From positions 434,001-498,000 of the forward strand of contig JAGYIE010000002.1 of assembly GCA_018402765.1 (NCBI GenBank): a stretch of DNA of 64,000 nt, given 5' to 3'. Shown in pieces: positions 1 to 64,000 of this stretch. Every line of letters starts with the position of its first letter. Position 1 is the first letter of the stretch. The position numbers and the translations under genes were made by a program. Below the pieces are notes generated by a model. That model saw only the letters and a program-made list of their open reading frames with translations, had not been told where the DNA came from and searched no databases. Source of the DNA: Vicingaceae bacterium (lineage in GTDB: Bacteria > Bacteroidota > Bacteroidia > Flavobacteriales_E > Vicingaceae).

Positions 1-2
1 GA

Positions 3-101
3 CGAATTATGGAGCCAATAATTGTTAGAGGGAAGCTTAAACAGATATTTGACTACAGAGAGAAAAGAGTTGAAGAATTATTTGGGAAATTTATAGGTTA
101 A
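3..101 (+). CDS. C-terminal fragment of a CDS running off the left edge (...RIMEPIIVRGKLKQIFDYREKRVEELFGKFIG*)
   Basis: Open frame from base 3 to TAA at 99-101, followed by a terminator hairpin. Confidence 0.5.
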   Translation, partial: RIMEPIIVRGKLKQIFDYREKRVEELFGKFIG

Positions 102-125
102 AAACGTCAACATCTTTACACATAA

Positions 126-160
126 AAAGGGCCTCGATAAATACCGAAGCCCTTTCTTTT
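126..160. terminator. Bidirectional Rho-independent terminator
   Basis: AAAGGGC (126-132) ... GCCCTTT (149-155) then CTTTT; lies between convergent genes. Confidence 0.65.
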
Positions 161-175
161 TATCCGTTGTATAAC

Positions 176-1873
176 TTACTTAATACTGATTTTCTGAATA
201 GTATTGTTACCATTAATAACTGTTCTTAAGAAGTAAATACCTCCATTTAAGTTTGATAAATTCACTTGCTTCATTAAATTATTAGCTGCAAAAAAGTTGT
301 TCGTGTATACTGAATTTCCAGTAATATCATAAACCTCAACCTGAATATTTCCTAAATTGTCTTCACTTTCAATCTCTAATGTAAATAAACCATTAGATGG
401 ATTTGGATATACTGCAAACTTTGCAATTGAAGTCTGATCATCTAATCCAACTGAAACCATCCTTGGAGTTCCAAAATTAGGTCTAATCATGTAATTAGTA
501 GCAAAGTTAGGACTTAATACTTCATTTGCTCTCCATGGGTTTGCTCCGAAAATTACAAAGTTAGTATTCGCATAAAAGTTTGCACTAGATGTTCCGATTG
601 TTACATTAGAATCGCCTTCTACAACACCAACAAAGAATGAATCAGCAGGTAAAATTAATGACCCTCCGATATTATCAAAAGTCAACTCTACTTGAGCAGA
701 ACCTGTTGCAGTATACGTTAACGTATCAGAAGTAGCTATAATAGTTCCTGGAAAACCATTCACAAAGTTTCTAATGTTTACTGAAAGTGGTTGGTTAGTC
801 ATTGAACCATTACCATTAACGATAAAAGTAGAAACAGATGATAATGTATCGGCTGCGTTTAATTCAAATACTGTACCTAACTCTCCGGCAGCACCCGCGC
901 CAATTCCTAAAGAACCAGTTGCGAGTCCATTATCTCTAGCTAATGTTGAATCCGTAATGAATAAAGAATCTGAAACAAAAACATTATCTGCCATATTAGC
1001 ATCCATATTGCTGTGAGACAATAGATACTCTAAGTGATATGCTCCTGTAACAGTCGGAACAAAATTAGATAATAACAATAAAGGTTGTGGAGCTGCTCCC
1101 GGAGCAATAAATGGAACTACTGAACTGTCAGTAAAAATTGTCACACCGTTTCTCATTAAGTTGAAGTTCATTTTTACATTGGTCAATGTATCAGAACCAG
1201 AATTTTGCACAACTGCTCCTACTACTACTGTATCAACTTGAGCAAGTGGCAAATTAATATACTCAGAAAGTGGTGAAGCTACTAAAATACTTGCGTCGTA
1301 TGAAGGTAACACATTCACTGTGAAATTATCAATAAATAGAATATTTCTATCATTTGAATTATTTCGAATGGCAATATGAACTGTATCTCCTGAATAAGCT
1401 CCTAAGTTCACTGTTCTGTTTGTCCAAAATGCGTTTTCAGCAGGAATTGAAAACAATACAGGATTAGCATTTAATCCTGCCAAATCAGGAGTTGTTGTTG
1501 AAATTAACACCTCATATCCATCAGGAAAACTTGCATCAGAAGCCTGAGCATCAAATTGCAGTACTGCATTTGCAGGAAGTATGATTGATGGAGAAATTAA
1601 GTAATCATCCGAAGTTCCTGCAGGAGTGTACCACGAAGTGCTTGCTACACAAGTATCTCCTATTGAAGAACTATCCGGATCCGGAAAAGAAATCCATGCG
1701 TCTGTAAAAAAGGCATAGTTTGCTTGTGGTGTATTTCCATCTTGGTCGATTAATGTCCAATTCTGTATACTAGTAGAACTGTTAAAGTTTTCTGAAAAAA
1801 CAACCTGAGCGTTAGAGCTCAAGGCAGAAATTCCAAACATTGCCGCAGCAATAGATTTGTAAAATGTTTTCAT
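176..1873 (-). CDS. Secreted T9SS type A sorting domain protein (choice-of-anchor J-like N-terminal module)
   Basis: ORF 176..1963; signal peptide begins at internal Met MKTFYKSIAAAMFG (CAT at 1871-1873); C-terminus FAVYPNPSNGLFTLEI...GGIYFLRTVINGNNTIQKISIK. Confidence 0.85.
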   Translation of the reverse strand: MKTFYKSIAAAMFGISALSSNAQVVFSENFNSSTSIQNWTLIDQDGNTPQANYAFFTDAWISFPDPDSSSIGDTCVASTSWYTPAGTSDDYLISPSIILPANAVLQFDAQASDASFPDGYEVLISTTTPDLAGLNANPVLFSIPAENAFWTNRTVNLGAYSGDTVHIAIRNNSNDRNILFIDNFTVNVLPSYDASILVASPLSEYINLPLAQVDTVVVGAVVQNSGSDTLTNVKMNFNLMRNGVTIFTDSSVVPFIAPGAAPQPLLLLSNFVPTVTGAYHLEYLLSHSNMDANMADNVFVSDSLFITDSTLARDNGLATGSLGIGAGAAGELGTVFELNAADTLSSVSTFIVNGNGSMTNQPLSVNIRNFVNGFPGTIIATSDTLTYTATGSAQVELTFDNIGGSLILPADSFFVGVVEGDSNVTIGTSSANFYANTNFVIFGANPWRANEVLSPNFATNYMIRPNFGTPRMVSVGLDDQTSIAKFAVYPNPSNGLFTLEIESEDNLGNIQVEVYDITGNSVYTNNFFAANNLMKQVNLSNLNGGIYFLRTVINGNNTIQKISIK

Positions 1874-2016
1874 AAAATTGTTTTGTGCTTGCTTAGAATA
1901 AAGCAAGCGGTTCATAATAAAATAGTTTGCCTTAGGGAAAAGGCAATTACCAAAGTTAACCATTTGTAAAGGTTTAAATTGTTAACGATACTTAAACGGT
2001 CATATTCTAGGATGAG

Positions 2017-3321
2017 TTATGCTTTTAAAGCTTCTTTATAGGTGTTTATCGCGCGTTCTCGAGCCATTTTGTGCTCCACCATTGGTTCAGGATAATGATC
2101 TGTTCCAAATTCCTTTACCCACTTTCTAATATACATCATATCCTTATCAAACTTCTTGATTTGTTCGATAGGATTAAATACTCTAAAATATGGGGCAGCA
2201 TCTACTCCTGTGCCTGCTGCCCATTGCCAATTTCCATTGTTTGCCGACAATTCATAATCCAATAACTTTTCAGCAAAGTAGCCTTCTCCCCATCGCCAAT
2301 CAATCAACAAATGTTTGGTTAAAAAACCAGCTGTAATCATTCGTACACGGTTATGCATAAAACCTGTTTCATTCAACTCTCGCATGCCTGCATCAACTAT
2401 AGGAAAACCGGTCTTTCCTTCGCACCACTTCTTAAACTCTTCTTTGTTATTCCGCCAAGGCACCGAATCGTATTTCTGATTAAAATTATTGTTAACTACA
2501 TGAGGATAATAATACAGAATCATCATAAAAAACTCACGCCATATCAATTCTGAATAAAATACTTCGCTCTTATCCCTTGCTCTGGCTGCAATTTCTCTAA
2601 TACTAACTGTCCCAAACCTCAAATGAATTCCTAGCCGACTAGTGCTGTCCTTTGCAGGAAAGTTTCGCTCATCGGCATACACTTCCATCGTTTGGTCACT
2701 CAATCGTTTATTTGGAATTTCTATTTGGGTAGGCTCAAAACCAATATTTTGAAGTGAAAGCATGGGTTTAATCTCCTTATTCCAATTGTCAAAGTATAAG
2801 GCGGAAGAATACGTTTCAAAATTGTCATCTTCTACTACTTTTTTCCACATTTTACTGTAAGGAGTATACACCAAATAAGGCGTTTCGTCCTTTTTTAGCA
2901 CTTCCCAAGGTTCTAGAATTACTTGATCTTTGTAAGTTTTTAATTCGATGTTTTTTTTAGCCAAAATAGCGCTTACTTCATTATCTCGTTCTTTTGCATA
3001 AGGCTCATAATCCCTATTGGTATAAACAGTATCTACCTCATAATCATTAATTAAATTTAACCAAATTTTAGAGGGTTCACCATAATAGACTGCAATTGAA
3101 GTGCCTTTCGAGGCCAACTCTTTATTCATTGCAGATAATTCCTGGTGGATAAATGAAACTCGCGCATCCGTTTTATCTTTTAGGTCCGCTAAAATATTCT
3201 CATCAAAAATAAATATGGGTTGCACAAGAAAGCCTCCTGACAATGCAGCATGTAGACCCGCATTATCTTGCAGTCTTAAATCTCGTCTAAACCAAAAAAT
3301 AGCTACTTTTTCTTTACTCAT
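2017..3321 (-). CDS. phr: Deoxyribodipyrimidine photolyase / cryptochrome family
   Basis: VAIFWFRRDLRLQDNAGL N-terminus; FAD-domain WRWGEGYFAEKLLDYELSANNGNWQWAAGTGVDAAPYFRVFNP. Confidence 0.93.
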   Translation of the reverse strand: MSKEKVAIFWFRRDLRLQDNAGLHAALSGGFLVQPIFIFDENILADLKDKTDARVSFIHQELSAMNKELASKGTSIAVYYGEPSKIWLNLINDYEVDTVYTNRDYEPYAKERDNEVSAILAKKNIELKTYKDQVILEPWEVLKKDETPYLVYTPYSKMWKKVVEDDNFETYSSALYFDNWNKEIKPMLSLQNIGFEPTQIEIPNKRLSDQTMEVYADERNFPAKDSTSRLGIHLRFGTVSIREIAARARDKSEVFYSELIWREFFMMILYYYPHVVNNNFNQKYDSVPWRNNKEEFKKWCEGKTGFPIVDAGMRELNETGFMHNRVRMITAGFLTKHLLIDWRWGEGYFAEKLLDYELSANNGNWQWAAGTGVDAAPYFRVFNPIEQIKKFDKDMMYIRKWVKEFGTDHYPEPMVEHKMARERAINTYKEALKA

Positions 3322-3956
3322 TTAATTTCTGTTAACGGCTGATTTGGTTTTGGATAAGATAATCTTTTAAGCAATTCTGGACGGTAATATGCATCTAATC
3401 CCACAACTGTGGTTGACCCATATTTAGTCAAGTCTATAAATCCATCATCGGCTATAAATTCATCATCCAATGCAATTTGAGTAACCTCCCCAATAATTAA
3501 TACCGTTCCATTCAGTTCAATTGGCATGACCTGCCGAACCTCCAGCCCGAGCTTTATCCTACTTTCCCTTACAAAAGGAGCATGAAAATTGGCTATGGTT
3601 TCAGTCTCTAGGCCTACTGCATCAAACTCAGATTCATGTAATTCATAACGTGCAGCAGTTTGATGTGCTTGGTTTACCATGCCCTCATGCACATGATTAA
3701 GCGTATAAAAACTTGTTTTGCGAATATTCTCAAGTGTGTGCCGATCAACAGAATCAGGACGTGAAATCATCCCAATTAGCGGAGGATTAGCTCCAACATG
3801 AAAAATAGAATTAAAAGGAGCTAAATTTTCTTGACCTTTTTCACTCCGAGTTCCAACAAGATTTAAGGCTTTAAAACCTATAATTGAGTTAATAAAGTTT
3901 GCGCGATATCGCTGCTCCATCGAAGCGATATCTTCACTTGTATACGTTTTTTTCAT
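3318..3956 (-). CDS. Flavin reductase family protein (FMN-binding split barrel)
   Basis: NLVGTRSEKGQENLAPFNSIFHVGANPPLIGMISRP; overlaps photolyase start by 4 bp. Confidence 0.85.
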   Translation of the reverse strand: MKKTYTSEDIASMEQRYRANFINSIIGFKALNLVGTRSEKGQENLAPFNSIFHVGANPPLIGMISRPDSVDRHTLENIRKTSFYTLNHVHEGMVNQAHQTAARYELHESEFDAVGLETETIANFHAPFVRESRIKLGLEVRQVMPIELNGTVLIIGEVTQIALDDEFIADDGFIDLTKYGSTTVVGLDAYYRPELLKRLSYPKPNQPLTEIK

Positions 3957-4648
3957 TACTTCAATCTACTCATCCCTCCGTCAACATGCAACACCTGACC
4001 TGTCATCCAAGAAGATTGGTCGGTTAATAAATACATCGCTGCATTTGCGATATCATCGGAAGTACCAATCTTCTTCAACGGATGCCTATCAGCGTTTGCT
4101 TTACGCTTATCATCTGAAGACAACAAACTATTTGCCAACGGAGTATCTGTTAATGAAGGCGCAACCAAATTCACTCGAATTCTAGGTGCGAGTTCAGAAG
4201 CCAATGCACGCCCAAAACCTTCCAAGGCTCCTTTTGCCATCGCTACTGAAGTATGAAATGTTAATCCCGTTTGTACAGCAACCGTGCTAAAAAGAACGAT
4301 AGAGGCGTTTTCAGCCTTTTTAAGCGCAGGTAATGCATGCTGAATAACTTTTACTGCTCCAATTGCGTTCAGTTGCAATTCAGCCATAAAATCAGCTTCC
4401 TTTAATCGGTGAAAAGGCTTTAAATTAATCGAACCAGGGCAATACGCGATACCATCTATAGATTCAGGTAAGTCTAGTTGTATATCTTCATTTACATCCA
4501 ATTGCTGAAAGGTAACATTAGATAATCCATCTAAATTTTTCTCCTCCCTAGCAGCAACTATTACCTTATTTCCTGCTGCTGATAATTGTTTTACAATAGC
4601 ATTTCCGATGCCGGAAGTACCTCCGACGATTAAGTATGTTTTGCTCAT
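3956..4648 (-). CDS. SDR family NAD(P)-dependent oxidoreductase
   Basis: TYLIVGGTSGIGNAIVKQL Rossmann motif; C-terminal GQVLHVDGGMSRLK; overlaps flavin reductase by 1 bp. Confidence 0.9.
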   Translation of the reverse strand: MSKTYLIVGGTSGIGNAIVKQLSAAGNKVIVAAREEKNLDGLSNVTFQQLDVNEDIQLDLPESIDGIAYCPGSINLKPFHRLKEADFMAELQLNAIGAVKVIQHALPALKKAENASIVLFSTVAVQTGLTFHTSVAMAKGALEGFGRALASELAPRIRVNLVAPSLTDTPLANSLLSSDDKRKANADRHPLKKIGTSDDIANAAMYLLTDQSSWMTGQVLHVDGGMSRLK

Positions 4649-4683
4649 AATGATGTTTTTTTATTAACACTACATTTTTCTGT

Positions 4684-4716
4684 TTGTTTGATTTATTTTC
4701 AAAGTTTTACAAACAA
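4684..4716. promoter_or_regulatory. Inverted repeat upstream of SDR-flavin reductase-photolyase operon (candidate operator)
   Basis: TTGTTTGA-N7-TCAAAG (4684-4704) nested in TTGTTTG...CAAACAA (4684-4716), 36-68 bp upstream of the SDR start. Confidence 0.4.
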
Positions 4717-4939
4717 CTTTTCACTTTTACGCCAAAATCAATCATTTTAATGAAATAATGAGATCTATTTTACAACCTATTTTGGCGCTTCCTAATAGTG
4801 TAGAAAAAATAAAGTCTAGGGTTTGTAAGGGCTTCAATGCTTATGGGTTATAAAAAGATAATTTTTTAACTACTTCATTTGTTTGGTGTTAATTTTTACT
4901 ATAAATTTAAAACATCCTAATCAATTAATCCTAAGACCA

Positions 4940-7900
4940 ATGAAACATCTATTAACCTATCTATCTTTAGTTATAACCACTATTTTCTTCAGCTTTTCAC
5001 AATCTATCGTAGGACCAATAGGGGTTTGTGAAGAAGAAATTTCTAATTATTCTGCCAATATTCCTAATGGTGCTTTCTATACTTGGAATTCTACAAGTAC
5101 AACGTCAAACATTACCAATGGTAACACTTATGATGTTGTTTGGGGACAATACGCAAGTGGACAAATTACCCTAATTGTGGAAGATAGTACCAGAAGTGTT
5201 ATTTATACAGGCGCTCTTACTGTTACTATCAATCCAAAACCACGATCCATAATTCAAGCTAGTAGTATTAATGAATGTGTTCTTTATGGAGAGGATAATA
5301 CGGCAAACTGTTGGGTAGCCTGTGAGGGTGTTCCAATAACATATAGCGTACCTAGTGTAGCAGGTAATACTTATCAATGGAGTGTTTTGGGCGCTACCTC
5401 AATTCAAAACCCAACAACTAACGAAGTAACTGTTACATGGAGCTCATTGGGTATTGGTGAAATAAAATTGGTGCAAACCAATAGTTTTGGATGTTCTGAC
5501 TCTGTAAAGCAATGTATTTTAGCGATATCAAAACCAACGGCCAATTTTACTTCGGTTCCATCAATAGCGAATAATTCTGTGAAGCTGTGCAAAGGAAGTA
5601 CATTGTATTTATCGGATAACTCCGGTAATGCCATAAGGTGGGATTGGGACTTTGGGGATGGATTTAGATCATCCCAACGTAATACCGATCATACTTTTAA
5701 TATACCAGGAGTTTATAATTTAACGCTCAATGTATATAATGAGTGCGGATGCATCGATTCTAAAACCATAATCGTAGATGTAACTCCCACTGTGGGACCT
5801 GAAATAATTTGTCCATCAGTAGTATGTGAAGGAGATACGGCAATCTACCATACTACTTCTATTTGCCCTGCTTATAAATGGGAGGTAACTAATGGAACTA
5901 TTGTGGGAACAGATTCTGATATTGAAGTGAAAGTAATTTGGGAAGAACATACTGGGTTTCTTGAATTAAATACGTTCAATTGCCCAGGTACCTGTCCAGA
6001 AAAGACAGCAATTAAAATACCTGTTATTTCAGATTCATTAGAAATTAAAGGATCTCTGAATACCTGTTTCAATGAGTTTGAAACGTATTTCATAGACCAG
6101 ATTCCTGAATCAGATTACACATGGACAGTAGACCCAAGTATTGGAAGTATTTATGACCAAGATAAAAATAAAGTGATAGTCGCTATTACTGGAAATTCAG
6201 GTATTGTAGCAGTCTCTATTGATCATCCCATATTTGGATGCATGGCAACTGATTCTATCATTGTAACTTCAAGACCTAAACTTGAAATTACAACCACAGA
6301 GAATGCCTTTTGTCAAGGAGATTCTTTTGCATTTCAATCAAATTTTGCTGGTATTTGGAAAATCTATGATGCAAATACAACGGTTAATTTTACAAGCAGT
6401 GCGTCTACAACCTATGATGTAAATTCTTCAACTATACCTCCTGGTTCTTACTTTGTTGAAATAGCAGGAAATGGTTATTGTAATCCTTATGCACATTATC
6501 CGATAGAAGTATTACCAAAACCATCAAAACCTGCCTCTATTGATGGGGAGCTATTGGTGTGTCCTCAAAAAGGATATGAATATAGTGTACCCCAAATTGC
6601 TAATGCTACTGCAATATGGGAAATTCCAAATGGTAGCCCTTTTGATAATATAGGTAATAAGACAACGGTCAATTGGTTGCCCACTGGACCATATAAAATA
6701 ACTACAAAGTATGAGAATAATACAACCGGCTGTACTTCTGATACCACTGAATTAACTGTACATCCATTTATCTCTGCTCCTCCTCAAATTTTAGGGGATG
6801 CAATAGCTTGTGGAGGAGTTACCAAAACATATAAAGTAAATATTACTAGTGATGTGTATGACTGGACGTTAGTTCCAGCAAGTGCAGGAAGTATTATTTC
6901 TGATCGATACGCAGACAGTATAATTGTAATATTTAATAACAATGCTCAAAATTCAACTGCTCAAATAAAGCTGGAAGGGTATGCCTGTAATACCAATCTT
7001 CAATTGAATAAAACTGTTCAAGTATTAGCTACTCCATCAGCTGACTTTACTTACACAGGTGGCGGCTGTGCAGGTGATCCAATTCAGTTTAACTGTTCTT
7101 TAGGTACTGCGTGGAGCTGGGACTTTGGGGATGGGAACACTTCTAGTGCTCAAAACCCTACTCATACATTTAATAATGGAGGCTCATATGTAGTTTCACT
7201 TACCATTACAAATCCTGGTAATAACGGATGTTCTCCACTTATAAAAACAACCAAACAGATTACAGTAAACTCAAAGGCAAAAGCAAAAATTTCAAGTCCT
7301 GATCAATTGTTGTTTTGTATTCCTGTAATACCTGCACCTGCCACCTTCTATGCTTCTGTTCAAGGGAATAGTGCTTCCTATTCTTATACCTGGTATGATA
7401 ATGGAAATACGGTAGGTACGGGTACAACTTATACAACTTCATCTCCTGGTTCTTATTACTTCATCGCAACTCCTGCTACAGGTTGTAGTCTTCAGTCTAC
7501 TTCATTGGATTATATCGTAAAAAATTGCGGTTCGCCTTGTGATACAAATTCACATAGTGTAAATTTTGCAGTTTCAAAACCAAGTGGCTGTCAATCTGCA
7601 CAAGTGCAAACCTTTACCACAAACCTTCAATACCTTAATTATACTATTAATTGGGGAAGCTCAGGAGTTCAAGGAAACAATGGACCGTTTTCTGAATCAT
7701 TTGTTTATAGTAATGCAGGAAAATATAAAGTGAGTCTAAATTTTTTATATGTAACACCTAACAATGATACCTGTGGATTTAGTGCTAGTGATACTGTTAC
7801 CATTTACAACACAGCCAATTTTGACTATGAGTTTGTTGAATGTGCCGTTAATGGCATTAATGTAAAGTTTAATAATACCACTACTTATGTCGGAAATCAG

Positions 7901-10513
7901 CCTTCTGCATTATGGAACATAGATGGTGTAAATTATTCAACATATGATGTAACTAAAGTAATGCAAGGCGGCACTTATCAAGTTACTCTTACTACTACTT
8001 CAAATGGCTGCACCACCTCCGTAACCAAAACCATAGATATACCAACACCTGGAAAGGTAGATTTTACCCATACAGCCCCTGCTTGCCAGCAAGAACCAGT
8101 CATTTTTAATAGTACTGTGCTAAGCGGAAATATTATTAATTACCAATGGGATTTGAATTCAAAAACACTGAATAACCCCAATGTGACCGCAACTTTTGAA
8201 AATTCAAACAATTACGGACAGCAATTAGACCCATTCATTTTCCTTTATACTCAAGATGATACAGGATGTAGAGATACGGTAGCAAAACAAATTACCATTG
8301 ATGGGAATGAGTTGTATGGTAGTTCCTTCAATCCACCCACAGTAACTTCTAATTCACCGAATGGAATTTGTTATGGAGATTCAGCATTAATAAGTATAAA
8401 TCCTATAATCACAACTTCAAATACACCCATCAATTATATTTGGTCCAATTTGGCTACTAATGATACTACTTGGGGTACGAAAACTGGAGATTATGGTGTG
8501 CGGATTTCAGATGCTGCTAACTGCCGCTTGGAGTTACCACCTGTTAACCTATCGGTTCAAAATGGGGTTCGGCCGGCTATTGAGGGTAAAACGACCTATT
8601 GTGCTCTAGAGCCTGTTTCTTTAAGTTTTTACTATAATTACAATATTGATTATAAATGGTACATCGATGGTGTAGTGGTTCAGCAAAATTTTATAGACCA
8701 ATTGGACACCACATTAGCTCCCGGTACGTATGAAATAAAAGTAACTACGGAAAATTTATTAAGTGGCTTAGGCTGTAAAGATTCTACCACTTTGTCCATT
8801 ACGGTATTGCCTCCTCCAGCAGCACCAACCATTACTTCAACTGCTCAATTGCCTTATTGCGAAGGGCAGTCCATTGTATTTACAGCGTTTAGTCCCGATG
8901 CACTAAACTATAATTGGAACAGTGGTCAAAGCAGCCCGAGTATTACTGTAAATCAACCGTATAATTATAAAGTCACGATTACCGATGCTTTCGGATGTAC
9001 CAACTCTGATAGCACAGCAATACATCCACTACCAGATTTTTCACACTTTCTAACTGGTTGTTATTGTTTTCCTACTGATGATAATGCACCTGTAGTTCAC
9101 GGACCTTCTAATGCATCTACTTACCAATGGTACTTAAATGGAGGTGCTGTAGCAGCACCTGTAGGTGTAGCCGACTCGTTTAGAACAGTTCCTGGTGAAA
9201 TTCAGTTAACGGCTACAACTTCTGAAGGTTGCACAGCTAACTCAGGGATTTTAGACATTTCCGCTTTTCCATGTACCAATTGTACCGTTAGTCTAGCTAA
9301 TCTCAATATTCAATGTGCCGGTAGAGATGCCAATGGAGCACTAATGTTTAGTTTTGGAACAGATTTCACCTTTAGTGGTACACAAGGGAGTTCCTATTTT
9401 GTAACCTCTACCATAAATGGCACTCCTGCAGGAAGTATCTCCCAATTAAATTTATTAGGTACTGCAAATGGCACTAAGCCCTTAACAGGATTATTCACAA
9501 TTCCGTCAGCAAATGAAACTGATATACTATGTATAGAAGTTACAGTGGTAGATCCTGTGTATGGTATCTGTAGGTTCGAAATATGTGAAAAGTTACCAGA
9601 GGCACAGTGTGAGATAGTGGCCGATTTTTCCTATGTGATTGATCCGATAACATGTGTCGCCACATTTACCAATACGAGTATAATAGACCCTTGCACTTTT
9701 GTAAACCCAAATGATGTAAATTGGACAGTAAATTACAATAACTTAACCGCATTATATACCGGAAATTCGTTTTCAATTGGTAACTTAAGTGGCGCTGTGG
9801 AGGTGTGTATGAGCATATTGGGTGTGAATTATATGCAAACGAACGATTGTCACCCAGATGTGTGTAAAGAAATAGAATATGATTGGGAAGCTTGCAATAA
9901 AGAATGTGAGGAATGTCAAATAGAAGTGAATACGATCAATTTTAAGGCATACACCACAGGATGTGAGTTTCAAATAGACCTTGACTTGGATAATTTTGGA
10001 GGCGATTTAACCTACATCGGAGGAAACTCGGTACATGGATTAGTGACTTCTTTTTCGAGCACATCTGTACCCATTGGAAATGGAGCATACTCATTTACGT
10101 TTATTAGTAATAATCCCAGTGATACGTATATTTGTGTGAAGTTATTTTTTGAGCATGAAGGAGAAATTTGTTGCATAGAAGTATGCCTAGAAATTCCTCC
10201 ATGTGATAAGGGAAGAAAGAAGGGCACAATTGAAGTAGAACAAGCAAAATCAAGCTTGCCAAATGATTTTCTTATTGTACCCAATCCTGCATCTAATTTC
10301 TTTACCCTAAAATGGCAACCTTTTGCGAATGCAAACGTCATAAATGCAAGTATCTACGACATGCATTTTCAGTTGGTAAAAACAGTAACTTTATCCAATG
10401 AAGCTAGTGAATATCGTTTTGAATCTGAAGGGTTCAGAAGTGGTGTTTATCTAGTGGTCTTAGAAACATCTACTAACCGAATTAGTAAACCATTAATCAT
10501 CACTAAACCCTAA
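4940..10513 (+). CDS. Very large secreted PKD/Ig-like repeat protein with T9SS type A sorting domain
   Basis: Signal peptide MKHLLTYLSLVITTIFFSFSQ; PKD motifs WDWDFGDGFRSSQRNTDHTFN and WSWDFGDGNTSSAQNPTHTFN; C-terminus VPNPASNFFTLKW...GVYLVVLETSTNRISKPLIITKP. Confidence 0.88.
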   Translation: MKHLLTYLSLVITTIFFSFSQSIVGPIGVCEEEISNYSANIPNGAFYTWNSTSTTSNITNGNTYDVVWGQYASGQITLIVEDSTRSVIYTGALTVTINPKPRSIIQASSINECVLYGEDNTANCWVACEGVPITYSVPSVAGNTYQWSVLGATSIQNPTTNEVTVTWSSLGIGEIKLVQTNSFGCSDSVKQCILAISKPTANFTSVPSIANNSVKLCKGSTLYLSDNSGNAIRWDWDFGDGFRSSQRNTDHTFNIPGVYNLTLNVYNECGCIDSKTIIVDVTPTVGPEIICPSVVCEGDTAIYHTTSICPAYKWEVTNGTIVGTDSDIEVKVIWEEHTGFLELNTFNCPGTCPEKTAIKIPVISDSLEIKGSLNTCFNEFETYFIDQIPESDYTWTVDPSIGSIYDQDKNKVIVAITGNSGIVAVSIDHPIFGCMATDSIIVTSRPKLEITTTENAFCQGDSFAFQSNFAGIWKIYDANTTVNFTSSASTTYDVNSSTIPPGSYFVEIAGNGYCNPYAHYPIEVLPKPSKPASIDGELLVCPQKGYEYSVPQIANATAIWEIPNGSPFDNIGNKTTVNWLPTGPYKITTKYENNTTGCTSDTTELTVHPFISAPPQILGDAIACGGVTKTYKVNITSDVYDWTLVPASAGSIISDRYADSIIVIFNNNAQNSTAQIKLEGYACNTNLQLNKTVQVLATPSADFTYTGGGCAGDPIQFNCSLGTAWSWDFGDGNTSSAQNPTHTFNNGGSYVVSLTITNPGNNGCSPLIKTTKQITVNSKAKAKISSPDQLLFCIPVIPAPATFYASVQGNSASYSYTWYDNGNTVGTGTTYTTSSPGSYYFIATPATGCSLQSTSLDYIVKNCGSPCDTNSHSVNFAVSKPSGCQSAQVQTFTTNLQYLNYTINWGSSGVQGNNGPFSESFVYSNAGKYKVSLNFLYVTPNNDTCGFSASDTVTIYNTANFDYEFVECAVNGINVKFNNTTTYVGNQPSALWNIDGVNYSTYDVTKVMQGGTYQVTLTTTSNGCTTSVTKTIDIPTPGKVDFTHTAPACQQEPVIFNSTVLSGNIINYQWDLNSKTLNNPNVTATFENSNNYGQQLDPFIFLYTQDDTGCRDTVAKQITIDGNELYGSSFNPPTVTSNSPNGICYGDSALISINPIITTSNTPINYIWSNLATNDTTWGTKTGDYGVRISDAANCRLELPPVNLSVQNGVRPAIEGKTTYCALEPVSLSFYYNYNIDYKWYIDGVVVQQNFIDQLDTTLAPGTYEIKVTTENLLSGLGCKDSTTLSITVLPPPAAPTITSTAQLPYCEGQSIVFTAFSPDALNYNWNSGQSSPSITVNQPYNYKVTITDAFGCTNSDSTAIHPLPDFSHFLTGCYCFPTDDNAPVVHGPSNASTYQWYLNGGAVAAPVGVADSFRTVPGEIQLTATTSEGCTANSGILDISAFPCTNCTVSLANLNIQCAGRDANGALMFSFGTDFTFSGTQGSSYFVTSTINGTPAGSISQLNLLGTANGTKPLTGLFTIPSANETDILCIEVTVVDPVYGICRFEICEKLPEAQCEIVADFSYVIDPITCVATFTNTSIIDPCTFVNPNDVNWTVNYNNLTALYTGNSFSIGNLSGAVEVCMSILGVNYMQTNDCHPDVCKEIEYDWEACNKECEECQIEVNTINFKAYTTGCEFQIDLDLDNFGGDLTYIGGNSVHGLVTSFSSTSVPIGNGAYSFTFISNNPSDTYICVKLFFEHEGEICCIEVCLEIPPCDKGRKKGTIEVEQAKSSLPNDFLIVPNPASNFFTLKWQPFANANVINASIYDMHFQLVKTVTLSNEASEYRFESEGFRSGVYLVVLETSTNRISKPLIITKP

Positions 10514-10518
10514 AACTC

Positions 10519-12279
10519 ATGCGACCAACAATAGTACTATTCAGTATTTTTTCTCTTTTTCTTATTAACCAATCGTTTGCACAAGGCGGTTGGCAGTGGG
10601 CAGCCTCACATGGAGGTGATGTAAGTTCTCCTACAGAAGTTGTAAAGCATTTGCAAACGGACCAATGGGGAAATGTGTACATAGCGGGTAGTATTAATGA
10701 TGTTTTTCAACGGGATAGTGCAGGAAACATCTTATATGGCCCCAACTTTTTCCCTTTAATCCACAATTATGGACAATCTGATATATGGATCGCCAAATAC
10801 AGCCCCACCGGTAAAAAACTATGGCAAGAGTATGCTGGTAGTGGAGGTAGAGATGGAGTTGGTGATTTTGTTACTGATAAAGATGGGAATACTTATTTAA
10901 TTGGCTTCTTATCTAGCCATCTAACAAGACCCGCCTATACGTTTAATCAAATTTTAATGCCAATAGATTCATTAGGTACGTTTATTGCCAAATTAGACTC
11001 TGGGGGTACTTTACAATGGCATAGAACAATGGGGTTTGATACCATCGGAAATATAAAAGCAAATACAGGTGGAGCTGGATTATTTTTAAAAGACAATAAA
11101 TTGTTAGTATTCCTTAATGTTGACCGTCGTAAAGTAATTTTTAATGCGGCTATTTTTGAGGAAGGATGGCATGCAGTAGAGATGGATTTAAATGGAAACT
11201 ACCTTTCTAAAACGAAGTTCCCATTCATCGATTACCAAAGGAGTCCTACTACATTTAAAACAGCAATCGACAATCAAGGCAACTACTTCTTCCATGGTCA
11301 GTTTCCTGGTGATACGCTGTTTTTGGCGAATGATACATTGGTGAAGAACCCATTATATTCTGCGGCAGGTTTAGTGTTAGCGATTGATTCTTTTGGAAAT
11401 TATAAGTGGAGCTTTGTAGGAAATCACACAAAATATGATTCTTTTAATGATGCTGTAATTATTGGAGATACCATCTTTGTTTCAGCAGAGGCCACTTCTT
11501 TTCAAGTGGATACTGTCAGATTTGGAGATGGTAAATACAAGCCAGTGGGTCAATCATTGCAGGAAAGTATTTTATTATTATTTGACATCAATACAGAGAA
11601 GGTAATAGGTTTAAGACATAATATAGGTAAGAATAATTTATACTCTCAAAGTTTTGGTGTAGCTGCGAATGCTGATTTTATGGCTATCAGTGGTAAGTTT
11701 GATCACAAAATGACTTTTTCTGGTACAACTGATTATTTAGAAAGTATCAGTAAGTCTAGTGGAAGCATTAACTCAGACGCATTTTTTGCCCTATTCGATC
11801 GTCAAGGAAACTACCTTTGTGAAGATATGCTGTATACTCTTGGCAATGTAGATGGTATTCAAAAAATGACTTTTGTAGATTCTAGTATCTACGTAGCAGG
11901 TTTTTTTAATGATACCCTATTTGTGCAAGGAGATACACTTATAGCCAGTGGCAGTAACGATGTGTTTTTAGCCCGCTATGATTTACCGTGTGATAAAGGA
12001 ATTACCGTTGGCATAGAGGAAAATAGTAACTTCATTAAAGCCGAGAATGGGGTGTTGGTGTACCCAAACCCATCAAATGGGTTTACTAATCTAATTGGTA
12101 AGCCGGTCAATAACACGGCTATGCTTATTGATGTCAGTGGTAAAGTAGTAAAAACCGTTCCTCTAGATATAAATGCTATTCAACAACCCATTAATTTACA
12201 GGAAGTAAAAAGTGGTGTTTATTTTTTAACCATTATCGGAAATAAAGGTAAACAGGTGTTAAAACTAATTAGAGAGTAA
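10519..12279 (+). CDS. Secreted beta-propeller-like (SBBP-type) protein with T9SS type A sorting domain
   Basis: Signal peptide; repeated DxxGNxY motifs (TDQWGNVYIAGS, TDKDGNTYLIGF, IDNQGNYFFHGQ); C-terminus YPNPSNGFTNLI...GVYFLTIIGNKGKQVLKLIRE; 5-bp gap to previous gene. Confidence 0.85.
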   Translation: MRPTIVLFSIFSLFLINQSFAQGGWQWAASHGGDVSSPTEVVKHLQTDQWGNVYIAGSINDVFQRDSAGNILYGPNFFPLIHNYGQSDIWIAKYSPTGKKLWQEYAGSGGRDGVGDFVTDKDGNTYLIGFLSSHLTRPAYTFNQILMPIDSLGTFIAKLDSGGTLQWHRTMGFDTIGNIKANTGGAGLFLKDNKLLVFLNVDRRKVIFNAAIFEEGWHAVEMDLNGNYLSKTKFPFIDYQRSPTTFKTAIDNQGNYFFHGQFPGDTLFLANDTLVKNPLYSAAGLVLAIDSFGNYKWSFVGNHTKYDSFNDAVIIGDTIFVSAEATSFQVDTVRFGDGKYKPVGQSLQESILLLFDINTEKVIGLRHNIGKNNLYSQSFGVAANADFMAISGKFDHKMTFSGTTDYLESISKSSGSINSDAFFALFDRQGNYLCEDMLYTLGNVDGIQKMTFVDSSIYVAGFFNDTLFVQGDTLIASGSNDVFLARYDLPCDKGITVGIEENSNFIKAENGVLVYPNPSNGFTNLIGKPVNNTAMLIDVSGKVVKTVPLDINAIQQPINLQEVKSGVYFLTIIGNKGKQVLKLIRE

Positions 12280-12298
12280 TTTTAAAATAATGCTTTGT

Positions 12299-12826
12299 TT
12301 ACGCAGCTTTCTCTATTTGATACTTCAAGACGCGCTCCCAACTTAATTTAAACCATTCAGTGTAGCTATTGGGGTTTGCTCGCAAATCAGCATCTAACTC
12401 TTTAGGGCATATCCATTTCCAAGCATTTACCTCATCAGTATTAATATTGGGTTGCTCGTCATAGTGCCCAATGAAAACATGATCATATTCATGCTCTACC
12501 AATCCGTTTGAAAACTCTGCACGATAAATGAACTGAAATATTTCTTCCATTTCACAATCAAATCCCATCTCCTCATTTAACCGTCTTTGGGCGGCCTCTA
12601 TGCAGGTTTCTCCAATTTGCTGATGACTACAGCAGGTATTTGTCCATAACCCCGGAGAATGATACTTGGATAATGCTCGTTGATGAATCATTAGTTGACC
12701 TTGATTATTAAAAATGAAAACAGAAAAAGCTCTATGAAGGAGGCCCTTTTCATGTGCCTCCAACTTTTCCATTACCCCTATTTGGTGATCGTTTTTATCA
12801 ACTAATATTACATGTGGCTTAACCAT
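12299..12826 (-). CDS. idi: Isopentenyl-diphosphate delta-isomerase (type I, Nudix-like)
   Basis: HRAFSVFIFNNQGQLMIHQRALSKYHSPGLWTNTCCSHQ and Nudix-like EAAQRRLNEEMGFDCE. Confidence 0.93.
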   Translation of the reverse strand: MVKPHVILVDKNDHQIGVMEKLEAHEKGLLHRAFSVFIFNNQGQLMIHQRALSKYHSPGLWTNTCCSHQQIGETCIEAAQRRLNEEMGFDCEMEEIFQFIYRAEFSNGLVEHEYDHVFIGHYDEQPNINTDEVNAWKWICPKELDADLRANPNSYTEWFKLSWERVLKYQIEKAA

Positions 12827-13663
12827 CTACAATAAGTTAAAGCTATGTTTGATATACGAGCTTACTAACAACTGGTATTTCTTATTGTTCGGAATGCGAA
12901 TACGTTCACTCAAAATAGTGGTAGAAGGTGTAGCTTGAATCTTTCTAAAAAGTGCATAATAGTAAACATATGCCGTATAAACACCAAAACGAGCATTGGA
13001 AGGCAATTGCTTAATTCCAATATACGCCTCTTTTAAATCTTTATCTATATCTACTTCTATAGTTTTTTTGCTTTCTTCGGTAAATGTATTTAAATCTATT
13101 CCGGGAAAATAACTCCTCCCCATTTCTTTAAAATCAGCTTTTAAATCTCTTAAAAAATTAATTTTTTGAAAAGCTGCTCCAAGTTTCATAGCTGAAGGTT
13201 TTAATGCATGGTATTCTGTATCATTTCCTTGACAAAATACGCGCAAACACATTAGACCTACTACTTCTGCAGAACCCAAAATATACTTTTCGAAGCTCGC
13301 TTGATCATGCTCTTTTTGCTCCAAATCCATTTCCATACTATGAAGAAAAGAATCAATAAGACTACGCTCTATATTAAACTCATTTACAGCCAATTGAAAA
13401 GCATGTAATACAGGATTTAAGCTAATTTTTTGCTCAATTGCTTTGTAAGTGTCTGCCCTAAATTCGTCTAATAATTCTTTTTTACTGAAGTCATGAAAAG
13501 TATCTACGATTTCATCTGCCAAACGCACAAATCCATAAATACTATATATTGGTTCATGAATCTTTTTGTCTAGCATATAGATTCCCAAAGAAAAAGAAGT
13601 ACTGTAGGCATTGGTGACTTGCCTACTAATCTTAAACGAAATATTATCATAAATCGATTTCAT
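12827..13663 (-). CDS. crtB: Phytoene/squalene synthase family protein
   Basis: YGFVRLADEIVDTF aspartate-rich motif; KLGAAFQKINFLRDLKADF. Confidence 0.92.
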   Translation of the reverse strand: MKSIYDNISFKISRQVTNAYSTSFSLGIYMLDKKIHEPIYSIYGFVRLADEIVDTFHDFSKKELLDEFRADTYKAIEQKISLNPVLHAFQLAVNEFNIERSLIDSFLHSMEMDLEQKEHDQASFEKYILGSAEVVGLMCLRVFCQGNDTEYHALKPSAMKLGAAFQKINFLRDLKADFKEMGRSYFPGIDLNTFTEESKKTIEVDIDKDLKEAYIGIKQLPSNARFGVYTAYVYYYALFRKIQATPSTTILSERIRIPNNKKYQLLVSSYIKHSFNLL

Positions 13664-13667
13664 ACTT

Positions 13668-15140
13668 CTAATTTAATCTTTTTTGAATTAATTCGGCAAC
13701 TACCTTCCCTGAGATTAAAGACGGAGGCACACCAGGACCTGGAGTAGTTAACTGCCCTGTATAGAATAAATTTTCTACTTTAGGGTTAATCATCGAAGGT
13801 TTGAAAATAGCGGTTTGTTTTAATGTATTTGCTAAACCATAAGCGTTGCCTTTAAAAGCATGATAATCGTCCTTAAAATCCGCGTGTGCATACGATCTAT
13901 TGTATACTAAGTTTGCTCTAAAAGAATGTCCTAAAAGTTTTTCCATGCGATCAAAAACTACTTCTAAATATTCTTTTCTGTGCATTTCAGTATCTATTAA
14001 ATCCGGGGCAGTAGGAATTAAAATAAATAAATTTTCACCTTGTACAGGAGCTACTGTTGGATCAAGTTTTGATGGACAAGAAACGTAAAATAATGGCTTT
14101 GTTGGCCATTTTGGATCCTCATAAATTTCTTCAGCATGAACAGAAAAAGACTCATCAAAAAATAAATTGTGGTGCTGCAAGCCTTCTATCTTTTTATCAA
14201 ACCCTAAGTAGTAAATTAAACTAGAGGGAGCCATTGTTCGAGTGTCCCAGTAATTTTTGTCGTATCTGCGGTATTCTTCAGGTAAAAGATGTTGCTCTAC
14301 ATGATGGTAATCTGCTCCAGCAACGACTCCATCAAATTCAAACAAATTTCCATTGGCTCTGAAAGAAGAAACTCGTTTTTGATCAATAGTTAATTCTGTA
14401 ACCTCTGCATTTAAGTGAAACTTTACACCAAGGCTTTTAGCCAGAGCAGTCATTCCTTCGACGATTTTATGCATTCCTCCATCAGGATACCAAGTCCCTA
14501 ACTTAATGTCTGCATAATTCATTAAACTATATAATGCAGGGGTTTTTGACGGTTTTGCTCCTAAAAACAAAACCGGAAATTCCATCAATTCAATAATATT
14601 GGGGTTGGTGAAATACTTTCTAACATGACTACTGAAAGAACTAAACAAATTTAAACGAAGAGAACCGACAATCACTCTCCAATCAATAAACTCTGTTATG
14701 GAAAGAGATGGTTTCGTCACCAAGTCATTTATTCCAACTTCATATTTATATTGTGCATCTGCTAAAAATCTGTCTAACTGATTGCCTGCACCTTTTTCTT
14801 TCGTTTCTAATAAATGTTTAAACGCTGTGTAGTCTGCAGGTATATTCCATTTTTCACCATTTTGAAAGTAAATAGTGTACGACGGATCAAGTCGAATTAG
14901 TTTATAATAATCAGACGCTTTTTTACCAAAGTCACTAAAAAATGACTCAAACACATCTGGCATCCAATACCAACTTGGACCCATGTCAAATTTAAAACCT
15001 TCAGCAGAGAATTGTCTAGCCCTACCTCCAGTTTGCTCATTTTTCTCAAAAACTTCTACTTCGTAACCTGCCTTAGCCAAATAAGAAGCAGCTGAAAGGG
15101 AAGAAAATCCGGAACCTATTACAGCAATACGTTTTGTCAT
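13668..15140 (-). CDS. crtI: Phytoene desaturase (CrtI family)
   Basis: IAVIGSGFSSLSAASYLAKAGYEVEVFEKNEQTGGRARQF; C-terminal LFYTGQLTTPGPGVPPSLISGKVVAELI. Confidence 0.94.
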   Translation of the reverse strand: MTKRIAVIGSGFSSLSAASYLAKAGYEVEVFEKNEQTGGRARQFSAEGFKFDMGPSWYWMPDVFESFFSDFGKKASDYYKLIRLDPSYTIYFQNGEKWNIPADYTAFKHLLETKEKGAGNQLDRFLADAQYKYEVGINDLVTKPSLSITEFIDWRVIVGSLRLNLFSSFSSHVRKYFTNPNIIELMEFPVLFLGAKPSKTPALYSLMNYADIKLGTWYPDGGMHKIVEGMTALAKSLGVKFHLNAEVTELTIDQKRVSSFRANGNLFEFDGVVAGADYHHVEQHLLPEEYRRYDKNYWDTRTMAPSSLIYYLGFDKKIEGLQHHNLFFDESFSVHAEEIYEDPKWPTKPLFYVSCPSKLDPTVAPVQGENLFILIPTAPDLIDTEMHRKEYLEVVFDRMEKLLGHSFRANLVYNRSYAHADFKDDYHAFKGNAYGLANTLKQTAIFKPSMINPKVENLFYTGQLTTPGPGVPPSLISGKVVAELIQKRLN

Positions 15141-15150
15141 GTTCTCAAAA

Positions 15151-15654
15151 CTAAGCGTAATCTTCCAAAGCAGATGTTAATTTTTTTCTTGCCAGAAAAA
15201 TTCTACTCTTAACTGTTCCAATAGGCATTTTTAACTCATCAGCGATTTCTTTATACTTATATCCACTGTTATGCATATCAAAAGGAATTCTAACATCATC
15301 GTCTAATCGATCGACTTCTCTCTTTATCTCCTCATATCTTAAGGCAGAGTCAGGCGACTCATCATTTGACGATTTAGGTAAATTTAAGAAATAAGACTCA
15401 TCTGTAGTGTCAATAATTGTCTTTTGCCTTGAGGCTCTTCGATAATTGTTGATAAATGTGTTTTTCATGATGGTGTATAACCAAGCTTTCAAGTTAGAAG
15501 GGTCAACAAACTTATCACGATACTTTAACGCTTTTAATAAAGTTTCTTGTAAAAGGTCATTCGCATCTTCATTATCAGCTGTTAATTTTAATGCAAAAAA
15601 CTTCAACGGATTTTGAAGGGAAACTATTTGATTATTAAATTCTATTGCTGTCAT
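15151..15654 (-). CDS. RNA polymerase sigma-70 family (ECF-type) sigma factor, first gene of the crt operon
   Basis: NDLLQETLLKALKYRDKF; region 4 YKEIADELKMPIGTVKSRIFLARKKL; 10-bp gap to crtI. Confidence 0.92.
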   Translation of the reverse strand: MTAIEFNNQIVSLQNPLKFFALKLTADNEDANDLLQETLLKALKYRDKFVDPSNLKAWLYTIMKNTFINNYRRASRQKTIIDTTDESYFLNLPKSSNDESPDSALRYEEIKREVDRLDDDVRIPFDMHNSGYKYKEIADELKMPIGTVKSRIFLARKKLTSALEDYA

Positions 15655-15655
15655 T

Positions 15656-15686
15656 TTGTTGAACTTTAGTTTATTTTGTTCAACAA
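15656..15686. promoter_or_regulatory. 31-bp interrupted palindrome TTGTTGAAC-N13-GTTCAACAA upstream of ECF sigma/crt operon
   Basis: Perfect 9-bp arms at 15656-15664 and 15678-15686; adjacent TACATTTG (minus strand, 15684-15691) fits a Bacteroidota -7 box; further palindrome ATGTTGCAACAT at 15713-15724. Confidence 0.5.
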
Positions 15687-15816
15687 ATGTATGGATTAAT
15701 TAAACACAATAAATGTTGCAACATGAATTTCATTCCTGAAATAATGTTAATATTTAATTAAATTTGGTTTATAAGTTTGATTTTTAATTATTTATATTGT
15801 TTAATAAATCTTTATT

Positions 15817-16710
15817 TTAATTAAACAACATTGCCTTTTCAAGGTGTTTTATAAACCCAGACGCCTTTTTAAAGGTTTTCACATTGGATGGAAACTTTAA
15901 TGGAGTATGCTCGATTTGAAACCCTGAAACAATTACATTTTTCCCTTTTGCGTCTTTGCCTAATTGATTAATATATTGTTGCAGCTCTTCAGGATCCATA
16001 GGTGCTGTAAAAGAACCCACAACATAATTAACTGCAGGATGATCTTTAAGAATCTTCTGAACATCTTTGTACGGAACAAACTGCCCTAAATAATAAACTT
16101 TATGTCCTCTGCTTTTGATTGCATAATACAAAAACAAGAGGCCAAGTTCATGCATTTCGTGCTCAGGAAGGTATAACAAAAAGGTTCGTGCTTCAGGATG
16201 AACGGCTTTACATTGATCTATTGCGACAATTAATTTCTGGCGAATTAGATGACTTATAAAGTGCTCTTGTGCAGGAGAAATACTGTCTGTAAGCCATAAA
16301 GAACCCACCTTAGTTAGAAAAGGGTAAATTATTTGAATCATTGTATTTTCCATTCCCAATTCTAGAACAAATTCTTCCATTTTCCTAACAAAAGCGGCTT
16401 CATCCAAATCCATTAAGGGCTCTAAAAGGCTATCTATTTTAAAAACAGTGGCTGTGTCTGTATCTAAGTGAACTGCCACTTTCCTTGAAATTTCCTCGTG
16501 GGTAAATCCCGCGATTTTAGAAATTTTTATTCCTGCTCTGTTTAATATCGAAATATTTAGCAGCCTCTTTAATTGATCATCATTGTACAAGCGAAAATTG
16601 GTTTCTGTTCGGTCAGGTTGTATAAGATCATATCGCTTCTCCCATATTCTAATCGTGTGAGCCTTAATGCCAGTAAGCTTTTCTAAATCTTTAATAGTAT
16701 ACTTTGCCAT
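15817..16710 (-). CDS. MerR-type transcriptional regulator with B12-binding domain (CarH/LitR-like)
   Basis: MAKYTIKDLEKLTGIKAHTIRIWEKRYDLIQPDRTETNFRLYNDDQL HTH; WLTDSISPAQEH = Wx9EH; EMHELG = ExHxxG. Start taken as internal Met (CAT 16708-16710). Confidence 0.9.
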   Translation of the reverse strand: MAKYTIKDLEKLTGIKAHTIRIWEKRYDLIQPDRTETNFRLYNDDQLKRLLNISILNRAGIKISKIAGFTHEEISRKVAVHLDTDTATVFKIDSLLEPLMDLDEAAFVRKMEEFVLELGMENTMIQIIYPFLTKVGSLWLTDSISPAQEHFISHLIRQKLIVAIDQCKAVHPEARTFLLYLPEHEMHELGLLFLYYAIKSRGHKVYYLGQFVPYKDVQKILKDHPAVNYVVGSFTAPMDPEELQQYINQLGKDAKGKNVIVSGFQIEHTPLKFPSNVKTFKKASGFIKHLEKAMLFN

Positions 16711-16728
16711 TATAAAATTTACTAATTC

Positions 16729-16749
16729 GTTTGAATAAAAATCAAACAA
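16729..16749. promoter_or_regulatory. Inverted repeat GTTTGA-N7-TCAAACAA upstream of merR/carH-like gene
   Basis: Minus strand TTGTTTGATTTTTATTCAAAC, 18/21 identical to plus-strand 4684-4704. Confidence 0.4.
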
Positions 16750-16835
16750 TGATTAATTAAAAATGTTTAATGATACCAATAAACAGATGTTATATTATTT
16801 GTCGTCTATTGAGTATCTCTTTGTAATTTTGATTT

Positions 16836-18644
16836 ATGCCAAACGATTACCTAAAATCACTAATTCAAAGTGCTCCAAAAAAACCTGGAGTTTATCAATA
16901 TTTTGATTCGGAAGGAGTGGTAATATATGTCGGTAAGGCAAAAAGTTTAAAAAATCGAGTAACCTCATACTTTAATAAGGACAAGCATGAAAGTGGGAAG
17001 ACTAGAGTGCTGGTAAAGAAGATTGCGGATATTAAGTACATAATAGTAGAGACGGAATTAGACGCTCTTTTACTTGAAAACAATCTAATTAAAAAGTATC
17101 AGCCTAGGTATAATGTCTTATTAAAAGATGACAAAACATTTCCATGGATTTGCATTAAAAATGAACGATTCCCGCGAGTCTTTCCTACACGAACAAAAGT
17201 AAAAGATGGCTCTGAATATTATGGTCCTTATGCCTCTGTTAAAATGATGAATACCGTTCTAGAACTAATACGGAAGCTCTATCCTATTAGAACCTGTAAC
17301 TATGCTTTATCTGCTGAAAATATTACTTTATTTAAATTTAAAACATGTTTAGAATATCACATTGGCAACTGCTTAGGTCCTTGTGAAGGAATGCAAGATG
17401 AAATTGACTATAACTTTAGTATCAAAGAGATAAGAAATATTATAAAAGGGAATGTTTCAGATATCAGCAGAACACTTCGAGAACAAATGAAGCAATATGC
17501 GGAAGCCCTTGATTATGAAAGTGCGCATAAATTAAAAGTTAAATTGGACGCACTAGAAAAATTCCAAAACAGAAGCACTGTCGTTAGCCCTAGCATTAAC
17601 AATGTAGATGTTTTCTCGATTCAAAGTGATGAAAAATATGGATTTGTCAACTACATGAAAGTTGTTAACGGTGCAATTGTGCAGGCGCATACTGTAGAAC
17701 TAAAAAAGAAACTAGAGGAGACAGATGAAGAGCTACTCGCCATCGGGATTTTAGAGTTAAGAGAGCGGTATGACTCTGATTCGAAAGAAATTATTGTTCC
17801 TCTTGAATTGGATTTTAATGTCCCAAACTCTTACTATACGTTGCCTCAAAGAGGAGATAAAAAGAAACTGTTGGAACTCTCTGAAAGAAATGCCAAATTC
17901 TATAGAATAGAACATAACCGACAAGCTGAACGAAAAGACCCTGAAAGGCATACCAATAGAATTCTAGAGCAAATCAAATCAGACTTACGACTAAAAGAAT
18001 TGCCTCGGCATATTGAATGTTTTGATAACTCTAACATCCAAGGGACGAATCCAGTAGCGGCCTGTGTGGTTTTTAAAAATGCCAAATCTTCTAAAAAGGA
18101 TTATCGTCATTTTAACATCAAAACAGTTAAAGGTCCTGATGATTTTGCATCAATGGAAGAGGTCGTTTACAGGAGATATAAACGGCTTATAGAAGAGGGT
18201 GAGCCACTACCTCAACTCGTTGTTATAGATGGAGGTAAAGGTCAATTAGGTGCCTCGCTTAAAGCTTTAGAAAAGCTTGATTTGCGAGGCAAAATTGCAA
18301 TAGTAGGAATAGCCAAACGTTTAGAAGAAATTTTCTTTCCAGGAGATTCTCTACCTCTCTACTTGAAGAAAACCTCCGAAAGTTTAAAAGTAATTCAACA
18401 ATTAAGAAACGAGGCGCATAGGTTTGGTATTGCACACCACAGAAATCGACGGTCTAAGTCAGCAATAAAGTCTGAGTTATTCGAAATTAAAGGTATAGGA
18501 GAGAAAACAGCAAATGAATTATTGCAGCATTTTAAGTCTGTTAAACGCATAAAAGAAGCAGAGCAAAAAGATTTGGAGGCTGTCATTGGATTTAGCAAAG
18601 CAAAAATAGTCTTTGTCCATTTTCACTCCAAAAAAGACCAATAA
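16836..18644 (+). CDS. uvrC: Excinuclease ABC subunit C
   Basis: PKKPGVYQYFDSEGVVIYVGKAKSLKNRVTSYF GIY-YIG domain; IECFDNSNIQGTNPVAACVVF. Confidence 0.96.
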   Translation: MPNDYLKSLIQSAPKKPGVYQYFDSEGVVIYVGKAKSLKNRVTSYFNKDKHESGKTRVLVKKIADIKYIIVETELDALLLENNLIKKYQPRYNVLLKDDKTFPWICIKNERFPRVFPTRTKVKDGSEYYGPYASVKMMNTVLELIRKLYPIRTCNYALSAENITLFKFKTCLEYHIGNCLGPCEGMQDEIDYNFSIKEIRNIIKGNVSDISRTLREQMKQYAEALDYESAHKLKVKLDALEKFQNRSTVVSPSINNVDVFSIQSDEKYGFVNYMKVVNGAIVQAHTVELKKKLEETDEELLAIGILELRERYDSDSKEIIVPLELDFNVPNSYYTLPQRGDKKKLLELSERNAKFYRIEHNRQAERKDPERHTNRILEQIKSDLRLKELPRHIECFDNSNIQGTNPVAACVVFKNAKSSKKDYRHFNIKTVKGPDDFASMEEVVYRRYKRLIEEGEPLPQLVVIDGGKGQLGASLKALEKLDLRGKIAIVGIAKRLEEIFFPGDSLPLYLKKTSESLKVIQQLRNEAHRFGIAHHRNRRSKSAIKSELFEIKGIGEKTANELLQHFKSVKRIKEAEQKDLEAVIGFSKAKIVFVHFHSKKDQ

Positions 18645-18700
18645 CTAAAATCGATATTTGCCCAAACAACTAAACACTAGCGATATAAAACAGTTTCCAC

Positions 18701-19708
18701 TCAATTTAATTTATCAGTTAGTATCCTCATTTCTATTGCAGGACTAATTTTCTCATATAAAATACGATAAACCGCATCAGCAATTGGAATATCTACACCA
18801 AACTTCGTATTAATTTCAATGACACTTTTTACAGCATAATAACCTTCAGCCGTCATATTCATTTCAAACTGTGCAGACTTTACTGAATATCCTTTGCCTA
18901 CCATACTACCGAATGTTCTATTTCTTGAAAATTGAGAGTATGCCGTTACTAACAAGTCTCCTAGGTAAGCCGAAGATTTTACATCTCTATGTATTGGATT
19001 TACTACATCAACAAATCGTTCTATTTCTTGTATTGCATTTGCGATTAAAACAGCTTGAAAGTTGTCACCATAGCCTAAGCCATGACAAATACCTGCGGCA
19101 ATAGCATAAACATTTTTTAAAACCGCCGAAAGCTCCGTTCCAAATAAATCATCAGAAGTAGAAACCTTAATATAGCGGCACTCAAATAAATTTGACATTA
19201 TTGCTGCCTTTTCTTCATCCTGGCAAGCAAAAGTTAAATAAGAAAGGCGCTCCAATGCCACTTCTTCCGCATGACATGGGCCACAGATAATTCCTATATT
19301 CTCATAAGGCGTACCAAACTCTTTATGAAAATAACGAGCAGGAATTGCATGATATTCTGGAACAATTCCTTTTATAGCAGAAAAAATAACTTTATTTTCT
19401 AACCCTAATGGCCCCTTTCCTTCAAACACATCAGCTAAAAACGCTGCGGGAGTTACCATAACAATCCAATCTGAAGAATCTAACACCTCCACTAAATTAG
19501 TGCTTACTCCTATTTTTTCTTTTTCAAACTGAATAGAAGATAAATAGCGTGGATTATGGTGATATTTATTAATGTAATTTGCTTTATCAGCATTTCTCAT
19601 CCACCAATAGACCTTTCCTTCTATATTATTGCACAGCATTTTAACAATAGCTGTTGCCCAACTTCCCCCGCCAATTACGGCAATATTTTTCGGTTTATTC
19701 AATTCCAT
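18701..19708 (-). CDS. gpsA: NAD(P)H-dependent glycerol-3-phosphate dehydrogenase
   Basis: IAVIGGGSWATAIVKML; KNVYAIAAGICHGLGYGDNFQAVLI. Confidence 0.93.
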   Translation of the reverse strand: MELNKPKNIAVIGGGSWATAIVKMLCNNIEGKVYWWMRNADKANYINKYHHNPRYLSSIQFEKEKIGVSTNLVEVLDSSDWIVMVTPAAFLADVFEGKGPLGLENKVIFSAIKGIVPEYHAIPARYFHKEFGTPYENIGIICGPCHAEEVALERLSYLTFACQDEEKAAIMSNLFECRYIKVSTSDDLFGTELSAVLKNVYAIAAGICHGLGYGDNFQAVLIANAIQEIERFVDVVNPIHRDVKSSAYLGDLLVTAYSQFSRNRTFGSMVGKGYSVKSAQFEMNMTAEGYYAVKSVIEINTKFGVDIPIADAVYRILYEKISPAIEMRILTDKLN

Positions 19709-19756
19709 AGTTAACAAATATAGCTAAAAGCCTTTTGATGCAATAACAAGCTGTTT

Positions 19757-21490
19757 TTATGCTTCTATGAGCGTAATTTCAGCTTGATCAGCTGAATTTT
19801 TAGAAATAGAGATAACACCTATTTCACGCAAATTCTTAAGCCCCTTATCCCACTTTTTATTACTTATGTCAGTAGTTGATTGAATAGCTTCTTTCGCTAC
19901 ACTTATCTCTACAACTCTATTTTTTTTCAAATAGTTGACTATTAACTTCTCCTCTTCATTCAATACGATTACTTTTTCCTTTTTTTGTGCACGCATTTGA
20001 GGAAAAAATAATACATCTTGAATCGAATTAGAATTTGTCATAATCATAGATAATCGATCAATCCCGATTCCTAACCCTGCTGTAGGTGGCATACCATATT
20101 CTATGGCTCTCAAGAAGTCTTCATCAAGAACCATTGCCTCTTCATCTCCCCTTTTACCAAGCTCTATTTGCTCTTCAAACCGCTCTCGCTGATCAATAGG
20201 GTCATTGAGCTCAGAAAAAGCATTACAAATTTCTTTCCCATTACAAATGGCCTCAAATCGTTCTACTAGTCCTTCTTTCTCCCTGTGCTTCTTTGCTAAT
20301 GGGGACATTTCCACAGGATAATCGGTAATAAATGTTGGTTGAATTAATTTTGGCTCACAAAATTCACCAAAAATTTCATCGATTAATTTTCCTCTACCCA
20401 TTGTTTCATCAACCTCTACTCCTAGCTTTTCAGATGTAGCTTTCATTTCAGCCTCTGTCATTTCAGAAACGTCAATCCCCGTAAAATGCTCTATAGCACC
20501 ATACATGGTAAATCGCTTCCAAGGTCGTTGAAAGTTAATCTTATTTTCCCCTACCTGAACTTCTGTTTTACTGTGGATATCCATAGCTATTTTTTCTACC
20601 ATCTCTTCCACCAAATCCATCATCCATTCATAATCTTTGTAAGCAACATATAATTCCATTTGAGTAAACTCAGGATTATGAAATCGACTCATTCCTTCAT
20701 TTCTGAAATCTTTGGCAAATTCATATACCCCATCAAACCCACCAACAATTAGTCGCTTTAAATACAACTCGTTGGCAATTCTTAAATAAAGCGGCATATC
20801 TAACGTATTGTGGTGCGTTTTAAATGGACGCGCTGCTGCTCCACCATATATTGGCTGTAATATTGGTGTTTCAACCTCCATATAGCCTTTATTGTTTAAA
20901 TAACTACGCATAGAATTCGTCAACTTTGTTCGCTTTACAAAGGCGTCTTTTATATGTGGATTAACTATTAAGTCCACATACCGCTGGCGGTATCTCGTTT
21001 CAGGATCATTAAACCCATCATGGATATTACCTTCCTTATCTGTTTTTACAATAGGGATTGGGCGTAATGATTTTGTTAACAATGTCAGCTCCGTTGCATG
21101 AATCGTTATTTCTCCAACTTGAGTAGTGAAAACATATCCTTTAATACCTATAATATCACCAATATCTAGGAGCTTTTTATACACTTCGTTATACAGTGTT
21201 TTATCCTCCCCTAAGCAAATCTCATCTCGATTAACATAAACTTGTATTCTACCGGTAGAATCTTGGATTTCAGAAAAAGAAGCCTTACCCATAACTCGAG
21301 TTCCCATAAGCCTTCCCGCAATGCATATACTCTTATAAGAATCCTTGTCTCGTTCGTAGTTATCCTGAATATCTTTGGCGGTTACATTTACTGGATATAA
21401 ATCAGCAGGATATGGATCAATTCCTATATCCTTAATCCTTTTAAGGGCTTCTCTTCTTACTATTTCTTGTTCTGATAATTCTCTTTGCAT
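19757..21490 (-). CDS. lysS: Lysyl-tRNA synthetase (class II)
   Basis: [13 protein letters not shown]; motif 2 [18 protein letters not shown]; motif 3 [29 protein letters not shown]. Confidence 0.96.
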
Positions 21491-21613
21491 CGGTGATTTC
21501 TAAATTTTCGCAAAGATATTAAATCTAATAAAGAATACTCTTTTCTAATCCATCGCATTTGTTAACCTAGCTTTTTTTCTGTTATTTTGTTAACTAAATT
21601 TGTTTTGGTTATG

Positions 21614-22600
21614 ATGGACATTCTAATATCTAATTTTTCTAAGCATCTTTCTCAAGCTATTGATACTGCAAAAGAAACTATATTCAAAACTCCAAATAAA
21701 TCATTCAATAATGTATTAATTTGTGGATTAGGAGGTTCTGGAATTGGAGGAACCATCGTTTCACAATTAGTTAGCAGTAATTCAACATGTCCTATAGTTG
21801 TAAATAAAAATTATATTATTCCAAATTTTGTTGATGAGACCACATTAGTTGTTTGCTGTTCATATTCAGGCAATACAGAAGAAACCCTTGCAATGTATGA
21901 AAACGCAAAAAGTAAAGGATCTGAAATCGTCATAATTAGCTCGGGAGGTAAGTTTATTGAGCTTGCAAAAGAAAATAGTCATAATTTCATTCAAATTGAG
22001 GGAGGATTTCCTCCTAGAGCCGCTTTTGGATTGTCTTTCCCTCAAATTATCCAAGTACTTGCCTATTACCAAATAATTCCTAGCAACCTAAGGAGTGAGA
22101 TTTATGAAGCAATTGAATTGATTGACAAAGAAGAAAATGCAATAAAATTAGAAGCAAAAACAATTGCAGAAAAACTAATTGGTAAAATACCAATTATTTA
22201 TGCAGATGCTTTGATGGATGGTATTGCAACTCGTTTTAGGCAACAACTTAACGAAAATGGGAAAATGCTTTGTTGGCATCATGTGATTCCTGAGATGAAT
22301 CATAATGAGCTAGTTGGTTGGACAGAAAAAAACGAAACCCTTGTGGTTCTTTTGCTAAGAAATTCGTTTGACTATTCGAGAAACCAAAAGCGCATGAATT
22401 ACAATAAAGAAACTGTTTTTTCTAAATATGCCTCAAATATTATAGAAATTTATTCAAAAGGGGACTCTTTATTAGCCAACTTTATATACCATATCCACTT
22501 AGAAGACTGGATATCATATTACATTGCTGATTTCAAGAAAATAGATGTAGTTGAAGTTGATGTGATAACAGGTTTAAAAGATTTTCTTTCTAAGGTTTAA
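21614..22600 (+). CDS. Bifunctional phosphoglucose/phosphomannose isomerase (SIS domain)
   Basis: VLICGLGGSGIGGTIVSQL; CSYSGNTEETLAMYENA; IPEMNHNELVGW. ATG at 21614 preferred. Confidence 0.87.
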   Translation: MDILISNFSKHLSQAIDTAKETIFKTPNKSFNNVLICGLGGSGIGGTIVSQLVSSNSTCPIVVNKNYIIPNFVDETTLVVCCSYSGNTEETLAMYENAKSKGSEIVIISSGGKFIELAKENSHNFIQIEGGFPPRAAFGLSFPQIIQVLAYYQIIPSNLRSEIYEAIELIDKEENAIKLEAKTIAEKLIGKIPIIYADALMDGIATRFRQQLNENGKMLCWHHVIPEMNHNELVGWTEKNETLVVLLLRNSFDYSRNQKRMNYNKETVFSKYASNIIEIYSKGDSLLANFIYHIHLEDWISYYIADFKKIDVVEVDVITGLKDFLSKV

Positions 22601-22621
22601 TTTGTTTAAATTGCCTTTATC

Positions 22622-23782
22622 ATGAAAAAGGTAATAAATGGGCTCCTTACAATACTTAGTATTATTGGTCTAACTTGTCTTTTAGTATTTATTACGGGCA
22701 ATGGACATTTGGTGAAGGCAATTTCTAACACCTATCTAAAAGGTCGAAAAGGGCCTAGCATTGATGAGTATGCTATTTTTGAGAGCAGAAAAGTTACGAA
22801 GGCAACTAGTCCATTTATTTGGAAAGAAAAGGCAATAGAAAGCAGAAAAAAACTTTCTGAAAAAGAAGAAATTTTTCATCAGCAATATAAAACAGCTGCT
22901 TTTTTGGTACTGAAAAAAGATACCATCATTTTTGAAAAATACTGGGACGATTACTCCCTAAGTAGCAAAACGAATTCATTTTCTATGGCAAAATCATTTG
23001 TTGGAATTCTTATTGGAGCAGCAATAAAAGATGGATTTATTAAAAGTATCAAACAACCTATCCACGAGATTTTACATGAATACAATACTGATTTGGGGAA
23101 GGAAATAACGATAGAGCATTTATTACAAATGACATCGGGAATTGAGTTTGGCGAAAGCTATGGTAACCCTTTTGGTTTTATGGCGAAGGCATATTATGGC
23201 AAAGATCTTTATAATTTAACGATAAACAATCCGGTTGTTGAAAAGCCAGGAAAGGTTTGGAAATACCAAGGAGGAAATACATTACTGCTTAGTTTCATTA
23301 TTGAGAAAACTACAGGTAAAAAAGTAGCGGATTATTTTAGCGAAAAAATATGGCAACCAATAGGTGCTGAAGAAGTTGCGCTTTGGAGTTTGGATACTAA
23401 AAATGGTAAAGAAAAAGCGTATTGCTGCTTCTACAGCAATGCTAGAGATTTTGCAAAAATTGGAAAACTTTTTCTCCAAAATGGACAATATGATGGTAAA
23501 ACATTGATATCAGAATCGTATATTCTGCAAAGCAAATCGCCTGCATCTGTGAAAGATGAATTGGGCGACATAGTAGATTATTATGGTTACCAATGGTGGA
23601 TATCCACTATTGAAAACGAAAAAATTCATTACGCAAGAGGAATATTGGGTCAGTATATTGTAACTATACCAAATGAAGAGTTGATATTTGTGCGACTCGG
23701 CAGATTAAGGGCTGATGAAAAAATTAACCATGTTCCAATAGATTTAATTGAATACATAAAAATGGCTAAAAAGCTAAACTAA
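22622..23782 (+). CDS. Serine hydrolase, beta-lactamase/PBP4 family
   Basis: SMAKSFVGILIGAAI (SxxK); YQGGNTLLLSFIIEKTTGK. Confidence 0.88.
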   Translation: MKKVINGLLTILSIIGLTCLLVFITGNGHLVKAISNTYLKGRKGPSIDEYAIFESRKVTKATSPFIWKEKAIESRKKLSEKEEIFHQQYKTAAFLVLKKDTIIFEKYWDDYSLSSKTNSFSMAKSFVGILIGAAIKDGFIKSIKQPIHEILHEYNTDLGKEITIEHLLQMTSGIEFGESYGNPFGFMAKAYYGKDLYNLTINNPVVEKPGKVWKYQGGNTLLLSFIIEKTTGKKVADYFSEKIWQPIGAEEVALWSLDTKNGKEKAYCCFYSNARDFAKIGKLFLQNGQYDGKTLISESYILQSKSPASVKDELGDIVDYYGYQWWISTIENEKIHYARGILGQYIVTIPNEELIFVRLGRLRADEKINHVPIDLIEYIKMAKKLN

Positions 23783-23785
23783 AAA

Positions 23786-24031
23786 ATGAGAAAAGTAAAT
23801 GTAGTTGACGTTAGAACAAAAGAAGAGTTTAGAAATGGTCACTTAGAAGGAAGTACGAATATTCCACTTAACGAAGTGCCTGAAAATATAGAAGAATTTA
23901 AAAAAATGAACCCCCCAATTACCTTAGTTTGTAAAAGCGGATATCGAAGCGGTGAAGCAGTAAATTATCTAAGGCAATTTGGCATAGATTGCATAAATGG
24001 TGGTGGTTGGACAAACTTATTAGATGATTAA
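23786..24031 (+). CDS. Rhodanese-like domain protein
   Basis: VVDVRTKEEFRNGHLEGSTNIPL; active-site VCKSGYRSGEAVNYLRQFG. Confidence 0.88.
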   Translation: MRKVNVVDVRTKEEFRNGHLEGSTNIPLNEVPENIEEFKKMNPPITLVCKSGYRSGEAVNYLRQFGIDCINGGGWTNLLDD

Positions 24032-24034
24032 TAG

Positions 24035-24508
24035 ATGAAAAAGAAAGTAGTATTAACAGTATTAGCCATATTTGTAATCATACAATTTTTTAGAATTAAT
24101 AAAAGTTTACCTGATTATAACCCTGAAGATGATTTTTTTCAGCACCATGTTGCAAAAGCAGAAATACAACTACTTATAGAAACTACTTGTTATGATTGTC
24201 ATTCCTATAAAACAACATACCCGTTCTACAGTGAGATTGCTCCAATTTCTTGGTTTTTAGCAGACCATGTTGAAGAAGGTAGAGAGCACCTTAATTTTAG
24301 TAATTGGGGGTCTTATAGTGCAAAAAAAGCTGCACATAAGCTAGAAGAATGTTATGAAGAAGTTGAAGAAGGAGAAACGCCTTTGTGGTCATATACCCTT
24401 ACACACTTTGACGCACAATTAACTGATCAAGAAAGAAATACTTTAGTGCTTTGGTTTAAATCTCAGTACGATTACACAAAGTCTAATCAACAATCTGCAA
24501 AGAAATAA
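24035..24508 (+). CDS. Haem-binding domain protein (CxxCH)
   Basis: ETTCYDCHSYKTTYPFYSEIAPISWFLADHVEEGREHLNFSNW. Confidence 0.85.
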   Translation: MKKKVVLTVLAIFVIIQFFRINKSLPDYNPEDDFFQHHVAKAEIQLLIETTCYDCHSYKTTYPFYSEIAPISWFLADHVEEGREHLNFSNWGSYSAKKAAHKLEECYEEVEEGETPLWSYTLTHFDAQLTDQERNTLVLWFKSQYDYTKSNQQSAKK

Positions 24509-24512
24509 ACCA

Positions 24513-25139
24513 ATGGACAATCTTGACCTAAATGATATTCCTGAAGAAACAGGTCGTTTTAAAAAACTAATCAAATACTTTCTGCAAGGATTATTCTATT
24601 TAATGCCTCTCGCTATTACTTTGTATGTTGTAGTAGAGTCTATAATTCTTATCGATAGTATTATTCCTATTGATATTCCGGGTTTAGGAATCATAATTAT
24701 TTTGGTTTTTATAACATCAATTGGTTACTTATTTTCTACTTATCTAGCTACATTGCTGCGCCCATTTGAACGGCTAATTATGCGAACCCCTTTGATTAAG
24801 TTAATCTATACTTCCATCAAAGACTTAATGAGTGCTTTCGTAGGAAGTAAAAAGCAATTTAGCAAGCCCGTATTGGTTACTATTCATAAAAATCCATTAA
24901 TTCAGCGGATGGGATTTGTTACTAAAGAAGACGCCTCAGAGATAGGCTTAGATGATAATAAAGTAGTGATTTATTTGCCTTTTTCCTATTCCCTTTCAGG
25001 GGAAGTAATAATCGTTTCTAAGAGCGCTGTAGAGCCTATTGATGCTAAATCTTCAGACATTATGAAATTAATTATATCAGGCGGCGTTACCTCGATTGAA
25101 AGCACTATAAAAAATGACGAAAAAAACACTAATAACTAG
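24513..25139 (+). CDS. DUF502 family membrane protein
   Basis: FLQGLFYLMPLAITLYVV; IMRTPLIKLIYTSIKDLMSAFVGSKKQFSKPVLVTI. Confidence 0.82.
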   Translation: MDNLDLNDIPEETGRFKKLIKYFLQGLFYLMPLAITLYVVVESIILIDSIIPIDIPGLGIIIILVFITSIGYLFSTYLATLLRPFERLIMRTPLIKLIYTSIKDLMSAFVGSKKQFSKPVLVTIHKNPLIQRMGFVTKEDASEIGLDDNKVVIYLPFSYSLSGEVIIVSKSAVEPIDAKSSDIMKLIISGGVTSIESTIKNDEKNTNN

Positions 25140-25773
25140 TACCTTAATGTTGCTTGTGAATTCATTTATTTCTGCTCAACGAAACATCTCCGTGGAATCT
25201 TCCAATACAACAGTAGGGACCACATCAAAAACAATTGAAGCACCAATATTTAACACTTCTAAAGAAGAAACTGAAAAGGAATGGAAAAAATTAATGAAAG
25301 AATATAATGGTAAAATTAAAAATAGCAAACCTGAAATTGCAGCCTATAATACAATATTATCATTATCGAGAGTTGGTGAACAAATTATCTATTTTAAATA
25401 TAGAATACAGGATGACAGCACGGGTGTAATTATTGTTGGAGCATCAGTAAATGGAAAAAATATAGATGCAAAGAAGTCAAATGAACTAAAAAAAATAGTT
25501 AGGGATTTTACTTAAACCCTATCAAAAACAAACACAAGTGATAAGTTATCTAAAGCTAATACAGTGCTTAAAGAACTAAAAAACCAAAAAATTAGTTTAG
25601 AAAGAGATCAGGAGCGTCAAGCTAGAAATATAGAGCGATGGAAAAAATCGATAGCTGATGCTGAACTGAAACAAAAAGAAAATACAAATGATTTGAATTC
25701 TGCAGATATCTCAATTATAAAAGCAGAAGTAAGCATTAAATCAGCAGAAAAAGAACTTAAAGAAATTAAATAA
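25114..25773 (+). pseudogene. Secreted hypothetical protein interrupted by one in-frame TAA (25513-25515)
   Basis: ORF 25114..25515 and ORF 25564..25773 share one frame with no other stop between them; the downstream part is a Lys/Glu-rich coiled coil. Confidence 0.5.
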
Positions 25774-25841
25774 TCTGGGAAGTATCGGTTATATTGGTTT
25801 TATATAAATTTATCATTTACTTGGAAACAATTGCAAACTAA

Positions 25842-26231
25842 TGTGTAGATTCCTTCTTTAACAAGTTTCTCTATATTTATACATTGACTATTCAAAAAAA
25901 TAACGTTAGTTTCCTACTAAAAACAAGTAAGTCCCATACCAATGGTGAAGATAATTACTACTTTAGTTATCAAATAAAAGCTGCTGAAAAGTTATATTTA
26001 TCGAATAAAAGTAATTTTGTCCTTTCATGAGGAGACAATGCTACAATGGCTTATAATAATCCAATTACTATAAAAAGTGGTATTCCCAAAGAAAAAATTG
26101 TACTCGATTATGCAGAGTTTAGAACCTTTGTTTATTAGGTTCGAGCAAATAAAGTTTTTGAACAAAAGCAGTTTACAGTTGTCTCGTAACCTTCCGATAA
26201 TGAGGGGCTATTTTTAATAAAAATGAAGTAA
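25842..26231 (+). pseudogene. Decayed coding sequence with in-frame TGA, TAG and TAA
   Basis: One frame reads CVDSFFNKF...TIQKNNVSFLLKTSKSHTNGEDNYYFSYQIKAAEKLYLSNKSNFVLS*GDNATMAYNNPITIKSGIPKEKIVLDYAEFRTFVY*VRANKVFEQKQFTVVS*PSDNEGLFLIKMK*. Confidence 0.55.
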
Positions 26232-26375
26232 AAGCATTTTGATTTAACAGAAAGAATGTTTCCAATAAAAATGATTTAAAAACTAAACTCCGTGAAAAAT
26301 TTGTAAAATTTAAAGTCTTACTGAATATTTATATTCTCAACACACAGCCAAAATTTTGATAAAATTTGAAATAAA

Positions 26376-27200
26376 ATGAAAATTAACCACGTTATGCTAA
26401 TGTTCTCCCTTATTGGGATTAGCTCTTCTTGTAATCAACAAGAAGTAAAAAAAGACAATGAAACTACCAAAAACCCTTCTGGGTATTCTACAGGTGCAGT
26501 GCTATGGCAGCAGCATTCTGCAGAGTATGAAGCCATGTGCTACCAAGCATATAATATTGGAGAACGGAGATTAGATGAGCTTGTTGATACGTCCAAATTT
26601 TATGAAAAACCCCTTGCAGTAGTTATGGATATTGATGAAACTGTATTGGATAACTCTTCTTACAATGCAACCTTGATAAAAAATGCACTGAAGTATTCAA
26701 AAAAGACATGGCTGGAATGGACAGCCATGCAAAGTGCAGATTTAGTGCCTGGAGCATTAGAGTTTATTCAATATGCTAGGAGTAAAAATGTTGAAGTTGT
26801 TTTCATTTCGAATAGAATGGAGGCTGAGCTAGATGATACCTACCAAAACATTATCGATTTAGGAGTTGATACCATTAGCAAGTCCAATTTCTATTTAAAG
26901 AGCAGCACATCAAGCAAAGATGAGAGAAGAGCTAAAGTGTCTGATAAATACGATGTTATTTTATTATTCGGAGATAATTTAGGTGATTTTAATGGTGTTT
27001 TTGATGATACAACGGTTATCGAGCGTAAAAAACACGTTAAAAACTTTCGTCCTCTATTTGGTGATAAACTTATAATTCTACCAAATCCTATGTATGGAGA
27101 ATGGGAAGGTGCTTTGTATAATCATGATTTTAGCACGTCCTCTGACTTTAAAGATAGTTTACGAATGAACGCATTAAATATTTTTAGCATTGAAGATTAA
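26376..27200 (+). CDS. 5'-nucleotidase, lipoprotein e(P4) family / class B-like acid phosphatase
   Basis: Lipobox GISSSC; AVVMDIDETVLDNSSYNA (DxDE HAD motif). Confidence 0.88.
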   Translation: MKINHVMLMFSLIGISSSCNQQEVKKDNETTKNPSGYSTGAVLWQQHSAEYEAMCYQAYNIGERRLDELVDTSKFYEKPLAVVMDIDETVLDNSSYNATLIKNALKYSKKTWLEWTAMQSADLVPGALEFIQYARSKNVEVVFISNRMEAELDDTYQNIIDLGVDTISKSNFYLKSSTSSKDERRAKVSDKYDVILLFGDNLGDFNGVFDDTTVIERKKHVKNFRPLFGDKLIILPNPMYGEWEGALYNHDFSTSSDFKDSLRMNALNIFSIED

Positions 27201-28434
27201 TAATATAAACGCGATTGTAGTCGGAATTTTATTACTCATAGTGGGATGTTCACCAACTGTACAAGAAGAAAAAACTCCCGAATTAATTTCTGGCGAATGG
27301 CGAGCAGAAATGGAACTAAAAGATGGGATATTTATGCCTTTCAATGTTTCTATAGAAAAAACAAACCAAGAAGTTACTTTTTCATTCAAAAATGGAGAGG
27401 AAATTCTACCTACTAGCGATGTGGTTGTAAATGGAGATTCAGTGTTTGTCAAAACCGCTATTTTTGACTCTGAATTTAAGCTAAAAATTGAAAATGATAG
27501 CACCTTATCAGGTTTGTGGTTTAACTATTATAAATCAGAAGATTATGCAATTTCAGTTGTTTTTAGACGTGGAGAAACCTTTAGATTTAAAAAAGATGCC
27601 ACTACTTCGGCTAGATTAGATAAAAAATATGAAGTAGTATTTAGTCCAGGCCTTAAAGATGAATACAAAGCCATCGGATTATTTACACAAAATGGACCCG
27701 AGATAACAGGTTCATTTGCAACTGAAACGGGAGACTACAGGTATTTAGAAGGCCAACTTATAGATCAGACGCTTTATCTTTCTACATTTGATGGATCTCA
27801 TGCCTTTTTATTTATTGCAGAAATAGACGATAGTATTATTGATGGAACGTTCTATTCAGGAACTCATTTTAAAGAGCCTTTTAGTGGAAAAGTTAATGAA
27901 TCAGCTACTTTAAAAGACCCCGATTCATTAACCTTTTTAAAAGATGGGTATACAAAAATCAATTTTGAATTTGAAAATATAAAAGGAGATACTGTTCGAC
28001 TTACAGATGCTGTTTTTGATAATAAAGTGGTTTTACTTCAAATTATGGGCAGTTGGTGTCCTAACTGTATGGACGAATCGGTGTATTTTAAGCAGCTGTA
28101 TGAACGATATAATGCAGAAGGACTAGAAGTAGTGAGCTTGGCTTTTGAACGCGCTAAAACGAAAGAAAAGTCAATGGAGAACCTTAGAAGAATGCAAGAA
28201 AAGCTTCAACTTCCTTATACTATTTTATTAGCAGGAGAGACAAGAGAAGATAAGGCTCCAGAAAAGCTGCCAATGTTCAACCACATTATGTCTTACCCAA
28301 CTAGTATTATAATTGATAAAAATGGTAATATATTGAGTATTCACACTGGATTTTATGGTCCAAGTACAGGTAGCTATTTCGATAGGTACGTAGAAAAAAT
28401 GAATCAGAAAATAAAAGCGGCACTAAATAATTAG
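27190..28434 (+). CDS. TlpA-like thioredoxin-fold lipoprotein (TTG start, 11-bp overlap with upstream gene)
   Basis: Lipobox GILLLIVGC; thioredoxin motif LLQIMGSWCPNCMDESVYFKQLYERY. Confidence 0.85.
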   Translation: MKINNINAIVVGILLLIVGCSPTVQEEKTPELISGEWRAEMELKDGIFMPFNVSIEKTNQEVTFSFKNGEEILPTSDVVVNGDSVFVKTAIFDSEFKLKIENDSTLSGLWFNYYKSEDYAISVVFRRGETFRFKKDATTSARLDKKYEVVFSPGLKDEYKAIGLFTQNGPEITGSFATETGDYRYLEGQLIDQTLYLSTFDGSHAFLFIAEIDDSIIDGTFYSGTHFKEPFSGKVNESATLKDPDSLTFLKDGYTKINFEFENIKGDTVRLTDAVFDNKVVLLQIMGSWCPNCMDESVYFKQLYERYNAEGLEVVSLAFERAKTKEKSMENLRRMQEKLQLPYTILLAGETREDKAPEKLPMFNHIMSYPTSIIIDKNGNILSIHTGFYGPSTGSYFDRYVEKMNQKIKAALNN

Positions 28435-28447
28435 TGCCGCTTTTATT
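28410..28447. terminator. Bidirectional terminator hairpin, 17-bp perfect stem, overlapping both convergent stop codons
   Basis: AATAAAAGCGGCACTAA-type left arm through 28426, loop ATAA (28427-28430), right arm 28431-28447 TTAGTGCCGCTTTTATT. Confidence 0.88.
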
Positions 28448-29996
28448 ACCAATCAATAGGCATATAGTCTTTTAAAAATTTTCCGCACCAATGTTTACCT
28501 GTATTTATTCCGTCTAATAGCGGATCTAATACTCTAGCTGCGCCATCTACAATATCTAGCGGTGGCTGAAAATCATGCACTTCTTCTTTATGTTTAGATA
28601 ATTCTGCAGGATCCTCATCGGTTACCCAACCCGTATCTACTGCATTCATATAAATCCCGTCCTTAGCAAAACTTGCGGCCGAAGTATGTGTCATCATATT
28701 TAAAGCAGCTTTTGCCATATTGGTGTGAGGGTGGCGATCTTCTTTATGAAAACGATGGAATTTACCTTCCATAGCAGAAACATTGATAATGTGTTTAATT
28801 CCTGTATTCTCCTTCTTCATTAAGTTAGAAAGTCGATTACACAAAACAAAAGGAGCAACTGCATTTACCAACTGTACCTCTATCATTTCAGGTGTTTCTA
28901 TTTCACCTAAACGCAGTCTCCAACTGTTTGTTTTTCGCAAATCAACTTGTTGCAAATCCGCATCCAGCTTTCCAACAGGAAATATTTCTTCTGGGACTAT
29001 CGTATTATCAAAACTGTATGGAATTTGTGACAACTGAGCGGATGACTTTAACCCTATGCCAATGTCGGGCGCATGCCAGCTAACGGATAGTGTATTATTT
29101 GTTTGGCTTTCTGCCACCTTTTCTTCATGATTACTCAATTCATTAATACAAAACTGATGTTCTTTCAACAGCTCTTGAACAGCAGAAGAAAGCAGCTCAA
29201 AGGGAGTTTCCTCAGCTTGCATTAAATGCTTATAAAACCCTGAAGGTCTTCGCACAGTTTGTGCTGCATTATTTATCAATATATCTAAGCGATCATATTT
29301 GTGTTCAATATAGTTACAGAATAACTCTACACTAGGAATATGACGTAAATCTAATCCATGAATATGTAAACGATGACCCCACATCTCAAAATCTTCTTCT
29401 TTTGCAAAACGCACAGCAGAATCTACAGGGAAACGTGTTGTCGCAACTACGGTAGCTCCTGACCTTAACATTTGTAGCGTAATGTAATACCCAATTTTTA
29501 ATCGAGAGCCGGTAACAACTGCTACTTGATCTGTTAAATCAGCTGTTTGAAAACGCTTTGCATAATTAAAGTCGCCACAATCAGGGCACATAGTATCATA
29601 AAAATGATGCAATGTGTCGTACATTTTTTTACAAACATAGCAGTTTCTTGGAGAAGCTAATTTCTCTGTTTTCTGTTCTGTAAATAAATGATCTGCAAGT
29701 AGTTTTGGAGCTACAAAAACCGTTGCCTCTCTTGCGCTTCTTATACCAGTTTTATTTCTTGCTGTTCTATCTTGTTCGAGTTGCCGTTTTTTTGATTCCC
29801 TTTTAGATTCCTTTCTCCTTTTATGTAATTCTACCCGAGTAGGGCGTGATAAAATACCCGCTGCCTTCAATAAGCTTATTCTTTTTTCTTCCGTTAAATC
29901 TGCAAATAAACTTGGTTGTTCATTTAGTTTTTCAAGTACATTCAAACACTTCTCTATGTCGTCACTTGATAATTCAGAATTTATTTGATTTTTCAT
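28446..29996 (-). CDS. SDR family oxidoreductase with N-terminal basic region and CxxC...CxxC zinc-ribbon-like segment
   Basis: [22 protein letters not shown] then [38 protein letters not shown]; YxxxK-like [13 protein letters not shown]. Confidence 0.8.
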
Positions 29997-30044
29997 ATAG
30001 ATTTATGGAATAATATCCTCTACAAATTTAGCTAATAAAGCAAT

Positions 30045-30078
30045 AAAAAAAGAGTAGCCATTTGACCACTCTTTTATT
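30045..30078 (-). terminator. Rho-independent terminator of M28 peptidase gene
   Basis: AAAAGAGT (30048-30055) / ACTCTTTT (30068-30075) with flanking A/T tracts. Confidence 0.6.
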
Positions 30079-30097
30079 TGAATTTACTTAGATGTTT

Positions 30098-31591
30098 TTA
30101 CTTTACTTCTTTGTCTACCACAATTCTTTCTTCTCTATTGGCAAGTTCCCATGCAGTGTAAAAAACGAGTTTGGTAATTTTTTCCATCTTATCAAAATCT
30201 ATTTTATCTACTGTGTCTGTTGCTTTATGATAGTCTTCATGAACGCCGCAAAAATAAAAAATTACTGGTATTCCATTCTTAGCAAAATTGTAATGGTCTG
30301 AACGGTAATAAAAACGATTAGGATCATTTTCATCGTTGAACGTGTAATCTAATTCTAATTGTGTAGTGGTTTTATTTACCTCTTCACTAATAGAATGTAA
30401 TTCTGAACTTAATTTATCAGAACCAATTAAATAAACATAATCTGGATTATCTTCATGCTTTTTATCTAATCGCCCAATCATATCTATATTTAAATTTGCA
30501 ATGGTTGTTTCTAAAGGAAAAATAGGATTATTAGCATAATACTTAGAACCTAGTAATCCTTTTTCTTCTCCTGATACTGGCATGAACAATATACTTCTTC
30601 GAGGTTTATACCCATTATCATAAGCTGTTTTAAAAGCTTGTGCTATCTCCATTAGTGCAACAGTTCCACTTCCATCATCATCTGCACCATTAAAAACTAA
30701 CTCACCTTCTTTACCAATATGATCATAATGTGCCGTTATTATTACCAACTCATCAGGAAATTCAGATCCAGGTAAATATGCCAATACATTTTCACCTAAA
30801 AGTTCACTCGTTTCTTTGTTGATCAATAATTCAAATGAAGTAGGTTTTTGTTTACTTGCTTTACCCTTTTTTATGTATTTTTTATACTTTACTCCATTAG
30901 ATTTACATACCGATTTAAGTACCGTATTACCTATATTTAAAACAGGAACAAATTGTTTATTATCTGGACTTTCTGCTAAATCTGTACTTGGTTTTGAGAA
31001 ATAGTGTTCATACTTTTCTAGCGTACCTTCAAATTTACTAGTATGTACTAATATTGCTTTCGCACCTTTTGATTTTGCTAATTCTATTTTATCAGAAAGT
31101 GTCCATTCTTTATCCATGTTTTCTGGATTATCTGCCAAAATAACAACAGCATTATTTTCAACATTTAAAGAAGTGTAATCAGACTCTGTGCCGTATCCAA
31201 CAAATAAAACAGCTGTGTTTATTTTTATGTTAGGCCATATAGTTGGTCTAACATAAAAGTCCTTATTCATATTATATTCAGTTCCATTAATAGAAAAAGT
31301 TATACCATTTGATTGTTGCTCTAATAACGGGAATTTTTGTTCAAAACTACCGTTTGGACTTTCACTAAAATTTAATTCCTTAAAGTAAGAAATAAGGTAG
31401 TTTTTTGCCATTTTTTGTCCATGCTTACCAGTTTCTCTTCCCTCATATTCATCAGAAGCTAAAATATGTAGGTGTTTGCTCATATCTTCTGCCTTGATTG
31501 TTTCGGCAATTTCTAGAGCAATCGAATTGTCATTTTGTGCAACAGTTACACTAGAACATGCAACTGTTACTATTAAAAATATCTTTTTCAT
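30098..31591 (-). CDS. Secreted M28 family zinc aminopeptidase
   Basis: VIITAHYDHIGKEGELVFNGADDDGSGTVALMEIA; PVSGEEKGLLGSKYYA. Confidence 0.9.
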   Translation of the reverse strand: MKKIFLIVTVACSSVTVAQNDNSIALEIAETIKAEDMSKHLHILASDEYEGRETGKHGQKMAKNYLISYFKELNFSESPNGSFEQKFPLLEQQSNGITFSINGTEYNMNKDFYVRPTIWPNIKINTAVLFVGYGTESDYTSLNVENNAVVILADNPENMDKEWTLSDKIELAKSKGAKAILVHTSKFEGTLEKYEHYFSKPSTDLAESPDNKQFVPVLNIGNTVLKSVCKSNGVKYKKYIKKGKASKQKPTSFELLINKETSELLGENVLAYLPGSEFPDELVIITAHYDHIGKEGELVFNGADDDGSGTVALMEIAQAFKTAYDNGYKPRRSILFMPVSGEEKGLLGSKYYANNPIFPLETTIANLNIDMIGRLDKKHEDNPDYVYLIGSDKLSSELHSISEEVNKTTTQLELDYTFNDENDPNRFYYRSDHYNFAKNGIPVIFYFCGVHEDYHKATDTVDKIDFDKMEKITKLVFYTAWELANREERIVVDKEVK

Positions 31592-31592
31592 C

Positions 31593-32036
31593 TTAATTAT
31601 TTACAGGTATTTTTTCGATTCTTTTTAAATGTCTTCCTCCTTCAAAATCTTCATTTATAAAAACATTCACACATTTTATAGCTTCTTCTTCTGAAATAAA
31701 ACGCGCTGGAAGTACCAATATATTCGCATCATTGTGTTGTCTAGCAAGTTTAGCTAATTCCTCTTCCCAGCAAATTGCTGCTCTAATTTGCTGATGTTTA
31801 TTTGCTGTTATCGCAATACCATTTCCACTTCCGCATATTAATATACCTAAGTCTGCTTCTTTTTTTTCAATACTAACAGATAAAGGATGTGCAAAATCTG
31901 CATAATCACAACTATCAATTGAATAGGGACCAAAATCAACTACTTCGATTCCATTGTTAATCAATACTTGTTTAAGTTTACTCTTTAATTGAAAACCTGC
32001 ATGATCTCCTGCTATTGCTATTTTATTAATTATCAT
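31593..32036 (-). CDS. rpiB: Ribose-5-phosphate isomerase B
   Basis: IAIAGDHAGFQLKSKLK; GILICGSGNGIAITANKHQQIRAAICW. Confidence 0.94.
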   Translation of the reverse strand: MIINKIAIAGDHAGFQLKSKLKQVLINNGIEVVDFGPYSIDSCDYADFAHPLSVSIEKKEADLGILICGSGNGIAITANKHQQIRAAICWEEELAKLARQHNDANILVLPARFISEEEAIKCVNVFINEDFEGGRHLKRIEKIPVNN

Positions 32037-32442
32037 TTGTTTAAGTTTATTGACAATTTGGTTGTTAATAATGCTTTATAAAGTTGAATAACTATGTAAA
32101 AATAAAGTTGGTTTACTTAATTTTAATTCCAGATGTATAAAATTTTTAATATTTCATCGTTAATTATGATTATTTACAGAGGAGTTATACACGAAATACA
32201 AACTAAAATTAATAGTTATCCAATACAAAAGTTATGAATACGAATCCATTTTAATAGGATGTTAATAATTTGACATAAAAACAGATTTTCAATCTCTTAA
32301 ATACAAATAATATGTTAGCTAATTATTAACTACTTTGTAAAAGTAACTAAACCTATTAAAGTGAAACAATATTTTCAACAGAGTTAACGCCTTAATAGTA
32401 ATAGTAGATTTAAATTTTAATAATAATATATAATAATATATA

Positions 32443-33981
32443 ATGTTTACAACAAAATTTCACTTTTTAATCTACTTCAATTTTTTATCATTTTCACTCT
32501 TTGCCCAGGTAGGAACAGTTGATAGTTTAAACGAATTTTACACATCATTCCGTTATGATACGGGAAATTTATCTAGTCATGGGATCTTAATCGATGGCAA
32601 ACCTAATGGATATTGGATTACATTTTATAAAAATGGTAATTTAAAATCTGAAGGTAATCGAGTTGATTTTAAATTAGATAGTAATTGGTATTTTTATAAC
32701 AATTCAGGAAATATAACGAAAATTATTGCTTATAAAAATGATTTAAGAAATGGATTAACACTATCATACGATAGTATTTATCTTATAAGTGAAGAGTATT
32801 TCGTTAACAATGTAAAAGAGGGTTTAACCATAACATATTATCCTGCTGATAAAAAGTTAGTAAAAAGTAGAGTAAACTATGAAGATGGTAAAGAAAATGG
32901 ATCAGCGTATTATTTTGATATTGAAGGCAGAGTTATTAGTATAACTGAATATAATAAAGGCTTTATTATAAGTAAGGAAGAAATAAATAGATATAACAAA
33001 CAAGAAAAAAAGCAAGGTTTGTGGAAAGAATTTTATTCAAATTGGCGAGTAAATATAGAAAGTACCTATAGGGACGGACTTTTAAATGGATATGTAAAAT
33101 ATTATTCTCCTGATGGACAATTAACAAAAGCTGATCTTTATGTTGATGGAGTTTTACAAGAAGGAAATGAAAATTCAGTCAACTTTGAAATTATTCCTAT
33201 TTATAATGATAAAGGTGTTATTGTACAACAAACAACTTACAATGCTTTAGGTCAAAAGGATGGAATAGAAAGAAATTATAATGATTCAGGGAGTATAGTA
33301 AGTTTAGCAATATATAAAAATGATTTATTGCTTTCTCAAGGTGGAATAATTGATGAAAAAGGAAGGAAACAAGAAGTATGGAAAGAATTTTATCCGAATA
33401 AAACTATTAAAAGTGAAGGTAAATTCTTAGACAATAAAAAGTTTGAAAAATGGACTTACTTCTATGAAAACGGAAAGGCAGAACAAAAAGGAAGCTACAA
33501 TAAAAATGGAAAACCTGTAGGTAATTGGATATGGTATTTTCCAAATGGTGATACATTGAGATATGAGCAATACAGAAGAGGTATAGAAGATGGAATTTTA
33601 ATAGAAATGACTGATAGTGGCAGCGTGATTAGAACGGGAGATTATATTGATGGATTTCGCGAAGGCGAATGGATTTATGAATTAAATGATCAAGTCGAAA
33701 AAGGTAAATATATTTATGGACAGAAAAACGGTTTATGGGAATATTTTCATAGTAATGGGGAGCTTATATTTAAAGGAAATTTTATAGAAGGTAGGCCTGA
33801 GGGTAAGCATAAATGGTGGTATCCTAGCGGAAAGGTAAAAGAAGAAGGAAATTATGCATATGGCGTGAAGGATGGAATATGGAAGAAATACAATGAGGAT
33901 GGTACATTAAAAATTACAATTGATTTTAAGAATGGAGAAGAATTTAAAATTGATGGTCAAAAATTTAAAATTTACAAATAG
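32443..33981 (+). CDS. Secreted MORN-repeat (YwqK-like) protein
   Basis: Many repeats of the type GxWxxFYxNGxxKSEGxxxDGKxxGxW (ENGKAEQKGSYNKNGKPVGNWIWYFPNG; HSNGELIFKGNFIEGRPEGKHKWWYPSGKVKEEGNY). Confidence 0.85.
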   Translation: MFTTKFHFLIYFNFLSFSLFAQVGTVDSLNEFYTSFRYDTGNLSSHGILIDGKPNGYWITFYKNGNLKSEGNRVDFKLDSNWYFYNNSGNITKIIAYKNDLRNGLTLSYDSIYLISEEYFVNNVKEGLTITYYPADKKLVKSRVNYEDGKENGSAYYFDIEGRVISITEYNKGFIISKEEINRYNKQEKKQGLWKEFYSNWRVNIESTYRDGLLNGYVKYYSPDGQLTKADLYVDGVLQEGNENSVNFEIIPIYNDKGVIVQQTTYNALGQKDGIERNYNDSGSIVSLAIYKNDLLLSQGGIIDEKGRKQEVWKEFYPNKTIKSEGKFLDNKKFEKWTYFYENGKAEQKGSYNKNGKPVGNWIWYFPNGDTLRYEQYRRGIEDGILIEMTDSGSVIRTGDYIDGFREGEWIYELNDQVEKGKYIYGQKNGLWEYFHSNGELIFKGNFIEGRPEGKHKWWYPSGKVKEEGNYAYGVKDGIWKKYNEDGTLKITIDFKNGEEFKIDGQKFKIYK

Positions 33982-34054
33982 ACTATAAAAGTAAAGAATA
34001 TAGGAAATCACTATTGTCCGATAAAAAATTAAAGTATATCGAATTAAAATTAAT

Positions 34055-34442
34055 ATTAGATTGGGGCTTTATGGAATACCTATAGTATTTTTAATGGCAT
34101 ATGCTAATGAGAAAAGTATATGTAAGGTAAAAGTTACATAACCATACGTTTGTATTATAAATTAGTTTATAGAAATAGATTTTATATTTTCTATATAGAT
34201 GACATTATTAATGGAAAAAATAAATAAAAATGAATTAAATACCACGATAGAATTGAAATTCTTTATTCTTTAGGTAGAAAGTATAATGACTTTATTTATG
34301 TTAAAACAAAACTCCACATTAATTAAAGTACTAAATACAGTTTTTTGAAGATCATGATGATAAAAAACTCATTCATAAAAAGGGGGATTTATACACAATT
34401 TATTTCACGATGCAGGATATTGCTAAGAACTTTCTTAAATAG
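34055..34442 (+). pseudogene. Frameshifted remnants of coding sequence
   Basis: Fragments in three frames: 34055-34141 IRLGLYGIPIVFLMAYANEKSICKVKVT*; 34243-34326 HDRIEILYSLGRKYNDFIYVKTKLHIN*; 34338-34442 QFFEDHDDKKLIHKKGDLYTIYFTMQDIAKNFLK*. Confidence 0.4.
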
Positions 34443-34571
34443 ATTTTTAAAGAATACATAGCTCTTTTATTGTAACCTTAAAAAAGATAAAATGTATTAA
34501 GTGGGCGTATGTAGTTTTAAAAGAAACTAATTAGGAGTTTTTACAAGGACGATTTATTCAACAAGCAGAAT

Positions 34572-35642
34572 CTATTCTAGGTAGTGGTCGCTATATCTAA
34601 CTAAACTAACTTCTGGATTTAAGGGATCATTTTTCATAAGATAGTTGACAAATTCTTCTCCTAATTTCGGAGCCATAAATAGACCTCTAGAGCCCATTCC
34701 ATTAAACAAATGGATATTTTTATGTTTTGGATGGGTGCCATTAAGTGGTCTTCGATCTTTAACTGCCGGTCGAATCCCTACTATTTGTTCAACAACTTCG
34801 TAATCGCAGTTAATTAACTCTTCGAGGTTTCGAATCAATTCACTTTTCTTGTCTTCTGTTGGAAGTAAGCTCAAATCATTCCAGTTGTACGTTGCTCCTA
34901 TTTTATAATGTTGATTTCCAAGTGGTAGAATAAATATCTTTTTATTAAAAATATACTCATCACTCATAGCTTCACTTTTAATTATTAGAAGCTCCCCTTT
35001 TACTAAACTTAATGGTATCCAATTAAATAGTGGATTATTAACCGATTGATATCCATCGCAAAAAATAACCTGTTTTGCCTTAATATTATTATAGCTGATT
35101 TCTTTATCATCTAAAATAAGATGCTGATAATTTAAAGATTCTTCTAGCAACAGATTTCTTTCAATTAAATATCTTCTGTAGGAAGTTAGTAATGTTTTAG
35201 TATCAATCCATCCTGTTTTTTTCACCTCACCTCCACTAAATAAGTTATGATGCAGAAATGAATAATCGGAAAGGTCTTTTAGATTTTCGGTAATATATTC
35301 TTTAACGCCATCTATTCTACTTCTTTTAATCCAAAAGTTACGTTCATCATTAGATGAAATTAATTTTATAATCGTTTTTTCAATAACAAATGAAGAGTTA
35401 ATTTCATCTTCAAGTTGAGCATAGAATACATCGTTGAATTTAATAAACTCTTCAGCTCTCCATGTTTTAGTGAGTCTTTTTAGCACTAAAGGATTAATTA
35501 GTCCAGCTGCTACCATAGTACTTGATGTTTGATGGGTATCATCAATTATCAATACACTATATCCTTTATTAATAAGCTGATAGCTTAATACAGTTCCTGA
35601 AATTCCTTGTCCTATTATCAAAAAGTCGTAAGTATGTGTCAT
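34572..35642 (-). CDS. FAD-dependent oxidoreductase (DAO family)
   Basis: YDFLIIGQGISGTVLSYQLINKGYSVLIIDD; HLFNGMGSRGLFMAPKLGEEF. Confidence 0.86.
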   Translation of the reverse strand: MTHTYDFLIIGQGISGTVLSYQLINKGYSVLIIDDTHQTSSTMVAAGLINPLVLKRLTKTWRAEEFIKFNDVFYAQLEDEINSSFVIEKTIIKLISSNDERNFWIKRSRIDGVKEYITENLKDLSDYSFLHHNLFSGGEVKKTGWIDTKTLLTSYRRYLIERNLLLEESLNYQHLILDDKEISYNNIKAKQVIFCDGYQSVNNPLFNWIPLSLVKGELLIIKSEAMSDEYIFNKKIFILPLGNQHYKIGATYNWNDLSLLPTEDKKSELIRNLEELINCDYEVVEQIVGIRPAVKDRRPLNGTHPKHKNIHLFNGMGSRGLFMAPKLGEEFVNYLMKNDPLNPEVSLVRYSDHYLE

Positions 35643-35716
35643 AGATTATCCAAAACTAGTTATTTCAAGCAATGGGGAATTAAAAATTGCTAATTTTGTT
35701 ATCTAATTTTAAGGCA

Positions 35717-35899
35717 ATGAATTTAAACATCATCTTAGGTATTATTGGTCCTAATCAAATCATTATCATATTGGTTATAGTAGTTTTACTATTCGGTGCA
35801 AAGAAAATTCCTGAATTAATGAAAGGAGTTGGAAAAGGCATAAAGGAATTTAAAGATGCTACCAGCAAGGATGAAGAAAAGAAAGAAGACAATAAATAA
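35717..35899 (+). CDS. tatA: Sec-independent protein translocase TatA/E
   Basis: IIIILVIVVLLFGAKKIPELMKGVGKGIKEFKDATSKDEEKKEDNK. Confidence 0.93.
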   Translation: MNLNIILGIIGPNQIIIILVIVVLLFGAKKIPELMKGVGKGIKEFKDATSKDEEKKEDNK

Positions 35900-35913
35900 A
35901 CCCTCTAATATTT

Positions 35914-37353
35914 TTGCAGTTGAAAGAATACAAAGCTCTTTCGGAGATTCAGGAAGATTTAAATCAAGGACATTTTAGTTGTGAACAGTTAGTAAATAAC
36001 TACTTAAAAAAAATTGAAGAAAGTTCTTCCCTAAATGCATTTCTAGAAATTTTTGACGAATCAGCAATCGAGCAAGCACGGTTAGTTGACCGAAAACTTT
36101 CCAATAAATCTGCAGGTCGTTTAGCGGGAATGGTTATCGGTATAAAAGATAATATTGTTTATAAAGGTCATAAGGTTTCAGCATCGTCAAAAATGCTAGA
36201 AAACTTTGAATCCTTGTTTTCTGCAACTGTAGTTGACAGATTAATAGCAGAAGATGCTATTATAGTCGGACGATTGAATTGTGATGAGTTTGCTATGGGT
36301 TCGTCCACTGAAAATTCTGCATTCGGGGTTACTAAAAATGCTCAAGATCAATCGTATGTTCCGGGTGGTTCATCTGGGGGCTCTGCTGTTGCAGTTCAAG
36401 CAGGGCTTTGTCTTGCTTCTTTGGGCTCTGACACAGGTGGTTCTATACGACAACCTGCTTCTTATTGTGGGATTATTGGATTAAAACCAACATATGGGAG
36501 AGTATCTAGAAATGGCTTAATTGCATTTGCTTCTTCATTTGACCAAATAGGACCTTTCGCTAATTCTGTAGAAGATATAGCTTTATTAACTGAAATTATT
36601 TCAGGACATGATTCTATGGATAGCACTTCTTCAAACAAGGAGGTACCTGAATTCTATAAATCGGTTAAAAACCTTGATAGAACGAAAAAATATAGAATTG
36701 CTTACATAAAGGATTGTTTAGATCATCCTGGCTTAAATACTGAGGTTAAAGCTGCGGTTAATCGCCAAATAGAGTTATTGAAGCAAAATGGGCATTCAGT
36801 AGAACCTATTTCTTATCCATTTCTAGATTTCATGGTTCCGGCATATTATATATTAACTACAGCTGAGGCATCTTCTAATTTAGCACGATATGATGGGGTT
36901 CATTTTGGATACAGAAGTCCTAATGCTAAGAACTTAGAAGAAACATATGTTTATTCCAGATCAGAGGCTTTTGGTACAGAAGTGAAAAGAAGAATAATGC
37001 TTGGTACTTATGTTTTAAGCGCAGGTTATTACGATGCTTATTATGGCAAAGCTCAAAAAGTAAGAAGGATTTTAAGAGATAAAACGAATCAAATATTTGA
37101 TGATTTTGATTTTATTTTATCTCCGACCACTACCAATTCTGCTTTTAAAATAGGTCAAAAAAGTAATGATCCAATAGAGATGTACTTAGAAGACATCTTT
37201 ACCGTACAGGCAAATCTTGTAGGAACGCCTGCTATATCTTTACCACTGGGCAGAACTGCTAATAATATGCCATTTGGACTACAGCTTATGGCTAGATCGT
37301 TTGAAGAGCAAAATTTATTGAATTTTTCAGCCCTATTAATGAACATGAATTAG
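35914..37353 (+). CDS. gatA: Asp-tRNA(Asn)/Glu-tRNA(Gln) amidotransferase subunit A (TTG start)
   Basis: GMVIGIKDNIVYKGHKVSASSKML; YVPGGSSGGSAVAVQAGLCLASLGSDTGGSIRQPASYCGIIGLKPTYGRVSR amidase signature. Confidence 0.95.
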   Translation: MQLKEYKALSEIQEDLNQGHFSCEQLVNNYLKKIEESSSLNAFLEIFDESAIEQARLVDRKLSNKSAGRLAGMVIGIKDNIVYKGHKVSASSKMLENFESLFSATVVDRLIAEDAIIVGRLNCDEFAMGSSTENSAFGVTKNAQDQSYVPGGSSGGSAVAVQAGLCLASLGSDTGGSIRQPASYCGIIGLKPTYGRVSRNGLIAFASSFDQIGPFANSVEDIALLTEIISGHDSMDSTSSNKEVPEFYKSVKNLDRTKKYRIAYIKDCLDHPGLNTEVKAAVNRQIELLKQNGHSVEPISYPFLDFMVPAYYILTTAEASSNLARYDGVHFGYRSPNAKNLEETYVYSRSEAFGTEVKRRIMLGTYVLSAGYYDAYYGKAQKVRRILRDKTNQIFDDFDFILSPTTTNSAFKIGQKSNDPIEMYLEDIFTVQANLVGTPAISLPLGRTANNMPFGLQLMARSFEEQNLLNFSALLMNMN

Positions 37354-37455
37354 TGAATAATTGATCTCCTGATTTTATTTCTGACACGATGTATTGGTCA
37401 CCTTTGTATACCAAAACTTAATCGCTTACGTTCTTTTCAAAATAACATTTATATC

Positions 37456-38946
37456 ATGCAAAAAGGAGCTCTTTTTACTGCCCTATTTTTAACCTTATCA
37501 GCATTTATTTTTGCTAATAATAATGTTGAATTAGATACTTCTAATGATACTACTTTTATTCTATCATCAGATGATGAGGTGTTAAATATGATTGATAGTA
37601 TTGTAGCGTCTAAATTTATAGCTAGTTTTTCTCTTGACTCTTCCCTTTTTCTAGGAGAATTTGATTCTTTAAGTAATACTATTTCTGTCGATCATTTGTC
37701 AGATTCTATTATTCAGTATCGTCTTGAACTATTAAATAGAAATACTCCTTTTGATTTAACTTATAATGATTATGTTAAGTCATTCATAAAACTTTATGCT
37801 GACAAAAGAAGAAATTTGACAAGCAATGTTTTAGGTTTAGCCCCTTTTTATTTTCCAATGTTTGAGGAAGTTTTGGACCGATACAACATGCCTTTAGAGT
37901 TGAAATACTTAGCCATCGTTGAGTCGGCTTTAAACCCTCAAGCAAAAAGCAGAGTAGGCGCTATGGGTTTGTGGCAATTTATGTATCGAACTGGTAAAAT
38001 GTATGATTTGAATATTACATCATACTACGACGAACGTATGGATCCATATAAGTCTACTGTCGCTGCATGTGAGTTTATGACGGATATGTATAAAATGTAC
38101 GGTGACTGGAACTTAGTTTTGGCAGCATATAATTCTGGTGCAGGCAATGTAAATAAAGCCATTAGAAGGTCTGGTGGAAAAAAAGATTACTGGAAAATAA
38201 TCAATTATTTACCTCGGGAAACACGCGGTTATGTTCCAGCATTTATTGCTGTTAATTACATAATGAACTATTCTGCTGAGCATAATATTTATCCTTCTAA
38301 TCCACAGTATCCATGTATAAAATATGATACTGTTCACATTACGAAAGGAATTCTTTTCTCTGAGCTTGCTGATTATCTTGAAATATCTGAAAAAGATATT
38401 GCTTATTTTAATCCCATGTATAAATCTGCTTTGATTCCTATTTCTGATAAGCCCTTACCTCTTTGCTTGCCTTCAGATAAGATAGGATTGTATTTAACTA
38501 ATGAAAAGCAGATATATGCTGATTTAGACCGCAAAAACGCTGCAGATAGCGTTAAATTAGTAAAAGAAGTTGCTGAAATTAAGAATGAGTCTTTAGTTAT
38601 CCATAGAGTTAAAAGTGGAGAATATCTAGGTTATATCGCAAAAAAATATAATGTAAGTGTAAGTAACCTTATGGCTTGGAATAGTTTAAAAAGTACAAGA
38701 TTAAATCCTGGTGATCGATTATCAATATATTCTGAAGGATCTGCGCCTATTGTTTCACAAAAGAGTACAGTAAATTCATTAAGTAAAGATTTTAAATATC
38801 ATATTATTCAACCTGGGGATACATTGTGGGATATCGCTAAGAAATATAATGGGATTAGTGTAAATGATTTAAAGTCTATTAACAGCAATTTAAATTTTAA
38901 ATATTTAAAACCGGGAATGAAAATTAAAGTTCCTGTCGTTGGTTAA
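37456..38946 (+). CDS. Membrane-bound lytic murein transglycosylase D-like protein with LysM domains
   Basis: SLT: AIVESALNPQAKSRVGAMGLWQFM; LYxxLAAYNSGAGNVNKAI; LysM: HRVKSGEYLGYIAKKYNVSVSNLMAWN and HIIQPGDTLWDIAKKYNGISVNDLKSIN. Confidence 0.92.
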   Translation: MQKGALFTALFLTLSAFIFANNNVELDTSNDTTFILSSDDEVLNMIDSIVASKFIASFSLDSSLFLGEFDSLSNTISVDHLSDSIIQYRLELLNRNTPFDLTYNDYVKSFIKLYADKRRNLTSNVLGLAPFYFPMFEEVLDRYNMPLELKYLAIVESALNPQAKSRVGAMGLWQFMYRTGKMYDLNITSYYDERMDPYKSTVAACEFMTDMYKMYGDWNLVLAAYNSGAGNVNKAIRRSGGKKDYWKIINYLPRETRGYVPAFIAVNYIMNYSAEHNIYPSNPQYPCIKYDTVHITKGILFSELADYLEISEKDIAYFNPMYKSALIPISDKPLPLCLPSDKIGLYLTNEKQIYADLDRKNAADSVKLVKEVAEIKNESLVIHRVKSGEYLGYIAKKYNVSVSNLMAWNSLKSTRLNPGDRLSIYSEGSAPIVSQKSTVNSLSKDFKYHIIQPGDTLWDIAKKYNGISVNDLKSINSNLNFKYLKPGMKIKVPVVG

Positions 38947-38959
38947 TTCTATCTACCTT

Positions 38960-39961
38960 ATGTTACATCGTCTGCTTTGGGTTATACCCCTAATTGTATT
39001 TTTTGCTTCATGTGATTCGGAAAGTTCTAATAGATCTTTACCAAGTTCCACTGGCAAGTCAGGGGAGTTAATTATTGTTGTCGATACAGCTTTTATTAAC
39101 AATAAAACTGGAGATGCTCTTGAATCTGTCTTTATGGAGGAGTTATACGGCGTCCCAAGAAGTGAACCTTTTTTTGATGTAGTATCTGTTCCTCCTAAAG
39201 GATTTACCTCAATGCTTAAAGTGGTTAGGAATGTTTTAGTATTAGATATCAATTCAGCAAATAAACCAGAGATAAAAATACAAAAAGACGTTTTTGCAAC
39301 TGATCAATTGGTAGTCACTATTGCTGCAAAAGGAGATCTTTCAGCGGCTAATATAATTTCGAAGAATAAAGAAAAACTGCAACAGTTGTTTGATCAAGAA
39401 GAAATCAGTAGAAAAAAAACTCGTCTTTTACAGAATATTGATATGGGTAGACGCGATTCTATCATATCAAAACATGGTTTTTCTATAGCTTTCCCGAAGG
39501 AATATTTTTTATCAATGGATTCTACTGATTTCTTTTTTCTTAGAAAAAATAAAGTAGTTGGTGAGCATCAGATATTGCAAGGGTTAATGGTTTACTCTTA
39601 CCCTTACACTGATGATTCTAATTTTGTTATAGAGAATATCGTTAACCAAATGGAATCCTTTATTACGAATGTAAAAGCTCAACCAAAAGGTTATATGCAA
39701 GTTGAGCGTCAATACCCTGTTTTAAGCGAGGAAGTCAATTTTAAGGATAATTATGCTATTCAACTTTCTGGTTTATGGCGGATGGAGGGCATTTTTATGG
39801 GGGGGTCATTTTTAAACTACACCTTTACGAATACCAGTAACACAAAACTTATAGGTATTTATGGCTTTGTATATGCCCCTAAATTTAACCACAGAGAGTA
39901 TTTAAGAGAGCTTAAGGCTTTAGCTTATACATTTGCTGAGTCTAGCAGTAAAAAGCCTTAA
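38960..39961 (+). CDS. DUF4837-like lipoprotein
   Basis: Lipobox VFFASCDSES; architecture SSTGKSGELIIVVD...; start taken as MLHRLL. Confidence 0.7.
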   Translation: MLHRLLWVIPLIVFFASCDSESSNRSLPSSTGKSGELIIVVDTAFINNKTGDALESVFMEELYGVPRSEPFFDVVSVPPKGFTSMLKVVRNVLVLDINSANKPEIKIQKDVFATDQLVVTIAAKGDLSAANIISKNKEKLQQLFDQEEISRKKTRLLQNIDMGRRDSIISKHGFSIAFPKEYFLSMDSTDFFFLRKNKVVGEHQILQGLMVYSYPYTDDSNFVIENIVNQMESFITNVKAQPKGYMQVERQYPVLSEEVNFKDNYAIQLSGLWRMEGIFMGGSFLNYTFTNTSNTKLIGIYGFVYAPKFNHREYLRELKALAYTFAESSSKKP

Positions 39962-39969
39962 AAACAGCC

Positions 39970-40686
39970 TTATTCACCAAAAACTGTTTCTAAGACATCA
40001 ATCGACTTTAATTCGCCAAATCCTTCTAAATGGATTCGGTAATATAAAAGCACGCTTTTCAATAATTCTCTTCTAACTTGTCCTGTTGATTTTATAGTAT
40101 TTAGATCACCAATGTTAGATATAGATAACATATAAAGTAATTCTGCATACTTACTATCAATAACTTCTTTGGAAGGTTCAGTATGTAATTGATAATTTCC
40201 TTCACTTAAATGAAACTGTAGACCTGGTTTCCATGATCCTTCAGGAAAGAATCCCAAATATCTTGTCATCTTAATTACAAAGTAAAGGTGAAAGTTTGCT
40301 TGACGTTCTAATATTTCATCATAATATAACAGATGATTTTTGATAAACTCATAAAGATCTATATTTGCTGTTTCTTCTCGTATACAATGGTACAGTAATT
40401 CATTAATAAATTGAATTACGGCACCCTTAGTCCAATCAGAATTTATCGATTTGTATGGTGTTTCAATATCTGCTGCTTTTATTCTTGCAAGTTTATTGTT
40501 TCCATGCTGCGAAGTTTCTATTTCAATCTGGTTAAGTCCTTGAAATATTGCGATTCTGTTTCCTTTTTTAGAAATGCTAGCTATATAAGACTTTAAGCCT
40601 TCTGTCTTTGTAAATAACTTAACTATTACTGAATTATCGTTGTATTTTGTAGTTTTTAAGACAATTGCTGATGTTTTTGTATTCAT
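39970..40686 (-). CDS. recO: DNA repair protein RecO
   Basis: TSAIVLKTTKYNDNSVIVKLFTKTEGLKSYIASISKKGNR; length 238 aa. Confidence 0.9.
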   Translation of the reverse strand: MNTKTSAIVLKTTKYNDNSVIVKLFTKTEGLKSYIASISKKGNRIAIFQGLNQIEIETSQHGNNKLARIKAADIETPYKSINSDWTKGAVIQFINELLYHCIREETANIDLYEFIKNHLLYYDEILERQANFHLYFVIKMTRYLGFFPEGSWKPGLQFHLSEGNYQLHTEPSKEVIDSKYAELLYMLSISNIGDLNTIKSTGQVRRELLKSVLLYYRIHLEGFGELKSIDVLETVFGE

Positions 40687-40687
40687 T

Positions 40688-43012
40688 TTAATTGATAAAC
40701 AGAAGTTTACTAATATTGGTTTTTAGGTTTCCCAGTCCATCACCAGATGTACTCATTATAAGATACACTCCTGTTGCTACCCTTTCACCGTTTATATTTT
40801 TTCCATCCCATATGGCCTGTCCACCTAAAGATTGTATTTCTCTAACTATTTTGCCACTAACATCTGTTATCTTAACTATTGAATTATTAACGAGTCCTCT
40901 TATTGCTATTGGGCCTTCGTAATCTGAACGAACAGGATTCGGATAGATTTCTACTTCATTAAAATCGTCAAATCCTTCAGTAGCGTCTCCTTTGTAGGAA
41001 ACTATTCCAACTTCAGTAGCCATAAATATTTCACCTGTTTTGTTGTCTATTGTGATACCAAATACATTATTTGAGATTAATGGACTATTCTCTCTTGTGA
41101 AGTGCAATAATTCTTTAGATCCATCTTCTGATAGTAGAAAGACGCCTTCGCCTTCAGTAGATATCCATTTCCTATTTGCCCCATCTATTTTTATGTCTGA
41201 AATCTTAATGGCTTCTAATAATATTTCAACATCAGCTCCTTGTTGTATTAAAATACGCTGTGCATCTTTATTCCCTTCAAATATTCCGTCTGGGTTATAA
41301 AAAACGGCTAGGCCATCATCTGTACCAATCCATAGTTCACCATCTTGGTCCACTACTCCTACCATCCCTCTTGCTCCTGGAAGACTACCATTACCTGGTG
41401 CGCTTGTAAGCAATAAGTTCCTATCATCGCGGCGATCGTCTATTGTTCCACCATCATCAAAAACAAGTATCTCTAGGTTTGAGCCTGACCGTGGTATCAA
41501 TACCCATTTTAGTCCTCCTTTTGTTATTAGTATATCTCCAATTGACTTTGATTCGGATATGTTTGTAGGAAAGTTATAGCTATACCAATTCCCATCTTTT
41601 GTGTAAACGCTAATAGTTGTATCTGTGTAGGTATTAGAAATCCATAAGTTACCGTTTGCGTCATAATTGGTGCCGCCAATACCAAACCATTTATAAGCTT
41701 GACGTGATGGTATTTTTGAGTTGGAGCTATCAAATCTATTAATTAATTCATCGTTTATAAACTCTAATAGTCCTGTTCCCCAAGAACCTATAAATAGATG
41801 ATCCTTGTCTTGTGGGTCTATCGTTATATTCAACAAGTCAAATAGTCCATTCAGCCTATTGTAGTTTTTGTTTGTAAGTGTTTTCCAGGTTCCATTTTCT
41901 AGGATGTTGATTTCAGGTTTTCTATATAGATTATTATATGGATTATCATATCCCCCGGGTACGGTATAAACTTTTCCATCTTTAGATTCTATTTTAAATA
42001 CTTGTTCTGATGCAGGGCCATTTGCCGAAAATGACTCGTTTTGGCTACCATTTACGCTTACTAGTCCCGAGTTCTCATCAGCATACCAGATTGTTTTAGA
42101 AAGGCTATCAAATGTTATGTCATTCGGATTAAAAGCTATATTATTTGGATATGCTGTTAGGGTGTCATTATAACTCTCCCTATTTTTGAACTTTATTATT
42201 GTAGAATCGCTCAAAATATTTAGTTCATTATTCAGACTTATAATTTTCTTGATATTATCTACTTGTACATTTTGTAATTTGCTCCATGTTCCGTTTTGTC
42301 TTATGAAAATACTATCTGCTGATCCTGGAAATGCTGTGCTTACCGCCACAATTTGATTATTATACAGTTCAACTTCTTTAAAAGGAAATCTTGATAAGGT
42401 TGTTTCACGTGTCCAATTTTGAAAGTCTGTTAGGTTACTGTTTAAGGATGCGTATTTTATCCCTGTGCTTGTTGCTGCAAATATGGTATCATTTTGTATT
42501 GTTACATCAAATATTGATTCAAACGATCCATTTGATCCTATGATGTAGCTATCAGACAACTCCTTTCTTGCTGTATTTAGTTTTAAAATTCCAAAACCAC
42601 ATGACAAATAAACAAATTCATTATCAACGAATGCATTGTTTATTGCCTTGTTAGTTATTGTCAGATTATCCTTTAAAAAAGGAATATTGTATATTTTTTC
42701 GTTAGCTAGTAAGTCTATGTTACCATTTGTATAAGCTATGACTAAGGTTTTTGATGTTTTAACGTACTCTAATTCTGCTATGCCTACATCTGATAGTCCA
42801 TTTACTTTACTTTTTCTAGATATTGAGTTATCTGTTTTATCTATAGAATATATTGCCGACCCTGTTGCACAATATACTTTTCCATCTGCTGCTGCCACTT
42901 TTTTTCCTGATTTATATGGCAGGTGGTCAGTCCAGGTTCCGATTGCTGTATTTTGTGAATATATGGTAGAAGTTAATATAACACCAACTACGGCAACTAA
43001 TATATATTTCAT
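40688..43012 (-). CDS. porZ: T9SS component PorZ (beta-propeller, C-terminal sorting-like domain)
   Basis: IGTWTDHLPYKSGKKVAAADGKVYCATGSAIYSIDKTDNSISRKSKVNGLSD; C-terminus VEIYPNPVRSDYEGPIAIRGLVNNSIVKITDVSGKIV. Start corrected to MKYILVAVVGV (CAT 43010-43012). Confidence 0.86.
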   Translation of the reverse strand: MKYILVAVVGVILTSTIYSQNTAIGTWTDHLPYKSGKKVAAADGKVYCATGSAIYSIDKTDNSISRKSKVNGLSDVGIAELEYVKTSKTLVIAYTNGNIDLLANEKIYNIPFLKDNLTITNKAINNAFVDNEFVYLSCGFGILKLNTARKELSDSYIIGSNGSFESIFDVTIQNDTIFAATSTGIKYASLNSNLTDFQNWTRETTLSRFPFKEVELYNNQIVAVSTAFPGSADSIFIRQNGTWSKLQNVQVDNIKKIISLNNELNILSDSTIIKFKNRESYNDTLTAYPNNIAFNPNDITFDSLSKTIWYADENSGLVSVNGSQNESFSANGPASEQVFKIESKDGKVYTVPGGYDNPYNNLYRKPEINILENGTWKTLTNKNYNRLNGLFDLLNITIDPQDKDHLFIGSWGTGLLEFINDELINRFDSSNSKIPSRQAYKWFGIGGTNYDANGNLWISNTYTDTTISVYTKDGNWYSYNFPTNISESKSIGDILITKGGLKWVLIPRSGSNLEILVFDDGGTIDDRRDDRNLLLTSAPGNGSLPGARGMVGVVDQDGELWIGTDDGLAVFYNPDGIFEGNKDAQRILIQQGADVEILLEAIKISDIKIDGANRKWISTEGEGVFLLSEDGSKELLHFTRENSPLISNNVFGITIDNKTGEIFMATEVGIVSYKGDATEGFDDFNEVEIYPNPVRSDYEGPIAIRGLVNNSIVKITDVSGKIVREIQSLGGQAIWDGKNINGERVATGVYLIMSTSGDGLGNLKTNISKLLFIN

Positions 43013-43089
43013 AATTTTTTTATTGGAATTGTTTAACCGAAAATCCTTTATTTTATTGTTTAAAATTAGTTTATATTTGCCATCCTTTT

Positions 43090-43163
43090 GGCCCCGTAGT
43101 TCAACTGAATAGAATATCAGATTTCGGCTCTGACGGTTGCAGGTTTGAATCCTGCCGGGGTCA
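43090..43163 (+). tRNA. tRNA-Arg (anticodon TCG)
   Basis: Acceptor GGCCCCG/CGGGGTC; anticodon arm TCAGA-TTTCGGC-TCTGA; T-arm GCAGG-TTTGAAT-CCTGC. Confidence 0.9.
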
Positions 43164-43169
43164 CACAAT

Positions 43170-43206
43170 AATAGTCCTCTTGTATTTCTCAGGAGGACTA
43201 TTTTTT
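43170..43206 (+). terminator. Terminator downstream of tRNA-Arg
   Basis: AATAGTCCTC (43170-43179) / GAGGACTATT (43193-43202) followed by TTTT. Confidence 0.8.
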
Positions 43207-43350
43207 GTTGAATTACAAAAAATTTATTGCATTATTCACAGTTAATTGGTTGTCAATATTTTATATATATTAAGTTTAAGAGATCTTTTTAACAAAAAGA
43301 TAGTCAAGGTTGATATGAGCATCAGATTTCTTAAATGGCTTTATTTGACT

Positions 43351-44229
43351 TTATTTCTTTATTTTATAGATTAAACTGGAATAATTTATGCTTTTTGAAC
43401 CTTGGTTGTTTGATTTTAATCCGTTAATGAAGGCATTAATATAGTTTATCTTTCCTGTTTTATATTTTTCACTTAGCATACTTACATAAAAGGAATCAAA
43501 TTTCATTGGTATAATATCCGTAACTGTCATTCCCTCTTTTTCCATTAATCTTTTTATATCTGATTTTCCAAAATGGTAGAGATGACGGGGGACATCATAT
43601 GCTGCCCAATTCTCTTTATAAATCGTTGCATCAAAAGATTCATAATTTGGTACAGCTATATATACATAGCCACTACTTTTTATTATTCTCTTTAATTCTT
43701 TTATTCTATCGCTTAAATGATAGACATGTTCTAGAACATGCCACATTGTTATTACATCAACTGACTCGTTGTGGATTTGTTTTAAGTGTATCTCAGGATG
43801 TATATCTAATTCATAATTGGTTCTTCCCAAATTTCTTGCGTCATTATCTGGTTCAATTCCTACTACTGTCCACCCTAATTTTTTGCAATAATCTAAAAAC
43901 TCACCGGTACCACATCCGATATCTAGCAGTCTGCCTTTTTTATTATTATCAGCAATTAAATTTTCTTTTTGTTTCAGTGTAATGTTTCTTACAGCTTGAT
44001 AAGCTTTATTAATTAGCCCTTTGTTAGTATTGCTATGAGATATATACTCCTCAGATTTATAATATTGTCCTATTTTATCCTCCTCGGGTATTGGATTCGT
44101 AAATTTAAAATTACACGAATTGCAAGAAACTATATTAAAATTCTCTTTACTTACTGTGTTGTCTTTACAAATTAAAAATGGTGAGAATTTCTCACCATTG
44201 CAAATTGGGCAGTTTGATAGTTCGTTCAT
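43351..44229 (-). CDS. Class I SAM-dependent methyltransferase with N-terminal zinc-binding region
   Basis: CPICNGEKF...CNSCNF; LLDIGCGTGEFLDYCKKLGWTVVGIEPD; DVITMWHVLEHV. Confidence 0.88.
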   Translation of the reverse strand: MNELSNCPICNGEKFSPFLICKDNTVSKENFNIVSCNSCNFKFTNPIPEEDKIGQYYKSEEYISHSNTNKGLINKAYQAVRNITLKQKENLIADNNKKGRLLDIGCGTGEFLDYCKKLGWTVVGIEPDNDARNLGRTNYELDIHPEIHLKQIHNESVDVITMWHVLEHVYHLSDRIKELKRIIKSSGYVYIAVPNYESFDATIYKENWAAYDVPRHLYHFGKSDIKRLMEKEGMTVTDIIPMKFDSFYVSMLSEKYKTGKINYINAFINGLKSNNQGSKSINYSSLIYKIKK

Positions 44230-44238
44230 TTATTTATT

Positions 44239-44254
44239 TGTTTCACGTGGAACA
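44239..44254. promoter_or_regulatory. parS: parS-like ParB-binding site
   Basis: TGTTTCACGTGGAACA fits TGTTTCACGTGNAACA (reverse complement of TGTTNCACGTGAAACA) at every position. Confidence 0.8.
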
Positions 44255-44259
44255 TTATT

Positions 44260-46125
44260 TTACCTTCCTAAATGGATCATCAGAACAGAAATGTCTGATG
44301 GTGAGACACCACTAATCCTGCTGGCCTGTCCTAATGTTGATGGTCTAATATTGTTTAGTTTTTCTCTAGCTTCTGATGATAATGATTGAAAAGAAAAGTA
44401 GTCTATTTTGTCGCTAAGCTTTACCTCTTCTAGCCTAGTCATTTTTTCAGCCATGTCTTTTTCTCTATCAATATACCCTTGATATTTTATACGTATTTCT
44501 GCTTGTTCTATTATTTCAGTCGTATTGGGTTCTAGTGCTTCTCTTATAGAAGGTATAACATTTGATATCGATTTTAAGGTAACTTGTGGTCTTGTAATCA
44601 CGCTTGAAGCTTTGACTTTTTGTCTAATATTCGCTGTCTTATTCTCTGCTAAATATGTGTTTGTTTCTTCAGGTGTGATGCTAATATTATCAAGTTTCTG
44701 TAATAGTTGCTTAATTGAACCATTCTTTTCTTCCACCCTTTTTAGTTGTTCATCAGAAGCTAATCCAATTTTATATGATAGTGGTGTAAGCCTACTGTCA
44801 GCATTGTCTTGTCTTAATAGTATTCTATATTCTGCTCGTGAAGTGAACATCCGGTAAGGCTCTTTTGTCCCTTTAGTAATCAGGTCATCTATCAATACAC
44901 CAATATAAGCTTCATCTCTTTTTAAAATAAGCGCCTCTTTTTCTTTAACTCTAAGGTGTGCATTTATCCCTGCCATCATCCCTTGGCATGCGGCCTCCTC
45001 ATATCCTGTTGTTCCGTTTATTTGTCCTGCAAAGTATAAACCTTCTATAATTTTTGTTTCTAAAGTATGTTTAAGTTGAGTTGGAGGAAAATAGTCATAT
45101 TCTATTGCATAACCTGGTCTAAATATCTTTGCATTTTCAAAACCTTTCACTTGCTTTATTGCCTTTTCTTGTACATCTAAAGGTAATGATGTGGAAAAAC
45201 CGTTAACGTAAATTTCTACTGTATTCCAGCCTTCAGGTTCTATGAAAAGTTGATGCCTGTCTCTTTCAGAGAAACGTTCTATTTTGTCTTCTATCGAAGG
45301 ACAATATCGAGGACCTGTTCCTTCAATTGCTCCGCTAAACATTGGAGATCTATCAAAACCTTCCCTTAATATGTCATGAACCGTTTCATTAGTATATGTA
45401 ATAAAACAGCTTTTTTGCTCTTTTAAAGGGCTCGTTGTGTCTCGATAAGAGAATTTAGAAGGATTTTCGTCTCCTTTTTGCTCTTCCATTACTGAGTAAT
45501 CTAAAGACCTTCCATCTACACGAGGTGGTGTGCCTGTCTTCATTCTTCCCGCTTCAAATCCTAGACTTACTAGATCTTCGGTGATGCCAGTTGCTTTACT
45601 TTCTGCTGCTCTACCACCGCCAAAGTTTTTTTCGCCAATGTGGATTAGGCCATTTAAAAAAGTCCCGTTAGTAAGTATTACAGCTTTAGATTTAAAAGTG
45701 ACACCAAGATTTGTTTTTACGCCTGATACTTTACCGTTTTCCGAAACTAAACCCGTAACCATATCTTGCCAGAATTCAACATTTTTTGTTTGTTCCAACA
45801 TCAAACGCCATTCTTGTGCAAATAGCCAACGATCACTTTGTGCCCGTGGAGACCACATAGCGGGCCCTTTCGATCTATTTAGCATTCGGAATTGTATTGC
45901 TGTTCTATCCGTAATAATTCCCGAATATCCACCCATTGCGTCAATTTCTCGAACAATCTGTCCTTTTGCTACACCACCCATTGCAGGATTGCATGACATT
46001 TGAGCAATAGTGGCCATATTCATCGTGATAAGTAGTACTCGTGATCCCATATTAGCTGCTGCTGCTGTAGCTTCGCATCCTGCGTGACCTCCACCAACTA
46101 CAATTACGTCATATTCCTTTACCAT
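44260..46125 (-). CDS. mnmG: tRNA uridine-5-carboxymethylaminomethyl(34) synthesis enzyme MnmG (GidA)
   Basis: [82 protein letters not shown]. Confidence 0.97.
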
Positions 46126-46135
46126 TATTTTTTAT

Positions 46136-46151
46136 TGTTTCACGTGGAACT
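46136..46151. promoter_or_regulatory. parS: parS-like ParB-binding site
   Basis: TGTTTCACGTGGAACT, 15/16 to consensus; shares its first 15 nt with 44239-44253. Confidence 0.72.
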
Positions 46152-46596
46152 AAATAATTAGAGAGCGCAAATTTAGATAAAAATCCTCTTTTTGTCTCAT
46201 TATCAAAGCCTCTTCCACTTTTTTATCTTTGTATCCGCAAAGATGGAGAATACCATGAATACAAACACGCTCAAATTCGTCTATAAATTTGATTGACAAA
46301 TCATTAGAATTTTCTTTTACCCTTTCTAAACTAATAAATATATCACTATTGAGTAAATTTTCAAAACAATAATCAAACGTAATAATATCTGTAAGTGTAT
46401 CGTGGCGTAAATAGTCCTGATTAACTTTTAGTAAATAAGTGTCGTTACATAAAATGATATTAATAGAACCTATTTCTTTTCCCTCCATTTCGGCTGAAAT
46501 CGTTAGCCAATTCCTTAAATATGTTGATAGTTCTATTTCTGAAATATCCTCAAAGTGAATTTCTATTTCACCCAAAGGCTCATTAGTCATTTGCAT
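46150..46596 (-). CDS. ybeY: Endoribonuclease YbeY
   Basis: NQDYLRHDTLTDIITFDY; RVCIHGILHLCGYKD (HGxLHLxGYxH-like). Confidence 0.92.
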   Translation of the reverse strand: MQMTNEPLGEIEIHFEDISEIELSTYLRNWLTISAEMEGKEIGSINIILCNDTYLLKVNQDYLRHDTLTDIITFDYCFENLLNSDIFISLERVKENSNDLSIKFIDEFERVCIHGILHLCGYKDKKVEEALIMRQKEDFYLNLRSLII

Positions 46597-47017
46597 AATT
46601 AATAAAGGTCAATTTAACAATCCGTCCACTTTCTTCAAAGCTAACTTTATCAGCTAGGTTTTTCATTAAAAAAACGCCTCTACCGTTGAGCTTTTCTCTA
46701 TTTTTAGGATCTGTTGGATCCGGCAGATTAGAGAAGTCAAAGCCCAAGCCTTCATCTTTAATTGTAAAAATAAGCTCGTTTTTAAGAGAAATACAGTTCA
46801 ATTGAACGTGTTTGGACTCATCGTTTTTGTTTCCGTGTACTATTGCGTTATTTATTGCTTCTGTAACTGCGATTAATATATTTCCAATACAGCGATCTGC
46901 TACATTTAAATGCTCGCAAATATGCTCTACTTTTTGCTCAACTGTAGTTATTGTTTTCTGTTTTGTAGGCAATAAAAAACTTTCGTCTAAAACAAGATTA
47001 CTGTTTAATGTTTTCAA
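46583..47017 (-). CDS. ATP-binding protein, RsbW-like anti-sigma/HATPase_c
   Basis: VTEAINNAIVHGNKND (N box); IKDEGLGFDFSNLPDP; GRGVFLMKNLADKV. Confidence 0.88.
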   Translation of the reverse strand: MKTLNSNLVLDESFLLPTKQKTITTVEQKVEHICEHLNVADRCIGNILIAVTEAINNAIVHGNKNDESKHVQLNCISLKNELIFTIKDEGLGFDFSNLPDPTDPKNREKLNGRGVFLMKNLADKVSFEESGRIVKLTFINYAND

Positions 47018-50000
47018 AGTAATTAGTTGTTATGTTTTTATAGAAAGGAACAAAACTGGGTGGCATTGTTAGCAATAGTTCAATTTCCTTTTCTTTTTGT
47101 CTGTTATACTCGAAAAATTCTTCCGGGTTACGATAACCTATATCTCTTCCCGTTTTAGACTCTCTTTTATTATCTTTCTCTCTTTCTCTTTCTGCCTTTT
47201 CAGACTCCAAGAGTCTGGTTAAAATGTCTTGTTGGCGATTTAATGTTTCTTGAGTAATCGTTCTATTTACAAGGTCAGTTTCTGTTTGTTCCATTAAATC
47301 AGATAGTTTTTTTAAGCTACTTCTACCACCTTTATCTCCTCCTTCTTCTAAAGATTCTTGCATTTTTTTTAATTCTTGTCTTATTGCAGCTTGTTTCGCA
47401 GCCATTTCTGCAAGCTCTTTACTCATCCCTCCTTGGCCTCTTGCACCTTTACTTCCAGGCTTATCTCCAGGTTTATTTCCCGGCATTTGACCTTTTTGCA
47501 TTCCATCTTTCATTTGCTGCAACTGCTTATTAAGTTGTTCCTGCATTTTTTTCATTTGCGCTGCAGAAGGTGTTTTTCCTTTACCTCCCGGTTTCGAGCA
47601 ACTGCCTCCACCCTTTTGCATTTGTTGTTGCATTTGTTGAAGTGCTTCATCTAATATTAATGCTAGGTTATTAATAGAAGTCATAGCAAATTGTTGTTTT
47701 GATGCCGCAACTGAAGCATTTCTGTCTCCTAACAATTTTAATGATTCATTCATATTTCTTTTGATCTCACTCACCTCTCTATTAACAGTAGCCTCTAGTT
47801 GCAGTACACGCTTACTTAAAGCGAATAATGAATCTTCAATAGTCTTAGAGTCATCAATTAATTTCTTTTGACTTTGACTGTAGTCAACGAATTTAGGATC
47901 TGTTCTATTGGCTCCTTTAACGGCTTCTATTAATGCCTCTTGATCAAATGAAAGGTGAACCAAATTTTCAAGAAGGGCTCTGATATCTTCCATATCCTCT
48001 TCGCTACCTGCTGACTGCATTTGCATTTGAAGACCTTTCATCTTTTCTGCCATTTCTTTCATCTTATCTGAAGCCTTTTTCTGTGATTCACTGGCACTTT
48101 GCTTATCATTTTTCTCTAACTCTTCTGAACTTTTTTCCATTTCTTCCTCAACTGATTTCTCCTCTTCTTCTGTATCAGGTATTTCATTTCGATTCTCTAA
48201 TTCTTCATTTTTTTGTTCTAATTCTTCTAGCTTTTCTTTTAATTCATCAAACTCTTTATTCAGTTCTTCCTGCTCATTTTTAATCTGTTCACTATCGATT
48301 TTTTTATCTTTAGACTTTTCAGCTAGTTCTTCTTGCTTTTTTTGCAATTCATCTAATTTATCAATGGTTTCATTTAGTTTTTGCTCAAATTCTAACTGCT
48401 TAAATATTTCTAATGACCTATCCAGTTCTTTTTCTAATTCTTCATTTGATAACTCGATTTTATCCAATTGATCTTTGAGCTTATCTTTGTTCATCTCTTC
48501 CATCAATTTTTCTAACTCTTCATAAAGTTCTTTCATTTCAGGAGTCATTAACTGTTCGAAGAGCTCTTCTAGTTTCGCTTGCTTTTCTAGTATGTCTTGA
48601 TCAAGTTCATTAAATTCTTTCTGTTCTTGATTGTTTTTCTTTTGCTCATTTTTTGATTTCTCAATTTGCTCTTGTAGCTTCTTTTGCGTTTCTAACAGCT
48701 CTTGCAATTGTTTTTTTTCTTGCCATCCAAGTTTTTCTTTATCTACTAAATTTTTATTAAGTTTTTTAATATCGTTTTGCATTTTCTCTGCATCTTTTAT
48801 GCTTTTTTCAAGATCTGCAATAATTTCCTTTGAAGCTAAGTCAGATTTCTTTTCTAGCTCTTCTTTGCTTGGAACTTTGAAACTCATCTGGCTACTTTTT
48901 GTCACTTTACTCCCATTTACTCCATCGTTGTCGGCGACTTCAAAATAGTAAGTTAATTCGTCTCCAGCATTAAGATCTAAGCTTTCAAAATCCCAAACAT
49001 GAAAAAATTGACTCTGAATTCCTGTAGAATTAAACGGAATATTTATTCTTTTTAAGCCATTGTTTCTTCCGGATGAATAGACAAATGACAACGCAGAAAA
49101 ACCGTAATCGTCTTTTATGTTCCCTTTAAAAAAAATTCTTTTTAGTGAGGTAGAATCCCTTTTCTGTTCCACGTTTATCCCTGGAAAGGCATCTTTTACA
49201 ACTTGTAATTGATAGGTTAAAGTGTCTTTCTCAGTAATCATTGGATTCGTAACAGTTAAACTGTAAATGCCACTATTTTTTGCAATAATATTGGCTACAT
49301 ATTCATCTAGATTATTTTGTTGAACTAGAATGTTAGAATCGTTGAGAGAGAAAAATAAATTTTCAGTTGCTGTGGTATTAAATTTCCATGTAGCTTTAGT
49401 TCCTTCAGGCAATGTGATGTCTCCTACATCTTGAAGTACTTCGTCCTTTAATTTAGTATAATCAGGATAATCCAATTGCAGTTGGAAGTTTAGTAGCATC
49501 GGCTTAGGAATCGCATTTATTTCAAATCGTTTTGAATAGAATCCATCAGCTAAGAAACGAATTGATGTAGTTGATTGTAAGTTTTTTAATGTATAATTAA
49601 AAGTAATCTTATCGGTCTTATTTATTAAAAAAGTGTTTCCATCTAATTCAACATATACACGCTCAGGTATAACATCTCCTGATAGTTTAACTTGGACTAA
49701 AAAATCTTCGTTTTTATATCCATTTAATGACTCATTTAGAACTTCAAACGTAAAAGGAGCTTCTTCTGTAAACTCACTGTTGTGGGCCACCAACCTTTGT
49801 GTTCCATCTTTAAAAACAGCTGGTTGCCAGATACCAATGCAGATAAATAGAAGTGCAGGAATAACTAAGTATTTTAAAAATTGTTTGTTACTTCTAAAAT
49901 CAACTGCATTTGAAAAAGGGATAGGCCTAAGCGCTATAATCTTTTGGTTTATGCTTGCCTCTATTAAGCTCGTGTTTTCATCTGTTTTGTTTAATAAATT

Positions 50001-50351
50001 ATTAAGCTGCAGTACATTAAATAATCGATCTTCAATGCTTGAAAAATGCTTACCAATAATTGCTGCAGCATCTTCATGAGATATAATTTGACCTAACTTA
50101 TTAAGTTTAAAAAGAGGAATAACAATCCATTTTATCAAAATGATAAGCATTCCTCCAATAAAACTGTAGAAAAGAATGGTTCTAATAGCTGAAGAGAATC
50201 GCCCTAAATATTCTATTGTTGTAATTAGAACAAATGAGAAAAGAAAGAGAGCAAGCGTGTAAATAAGACCTCTAATGAGTTGGTTTTTATAGTACTTTCT
50301 TATAAACTCATCCAGTTTGTCAATTAGTATATTGTATTGGGTTGTACTCAT
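46998..50351 (-). CDS. DUF4175-like large membrane protein with long coiled coil and Gly/Lys/Met/Gln-rich C-terminal part
   Basis: Two N-terminal TM segments; EELEKLMEEMNKDKLKDQLDKIELSNEELEKELDRSLEIFKQLEFEQKLNETIDKLDELQKKQEELAEKSKDKK; GGGSCSKPGGKGKTPSAAQMKKMQEQLNKQLQQM. Confidence 0.75.
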   Translation of the reverse strand: MSTTQYNILIDKLDEFIRKYYKNQLIRGLIYTLALFLFSFVLITTIEYLGRFSSAIRTILFYSFIGGMLIILIKWIVIPLFKLNKLGQIISHEDAAAIIGKHFSSIEDRLFNVLQLNNLLNKTDENTSLIEASINQKIIALRPIPFSNAVDFRSNKQFLKYLVIPALLFICIGIWQPAVFKDGTQRLVAHNSEFTEEAPFTFEVLNESLNGYKNEDFLVQVKLSGDVIPERVYVELDGNTFLINKTDKITFNYTLKNLQSTTSIRFLADGFYSKRFEINAIPKPMLLNFQLQLDYPDYTKLKDEVLQDVGDITLPEGTKATWKFNTTATENLFFSLNDSNILVQQNNLDEYVANIIAKNSGIYSLTVTNPMITEKDTLTYQLQVVKDAFPGINVEQKRDSTSLKRIFFKGNIKDDYGFSALSFVYSSGRNNGLKRINIPFNSTGIQSQFFHVWDFESLDLNAGDELTYYFEVADNDGVNGSKVTKSSQMSFKVPSKEELEKKSDLASKEIIADLEKSIKDAEKMQNDIKKLNKNLVDKEKLGWQEKKQLQELLETQKKLQEQIEKSKNEQKKNNQEQKEFNELDQDILEKQAKLEELFEQLMTPEMKELYEELEKLMEEMNKDKLKDQLDKIELSNEELEKELDRSLEIFKQLEFEQKLNETIDKLDELQKKQEELAEKSKDKKIDSEQIKNEQEELNKEFDELKEKLEELEQKNEELENRNEIPDTEEEEKSVEEEMEKSSEELEKNDKQSASESQKKASDKMKEMAEKMKGLQMQMQSAGSEEDMEDIRALLENLVHLSFDQEALIEAVKGANRTDPKFVDYSQSQKKLIDDSKTIEDSLFALSKRVLQLEATVNREVSEIKRNMNESLKLLGDRNASVAASKQQFAMTSINNLALILDEALQQMQQQMQKGGGSCSKPGGKGKTPSAAQMKKMQEQLNKQLQQMKDGMQKGQMPGNKPGDKPGSKGARGQGGMSKELAEMAAKQAAIRQELKKMQESLEEGGDKGGRSSLKKLSDLMEQTETDLVNRTITQETLNRQQDILTRLLESEKAEREREKDNKRESKTGRDIGYRNPEEFFEYNRQKEKEIELLLTMPPSFVPFYKNITTNYFENIKQ

Positions 50352-50555
50352 AGGTTAAAGCGAATGAACGCCAAGTTTCAATAGTGTATTTACAACAAAG
50401 AAAATTACATAAAAATTTGTCTAGTTTCCACGCAGAAATGATAAGATAAAAGAAAATCGAATTAGGTATTTTCTTTGTTTTATTGCATTGTGAAAAAAGC
50501 GATGAATAGGTTATCTTTACCACCTTATTTTAGATACAGAACAAGTCAAAAATCC

Positions 50556-52094
50556 ATGGAAAGAAAAGTACGAGTTAGGTTTGCACCGAGTCCTACAGGA
50601 CCATTGCATATGGGAGGAGTTAGAACAGCACTTTATAATTATTTATTCGCTAAAAAACATAACGGAGATTTTCTTTTGAGAATTGAAGATACTGACCAAA
50701 CAAGATTTGTTCCCGGAGCAGAAGAATACGTTGTTGACTCGCTAAAGTGGGCTGGGTTAATTCCTGACGAAGGACAAGGATTTGGTGGAGATTTTGGTCC
50801 TTACAAACAGTCTGAACGTAAAAATCAAGATTTATATCATCAATATGCTCAGCAATTGATAGATTCAGGTCATGCTTATTATGCATTTGATACACCAGAA
50901 GAGTTGGATCAGATGAGGGAGAATCTAAAGACAGCTGGCGTAGCAGCTCCTCAATATAATCATATAACGAGATCTACCATGAAAAACTCGATTTCTTTAT
51001 CAACAGAAGAAGTTAAAAAGAGACTTGGGAATGGAGATCCTTATGTTATTAGAATTAGAATTCCACGTAATGAAGAAATAAAATTTAAAGACTTAATTAG
51101 GGGATGGGTAGTAGTACAATCTACAAATCTTGATGACAAGGTTTTATATAAATCTGATGGAATGCCAACTTATCATTTGGCTAATGTGGTTGATGATTAT
51201 TTAATGAAGATTACTCATGTTATAAGAGGTGAAGAATGGCTGCCTTCTGCGCCTCTTCACGTTTTGCTTTATCAAGTGTTCGGATGGGAAGATAGCATGC
51301 CTGAATTTGCACATTTACCATTAATCCTAAAGCCTGATGGAAATGGAAAACTTAGTAAGCGTGATGGCGATCGTCTTGGATTCCCTGTTTTTCCAATTGA
51401 GTGGAAGGATCCTGCTTCAGGAGAAATTTCTTCAGGATATAGAGAGAATGGATATTTTCCTGAGGCATTTATAAATATTCTAGCGTTTTTAGGTTGGAAT
51501 CCAGGGACAAATCAAGAGTTGTTTAATATGGATCAATTAATTGAGACTTTCTCTTTGGAGCGTGTAGGTAAAGCAGGCGCTAAATATGATCCTGAGAAAG
51601 CTAAATGGTTTAACCAACAGTACCTTAGAGCTACTGCAAATTCAGCGTTGGCTAAAAACCTACAGCCTAAAGCAATGGAAATGAATTTATCTCACGCAGA
51701 TGATTTGTCATTTTTGTCAGGAGTTTGTGGAATGATGAAAGAGCGTGCAACATTTTTAAACGAAATTTTGACTGAAGGGATTTATTTTTTCAAACGTCCG
51801 GAAGAATTTGATGAGAAAACTTTCCGTAAAAAGTGGAAAGAGGGCACTGCTGAACTGATGACTGATTGGAAAACTGAGCTTTCAAGTATTGAAAATTTTT
51901 CTGCAGAAAATTGTGAGGTAAGCTTCAAATTGTTTTTAGAAAATAATGGTGTTGGTTTAGGCGCAGCCTTACCAAACTTTAGACTTATGGTTACTGGTTT
52001 AGGCATGGGTCCTTCCATGTTTGAAATTGCCGAATTATTAGGAAAGGAAGAAGTTTTAGAACGTATGACCCTAGCTTTAGAAAAGCTTAAATGA
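50556..52094 (+). CDS. gltX: Glutamyl-tRNA synthetase
   Basis: MERKVRVRFAPSPTGPLHMGGVRTALYNYLFA (HIGH region); LSKRDGDRLGFPVF (KMSKS-like). Start corrected from 50475. Confidence 0.95.
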   Translation: MERKVRVRFAPSPTGPLHMGGVRTALYNYLFAKKHNGDFLLRIEDTDQTRFVPGAEEYVVDSLKWAGLIPDEGQGFGGDFGPYKQSERKNQDLYHQYAQQLIDSGHAYYAFDTPEELDQMRENLKTAGVAAPQYNHITRSTMKNSISLSTEEVKKRLGNGDPYVIRIRIPRNEEIKFKDLIRGWVVVQSTNLDDKVLYKSDGMPTYHLANVVDDYLMKITHVIRGEEWLPSAPLHVLLYQVFGWEDSMPEFAHLPLILKPDGNGKLSKRDGDRLGFPVFPIEWKDPASGEISSGYRENGYFPEAFINILAFLGWNPGTNQELFNMDQLIETFSLERVGKAGAKYDPEKAKWFNQQYLRATANSALAKNLQPKAMEMNLSHADDLSFLSGVCGMMKERATFLNEILTEGIYFFKRPEEFDEKTFRKKWKEGTAELMTDWKTELSSIENFSAENCEVSFKLFLENNGVGLGAALPNFRLMVTGLGMGPSMFEIAELLGKEEVLERMTLALEKLK

Positions 52095-52447
52095 TGAATA
52101 AAATACGAATAGAAAAGATGGCATTCTTCGCTCGTCATGGATTTTACCCCGAAGAAAACACCATTGGAGGAAAGTTCGAAGTAGATATAGAATTTACAAC
52201 TATTTTTTCTTCAGAAGCTAAGGATAACGATGAAATATCAGGGACTGTAAATTATGAGATGGTTTATGCAATAATTAAAGAGGAAATGGAAATTACATCT
52301 AAATTATTAGAGCATGTAGCAAATAGAATAATTAAAAGGTTGTATCGTGACATTTCACAAATATCTTTTATTAAATTAAAAATAAGCAAGTTGAATCCGC
52401 CTATGGGTGGAGAGATAGGACGAGTTGCTGTTATTTTAGAGAAATAG
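52091..52447 (+). CDS. folB: Dihydroneopterin aldolase
   Basis: IRIEKMAFFARHGFYPEENTIGGKFEVDIEF; LLEHVANRIIKRL. Confidence 0.88.
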   Translation: MMNKIRIEKMAFFARHGFYPEENTIGGKFEVDIEFTTIFSSEAKDNDEISGTVNYEMVYAIIKEEMEITSKLLEHVANRIIKRLYRDISQISFIKLKISKLNPPMGGEIGRVAVILEK

Positions 52448-52504
52448 AGTTTAATAGGGGAGTTTCTAAAACAAATTGTTAATTTTGTACTTCAATTAAA
52501 AAAG

Positions 52505-52575
52505 GGTCTCGTGGCCGAGTGGCTAGGCAGTGGTCTGCAAAACCATCCACAGCGGTTCGAATCCGCTCGAGACCT
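52505..52575 (+). tRNA. tRNA-Cys (anticodon GCA)
   Basis: Acceptor GGTCTCG/CGAGACC; anticodon loop CTGCAAA between GTGGT and ACCAT; T-arm GCGG-TTCGAAT-CCGC. Confidence 0.92.
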
Positions 52576-52578
52576 CAA

Positions 52579-52625
52579 AGTCCCATTCATATTCCGTTAC
52601 TTCGGGATTCGGATGGGATTTTTTT
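52579..52625 (+). terminator. Terminator downstream of tRNA-Cys
   Basis: TCCCATTC (52581-52588) / GGATGGGA (52611-52618, one wobble) then T7. Confidence 0.6.
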
Positions 52626-52636
52626 ATGCAAAAAAT

Positions 52637-53203
52637 ATGCGCATATTATTATTAGACAATTATGATTCATTTACATACAATCTACTCCATTATTTGGAGA
52701 AGGTATCTGATATACCTGTTGATGTATTTAGGAATGATGAAATCGCTTTGGATGATATAGAACGATATGATGCAATTGTCCTCTCACCTGGACCTGGATT
52801 ACCTGAGGAGGCAGGCATTTTACTTCCTTTAATTAATCGATATAAGCAACGCAAAAAGATTTTAGGAGTATGTTTAGGACATCAAGCGTTAGCGATGTCT
52901 TATGGGGCTAATTTAGCTAATTTACCTCGGGTTGTTCATGGTGAAGCAACTTCTATACGTATCCATTCGCAAATTGGATTATTTAAGACACTTCCAGAAT
53001 CATTTAATGTAGGAAGATATCACTCTTGGGTGGTTAAAGACCAAGAACTTCCTGCTGAGCTCATTTGCACAGCCTCTGACAACGATCAAAATGTAATGGC
53101 TTTTCAACACCGTGAATTGCCTTTATCTGGAGTTCAGTTTCATCCGGAGTCTATACTAACTGAGTTTGGAGAAGAGATGATTCGGAACTGGGTAATGGCA
53201 TAA
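52637..53203 (+). CDS. Aminodeoxychorismate/anthranilate synthase component II (class I glutamine amidotransferase)
   Basis: MRILLLDNYDSFTYNLLHYLEK; GVCLGHQALAMSYGA; GVQFHPESILTEFG. Start corrected from 52511, which lies in tRNA-Cys. Confidence 0.92.
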   Translation: MRILLLDNYDSFTYNLLHYLEKVSDIPVDVFRNDEIALDDIERYDAIVLSPGPGLPEEAGILLPLINRYKQRKKILGVCLGHQALAMSYGANLANLPRVVHGEATSIRIHSQIGLFKTLPESFNVGRYHSWVVKDQELPAELICTASDNDQNVMAFQHRELPLSGVQFHPESILTEFGEEMIRNWVMA

Positions 53204-53204
53204 A

Positions 53205-53235
53205 AAAAGACGTTTACTTATGGTAAACGCTTTTT
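53205..53235. terminator. Convergent terminator
   Basis: CGTTTAC (53211-53217) / GTAAACG (53223-53229) flanked by A7 and T5. Confidence 0.7.
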
Positions 53236-53261
53236 AATTTTTAACAAAAACTGTTTAAAGA

Positions 53262-53552
53262 TTACTCTCCTGTAACTTTAGTTCTAAATTTTGTTACAAT
53301 AAAACCACTTACAATTTCTTGATCTACGGTAGCAATTTTTGTAATATTTCCTTTCTTAGCAGCAGCAACAATTCCTAAGTCTGCTGAACCAAACATGATT
53401 CCAAAATAAGCTTTCTTTTCAGCGACTCCTACTTTAGTTCCAACACTATTTTGGGTTACTAAAGCCTTTGGGTATGTGTATGGCCCTGAGATAGCGCAAG
53501 AAGAAAGTAATGCAACAAAACAACTTACTATTAATATATGTATAAATTTCAT
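53262..53552 (-). CDS. TRL-like family lipoprotein, copy 3
   Basis: Lipobox LLSSCA; core PKALVTQNSVGTKVGVAEKKAYFGIMFGSADLGIVAAAKKGNITKIATVDQE...KVTGE. Confidence 0.75.
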   Translation of the reverse strand: MKFIHILIVSCFVALLSSCAISGPYTYPKALVTQNSVGTKVGVAEKKAYFGIMFGSADLGIVAAAKKGNITKIATVDQEIVSGFIVTKFRTKVTGE

Positions 53553-53568
53553 AATTTTTATATTTTAA

Positions 53569-53850
53569 TTATTCACCTGTTACTATTAGTTGTTTCTTAC
53601 CGAATATAATATAATCTGTATACTTTACATCAACAGTAGAAATTCCTCCAGTAATTTTACCCTTTTTAGCAGCTTCTGCTATACTATAATCCTTGTTTAA
53701 TTCAATAACACCAAAAATCACTTTAGTCTCACTAATGCCTTTTTTAGGACCAATTGGTAGTTCTGTAACAGCTAAAGGAGTAGTTATAGAACAAGAAGAT
53801 AATAATGCTGCTAATACTGCTGTACTAGCTAAATATTTTACGTTTTTCAT
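53569..53850 (-). CDS. TRL-like family lipoprotein, copy 2
   Basis: Lipobox LLSSCS; core LPIGPKKGISETKVIFGVIELNKDYSIAEAAKKGKITGGISTVDVKY...IVTGE. Confidence 0.75.
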   Translation of the reverse strand: MKNVKYLASTAVLAALLSSCSITTPLAVTELPIGPKKGISETKVIFGVIELNKDYSIAEAAKKGKITGGISTVDVKYTDYIIFGKKQLIVTGE

Positions 53851-53878
53851 CTAGTTTCTTTTTAATTGTTTTAAATAA

Positions 53879-54133
53879 TTACTCTCCTGTAACTACAGTT
53901 TTATAGAATGGAAGTATGAAATACGTTAGCTTAGTATCTACACTTCCAATTTTGTCAATTTTAGCTTTTTTAGCCGTAGTAGCCATTGTAAAATCTTTAT
54001 TCTTTGAGAAAGCTCCAACTTTAGAAACTCCTCTTTTTGTTCCAATTGGATTTCCAGTTACGGTGTGCGACTCATATACCACACAAGATGACAACGAAAA
54101 GACAACCGCTGCCAATAATGTTAATTTTTTCAT
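53879..54133 (-). CDS. TRL-like family lipoprotein, copy 1
   Basis: Lipobox SLSSCV; core NPIGTKRGVSKVGAFSKNKDFTMATTAKKAKIDKIGSVDTKL...VVTGE. Confidence 0.78.
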   Translation of the reverse strand: MKKLTLLAAVVFSLSSCVVYESHTVTGNPIGTKRGVSKVGAFSKNKDFTMATTAKKAKIDKIGSVDTKLTYFILPFYKTVVTGE

Positions 54134-54255
54134 AAACTAATAATAAGTTAATTAATAAAAATACTAGTATAAATTACTAGTACAATGTTCTTAGCCGTAC
54201 AATGATATCAAATTTATGTCGTTAAAGAAAGTTAATTTGAAAAAAAAGTAATAAA

Positions 54256-54284
54256 AAAAGGGTTAACAAAATGTTAACCCTTAT
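54256..54284 (-). terminator. Terminator of aldehyde dehydrogenase gene
   Basis: AAGGGTTAACA (54258-54268) loop AAA TGTTAACCCTT (54272-54282); T-tract on minus strand. Confidence 0.82.
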
Positions 54285-54304
54285 GCATTTATAAAGTATT
54301 TAAT

Positions 54305-55852
54305 TTATAAATCAAACTTGATTCCTTGTGCTAGCGGTAAGTCATTACCGTAATTAATCGTGTTTGTTTGTCTTCTCATATATGCTTTCCAAGCATCAGA
54401 ACCGGACTCTCTGCCGCCGCCAGTTTCTTTTTCACCACCAAAGGCACCTCCGATTTCAGCTCCTGAAGTACCAATGTTTACGTTGGCAATTCCACAATCA
54501 GAACCTTGTGTTGATAAGAACAATTCCATTTCTCTCATATTAGAAGTCATAATTGCAGAAGAAAGTCCTTGTACTACACCATTTTGTAGGGCAATTGCCT
54601 CGTCTAAAGTGCTGTATTTCATTATGTATAAGATAGGAGCAAATGTTTCATGCTGAACAATTTCCCAAGAGTTATCAGCTTCTGCAATAGCAGGTTTTAC
54701 ATAACATCCAGATTCATAGCCTTCACCTTCATAAACACCACCTTCTACAATAAGGTTACCACCGCTGGCTTTCACTTTTTCTATAGCTGCTAAGTAGGCA
54801 TTTACAGAATCTTTATCAATTAGTGGACCTACGTGATTATTCTCATCCAATGGATTACCTATACGTAATTGCTTGTAAGCATTTACTAATTTTTCTTTTA
54901 CTGTATCGTATAAGCTTTCATGAATTATTAATCTACGTGTAGAGGTACATCGCTGACCGCATGTACCTACTGCTCCAAAAACCATAGCAGGAATACACAT
55001 TTCTAAATCTGCAGAATCAGTAATAATTATAGCATTATTTCCACCTAACTCTAAAAGTGATTTTCCTAAACGTTTTGCTACTGTTTCGGCTACTATTTTC
55101 CCCATTCTAATAGAACCTGTTGCAGAAACTAAGGCTACACGTTTATCATTGGTCATTAATTCTCCAATTTTGTAGTCACCGTTTATTAAGCAACTTATAC
55201 CTTCTGGTAAATTGTTTTCTTTTAATACTTCTGCAATAATGTTTTGACATGCAACCCCACAAAGTGGAGCTTTTTCAGATGGTTTCCAAACACAAACATC
55301 ACCAGAAACCCAAGCCAATGCTGTGTTCCAAGCCCAAACGGCTACAGGGAAATTAAACGCAGAAATAATTCCAACGATTCCCAGTGGATGATACTGCTCG
55401 TACATTCTGTGATTAGGTCGTTCTGAATGCATTGTTAAACCGTGAAGTTGACGTGAAAGACCAACAGCAAACTCACAGATATCAATCATTTCTTGTACTT
55501 CTCCAAGACCTTCTTGATAAGATTTACCCATTTCATAAGAAACTAATTTCCCGAGAGATTCTTTTTTTTCTCTTAGTTTGTCACCAAATTGTCTTACCAT
55601 ATCTCCTCGCTTAGGCGCAGGGACTGTTCTCCAATACTTAAAAGCGTCTTCTGCTTTTTCAATTACTTCTTGGTATTCTTTTTCAGAGGTAACACCCACT
55701 TTTCCAATTTCAGCGCCATCTACAGGAGATGCAGAAATAATAGGATTGCTATTGTTATTCATCCAGTTACTTCCAGTCGACGTCCCACTATTTAAGGTTT
55801 TTACACCCAATTCATTGAGTTCTTTTGTAATATCGATTACAGAATGAGCCAT
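54305..55852 (-). CDS. Aldehyde dehydrogenase family, ALDH7/alpha-aminoadipic semialdehyde dehydrogenase-like
   Basis: [78 protein letters not shown]. Confidence 0.9.
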
Positions 55853-55935
55853 AATATATTTTAATTTAAAAATTCAATTTTCACAAAGGTAGGACTTCAA
55901 TACCTGCTTTAAAAGTAAAATAGGAGCAAATAAAA

Positions 55936-55966
55936 AACCCTCAGAAAATAAATTCTAAGGGTTAAT
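55936..55966 (-). terminator. Terminator of DUF3078-like gene
   Basis: AACCCT-c-AGAA ... TTCT-a-AGGGTT hairpin with A/T flanks. Confidence 0.6.
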
Positions 55967-55985
55967 TTTATTCTTTTTGAGACGA

Positions 55986-56897
55986 TTAAAATTTATAAGA
56001 TAGTCCGATACTTAAAACTTCTTTAAACTGAGTTCGTGGCCCTACTTTATCGATTACACCATCATCATTGTTATCTATAGAAATATCAATATCATCATCG
56101 TAAATAACAGTTGCTGATATGTTTGCAGTAATAAATTTATTTACTTTCATTGCAATAATTGTTTCCCAGTTTACATCAATATTTTCTGGGTTATTTGCAT
56201 AGTTAGAAAACAATTCTATTCTAGATTGTAAATTCACATTTTCTATTAGATCTTTTTTAAATTGAGCTCTAATATATCCACCGACTTCTGTTCTTAATAC
56301 TTCATTGTTTTCTACTCCAAAAGCACCAATTGAGTTAAGGTCGTCATCATTTACAATGGTAAACTTAGCAGTAACAGGTGAAATATAAGCTGAGAAAACC
56401 TCGTTAGGCTTGTAGTCCATACCAATAGATGCTAATACATAGGCAGGAGCGAATAGATTAGATATCTTTATTGAATCATTTGGGAAATTATATCCTGGCG
56501 CAAATTGAGATTTAAAGTTAACTAATCCAGTGTAGTACCAAACTTTTGAGGCTTGACGACCATATTTAGAGGTAAAGTCGATTTTATCGTCACTCTTTAT
56601 AAAGTCTGCGGTTCCTTGTTGAACTATTCCGTAGCCTAAGTCCAGACTATTTTCCCAACTATGTATACCTTTTTTGTAGTTGGCAAATACGTTTAAAAAA
56701 CCATTCACTGCTACTGAACTCTGACCACCCCCGGCCCAGTTACTTAAAGCTACTTGTGAAAAATTGAATGAAACTAAGCCTCCTTTTGTCCAACTGGTAT
56801 CTTTTTTGGCTATTGGTGAAGTTTGGCCGAAAACAGACAGCGTTAAAGCTGATGCGGCTAAGGTAGCAGTTAATACCCTTGCTTTGATACTTTTCAT
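55986..56897 (-). CDS. DUF3078 domain protein (outer-membrane-like)
   Basis: Signal peptide; KDTSWTKGGLVSFNFSQVALSNWAGGGQSSVAVNGFLNVFANYKKGIHSWENSLDLGYGI. Confidence 0.8.
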   Translation of the reverse strand: MKSIKARVLTATLAASALTLSVFGQTSPIAKKDTSWTKGGLVSFNFSQVALSNWAGGGQSSVAVNGFLNVFANYKKGIHSWENSLDLGYGIVQQGTADFIKSDDKIDFTSKYGRQASKVWYYTGLVNFKSQFAPGYNFPNDSIKISNLFAPAYVLASIGMDYKPNEVFSAYISPVTAKFTIVNDDDLNSIGAFGVENNEVLRTEVGGYIRAQFKKDLIENVNLQSRIELFSNYANNPENIDVNWETIIAMKVNKFITANISATVIYDDDIDISIDNNDDGVIDKVGPRTQFKEVLSIGLSYKF

Positions 56898-57084
56898 TTG
56901 TAATAATTTGGTTGGTTAATATATAGGTGTTAAAATAAATTAAATTGTATTTAAGGTGCGAAATAAATAAATATAGGAAAGAATCAATCATTATATTCGC
57001 CGAGTTGATAAAAACGAGTTACCAATGCACCACAATACAGTTTTTTTGGCGCAAACTTAATTCTTTACGTCTTGTTACACAACA

Positions 57085-58338
57085 ATGAACAAAATAGTGA
57101 TAATTCCATTAATTGCGCTTCTATTCGTATTAATTGATTGGTATGTATTTCAAGGTATAAAAGTACTCGTACAATCTTTTTCAACAACCAACCAACGGTT
57201 AGTAAAGCACGTTTATTGGTCGATTACTATAATCACTTTAGCAGCGTTTTTTACCTATCATTTTGTCAACTTAGACGCATACTCTAAGTCAGCTAAGATG
57301 TTTTTACTAGTTGGGGTATTTATAAATTACATAGCTAAATTATTTTTTGCTGTTTTTTTGTTGATTGATGACCTTGTTCGCTTAATTAAACAACTCGTAT
57401 CTCTATTTTCACAAGAAAGCCCACAGATTGACTCTCAAACCAATACTATTTCTCGATCTACTTTCATTGTAAAGACAGCAGCCGTTGCGGCTGCTGTTCC
57501 TTTAGTTGGTATGTCTTGGGGTATTATTTCCGGCGCGCATGATTATAGAGTTAGACGAATTAAGCTACCGTTAGTTAACCTCCCCAAAGCTTTTGAAGGA
57601 TTAAAGGTTGTGCAAATTTCAGACATACATTCAGGTAGTTTTTGGAATAGAACAGCTGTTAAAGGTGGTATAGAAATGGTAATGAATGAGAAGCCAGATA
57701 TAGTTTTTTTTACAGGTGATATTGTGAATAATAGAGCAGAAGAGTTGACTGATTGGATTTCTGTTTTTTCAAAAGTGCAAGCGTCTTTAGGTGTATTCTC
57801 TGTGTTTGGTAATCATGATTATGGAGACTACGTAGCTTGGGGTTCTCCTCAACAAAAAGCAAAAAATTTAATTGATTTAGCTGCTATGCAAAAAGCCATG
57901 GGTTGGAAGCTGCTTATCAACCAAAATGCAGTTATAGAAATAGATGGAGAAAAAATAGCTGTAATTGGCATCGAAAATTGGGGAGCTAAAGCGCGTTTTC
58001 CTAAATATGGCAAGTTAGCTGAAGCAATAAAAGGTACTGAGAAGATAGCTACTAAGTTGCTACTTTCTCATGACCCGAGTCATTGGCAAGCAGAAGTATT
58101 GCCCATGTTTCCTGAAATTTCTGCCATGTTTTCAGGTCACACTCATGGCATGCAGTTTGGTATAGATATTCCAGGAATTAAATGGAGTCCTGTGCAGTAT
58201 GTTTATGATGAATGGGCAGGGTTGTATCAACAAAAAGGACAATATTTGTACGTAAACAGAGGCTTCGGTTATATTGGTTATCCCGGCAGAATAGGGATGC
58301 CGCCCGAAATTACAACGATTGAATTAGTAAGTGCTTAA
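57085..58338 (+). CDS. Membrane-anchored metallophosphoesterase
   Basis: LKVVQISDIHSGSFWNR; VFFTGDIVNNRAEEL; FGNHDYGDY; MFSGHTHGMQFGI. Confidence 0.93.
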   Translation: MNKIVIIPLIALLFVLIDWYVFQGIKVLVQSFSTTNQRLVKHVYWSITIITLAAFFTYHFVNLDAYSKSAKMFLLVGVFINYIAKLFFAVFLLIDDLVRLIKQLVSLFSQESPQIDSQTNTISRSTFIVKTAAVAAAVPLVGMSWGIISGAHDYRVRRIKLPLVNLPKAFEGLKVVQISDIHSGSFWNRTAVKGGIEMVMNEKPDIVFFTGDIVNNRAEELTDWISVFSKVQASLGVFSVFGNHDYGDYVAWGSPQQKAKNLIDLAAMQKAMGWKLLINQNAVIEIDGEKIAVIGIENWGAKARFPKYGKLAEAIKGTEKIATKLLLSHDPSHWQAEVLPMFPEISAMFSGHTHGMQFGIDIPGIKWSPVQYVYDEWAGLYQQKGQYLYVNRGFGYIGYPGRIGMPPEITTIELVSA

Positions 58339-58341
58339 TTA

Positions 58342-58788
58342 ATGAAACGATACATTACATTACTCTTTAGTTTTATTACAACGACCATGTTGTTAACATC
58401 TTTCTCATCATCAAGAAATTGTGATTTAACTATTCGTGTGCAAAATATTCAACAGTTAAAAGGAACGATTAGTATTATTATTTTTAAAAGTAACGAGGGT
58501 TGGCCCAATGAATATAAAAAAGCTGTTTTCGCAAAAGGGATCTCTGCTTCTGCTAATGAAATTACCCAAGAAGTTAAAAACCTTCCTTTCGGCAAATACG
58601 CTATAGCCGTTCTGCATGATATTAATGATAATAAAGTCGCAGACAAATCAATGTTTGGAATCCCACAAGAACCATTCGGCTTTTCTAATTACCCAAAAAT
58701 TACTTTTGGTGTGCCAGACTTCGAAGATGTCTCATTTTTAGTAAAGTCTCCGAAGCAAGAAATTATCATCAAAATGATGGAAATTTAG
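58342..58788 (+). CDS. DUF2141 domain protein
   Basis: LTIRVQNIQQLKGTISIIIFKSNEGWP; GKYAIAVLHDINDNKVADKSMFGIPQEPFGFSN. Confidence 0.88.
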   Translation: MKRYITLLFSFITTTMLLTSFSSSRNCDLTIRVQNIQQLKGTISIIIFKSNEGWPNEYKKAVFAKGISASANEITQEVKNLPFGKYAIAVLHDINDNKVADKSMFGIPQEPFGFSNYPKITFGVPDFEDVSFLVKSPKQEIIIKMMEI

Positions 58789-60071
58789 TTCCTACTGATT
58801 TCTCTTGACCATTGAAGTTCGCCTAAATGGTTATAAATCATTATTTTCATAATACGCTTTTCTAAGCTTCCAGAAAACTCTAAGATTGCAAAATTGTTAT
58901 CTGCTACGTGAGTACCCTTCATTCTCAGTGTATTGGGTTCGTCAATGGTATTGTAATACTTAGCAGTTAGTGGAGATACGGTCAAGTCATAAACTTCTGT
59001 ATGCTCCATTTTGAGGTAACTCAATTCTGTTTTGTGGCGATCTCCTGTTACAAATACTACTCCTTTAATTTCTTCTTCTTCAATTCGCTTAAGCAGAAAA
59101 TCTCTCTCTTCTGGAAATATAGCATAGTTTTCATAAACCGCTGCAGGGTTTAATATTTGTCCGCCCACTGCGATAAGTTTAAAAGGGGCATCACTGAATT
59201 TTAATGCATCTATAAGCCACTCTATTTGCGGCTTGCCTAACATTTCCTTTTTTCCTGTTGTCCTATTGTTTGCATTTCTATGGTATCGGTTGTCTAAAAG
59301 AAAAAAGTCAACATCATTGTACTCAAATGCAGAGGTAATCCCAGGTCCTCCATTGATTCCAAAAAAGGGATTTCCCCAATAGGATCGAAACACATCAAGA
59401 CTATTTTGCTTCCCTGCATAACTGCCATCAGCATCATTTGGACCAAAATCATGATCATCCCAAATAGCATAGTGATGGGCTGCTGCTAATAGAGGCTGCA
59501 ATTCTTTCGTTGCTCTATCGGTAGAATAGCGGTAAAAAGTCGCCGCTTTACTATATAAATCGGCATCTCTTAAATAGAAATTATCGCCTAACCACAGCAT
59601 TAGTTCAGGTTGTTTTTCAACGATTTGATTAAAAATGCCGTAGTTTCTTCCATAGGGTTCTCCGGGTCGATCATAAGCTACTTCATTCAAGTAAGCACAG
59701 CTCCCAATAGCCATTTTAAATGTTGGCGGATCCGTGCGGTACTGCCAATTAGATTGAGTAGTGAAGGAATAAGTAGGAGTAACGTAATTTTCATGTGGAA
59801 CACGTATTTGATAATTATATCTAGTTCCAGGTTGTAGCAGTTCTGTAAGAAATTTAATGGTGTTACTCGACTCTTTAACAGCAACTTTTCTGACTCTTAC
59901 GGTGTCGGATTGATGCCAATAAACAAACTCTGCTTCTCCAGGTTGGCTTAATTCAACCCAAACGAGCACTTCTCTTATGGTGTTGTAGCCTAACATGGGG
60001 CCTGACTTTATTTGAGCAGATAATGTCGACGCAAACAATAGGACGTAAAGAGAGAGGAGTAGTTTATTCAT
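58785..60071 (-). CDS. Alkaline phosphatase D (PhoD-like) family protein
   Basis: FKMAIGSCAYLNE; LMLWLGDNFYLRDADL; HHYAIWDDHDFGPNDADG; VVFVTGDRHKTELSYL. Confidence 0.9.
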   Translation of the reverse strand: MNKLLLSLYVLLFASTLSAQIKSGPMLGYNTIREVLVWVELSQPGEAEFVYWHQSDTVRVRKVAVKESSNTIKFLTELLQPGTRYNYQIRVPHENYVTPTYSFTTQSNWQYRTDPPTFKMAIGSCAYLNEVAYDRPGEPYGRNYGIFNQIVEKQPELMLWLGDNFYLRDADLYSKAATFYRYSTDRATKELQPLLAAAHHYAIWDDHDFGPNDADGSYAGKQNSLDVFRSYWGNPFFGINGGPGITSAFEYNDVDFFLLDNRYHRNANNRTTGKKEMLGKPQIEWLIDALKFSDAPFKLIAVGGQILNPAAVYENYAIFPEERDFLLKRIEEEEIKGVVFVTGDRHKTELSYLKMEHTEVYDLTVSPLTAKYYNTIDEPNTLRMKGTHVADNNFAILEFSGSLEKRIMKIMIYNHLGELQWSREISRN

Positions 60072-60189
60072 GTTCTTTTTTTACAAGAATACGCTGTATT
60101 TGGAATTGCTCCAAATTTTTTGAATGACTATTTCGTTAAGGATAGGTAATAACGAGCTAAGTGGTTTTCTCCAAGTGGCGGACATAACC

Positions 60190-60222
60190 AGACCTCCAAG
60201 GTTTACAAAACCTTGGAGGTCT
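60190..60222. repeat. REP-like perfect hairpin AGACCTCCAAGGTTT-ACA-AAACCTTGGAGGTCT
   Basis: 15-bp perfect arms (60190-60204, 60208-60222), 3-nt loop. Confidence 0.8.
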
Positions 60223-60422
60223 TAGTGGCTAAAACTTCCATAGAAATCACATTGGACGGAGACGAAACAGAAGGGTCTAGAACTATGCGGGTTTATGCAC
60301 TCAATGGTCAAATCGTTATTGAAAAAACACTTAATAATACAAATACCACTATAGAAGTGAACCAATTAGAAAATGGCGCGTATCTTTATGAAGTATTTGC
60401 AGTAGAGATAGTTGTACGTTAA
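60213..60422 (+). pseudogene. Orphan remnant of a T9SS type A sorting domain
   Basis: AKTSIEITLDGDETEGSRTMRVYALNGQIVIEKTLNNTNTTIEVNQLENGAYLYEVFAVEIVVR: domain-like but no signal peptide, no YPNP motif and no passenger; annotated start lies inside the hairpin. Confidence 0.6.
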
Positions 60423-60464
60423 ATCAAATTAGTCATAGGAAGTGTATGATTAAAAAATTAGGAC

Positions 60465-61778
60465 TTATTTTTCATCAATTAAATCATTCTTATTTTTTGA
60501 ATTTTGCTCTACTACAGGCATAGATTCTATCTCGTTTTCTACTTTTGGACCATAAATAAACGACATGTCCTCTACAGGCTCTACTCGTTTGCCACTAGCG
60601 ACTAATGATACAGCCATAATAACACAGCTAATGATAATGGTGTACAACAAGATACCGGAATCAAAGTTTTCTACCTGGTATTCTGGTGGAATAGCAAAGA
60701 ATAATAAGATGGTAATTAATCCCCTAGGAGCTAAAAATAGCTGAGGTAAAATATCTCTTTGTACAAAGACTTTTAATACAATAAAACGAACTACGTATAG
60801 GCCCAAAAGGATGAGACCACTAATTGTCGCCACTTTTAAATTGAACAACGACTGAAGCGTAATAGTAATACCAAATAGGACAAAGAAGAACGTACGCACC
60901 ACAAAAGCACTTTCCATGGTTACTAAGTGAAACTCGTTAGACACCTTTTTTAACGAGTTTTTATTGATCCATTTCTTCATGAACCCTCTAAAGAATATTT
61001 TGTAATTGTTCAGAACTAGTCCAAATACAAGAATAATAATTAGAGAAGATAAATGGAAGAGTTTGCCTACGGAATAAAGCATTAAAAGAACAGCAATCAA
61101 TAAAAATAGCTTGACACTGGAGTTTAATTTTTGGAAAATCAATACCAATGCATAGCTAATAATCAAGGATAACGCTACTGTAATTCCGATGTTTGTAACT
61201 ACGTCTAGGACAATTAATTTGGCACTACTCGTTTCTGCATTTCCTGTTAAAAAGTAGAAAAGCATAATTCCCAATATATCGGAGAACGTACCTTCATACA
61301 CCATAAATTCTTTTTTCTCAGTACTTAGTCCGCCAACACTAGGAATAATAATAGCACTACTCATTACAGAAAGGGGAACCGCATAAAGAATACTAGTAAA
61401 TACGCTTTCAATTAAAAAGTAATGAATGATGTACGCTAAAATAGCTGTTGAACCAATTAAAGATATTAGTGCAACAGAAAATGATTTCCATATGGTTGGC
61501 CATTTTTCTTTTGTTAACTCTAAGTCTAATGCTGCCTCTAAAACAATCATTATTAGACCGACAATACCCAAAAGTTCTAAAGCACTAAAAAGCTGATTTT
61601 CAGGAACTTTTAATTCTATAAAATTCATTCCTTGTTTTGCCAATATACCTAAGACAATAAGCAATAAAACACTCGGAATATTTGTTTTTTTAGAAATAAT
61701 ATTAAAAAAATAGGAAAGTATGATAACTAAGCTTATCCCAATAATAGCGGTGTATGGCCCAATAATTTGCATAATCAT
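60465..61778 (-). CDS. Cation:proton antiporter (CPA1/NhaP-like)
   Basis: About 12 hydrophobic segments; GLIMIVLEAALDLELTKEKW; EGTFSDILGIMLFYFLTG; APRGLITILLFFAIP. Confidence 0.88.
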   Translation of the reverse strand: MIMQIIGPYTAIIGISLVIILSYFFNIISKKTNIPSVLLLIVLGILAKQGMNFIELKVPENQLFSALELLGIVGLIMIVLEAALDLELTKEKWPTIWKSFSVALISLIGSTAILAYIIHYFLIESVFTSILYAVPLSVMSSAIIIPSVGGLSTEKKEFMVYEGTFSDILGIMLFYFLTGNAETSSAKLIVLDVVTNIGITVALSLIISYALVLIFQKLNSSVKLFLLIAVLLMLYSVGKLFHLSSLIIILVFGLVLNNYKIFFRGFMKKWINKNSLKKVSNEFHLVTMESAFVVRTFFFVLFGITITLQSLFNLKVATISGLILLGLYVVRFIVLKVFVQRDILPQLFLAPRGLITILLFFAIPPEYQVENFDSGILLYTIIISCVIMAVSLVASGKRVEPVEDMSFIYGPKVENEIESMPVVEQNSKNKNDLIDEK

Positions 61779-61782
61779 AATC

Positions 61783-62589
61783 TTAGTTTTTAGGCGAATT
61801 TATTGTATTGATTTGGTTATAAATACCTTCTGCTAAAACAGGGAAATAACTATTTGTAATTAAATCTATTTGGTTTTCTTGAGAAGGAAATGTTGTTGAT
61901 GATATTCCTTTTGCGATAGTTATTCCATCTTTGGTAAACAATGTATAGTGGACTTTAGCTTCTCGCTTGTATTCTCCACTTTGCATGGTCGTATAGTCGC
62001 CATATATATTTCTAAACTCCAATTGATTTATAAACAAATACAACTTTGCTTTATGTTTGTTATATAAACTATCGAGCAGATTAGCATTTGTAATTTCTGC
62101 ATTCATGAATCGCTCTTCAGTTACCTTTTTTGTTACAATCTGCCCGCCGTAATCGGGGGTCTCTTCTCTTTTAAATGACCCTTTTATTTTGCCTTTTAAT
62201 GCTTTAGCTTTTTGTTCAACAGTGTTTGTTTCTTCTAAAGGGAGGGCTTCATAATTTAATTTTCTTGATCTATAAATATGTGTAAGGTCTTGTTCTATTT
62301 CGTCTTCCATGAAATAAAATGAAAGTACACTATATTTTTTATTAAATGATTGATACAAGTGAAAGTCAAGCGCTTTTGAAAATTCGTTTTTCATTTGGGC
62401 GGCGCTCAGTTTATTGTCTTTTTCTAATTGTTTATCAATTTCTGAGATATACATGAACGGCTCAAAAGGAATCAATAAAACGGCTGCTTTATCTGATGTC
62501 GCTCCGCCATTAAACTGCATTGTTCCGCTTTGTGAATAGGATACTAAATGGCAAAGGAGGATACTGAAGAGTAAGCTACGCGTTTTCAT
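61783..62589 (-). CDS. Hypothetical secreted protein
   Basis: Signal peptide MKTRSLLFSILLCHLVSYSQS; no family recognised. Confidence 0.65.
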   Translation of the reverse strand: MKTRSLLFSILLCHLVSYSQSGTMQFNGGATSDKAAVLLIPFEPFMYISEIDKQLEKDNKLSAAQMKNEFSKALDFHLYQSFNKKYSVLSFYFMEDEIEQDLTHIYRSRKLNYEALPLEETNTVEQKAKALKGKIKGSFKREETPDYGGQIVTKKVTEERFMNAEITNANLLDSLYNKHKAKLYLFINQLEFRNIYGDYTTMQSGEYKREAKVHYTLFTKDGITIAKGISSTTFPSQENQIDLITNSYFPVLAEGIYNQINTINSPKN

Positions 62590-62684
62590 AAGTCTATGGT
62601 TTGAATCAAAATTAGTCCATAAATCCCTAACGACAGTTAACAGCTTATGGATTTTAAAACAAGAAAATGTTAATAAGCTAGATC

Positions 62685-64000
62685 TTATTGAAATAAACGA
62701 AGTATATCATTTCCATTCGCCAGAACCATTAAAGACAAAAGAATAACAAAACCAACGATTTGTGCATTCTCCAAGAATTTATCTGACGGCTTTCTTCCAC
62801 TTACAATCTCATACAACAAGAATAAAACATGGCCTCCATCTAATGCAGGAATTGGAAGAATATTCATTATGGCTAAAATAATGGAAAGGAAAGCGGTAAA
62901 GCTCCAAAAACGTTGCCAATCCCACTCAGGAGAAAATGCTTTACCAATACTTATAAACCCACCTAATGATTTATATGCTTCAGTTTCGGGCTCAAAAACT
63001 AATTTCATTTGTTTAATGTAATTATCAAAAGAGTCATAAGCTTTATTAACCCCTGCAGGAATAGACTCTAAAGCACTATATTGCTCAGTAGAAAAAGTAA
63101 TTTGCTCATTTATAGGAGTTATGGCAAAGCCTAAAGTTCCACCTTTACTAACATTTGCAGGTAATTCTATGGTGGAATTATTTCTAATTACTTTTAAAAC
63201 AACTGACTCGCTACGATGACTTTTTAAGTAATTCACTACATCTTGAAAATAAGGAGTCGCCTCATTATTTATTCCTACAATTCGATCTTTAGGAAGCAGT
63301 CCTGCAGTATCCGCTGCAGTGTTAGGTGTCACTTCTTTTACCTCAGCAATAATTGCAGGCTCTAAAAAGCTTTTCTGATTTTTAATTAGTCCTGAGATGG
63401 TTCCTTCAGGAAGCGTAATATCTTCTTGACGTTGATCTCGTTCTACTGTAACTTTTTTTGCATTGTTGATTAAGATATTCATTTGAATATCACTGAATTT
63501 TTCAACTTTTTCGCCATCTACAGCTATAATTTTATCTCCGCTTTTTAGCCCCATATCAATAGCTATACTATCAGCATATACGCCATATTTTAGGCCTTCT
63601 GTAGGGATGTATTCATTCCCCCAAGTAAACAGAATTCCTGCATAAATAACAATTCCAAGAATCACATTTACAACTACTCCACCCAGCATAATGATCAGTC
63701 TTTGCCACGCGGGTTTAGATCTAAATTCCCATGGCTTAGGCGCTTCTTTTAATTGTTCTTTATCCATAGATTCATCTACCATTCCGGCTATTTTTACATA
63801 ACCTCCTAATGGTAACCAGCCTATTCCATATTCTGTCTCTCCTTTTTTAAACTTAAATAAAGAGAACCATGGGTCAAAGAATAAATAAAACTTTTCAACC
63901 TTGGTTTTGAATAATTTGGCTGGTATAAAGTGTCCTAGCTCATGTAAGATTACAAGTATTGATAAACTCAAAATGAGCTGCGCGGCTTGAATAAGTACTT
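62685..64000 (-). CDS. rseP: Site-2 protease RseP-like (M50), N-terminus truncated by window edge
   Basis: ILHELGHFIPAKLF (HExxH); two PDZ-like regions; NILPIPALDGGHVLFLLYE; frame stays open to base 64000 (VLIQAAQLILSLSILVIL). Confidence 0.92.
   Translation of the reverse strand, partial: VLIQAAQLILSLSILVILHELGHFIPAKLFKTKVEKFYLFFDPWFSLFKFKKGETEYGIGWLPLGGYVKIAGMVDESMDKEQLKEAPKPWEFRSKPAWQRLIIMLGGVVVNVILGIVIYAGILFTWGNEYIPTEGLKYGVYADSIAIDMGLKSGDKIIAVDGEKVEKFSDIQMNILINNAKKVTVERDQRQEDITLPEGTISGLIKNQKSFLEPAIIAEVKEVTPNTAADTAGLLPKDRIVGINNEATPYFQDVVNYLKSHRSESVVLKVIRNNSTIELPANVSKGGTLGFAITPINEQITFSTEQYSALESIPAGVNKAYDSFDNYIKQMKLVFEPETEAYKSLGGFISIGKAFSPEWDWQRFWSFTAFLSIILAIMNILPIPALDGGHVLFLLYEIVSGRKPSDKFLENAQIVGFVILLSLMVLANGNDILRLFQ

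Follow-up and report, generated by a model that had tools for sequence, protein, structure and literature searches.

The window (the whole 64,000-nt stretch of DNA that we analysed) carries on its minus strand a gene for a 297-aa MerR-family regulator, followed downstream, on the same strand, by genes for an ECF sigma factor, a phytoene desaturase (crtI), a phytoene synthase (crtB) and an isopentenyl-diphosphate isomerase (idi); uvrC is divergent (Table 1). The open reading frame of the regulator and its translation fall exactly where the first-pass annotation had put them, and the gene order bears out its description of a regulator beside a carotenoid operon. In 58 of 115 homologous loci, the gene immediately after that of the regulator is the sigma gene. 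The crt region is also adjoined by a gene (positions 4883-10513) for a 1876-aa PKD-repeat-like protein with the look of a C-terminal sorting domain.

Table 1. Features of the regulator, its candidate operators and the carotenoid genes, in window coordinates.
Feature	Position	Strand	Basis
CarH-like MerR regulator gene	complement(15817..16710)	minus	ATG start, 297 aa plus stop; ORF and translation
MerR DNA-binding domain, residues 4-68, recognition helix RIWEKRY (CarH: RxWERRY)	16507..16701	minus	Pfam PF13411, 55 bits
Wx9EH motif WLTDSISPAQEH, residues W139-H150 (W139, E149, H150 = Thermus W131, E141, H142); residue 140 = Leu at H132	16261..16296	minus	alignment
ExHxxG motif EMHELG, E185-G190; H187 = lower axial ligand H177	16141..16158	minus	alignment
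GxxxP element (G209, P213) of cobalamin light-sensor signature	16072..16086	minus	conservation; signature PMC11796333
SxT (S233-F-T235) of B12-tail motif	16006..16014	minus	aligned to Thermus SxV
S262-G263 replacing GG of B12-tail motif	15922..15927	minus	alignment
Operator O2 TGTTTAATTAAAATAAAGATTTATTAAACA, over 3' end of regulator gene, 121 bp from O1	15798..15827	minus	sequence match
Operator O1 TGTTTAATTAATCCATACATTTGTTGAACA, 7-bp arms, N16, 52 to 23 nt before sigma ATG	15677..15706	minus	exact match
-7 promoter element TACATTTG (Bacteroidota TAnnTTTG) within O1	15684..15691	minus	offset +15 from operator start
ECF sigma factor gene, first of crt operon, LitS-like position	15151..15654	minus	Pfam Sigma70_r2 and r4_2
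crtI/crtID phytoene desaturase	13668..15140	minus	NCBIfam NF058655, 732 bits (cutoff 640)
crtB phytoene synthase	12827..13663	minus	Pfam SQS_PSY, 148 bits
idi isopentenyl-diphosphate isomerase	12299..12826	minus	NCBIfam PRK03759, 183 bits (cutoff 127)

The best PDB matches of the regulator by phmmer were the CarH/LitR structures of Thermus thermophilus (3whp and 5c8d; E ~6e-18), with ~28% identity to Thermus CarH, and it is 86% identical to the protein of its nearest named relative, a Vicingaceae bacterium (Flavobacteriales). Pfam recognised the N-terminal MerR domain (MerR_1), whose helix is of the RxWERRY type described for CarH and listed among its defining features (PMC9304148), together with the cap domain B12-binding_2; the B12-binding Rossmann domain (PF02310) gave no Pfam match in the regulator, whereas other B12 domains of the same genome do match it. 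Of the NCBIfam models, the CarH equivalog NF052513 matched best, and its 94.9 bits fall short of the 400-bit cut-off, which marks the protein as CarH-like and not as a close CarH orthologue. CarH was also the top PDB match in Foldseek of a low-confidence AlphaFold model (input of three sequences; pLDDT 62.7), in which the Rossmann half was mostly near or below 50. Such regulators are widespread in Bacteroidota, being present in 274 of 396 Bacteroidia genomes, and the Bacteroidia proteins form a separate group in the tree (support 100/100). As part of the explanation favoured below, this clade is probably sister to the CarH of Thermus and Myxococcus. The regulator is CarH-like and probably a vitamin-B12-based light sensor.

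Besides the MerR domain, the published criteria for CarH/LitR comprise Wx9EH and a B12 motif, D/ExHx2G/P-x41-SxT/V-x22-27-GG (PMC9304148). Alignments by phmmer to PDB sequences and by MAFFT with the Thermus pTT27 CarH sequence place both Wx9EH and ExHxxG at the CarH positions (Table 1), as the first-pass annotation had proposed. Across 116 aligned Bacteroidia homologues, the W, E and H of Wx9EH are each found in 116/116, the lower-ligand His (Thermus H177) in 115/116, and G209 and P213 (Thermus G199 and P203) in 116/116 and 115/116, respectively. Since mean identity in the effector domain of these homologues is 48%, the near-invariance of Wx9EH and of the lower His argues that the match is not random. 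Only 7 of 205 effector columns are conserved to at least 98.5% (W139, E149, H150, H187, Y207, G209 and P213), and all of these but Y207, six in number, are positions of the published signature of light-responsive B12 domains, which includes GxxW, EH, GxxxP and GxxH elements (PMC11796333). The first three elements are present in the regulator (G136/W139, E149/H150 and G209/P213), whereas the fourth reads HxxH, with H184 in place of a Gly that occurs in 68/116 homologues. In the B12 motif, ExHxxG and SxT are present (x42 between them), with SG where GG is expected; neither this departure from the published motifs nor HxxH had been remarked on in the first-pass annotation.

Among the homologues the first Gly of the tail motif is kept in 8/116 and the second in 99/116, the pair being mostly (S/T/A)G, and the tail-holding half of the Rossmann domain (residues 214-297) is poorly conserved, with a mean identity of 31%. 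We rejected as too strong the view that loss of GG means loss of B12, given that small residues (Ser, Thr or Ala) mostly stand in for the first Gly and that the second is largely retained. A single homologue (L099) has Gln at the position of the lower-ligand His. A relative on Persicobacter pPP1 (L037:4001-4864) has kept the Trp-His pair and lost both EH and the lower-ligand His, and is likely a B12-free derivative.

The residue after the Trp is Leu (L140), as noted at first pass, and the accompanying statement that Thermus CarH ligates cobalt with a His at this position in the light was right, since His132 supplies the upper ligand when the light state forms its bis-His complex (PMC10442372). 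The suggestion drawn from it, that light-state chemistry would differ, holds in so far as this ligand is absent, but not as a peculiarity of this protein: the position is occupied by Gln in 55 of the 116 homologues, Leu in 29, Met in 8, Ser in 6, Ile in 4 and His in 1, so that Leu is the second commonest residue there across the whole clade. Functional B12 photoreceptors with other residues at position 132 are known, namely CtMerR (Arg), SasPcob (Gln) and AbDPcob (Tyr) (PMC11796333), and the Thermus H132A variant binds AdoCbl normally, yet is mostly tetrameric in light (PMC10442372). Because it lacks His132, the regulator is predicted to carry aquo/hydroxo-cobalamin on H187 in its light state, or to rely on a Glu as CtMerR does, rather than to form a bis-His complex, and post-photolysis chemistry unlike that of Thermus CarH is expected clade-wide. 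The regulator has Met186 and Phe211 in place of R176 and D201, the dimer salt-bridge pair of Thermus CarH, and Lys168 in place of G160; of the dimer-dimer contacts G160/G192, only G192 is kept (Gly202). The absence of His132, the altered oligomer interfaces and the inverted-repeat operator described below suggest a different light-state mechanism, and because both salt-bridge residues are changed and the operator is an inverted repeat, a dimer-based switch would be likelier than one from tetramer to monomers.

We rate as more important a feature beyond the coordinates of the first-pass annotation: palindromic operators within 15677-15827 that recur at proteorhodopsin promoters. Upstream of the ECF sigma gene that heads the crt operon lies a 30-bp palindrome, TGTTTAA-N16-TTAAACA (O1), and its spacing of 121 bp from the second site (O2) recurs in two other members of our set (G001 and L003). 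Among upstream regions of sigma genes, 46/59 hold the exact palindrome and 59/59 do so once a single mismatch is allowed (2 on average after shuffling). Of the 68 pairs of convergent half-sites TGTT(T/G/C)AA and TT(A/G/C)AACA counted in these regions, 56 have a spacing of exactly 23 bp, and the consensus operator consists of TTTGTTTAA, 14 less conserved bases and TTAAACAAA. The offsets of TAnnTTTG from the operator start cluster at -6, +4 and +15, about one helical turn apart, with +15 the commonest; such -7 offsets lie on one helical face over the core promoter, so that a bound protein should cover the promoter. Upstream of the regulator gene itself the palindrome was found in 5/58 regions, and autorepression through it was rejected as a candidate, exact sites being found in 1/58 of these regions in loci where the sigma gene follows.

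CarH recognises the half-site TnnACA in an operator of 11-bp direct repeats, nnnnTnnACAn (PMC9304148). The arms of the palindrome carry TnnACA as well, inverted and 23 bp apart, and no peak at the 11-bp direct-repeat spacing of the Thermus-type operator was seen among half-sites of the sigma upstream regions. When 20 regulator-bearing genomes were compared with 20 regulator-free ones, all picked without regard to operators, palindromes with perfect arms occurred in 18/20 of the former (41 sites) and 3/20 of the latter (3 sites), and the strict form at 18 sites versus 0. A general Bacteroidia palindrome was thereby rejected, the element being nearly missing from regulator-free genomes. As judged from genome sequences, the palindrome is tied to the regulator, and we infer that the MerR protein is the one that binds it.

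The link to rhodopsin came from a whole-genome scan of relatives, in which a site was found before a rhodopsin-blh pair (G004). In the 3.1-Mb genome to which the window belongs (as G000:C9:434001-498000, on contig C9) there are only three N16-17 sites, two in the window and one, an N17 operator, ~71 nt upstream of the opsin gene (L280:802-3642, contig G000:C1), where the proteorhodopsin gene is followed by a gene fusing CrtY (lycopene cyclase) to Blh (carotene dioxygenase). Between them, the crt and rhodopsin loci, both with operators, supply genes for phytoene synthase and desaturase, for the cyclase, for the enzyme that forms retinal and for the opsin. We then searched all 396 Bacteroidia genomes for rhodopsins and scanned 88 upstream regions: the exact N16 palindrome occurred in 27/88 (shuffled mean 0.04, maximum 1), and the N15-17 form with at most one mismatch in 49/88 (shuffled mean 2.5, maximum 4), with half-sites 23 bp apart in 29 cases and 24 bp apart in 6. 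The regulator was present in 94/95 rhodopsin genomes versus 180/301 others (p = 9e-17), and the lone rhodopsin genome without it is a fragmented assembly, in which a site nevertheless remains at the rhodopsin gene.

The remaining sites were surveyed in twelve genomes, nearly all rhodopsin-bearing, with one member of each neighbouring family confirmed by Pfam and the others judged by eye. Some of these sites are at ECF sigma genes unlinked to the regulator (G122, G199 and G322) and at crtI genes (G357, G267 and G122). Genes of the 6-pyruvoyl-tetrahydropterin-synthase (PTPS) family stand beside sites in five genomes (L259, L260, L273, L275 and L277, at about position 1200), and genes for fasciclin-domain proteins directly behind sites in four (L258, L263, L269 and L272, at about position 1200). 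Algae have fasciclin proteins that bind carotenoids (AstaP), so the operator-linked ones could be carotenoid carriers. DUF2452 (two genomes) and DUF4397 (two, the present genome and G056) also occur beside sites (L262, L270, L143 and L271), and further neighbours are two TetR-family genes and a flavin reductase gene.

The genome encodes enzymes that make AdoCbl and enzymes that use it: it has a PduO adenosyltransferase and, as B12 proteins, MetH, methylmalonyl-CoA mutase and a further mutase-type protein (MeaB/B12-binding). PduO was detected in 273/274 regulator-bearing versus 111/122 regulator-free genomes (Fisher, p = 1.5e-5). PduO is near-universal, so this association comes down to the 12 genomes negative for it, and genome completeness is a confounder. 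One genome (G296, L135), 99% complete, has an intact regulator motif and no detected PduO adenosyltransferase.

The explanation that we favour, and consider probable, is that the regulator is an AdoCbl-dependent repressor of the sigma-crt and rhodopsin promoters that releases them in light. It builds on the homology, the conservation of the signature, the operator and its tie to the regulator, and the identity of the target genes, all read from sequence. In the dark, AdoCbl would be held by H187 from below, with W139 and E149 around the adenosyl group, and the regulator would sit on the 30-bp TGTTTAA-N16/17-TTAAACA palindromes overlapping the promoters, keeping the sigma-crtI-crtB-idi and proteorhodopsin-crtY/blh operons off. 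Green-to-near-UV light would break the Co-C bond and the regulator would leave the DNA, possibly by the dimer-based switch proposed above, whereupon ECF sigma factor, carotenoid, retinal and rhodopsin would be made together. AdoCbl binding, the light response, direct DNA binding and the repressive sign are predicted steps of this scheme, and the sign could instead be activation, by analogy with Streptomyces LitR acting on litS in light.

Other readings of the same data must be weighed. The regulator might use the palindromes independently of B12, sensing something else or being countered by a partner, with the B12 motif a relic; CarA provides a precedent for such a CarH relative (PMC9304148), the tail-binding half is degraded and has lost GG, motif loss does occur in the phylum, as in Persicobacter, and G296 appears to lack PduO. 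Relics are not kept invariant, however, as W, E, H and the H177 equivalent are here at the observed level of divergence; the Trp is exactly what CarA lost, and it is universal among the Bacteroidia homologues. With the strong PduO association also pointing to the cofactor, we regard a B12-independent regulator as unlikely. The conserved effector residues would equally fit an AdoCbl-dependent cobalamin or metabolic sensor for which light is a side effect, with crt and rhodopsin genes following B12 status. Yet the predicted targets (rhodopsin, blh and crt) are light-related and not B12 enzymes, the conserved signature is that put forward for B12 domains which respond to light (PMC11796333), and rhodopsin expression in Dokdonia MED134 is raised by light according to work cited in PMC3380642, all of which makes this sensor very improbable.

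It is also conceivable that the palindrome belongs to another regulator, or is the ECF sigma factor's own promoter, and that the MerR gene is merely nearby, given that a sigma gene adjoins the palindrome in many genomes. This is quite improbable, because sites also stand before rhodopsin and crtI genes and before sigma genes that are not linked to the regulator, because their abundance tracks the presence of the MerR gene, and because a 30-bp dyad with 7-bp arms, holding the CarH half-site TnnACA, is unlike an ECF promoter.

Extending the favoured AdoCbl-repressor explanation to the phylum, we lean, on balance, towards a Bacteroidota-wide clade of B12 photoreceptors without bis-His ligation and with a palindromic, dimer-type operator as the light switch so far missing for flavobacterial proteorhodopsin, one that would induce rhodopsin together with retinal synthesis, carotenoids and, in other genomes, PTPS-like and fasciclin proteins. 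Among ocean bacteria, proteorhodopsin is a major system for gaining energy from light; its expression is raised by light in some flavobacteria, and a paper of 2012 described its regulators as unknown except in Vibrio campbellii (PMC3380642). The palindrome before both the crt operon and proteorhodopsin offers a possible means of turning on the sunlight machinery when light arrives, and if this is true, the supply of vitamin B12, an often-exchanged nutrient, would be linked to the timing of light-pump building. Light-induced carotenoids have also been reported in a Chryseobacterium without car/lit genes (PMC7064467). With regulator, operator and target list all defined by sequence, the proposal is directly testable; the clade would further offer CarH relatives that naturally lack His132, with which to ask what parts of CarH photochemistry are essential, and might yield a green-light tool for genetic work in Bacteroidota. 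The protein kind is already known, while the clade, the operator design and the rhodopsin regulon appear new: in a search of mostly open-access literature, which leaves room for a mention elsewhere, we found no paper tying CarH-type regulators to proteorhodopsin control or to Bacteroidota.

Thermus CarH (5C8D, 3WHP) shares with the regulator the MerR domain, the four-helix bundle with Wx9EH, the Rossmann domain with ExHxxG and a place beside crt genes. It differs in having H132 (here Leu), R176/D201 (here Met/Phe) and GG (here SG), and in its operator, an 11-bp direct repeat instead of an inverted repeat of 23-bp pitch; the ECF sigma gene and rhodopsin are predicted targets in our case. CtMerR of Chloracidobacterium thermophilum (8JBS/8JBT, PMC11796333) is another AdoCbl-dependent MerR protein, with Arg at position 132 where the present regulator has Leu. 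CarA of Myxococcus xanthus, a CarH paralogue with MerR and B12-like domains encoded beside crt genes, no longer has the Wx9EH Trp and functions independently of B12 (PMC9304148), whereas the regulator described here keeps the Trp. The nearest known circuit is LitR-LitS of Streptomyces coelicolor (PMC12705666), in which a B12-based MerR regulator controls an ECF sigma gene, whose product drives crt expression in light; in the window, too, the regulator gene neighbours an ECF sigma gene that precedes crt genes. That circuit is actinobacterial, and its LitR is described as an enhancer of litS transcription in light; in the present locus, the sigma gene itself heads the crt operon, and rhodopsin is a predicted target as well.
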